From Pseudomonadota bacterium (GTDB taxonomy: Bacteria > BMS3Abin14): DNA of 5,670 bases. Shown piece after piece: positions 1 to 5,670 of the stretch. Each line of letters starts with the position of its first letter. Within the stretch, counting starts at the first letter, position 1. The position numbers were made by a program, and so were the translations under genes. Below the pieces are notes generated by a model. That model did not search any database, had not been told where the DNA came from, and was given only the letters and a program-made list of their open reading frames with translations. Where the stretch lies: assembly GCA_030636965.1 (NCBI GenBank), contig DAOVVW010000087.1:1-5670 (forward strand), given 5' to 3'.

Positions 1-73
1 AAAAACGATTTTATTATAGCATGTGGGAAGTTTCAGTATATTTCAGCTGTGGTCTGTGGATATTTGAAGAAGG

Positions 74-387
74 TCAAGGTTCGACACTATTGTGGATGCG
101 TATCTGCGCTCTTAAGGATTCCACTGAAGGAACTGGTCTGAGTCTCCCGGACTCATCCTCAAAAACCCGTCATGAAAGCCATCCTCTATCCCGGGCATAA
201 CCTCAATATTTTTGAAAAAAATCGCGGGAGAACCTCTCAGGCCAAGGGATGCGGCTTTTCTTTCGTCAAGACGCACTATGGACACGTCAGCTTTCGTGTT
301 CTCAAGTTTCAGTGCTGCATTGATATTTTTCAGGAGCTCTTTTTCCGTGAGGCAGGATTCGGAAAGGTAACAGTCAATTTTCAGCAT
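74..387 (-). CDS. Thioredoxin-fold protein of a mer-like operon, putative selenoprotein with a one-base frameshift
   Basis: The uninterrupted frame starts with ATG at 387 and gives 71 sensible residues: a beta strand with Cys6 and Cys12 (CYLSESC), then LGLRGSPAIFF (about 48-58), which resembles the cis-proline segment of thioredoxin folds. After GF at residues 70-71 the frame turns unconvincing (HDGFLRMSPG...) and stops at 112-114. The next frame reads on cleanly from TGA at 170-172: RVFEDESGRL, RPVPSVESLRAQ, ending at TGA 74-76. Restoring one T in the TTT run at 175-177 joins the halves as GFS-TGA-RVF, a 104-aa protein with the TGA at codon 73. From memory, related mer-linked thioredoxin-like proteins carry GFSCR here, so the TGA would replace a Cys. 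A perfect hairpin follows at 139-155. The start lies 10 nt after the merP stop, suggesting translational coupling. Seen: both halves, the TGA and the hairpin. Inferred: selenocysteine, and that the missing base is a sequencing error or recent mutation. The alternative is a decayed gene. Confidence 0.7.
139..155 (-). promoter_or_regulatory. SECIS-like hairpin after the thioredoxin-gene UGA
   Basis: On the minus strand the stem TGAGTC pairs perfectly with GACTCA around the loop CGGGA. The loop starts 21 nt after the UGA. Bacterial SECIS elements are short stem-loops just downstream of the UGA with a G near the start of the apical loop, usually about 16 to 37 nt away, and this fits. It also lies inside coding sequence, as bacterial SECIS elements do. 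Its recognition by SelB is inferred. Confidence 0.55.
170..172 (-). other. Candidate selenocysteine UGA codon in the thioredoxin-like gene
   Basis: The TGA lies in the same frame as the conserved-looking C-terminal tail (RVFEDESG...) and follows TCA once one T is restored, giving GFS-U-R. A normal stop would leave 31 downstream codons of protein-like sequence unexplained. Confidence 0.55.
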
Positions 388-397
388 CAGCTCAGGG

Positions 398-742
398 CTA
401 TTCCGGCTTGAAGGAAGAGGGGTCCTGATGGAAAGGTTCTCTGCTTATGATTTTTCCGGTAAAGCTGCCGGCCCTGCCCACTGCTTCTTCAAGCGCAGGA
501 TCAGCAGCAGAACCATCTGCAATAATCCAGGCACGATCCTGTTTGTATGATACTACCGCTTTAACTACACCTTCGGTCCCTTCCAGGGACCTTCTCACCG
601 CCGCTGAGCAGAGCGCTCACGTCATTCCCTCGACCTCGAGGACAATCTTGACCAGGCCTTCATCAGCACATGGTGCAACTTGGGGAAATGCTGTTATGAA
701 TGCTACAAGGATAACTACGATCAGAGATATGTATTTTGACAT
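398..742 (-). CDS. merP: MerP-like periplasmic metal-binding protein, putative selenoprotein
   Basis: Read through the TGA at 617-619, this is a 114-aa exported HMA-fold metallochaperone. ATG at 742 has an AGGAG ribosome site (748-752) with 5-nt spacing. Residues 1-26 form a signal peptide (hydrophobic 6-19, cleavage probably after APCA). The first HMA strand KIVLEVEGMT (32-41) leads to the metal loop U42-A-L-C45, normally CxxC; then helix AAVRRSLEGTEGV, strand KAVVSYKQDRAWI and helix DPALEEAVGRAG follow in typical HMA order. Typical MerP is about 91 aa, so this copy carries a short C-terminal tail. In mercury resistance MerP binds Hg(II) through the paired cysteines and passes it to MerT. 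It lies 41 nt after merT and 10 nt before the thioredoxin-like gene. A caller that stops at TGA would report only a fragment from the GTG at 598. A nonsense-mutated pseudogene is the alternative, but all flanking motifs are intact. Confidence 0.85.
575..591 (-). promoter_or_regulatory. SECIS-like hairpin after the merP UGA
   Basis: Minus-strand GGTCCC pairs perfectly with GGGACC around the loop TGGAA. The loop begins 32 nt after the UGA and its G residues are at 33 and 34 nt, near the far end of the usual bacterial SECIS range. Stem length, loop length and loop pattern (NGGNA) match the hairpin after the second UGA of this operon. The coding constraint gives no obvious reason for a perfect palindrome here. 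Confidence 0.6.
617..619 (-). other. Candidate selenocysteine UGA codon 42 of merP
   Basis: The codon sits at the first Cys of the HMA signature GMTCxxC (GMT-TGA-GCG-CTC-TGC). The frame is open from ATG 742 to TAG 398-400 apart from this codon, with family-like sequence on both sides. TGA at a catalytic or metal-binding Cys is the classic mark of selenocysteine. No selenocysteine machinery is in the window, so decoding is inferred. Confidence 0.78.
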
Positions 743-783
743 ATATTCTCCTGCTTTGGTTAAGAGGTTATTGCGGCGCGATC

Positions 784-1119
784 CTAGCCGTAAAACAGCA
801 GGGCTATTTTGTTGAAGGAGGCCGCAATCAAAAACACGATCGTTCCTGTCCAGAAGACTGTTCTCGAGATTCTCCGGGCTCTTATGTCCGCGTTACAGGA
901 ACACCTTTCGGGCTTCACATAAAGCTTCCAGAACGAAAATGAAAGCATGAGGAAGGCGGCGGCCAGCAGATAGGGCCTGAATGGGTCGAAGAAAGTAAAG
1001 TTTCCCAAAAAGCCCACGGAAACCCCGGAAACGAGGAACAACAGTGGCCCCACGCAGCATATAGATGCCAGCACGGATGCCGCCACAGTTCCCATGCTTG
1101 TTATGTTCTCGGATTTCAT
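784..1119 (-). CDS. merT: MerT-like inner-membrane mercuric/metal ion transport protein
   Basis: This 111-aa protein matches MerT in length (usually about 116 aa) and plan. Three hydrophobic segments lie at about 10-38, 50-66 and 86-108. The first holds the vicinal pair Cys21-Cys22 followed by VGP, the MerT signature for taking Hg(II) from MerP within the membrane. The loop between helices 2 and 3 carries a second pair as CSC (Cys73, Cys75), matching the cytoplasmic-side cysteine pair that passes the metal inward. ATG at 1119 is preceded by a modest GCAGG ribosome site, and a TTGACA-type promoter lies just upstream (1142-1169). It is the first gene of a unit with merP and a thioredoxin-like protein. 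No UGA replaces any of its cysteines. Without merA nearby, the substrate could be another soft metal; Hg is the family default. Confidence 0.85.
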   Translation of the reverse strand: MKSENITSMGTVAASVLASICCVGPLLFLVSGVSVGFLGNFTFFDPFRPYLLAAAFLMLSFSFWKLYVKPERCSCNADIRARRISRTVFWTGTIVFLIAASFNKIALLFYG

Positions 1120-1141
1120 CTGGATACCTGCTCTTATCTGA

Positions 1142-1169
1142 AGTCTAACGCGGGTGGCGAGGTTGTCAA
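1142..1169 (-). promoter_or_regulatory. Predicted sigma70-type promoter of the merT-merP-thioredoxin operon
   Basis: Minus strand: a perfect -35 TTGACA (1164-1169), a 16-nt spacer and TAGACT (1142-1147, four of six -10 bases). Transcription would start near 1135, leaving a leader of about 16 nt before merT. The spacer is not the long 19-20 nt type of MerR-controlled promoters, and no MerR-like dyad is visible, so control by MerR is not supported. Confidence 0.5.
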
Positions 1170-1182
1170 TTTACATAAGTGG

Positions 1183-1245
1183 TTAGTTGTTGGTTGTTAG
1201 TTGATAGTTATAACCAACAACTTGCAACTTACAACTTTCAACTTC
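1183..1245. repeat. Array of nine 7-bp units that folds into a hairpin
   Basis: Read on the minus strand from 1245, four units of pattern NAAGTTG (N = G, A, T, C in turn) are followed by TTGGTTA, TAACTAT, CAACTAA, CAACCAA and CAACTAA. The two halves are roughly complementary, with a perfect 10-bp core GTTGTTGGTT (1186-1195) and AACCAACAAC (1212-1221) on the plus strand. It lies between the stop of the four-helix membrane protein and the merT promoter. AACTAACAAC-type intergenic repeats recur in some deltaproteobacterial and related genomes as far as I recall. It is non-coding and of unknown role. Confidence 0.75.
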
Positions 1246-1254
1246 ATGCGGATA

Positions 1255-1273
1255 CGTAAGAGGTGTTCTTACG
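1255..1273 (-). terminator. Small hairpin after the four-helix membrane protein gene, possible weak terminator
   Basis: CGTAAG (1255-1260) and CTTACG (1268-1273) form a perfect 6-bp stem with a 7-nt loop, 16 nt past the stop of the upstream minus-strand gene. There is no T-run after it, so intrinsic termination is doubtful. The adjacent heptad array may add to the structure. Confidence 0.3.
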
Positions 1274-1289
1274 CAAAGGAACTTTATGA

Positions 1290-1841
1290 CTAGATTTCAC
1301 GCTTCGATTTTAAAAAGGAGCGCCACCTGGAAACCTGCCCATCATACGTAGATTTCCTGGGGTAAAAATAAAGCAGATCAGCAAAAGCCAGTAGCGCAAA
1401 CAGGTATGTATATCGAGCCTCTCCTGACAGAATAGTCAGGATCAGCCCATAAAACGCTATGGACTCGGCCAGAAGCCATATAACTATCCCCATTGAGCGG
1501 TGAACCCTCAGGATCAGCCAGGCTCCCCTCTCTTCAGCCGAAGTCCTGTTAAGCTTTTTGATCTGCTCCGGGGGAAAACCCCACCCATCAGGAGTCATCA
1601 CTCTGGTAAAAAGGTTCTGATCTCTGAGACCCCATCTGATATAGAGCTGCATTCCAAAGATGGCTACACTCAGAGCCAACAGTACCTTGAAGATCGTCCT
1701 GACATCATCTCCGGACGGAGGCGCTGAAGAGAAGAGAAACCATGCAAGAAGTGTGAACCCAATGGGAACAGCAGCCAGAAATTTCCAGGCTGCCACCAGC
1801 TTTCTGAAGGATTCATCTGGTGAGAAATTAAGCGTCTTCAA
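1290..1841 (-). CDS. Four-helix membrane protein of unknown function
   Basis: I do not recognise this 183-aa protein. It has four hydrophobic segments in two hairpins (about 20-39 and 49-67, then 115-138 and 142-161). They are separated by a polar middle (70-112) with RWGLRDQNLF, PDGWGFPPEQIKKLN and ERGAWLILRVHRS, and the C-terminus is basic (KSKREI). The layout predicts both termini and the middle loop in the cytoplasm. The start is uncertain: the longest frame begins with TTG at 1841 and overlaps the upstream gene by 14 nt without a clear ribosome site, and a GTG at codon 15 is an alternative. The overlap implies co-transcription and coupling with the EF-Tu-domain-like gene, but the two products suggest no shared task. 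Confidence 0.75.
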   Translation of the reverse strand: MKTLNFSPDESFRKLVAAWKFLAAVPIGFTLLAWFLFSSAPPSGDDVRTIFKVLLALSVAIFGMQLYIRWGLRDQNLFTRVMTPDGWGFPPEQIKKLNRTSAEERGAWLILRVHRSMGIVIWLLAESIAFYGLILTILSGEARYTYLFALLAFADLLYFYPRKSTYDGQVSRWRSFLKSKREI

Positions 1842-2097
1842 GAAAAACCAGATCGTTATCTCTTACTCTGTCTGAAACCTTGATGCCCACCAGGTCTCCG
1901 GGCCCCACTTCAACTACCTCCTGGTGGTCCACCTGCATCGACTCGATCTTCTGGGCAAAATCCGTTGTGTGGCCCTTGAACCGGAGGGTGTCGCCTACCT
2001 TGAACCCTCCCTTTGTCACCTCAACAGCGGCAACATCCACTTTCCGAAAATAGTCCCTCACGATCCCTACAGCCTGATCTTCTGTGAACTCACTCAT
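1828..2097 (-). CDS. Small stand-alone EF-Tu domain-II-like protein (translation elongation factor-like)
   Basis: The 89-aa protein resembles the small proteins annotated as translation elongation factor-like: one beta-barrel like domain II of EF-Tu, with no GTPase domain. Typical features are VGIVRDYFRKVDVAAVEV (10-27), GGFKVGDTLRFKG (30-42), HTTDFAQKIESMQVDH (43-58) and GDLVGIKVSDRVRDNDLVF (67-85), the last matching the GxxVGxxV..V..GD pattern of the fold. In some archaea and bacteria relatives occur near U32 peptidases; none is present here. ATG at 2097 follows a strong GGGGGTGAGG purine tract, and a promoter is predicted at 2139-2167. The cellular role of this family is not firmly known; a direct part in translation is inference from the fold. 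Confidence 0.8.
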   Translation of the reverse strand: MSEFTEDQAVGIVRDYFRKVDVAAVEVTKGGFKVGDTLRFKGHTTDFAQKIESMQVDHQEVVEVGPGDLVGIKVSDRVRDNDLVFLEDA

Positions 2098-2138
2098 TTC
2101 CTCACCCCCTGGATTATTGCTGGTTTCTGCTTTGATTG

Positions 2139-2167
2139 AATATCGGCTGAAAAGAAAAAAGTTTCAA
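2139..2167 (-). promoter_or_regulatory. Predicted promoter of the EF-Tu-domain-like gene
   Basis: Minus strand: TTGAAA (2162-2167), 17-nt spacer, GATATT (2139-2144, four of six -10 bases). It sits in the 77-nt gap between two minus-strand genes and overlaps the inverted repeat at 2145-2169. Prediction from motif match only. Confidence 0.4.
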
Positions 2168-2169
2168 CC
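2145..2169. terminator. Inverted repeat 5 nt past the two-helix protein gene, possible terminator
   Basis: Plus strand GGCTGAAA (2145-2152) and TTTCAACC (2162-2169) form an 8-bp stem with one G-T pair and an A-rich loop. On the minus strand the loop is T-rich (TTTTTT), but no T-run follows the stem, so this is not a standard terminator. Because it covers the -35 box and spacer of the next predicted promoter, an operator is equally possible. Confidence 0.3.
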
Positions 2170-2174
2170 TTAAT

Positions 2175-2789
2175 TTAGCCAGCCTCAGTCTCTGAAACTC
2201 TGGCTCTCAGGTACCCGAGAGCCATCCACATAACGGATGTCAGTCCGACAACTGCGGCACAAAGCATCAGGAGCAGGTTTATTGCAATGCCTCCCTCATG
2301 CCTGCTCGGATGCATTGCAATCACAACAAATGGTGGCTCTCCCTTCCACAGCGGCTCGGCTTTATTCACTGTGAAGCGTATTGTGTAAGGCAGCTCTTTT
2401 TTAGCGTCAAAGCTGCCAGCCAGCAGGCCCCAGCTGTCTTTTCCGAATATTGGCGAATATTTGGAGACGCGGCTCGAACCCACCCCTGCGACACGTCCAC
2501 CCTGCCGCACCTCCCAGGAAACATCCAGGCTCCCCCCGCCACCAGCCGGGAAATCCCCCATGATCTTCTCCATCAGCTGCTCATTCTGTATCTTTTTCAG
2601 GTGCACCTCGATGAGGAATTTATCGGTCCTGTGAACCGCAAAATCCCTTGTCACGGTGCCTGGATTCTTCAAGCTGAATTCAAATCTCGCAGCCACGAGT
2701 TCGATTTTGGGCCAATTGGTACTGAGAAATACCAGGACAGCGCTTGTTATAAGACCGACAAGGGGGTATTTTATGAAAGCCTTATTCAT
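2175..2789 (-). CDS. Membrane-anchored protein with a large exported domain and two terminal helices, unknown function
   Basis: I do not recognise this protein of about 204 aa. A hydrophobic segment near the N-terminus (about 9-25) is followed by some 140 polar, beta-rich residues (about 27-165) and a second hydrophobic segment (about 167-194) ending in a basic then acidic tail (YLRARVSETEAG). With both ends cytoplasmic, the middle would be outside the membrane, where KFLIEVHLKKI, SLDVSWEVRQGG, SWGLLAGSF and YTIRFTVNKAEP look like strands of a beta-sandwich. There are no Cys in that domain and no catalytic motif stands out. I prefer ATG 2789 because AGGA lies 8 nt before it; the upstream in-frame ATG at 2798 directly abuts that site. 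A predicted promoter at 2867-2895 serves it as a single gene. Confidence 0.75.
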   Translation of the reverse strand: MNKAFIKYPLVGLITSAVLVFLSTNWPKIELVAARFEFSLKNPGTVTRDFAVHRTDKFLIEVHLKKIQNEQLMEKIMGDFPAGGGGSLDVSWEVRQGGRVAGVGSSRVSKYSPIFGKDSWGLLAGSFDAKKELPYTIRFTVNKAEPLWKGEPPFVVIAMHPSRHEGGIAINLLLMLCAAVVGLTSVMWMALGYLRARVSETEAG

Positions 2790-2866
2790 TTTACTCATCC
2801 TGTGTGTTGTGTATCCGTTTCAGGCCTGCTAATGGTGTTAAGAGCCATTTACAGAATGGTATAATA

Positions 2867-2895
2867 TATTATGTGAGTTGTTCTGATATTGACAG
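2867..2895 (-). promoter_or_regulatory. Predicted promoter of the two-helix membrane protein gene
   Basis: Minus strand: CTGTCA (2890-2895, four of six) with a 17-nt spacer to CATAAT (2867-2872, five of six). It lies in the divergent gap between this gene and the SYLF gene. On the plus strand the same gap holds a perfect TTGACA (2889-2894) with no good -10 behind it and a perfect TATAAT (2860-2865) with no good -35, so the SYLF promoter is not resolved. Confidence 0.4.
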
Positions 2896-2967
2896 GGTCG
2901 TAAAGAGAAAAATGTTACTTTCACTTTCCTCACAAATTAACTTACTACATTATGGAGGGCAATATCC

Positions 2968-3552
2968 ATGAAGCGTCTACTATTAAAGGTTCCAAGTGCT
3001 CTAGCAAGTGCAATGTTGATCGTCATGCTTGCAGTTGTATTCACCGTCCCTCTAACCGGCCTCTCTCACGCCGCTACTGCCAGGGAACTGGAGATAAGTG
3101 TGGACGTAGCCCTGGAGAAGTTTTACGAGGAAGTAACGGGCGGCAAAGAATTCATCAGCGAGTCAAAAGGTTACCTCCTCTTTCCCAGGGTGATCAAGGC
3201 TGGCCTGGGAATAGGTGGTGAACATGGTGAGGGCGCCCTCAGGGTTGGAGGAAGAACTGTTGATTACTACAGCACCACTGCCGGATCAGTGGGATTTCAG
3301 CTTGGTGTACAACAGAAAACTGTACTCGTTGTCTTCATGACAAATAATTCTCTGAAGAAATTCCGCAATAGCTCGGGCTGGAAAGCAGGGATTGACGGTT
3401 CAGTAGCCCTGATCAAGGTGGGGGCAGGAGGGTCCGTCGATACCGCAAACATCAAGGCTCCCATTGTCGGGTTTGTCTACGGTCAGAAGGGACTGATGTA
3501 CAACCTTACCCTGGAGGGGTCGAAGTTTACAAAGCTGAAAAAGGAAAAATAA
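2968..3552 (+). CDS. Exported SYLF/YSC84-domain lipid-binding family protein
   Basis: This 194-aa protein has a signal peptide (basic MKRLLLK, hydrophobic about 11-30, cleavage near SHA-AT at 35) and a SYLF (YSC84, formerly DUF500) domain over about 65-190. Family marks include the start of the domain at ESKGYLLFPRVIKAGLGIGGEHGEGAL (65-91), GGRTVDYYSTTAGSVGFQLG (94-113), VVFMTN (121-126) and the glycine-rich GIDGSVALIKVGAGGS region (141-156). Eukaryotic SYLF proteins bind phosphoinositides and actin; the exported bacterial versions are poorly characterised and probably act in the periplasm or at the outer membrane. No lipobox Cys follows the signal. ATG 2968 has a strong GGAGGG site (2954-2959) with 8-nt spacing. 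It is the only plus-strand gene, divergent from one unknown gene and convergent with msrA. Lys-rich C-terminus KLKKEK. Confidence 0.9.
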   Translation: MKRLLLKVPSALASAMLIVMLAVVFTVPLTGLSHAATARELEISVDVALEKFYEEVTGGKEFISESKGYLLFPRVIKAGLGIGGEHGEGALRVGGRTVDYYSTTAGSVGFQLGVQQKTVLVVFMTNNSLKKFRNSSGWKAGIDGSVALIKVGAGGSVDTANIKAPIVGFVYGQKGLMYNLTLEGSKFTKLKKEK

Positions 3553-3622
3553 GAACCAACGAAAAACATCCTGACTAGTTGATAGTAAAAATTTTACGAG
3601 AGGGTTACGGCAACAGTCGGAG

Positions 3623-4216
3623 CTACTCTTTGCTCCAGATCCTGTTCAGGTAATTGTCGCGGCCAGAGCCAAGCCGGTAGAATTTGTATCTGATCGGATT
3701 TTTCCGGTAATAGTTCTGATGGTACTCCTCAGCTTCATAAAAAATTGTAGCCGATACTATCTCTGTCAGGATGGGGCTGTTGTATCTTCCTGACTTGTCC
3801 AGCCTGTCTCTGGACTCTTCGGCCAGGCGCTTTTGTTCCTCGTTATGGTAGAAGATGGCCGGCCTGTACTGGCTTCCCACATCCACGAACTGCCTGTCCG
3901 GTGTGGTAGGATTTATGTTTCTCCAGAAGACGTCCAGTAGCTTATCGTAGGTGATCTTTGCGGTGTCGTATACAACGAGAACAGATTCTGTGTGACCCGT
4001 TGTTCCGGCAGACACCTCCTTATAAGTGGGATTTTCCTTATGACCGCCGGTATATCCCACCGTCGTGGATATAACACCATCGAGTTCGTCAAAGGGGTGC
4101 TCCATACACCAGAAACAGCCACCCGCAAACGTCGCCTTCTCAAGTTTCCGAGCGTCGGCCATATTCACTATCCCCAGAGTAATTCCAAACACCAGAAAAA
4201 AAGTTAAAGTTCGCAT
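3623..4216 (-). CDS. msrA: Exported peptide-methionine (S)-S-oxide reductase MsrA
   Basis: MsrA reduces the S form of methionine sulfoxide in proteins (EC 1.8.4.11). Numbered from ATG 4216 (197 aa), a signal peptide covers about 1-22 (hydrophobic FFLVFGITLGIV, cleavage near ADA), placing the enzyme outside the cytoplasm. The catalytic motif AGGCFWCMEHPF holds Cys34, the nucleophile, with Cys37 beside it. Other family motifs are VGYTGG, HTESVLVVYD, FWRNINPTTPDRQFVDVGSQYRPAIF and EEYHQNYY. No Cys is found after Cys37, so the usual C-terminal resolving cysteines are absent; recycling would need Cys37 or an outside thiol. Length is normal for the family plus a signal. I prefer ATG 4216 because AGGA (4224-4227) is 7 nt upstream; the ATG at 4222 is only 1 nt from it. 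It lies about 40 nt after the 153-aa unknown gene, so is probably co-transcribed. Confidence 0.93.
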   Translation of the reverse strand: MRTLTFFLVFGITLGIVNMADARKLEKATFAGGCFWCMEHPFDELDGVISTTVGYTGGHKENPTYKEVSAGTTGHTESVLVVYDTAKITYDKLLDVFWRNINPTTPDRQFVDVGSQYRPAIFYHNEEQKRLAEESRDRLDKSGRYNSPILTEIVSATIFYEAEEYHQNYYRKNPIRYKFYRLGSGRDNYLNRIWSKE

Positions 4217-4255
4217 AGTCATATCCTAACCACGTATTTCCGAAAATCCACACTC

Positions 4256-4717
4256 TCATGGGCCAAATGTAAGCCCGGCGGCGCTTTCCTCCTCGACATC
4301 GTAAAGTTCAATTTCCAGTTCCTTTACCGACACTTCAATAGAATAACAGGTACTCCCTGAGAGCTCCTCAGCAGACCCGATATATACAGCCCCCTTTTCA
4401 ATTTTCATACCGAAGAGCACTGTAGCCCACGCAGGATCGCCGGGCTTTTCAAACCTGTTTTCTATAGCGCACCCGGTCACGTGATAAATAACGAGCTCAC
4501 ATCGCGATCGTTTGCCATCGGAGTTGTATTTGTGATCCCTTATAATGCCCCTGCCAGTTTCAAGCTCCAAGCGATCCAGGGGAACCACAACCAACTCCTT
4601 GTCCTTTTCATACACAACTTCATCTATCCTGATCCTCGCCTTGTTCGTCAGGATCTCCAGCTCCCTGAAGAGATTCTTTGTAAAATGTTCTCCCTTAAAC
4701 TCAATGCGGACATACAT
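4256..4717 (-). CDS. Soluble 153-aa protein of unknown function
   Basis: I do not recognise this protein. No signal peptide or membrane helix is visible. It starts MYVRIEFKGEHFTKNLFRELEILTN, giving a strand then a helix, and goes on as alternating hydrophobic and charged strands (ELVVVPLDRLELE, CELVIYHVTGCAIEN, SIEVSVKELEIELYDVEEE), suggesting a mostly beta cytoplasmic fold. Its three Cys (73, 83, 124) show no metal-binding spacing. The frame is open upstream to ATG 4783, which would overlap the methyltransferase gene, but GGGGAG (4724-4729) with 6-nt spacing points clearly to ATG 4717. The gap to the upstream gene is 38 nt and to msrA about 40 nt, so it is probably in the same transcript. 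Confidence 0.78.
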   Translation of the reverse strand: MYVRIEFKGEHFTKNLFRELEILTNKARIRIDEVVYEKDKELVVVPLDRLELETGRGIIRDHKYNSDGKRSRCELVIYHVTGCAIENRFEKPGDPAWATVLFGMKIEKGAVYIGSAEELSGSTCYSIEVSVKELEIELYDVEEESAAGLTFGP

Positions 4718-4723
4718 AATAAT

Positions 4724-4729
4724 CTCCCC
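4724..4729 (-). promoter_or_regulatory. Ribosome binding site that sets the start of the 153-aa gene
   Basis: GGGGAG on the minus strand, 6 nt before ATG 4717. It favours this start over the longer frame from 4783. Confidence 0.65.
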
Positions 4730-4755
4730 TTGTCTGGGCTGAGGTTTTCGTGAAA

Positions 4756-5373
4756 CTACCCGTTTAATCTCGACCTTACCCATTTGGCCGGCAGGAACAT
4801 GGATACCTTTTTCTGATACTCCTTATATTCGTCACCAAATTCGAGTGCCAGCTTTCTCTCCTCCAATACTGTACCAATCAATATGTATGCTGTCAGGACG
4901 ACATTCACAACCAGGGTAGCAAGGTCCAGATTCCGGGCGGCCCAGATGATAAAGATCCCACCAGTGTACCAGGGATGTCGGACAACACCCAGTATGCCCG
5001 TTGTGTCAATACCGCCTGCTTCGGTAAGGCCCTTACGTGACTCTTTTTCCCTTATCTGACGTATACCAATGAACTGGAGGCCATCGTAATGCTTGGCCCC
5101 AGCGTAAAAAAGACCTATGGATGCGATCACAAGAAGCATCCGAAGCGCAACCAGGGAGCCATTCCAGGAAAATACTTCCGGACTCTGCACAGAATTGGAG
5201 AATATGAGGATGGGTAACAGTGTGACAACTGAAACGATCACGTATATCAGCCTGTAAAAGCGATACGAATCCCCCAGTCGCCCCTTAAGACATTCTGTAA
5301 CAGAAACCGAGATCATCGCGCTGTGCAGGAAGCACCAGGCCGTCCACAGGAGGGCTAAGATAAAAATGTCCAT
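4756..5373 (-). CDS. ICMT/NnrU-like integral membrane methyltransferase family protein
   Basis: This 205-aa protein has about five hydrophobic segments (2-20, 41-59, 75-95, 136-146, 152-170) and the C-terminal signature of the isoprenylcysteine carboxyl methyltransferase / phospholipid methyltransferase superfamily: GVVRHPWYTGGI (129-140) and EERKLALEFGDEYKEYQKKVSMFLP (171-195). In this superfamily the RHP and E-E-R elements form the S-adenosylmethionine pocket. The N-terminal half looks like the NnrU and methanethiol S-methyltransferase (MddA)-type group, so a small thiol is one possible substrate. The window cannot tell which, and prenyl-protein substrates are unlikely in bacteria. It follows the five-Cys small gene by 46 nt and precedes the unknown 153-aa gene by 38 nt. 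The ribosome site is weak. Confidence 0.82.
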   Translation of the reverse strand: MDIFILALLWTAWCFLHSAMISVSVTECLKGRLGDSYRFYRLIYVIVSVVTLLPILIFSNSVQSPEVFSWNGSLVALRMLLVIASIGLFYAGAKHYDGLQFIGIRQIREKESRKGLTEAGGIDTTGILGVVRHPWYTGGIFIIWAARNLDLATLVVNVVLTAYILIGTVLEERKLALEFGDEYKEYQKKVSMFLPAKWVRSRLNG

Positions 5374-5419
5374 AACACAGTTTCCCGGGAAAGGGTAATG
5401 AGTCAGACTTCAGAGTTGT

Positions 5420-5605
5420 TCAATTACTTTCATCCGCACCTGCCGCGCTCTCCCTCTCAACCCTGTCCGGACACGGCTGGGCCTTCATGACATGCCGTTC
5501 GTGCAGCGAGCAGTAAATAGCGGTGAAGGTCATGCACGAGCGTGACCCGTCAAGGTCGTCTCTTGCTGTTTCAGCGTACGCACACTTGAAATCGCAGAAT
5601 GTCAT
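5420..5605 (-). CDS. Small five-cysteine protein, probable metal-binding, unknown function
   Basis: A 61-aa protein starting MTFCDFKCAYAE, with cysteines at 4, 8, 24, 32 and 45 (CxxxC, then SRSCMTF, IYCSLHERHV and AQPCPD). The spacing, plus His35 and His38, suggests a small zinc- or iron-binding fold. From memory, similar short Cys proteins (first CxFxC, later CRTFxAxYC, last PC) occur in Desulfobacterota, but I cannot name a family. The C-terminus is acidic and probably disordered. There is no strong ribosome site before ATG 5605. It appears to be the first gene of the minus-strand group running to msrA. Confidence 0.6.
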   Translation of the reverse strand: MTFCDFKCAYAETARDDLDGSRSCMTFTAIYCSLHERHVMKAQPCPDRVERESAAGADESN

Positions 5606-5624
5606 AGGCTTTTACCGGCGAAAC

Positions 5625-5644
5625 AATAAGCTTAATGTCTTATT
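5625..5644. promoter_or_regulatory. Inverted repeat upstream of the five-cysteine gene
   Basis: AATAAG (5625-5630) and CTTATT (5639-5644) are a perfect 6-bp inverted repeat with an 8-nt AT-rich middle, 20 nt before the start of the minus-strand gene. It could be an operator or leader hairpin. AT-rich six-mers arise easily by chance. Confidence 0.25.
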
Positions 5645-5670
5645 ATTCAGGACCATCACAAACAAAATAT

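Follow-up and report, generated by a model that had tools for sequence, protein, structure and literature searches.

The locus considered here raises the question of whether a TGA codon, standing where a mercury-transport gene should encode its first metal-binding cysteine, is a stop or is read as an amino acid. The window, i.e., the whole stretch of DNA that was analysed (5,670 nucleotides), is the entire contig C25 of a 1.5 Mb assembly that comprises 311 contigs and is 78% complete. The gene, designated merP(U), lies on the minus strand at 398..742 and runs from an ATG start codon (742-740) through an in-frame TGA at codon 42 (619-617) to a TAG stop codon (400-398), giving a MerP-like HMA protein of 114 amino acids when read through. 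These positions of the gene and of its TGA are as given in the original prediction, which had left the strand unstated. The plus-strand reading of 398-742 was rejected, as it contains three in-frame TGA codons and has no protein-like product. The ribosome site that had been claimed corresponds to a ribosome-binding-like AGGAG before the start codon (748..752, minus strand), read by eye from the sequence. The claimed signal peptide stands as a hydrophobic N-terminal stretch, its prediction being by eye only.

The metal motif of the read-through product is GMTUALC (UxxC), in which the in-frame UGA is the single internal stop and aligns with the first Cys of GMTCxxC in Cys homologs. With the TGA read through, the product matches the Pfam HMA family (PF00403) with 39.1 bits, above the gathering cut-off of 24.8, which confirms the earlier claim of a complete MerP/HMA protein interrupted solely by a TGA at its first metal ligand (617..619, minus strand). 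Under the standard code, the longest remnant of the gene is a 66-amino-acid ORF that begins past the TGA at GTG 598 (398..598, minus strand). This piece is what ordinary gene calling leaves, so the gene is indeed missed by standard annotation as had been predicted, and mercury genes of the merP(U) type are likely under-counted.

We regard it as very probable that merP(U) encodes a MerP-like protein in which the TGA is decoded as selenocysteine (Sec), and in which the predicted mercury site would be a selenolate-thiolate pair, U42-x-x-C45. Judged from sequence, Sec decoding is well supported, though not proved, owing to the conservation of the TGA, a downstream hairpin with compensatory changes, purifying selection past the TGA, and the presence of a tRNA-Sec. 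That this pair captures Hg(II) is what we infer from the neighbouring genes and from chemistry. The affinity of selenolates for Hg(II) exceeds that of thiolates.

On its upstream side, merP(U) is adjoined by merT (784..1119, minus strand), which encodes a mercuric transport membrane protein of 111 amino acids (PF02411, 70.4 bits; cut-off 32.9). This MerT retains the ordinary Cys21-Cys22 and shares 48% identity with the MerT of a related genome, G005. Ten bases after merP(U) is a gene for a small thioredoxin-like protein of 91 amino acids (112..387, minus strand) that has weak matches only: 20.7 bits to the NCBIfam DF (seleno)protein family NF049942 (cut-off 70), and 24.3 bits over 36 residues to the thioredoxin-like protein in the mer cluster of a second relative, G010. 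The contig ends 111 bases past this gene, and neither merA nor merR is found on it. Nor did the host assembly (78% complete) yield a close merA; the best two matches, which are 30-31% identical, were rejected as merA and taken as other flavoprotein disulfide reductases. Full mer clusters are present in G005 and G010, both in the order merR, thioredoxin-like gene, merT, merP(U), merA, from which the window differs in having the thioredoxin-like gene after merP. The G010 MerA passes its model cut-off (496.1 bits; cut-off 454.45), while the best model for the G010 regulator is MerR (TIGR02051) at 133.5 bits, short of the cut-off of 150.85. Another genome, G008, carries a close merA (85%) without a merP(U) match. 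The rest of the contig is ordinary (2968-3552, 3623-4222 and 4256-5373), and its other genes include those for a SYLF-domain lipoprotein (NF049970, over cut-off), a methionine sulfoxide reductase A with a normal Cys, a protein with a weak DUF2948 match, and an NnrU-like membrane protein. A promoter and terminator scan of positions 1-1400 gave two promoter-like sites against 1.7 expected and no terminators, and was given no weight. Scanning the genome contigs with the Cys form of the query returned five loci, all of them Cys HMA domains of ATPase-like proteins.

The best NCBIfam match of the merP(U) product is UxxU_metal_bind (NF041115), at 57 bits against a cut-off of 95, and its UxxC motif differs from the two-Sec UxxU feature of that family. 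We call the protein MerP-like because it scores 31.8 bits with the MerP model TIGR02052, below the cut-off of 92.55; CopZ models reach up to 45.6 bits. For the G010 protein the order is reversed, with 64.9 bits for TIGR02052, still below 92.55, and 60.4 bits and below for the CopZ models. The fused MerT_CopZ_Se family (NF045683, cut-off 375) gives 31 bits for the window MerP and 62 for MerT, which are encoded by separate genes. An AlphaFold model, computed with Cys substituted for Sec, has a pLDDT of about 90 over the domain and a mean of 79.5. The predicted fold matches HMA and MerP structures (ferredoxin-like), and a Foldseek search with the model placed the copper domain 3dxs first, MerP 1osd second, and MerP 1afi eleventh. 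The protein would thus share its HMA fold, as well as its merT neighbour, with classical Cys MerP (1afi, 1osd), which in contrast has Cys at both ligands. By sequence, the best solved relatives are copper ATPase domains, and the sequence scores do not single out mercury as the metal.

In another reading, Sec is inserted but serves in a redox role, as a selenenylsulfide thiol-disulfide carrier, or binds Cu(I) or another soft metal, with the link to mercury being incidental. Copper chaperones, too, use HMA sites of this type, the CopZ models outscore the MerP model for the window protein, and a copper domain heads the Foldseek matches. A thioredoxin-like gene lies alongside merP(U), and the 2008 survey discussed below describes most Sec sites of known function as redox sites (PMC2398784). 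This reading nevertheless seems rather unlikely to us, as the gene is adjoined by merT in the window and, in two relatives, accompanied by merT, merA and a regulator of the MerR type, the MerP model leads for the G010 protein, and the HMA fold is a metal-carrier fold.

The Sec decoding on which a selenolate-thiolate site depends was followed through two genome surveys, one of 98 genomes, for which the window protein was the query, and one of 386, queried with six aligned U-bearing proteins. The latter gave matches at E <= 1e-16 in 38 of the 386 genomes, at 44 places, ten of which contain a TGA; with a U-bearing query and a strict cut-off, these counts are uninformative on the true share of Sec forms. 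At nine of the ten, found in eight genomes, the TGA is at the first metal-binding position, so that the window TGA is conserved at eight further places. The UxxC form accounts for six of the nine (the window, G005, G010, G327, and a pair of adjoining lipoprotein-like genes in G050), and the UxxU form for the other three (G059, G373 and G084). The tenth, in G217, was rejected after a pattern search found no TGA at its motif. The window's phylum is represented in the set by 12 genomes of one family, and the UxxC gene is found in three of them (G000, G005 and G010). No TGA match came from G001, a 71% complete genome of the same genus.

The G005 and G010 proteins are 45-46% identical to that of the window and have their TGA at exactly the same codon, which at such identity makes chance or sequencing error unlikely. 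Between G005 and G010, dN is 0.050 and dS 0.321 over the 64 codons past the TGA, and dN is 0.277 and dS 0.867 over the 41 codons ahead of it. Codons on both sides of the TGA are kept as protein, with purifying selection after it in this pair. Instead of the random codon or the decaying gene that the original prediction had named as contrary outcomes, relatives have this codon as TGA in G005, in G010 and in another five genomes, and in the G005/G010 pair the reading frame is under purifying selection past it.

The original prediction had pointed to the bases after the TGA as the place for a bacterial SECIS element, and a SECIS-like hairpin (GGUCCCU-GGA-AGGGACC) is found there at 591-575 (575..591, minus strand). 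It has a stem of 7 bp, an energy of -10.7 kcal/mol, and a loop of 3 nt beginning with G, with 32 nt between TGA and loop. It agrees at every point with the published rule (PMC13188914, Fig. 2 legend), which requires a 3-9 nt loop with G in its first two positions, a 4-16 bp stem, a spacing of 16-37 nt, and an energy no higher than -7.5 kcal/mol. An Rfam scan of the window (E up to 1) gave one chance match below cut-off and nothing at the hairpin. The SECIS geometry is present at all nine U places, and the bare hairpin passes the full rule at five of them; the energy limit of -7.5 is missed by G005 and G010 (both -6.9), G327 (-6.4) and the second G050 gene, G050b (-3.9 kcal/mol). As a yardstick, we considered SelD of six relatives, where the four with a typical SelD site have hairpins of -4.5 to -4.6, one has no site, and one has no typical site.

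Compared with random synonymous recoding, the per-locus fractions range from 0.0005 to 0.1065 (window, 0.0295), with a combined p of 7.5e-7 over seven loci, G010 and G050b being omitted as near copies, and of 3.5e-7 over all nine. An energy of -6 kcal/mol is reached at eight of the nine U places and at 4 of 35 Cys controls (Fisher p 2.3e-5), where 40 control loci had been given and 35 sites were scored. One Cys control, the HMA domain of a Bacillota ATPase (L012, 3001-3186), has a hairpin of -13.4 kcal/mol at the same 32-nt spacing, stronger than that of the window, which may be left over from an earlier Sec site or else be due to chance. Five sequences have the hairpin at spacing 32 (the window, G005, G010, G059 and G373). 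Across these, 97.5% of pair cells are standard, compared with 32.5-57.5% in slid controls, and three of the eight pairs are changed on both sides. Among 500 shuffles, 49 reach three such pairs and none reaches the paired share. The hairpins of G005 and G010 differ by one base, in the loop. When 63 nt are folded freely, the hairpin appears for the window, while G005 prefers a different pairing.

The host genome encodes a tRNA-Sec (74.1 bits, anticodon TCA). Of the four sel genes that had been proposed as a check, the tRNA was recovered; searches of the 78% complete assembly for selA, selB and selD found none of the three. A tRNA-Sec scores over cut-off in 11 of the 12 phylum genomes, and SelD in six, in each of which its gene carries a single in-frame TGA. 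Among the family genomes tested, which did not include G010, selA is present in seven of nine and selB in six of ten; in the sister genome G001, selB lies in two pieces on the contig that carries selA. As the lineage uses Sec, the gaps in the host are most simply explained by missing contigs, although this is unproved.

These gaps count in favour of a true stop, under which merP would be a pseudogene in decay, or the TGA a mistake of assembly, and the 66-amino-acid ORF from GTG 598 noise. When 5.8 billion proteins were searched with the read-through product, two clusters were returned, P0003 and P0004, and it is the piece past the TGA that the databases contain. We consider a true stop very unlikely, given that the same TGA recurs in seven other genomes, that the codons past it are under purifying selection in G005 and G010, and that the hairpin covaries. 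The database clusters themselves can be read in the same way: each is 66 amino acids long and starts at the residue of GTG 598, yet their sequences differ from that of the window, as would be expected if a stop also sits just before that start there. It is hardly credible that the UGA is read as tryptophan or another residue through an altered code or a suppressor tRNA. One database protein, P0013, a relative of the G050 lipoproteins, does have Trp at this position (GMTWGAC), perhaps merely from a gene caller using code 4. Against this, the standard code reads the other window genes with no TGA inside them, the ligand would be lost with a Trp, and a tRNA-Sec and a SECIS-like hairpin are present.

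With Sec as the preferred reading of the TGA, SelB would read the hairpin and insert Sec at residue 42, and the product would be exported to the periplasm. There, the U42 selenolate and C45 thiolate would capture Hg(II) and hand it to Cys21-Cys22 of MerT for uptake, after which the mercury would be reduced by MerA, whose gene is adjacent in two relatives. The affinity of mercury for selenium is usually discussed as a cause of its toxicity; merP(U) appears to be a case in which a mercury-handling protein exploits that affinity on purpose. We are evenly divided on the wider reading, in which the role of selenium is that of a metal ligand and not of a redox centre, and the mer clusters of a little-sampled phylum hold a dedicated selenolate-thiolate Hg(II) trap that belongs to a larger set of Sec-bearing HMA carriers (UxxC, UxxU, perhaps UxxT) spread over several lineages and truncated by standard annotation. 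According to a 2026 review, Sec may act as a metal ligand in some selenoproteins, which needs to be studied (PMC13188914), and merP(U) offers a clean test.

A Sec-bearing MerP is itself already known. Table 2 of the 2008 Global Ocean Sampling marine survey lists a MerP selenoprotein with two sequences from one sample and no Cys homologs (PMC2398784), which bears out the earlier belief that Mer transport selenoproteins had been noted in such a survey; the table gives neither motif nor gene context. The UxxU protein (NF041115), catalogued as 'putative mercuric reductase' (PMC13188914, PMC9312934), shares the HMA domain and Sec at the first ligand, but has two Sec there instead of one; the UxxU protein of G059 passes this model (108.5 bits; cut-off 95). 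The same catalogue lists a putative mercuric transport selenoprotein with a C/SxxU motif (PF02411; PMC13188914). This protein and NF045683 also have Sec in a Mer-type transporter, as MerT or a MerT-HMA fusion, whereas the window has merT and merP as two genes and a MerT that retains its Cys. A cation-transporting ATPase E1-E2 selenoprotein (PMC13188914, PMC9312934) is likewise listed with a predicted Sec in a UxxC of a metal transporter, although it is a large membrane ATPase, in contrast to the small carrier of the window, which stands alone. Neither MerP nor PF00403 appears as a term in the available part of the text of the 2026 catalogue (PMC13188914). A literature search by title or abstract, with most subscription journals outside it, found no paper on a UxxC MerP in a mer operon. 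The single-Sec stand-alone form in a mer cluster was thus not found described within these sources, of which the 2008 table leaves the motif of its MerP unstated.

Several other loci were observed in the surveys. In the window's phylum, G002 (L083, plus strand) encodes an exported HMA-like protein with TGA at the ligand position (GVVUGST), a possible UxxT form in which Thr replaces the second Cys; given its composition, the hairpin there is unremarkable (fraction 0.18). TGA codons abound in a mer-like cluster from another lineage (L127, G084:C46:12400-16287, minus strand; also L103), which encodes two UxxC proteins, one of them glutaredoxin-like, and a UxxU HMA protein, with SECIS-like hairpins of -7.7 to -8.9. 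Its MerT-like protein has two TGA in tandem where MerT has Cys-Cys, and no hairpin passes the test there. The two neighbouring lipoprotein-like HMA genes of G050 (L049, plus strand, 1848-2231 and 2323-2691) have TGA at the first ligand (UxxC), and the G327 gene (L099) is a third of this kind. In G059 (L050, minus strand, 479-1066, 1963-2283 and 2602-2835), the UxxU HMA protein is found near a TlpA-like protein with WUPYC and a glutaredoxin-like UxxC protein.
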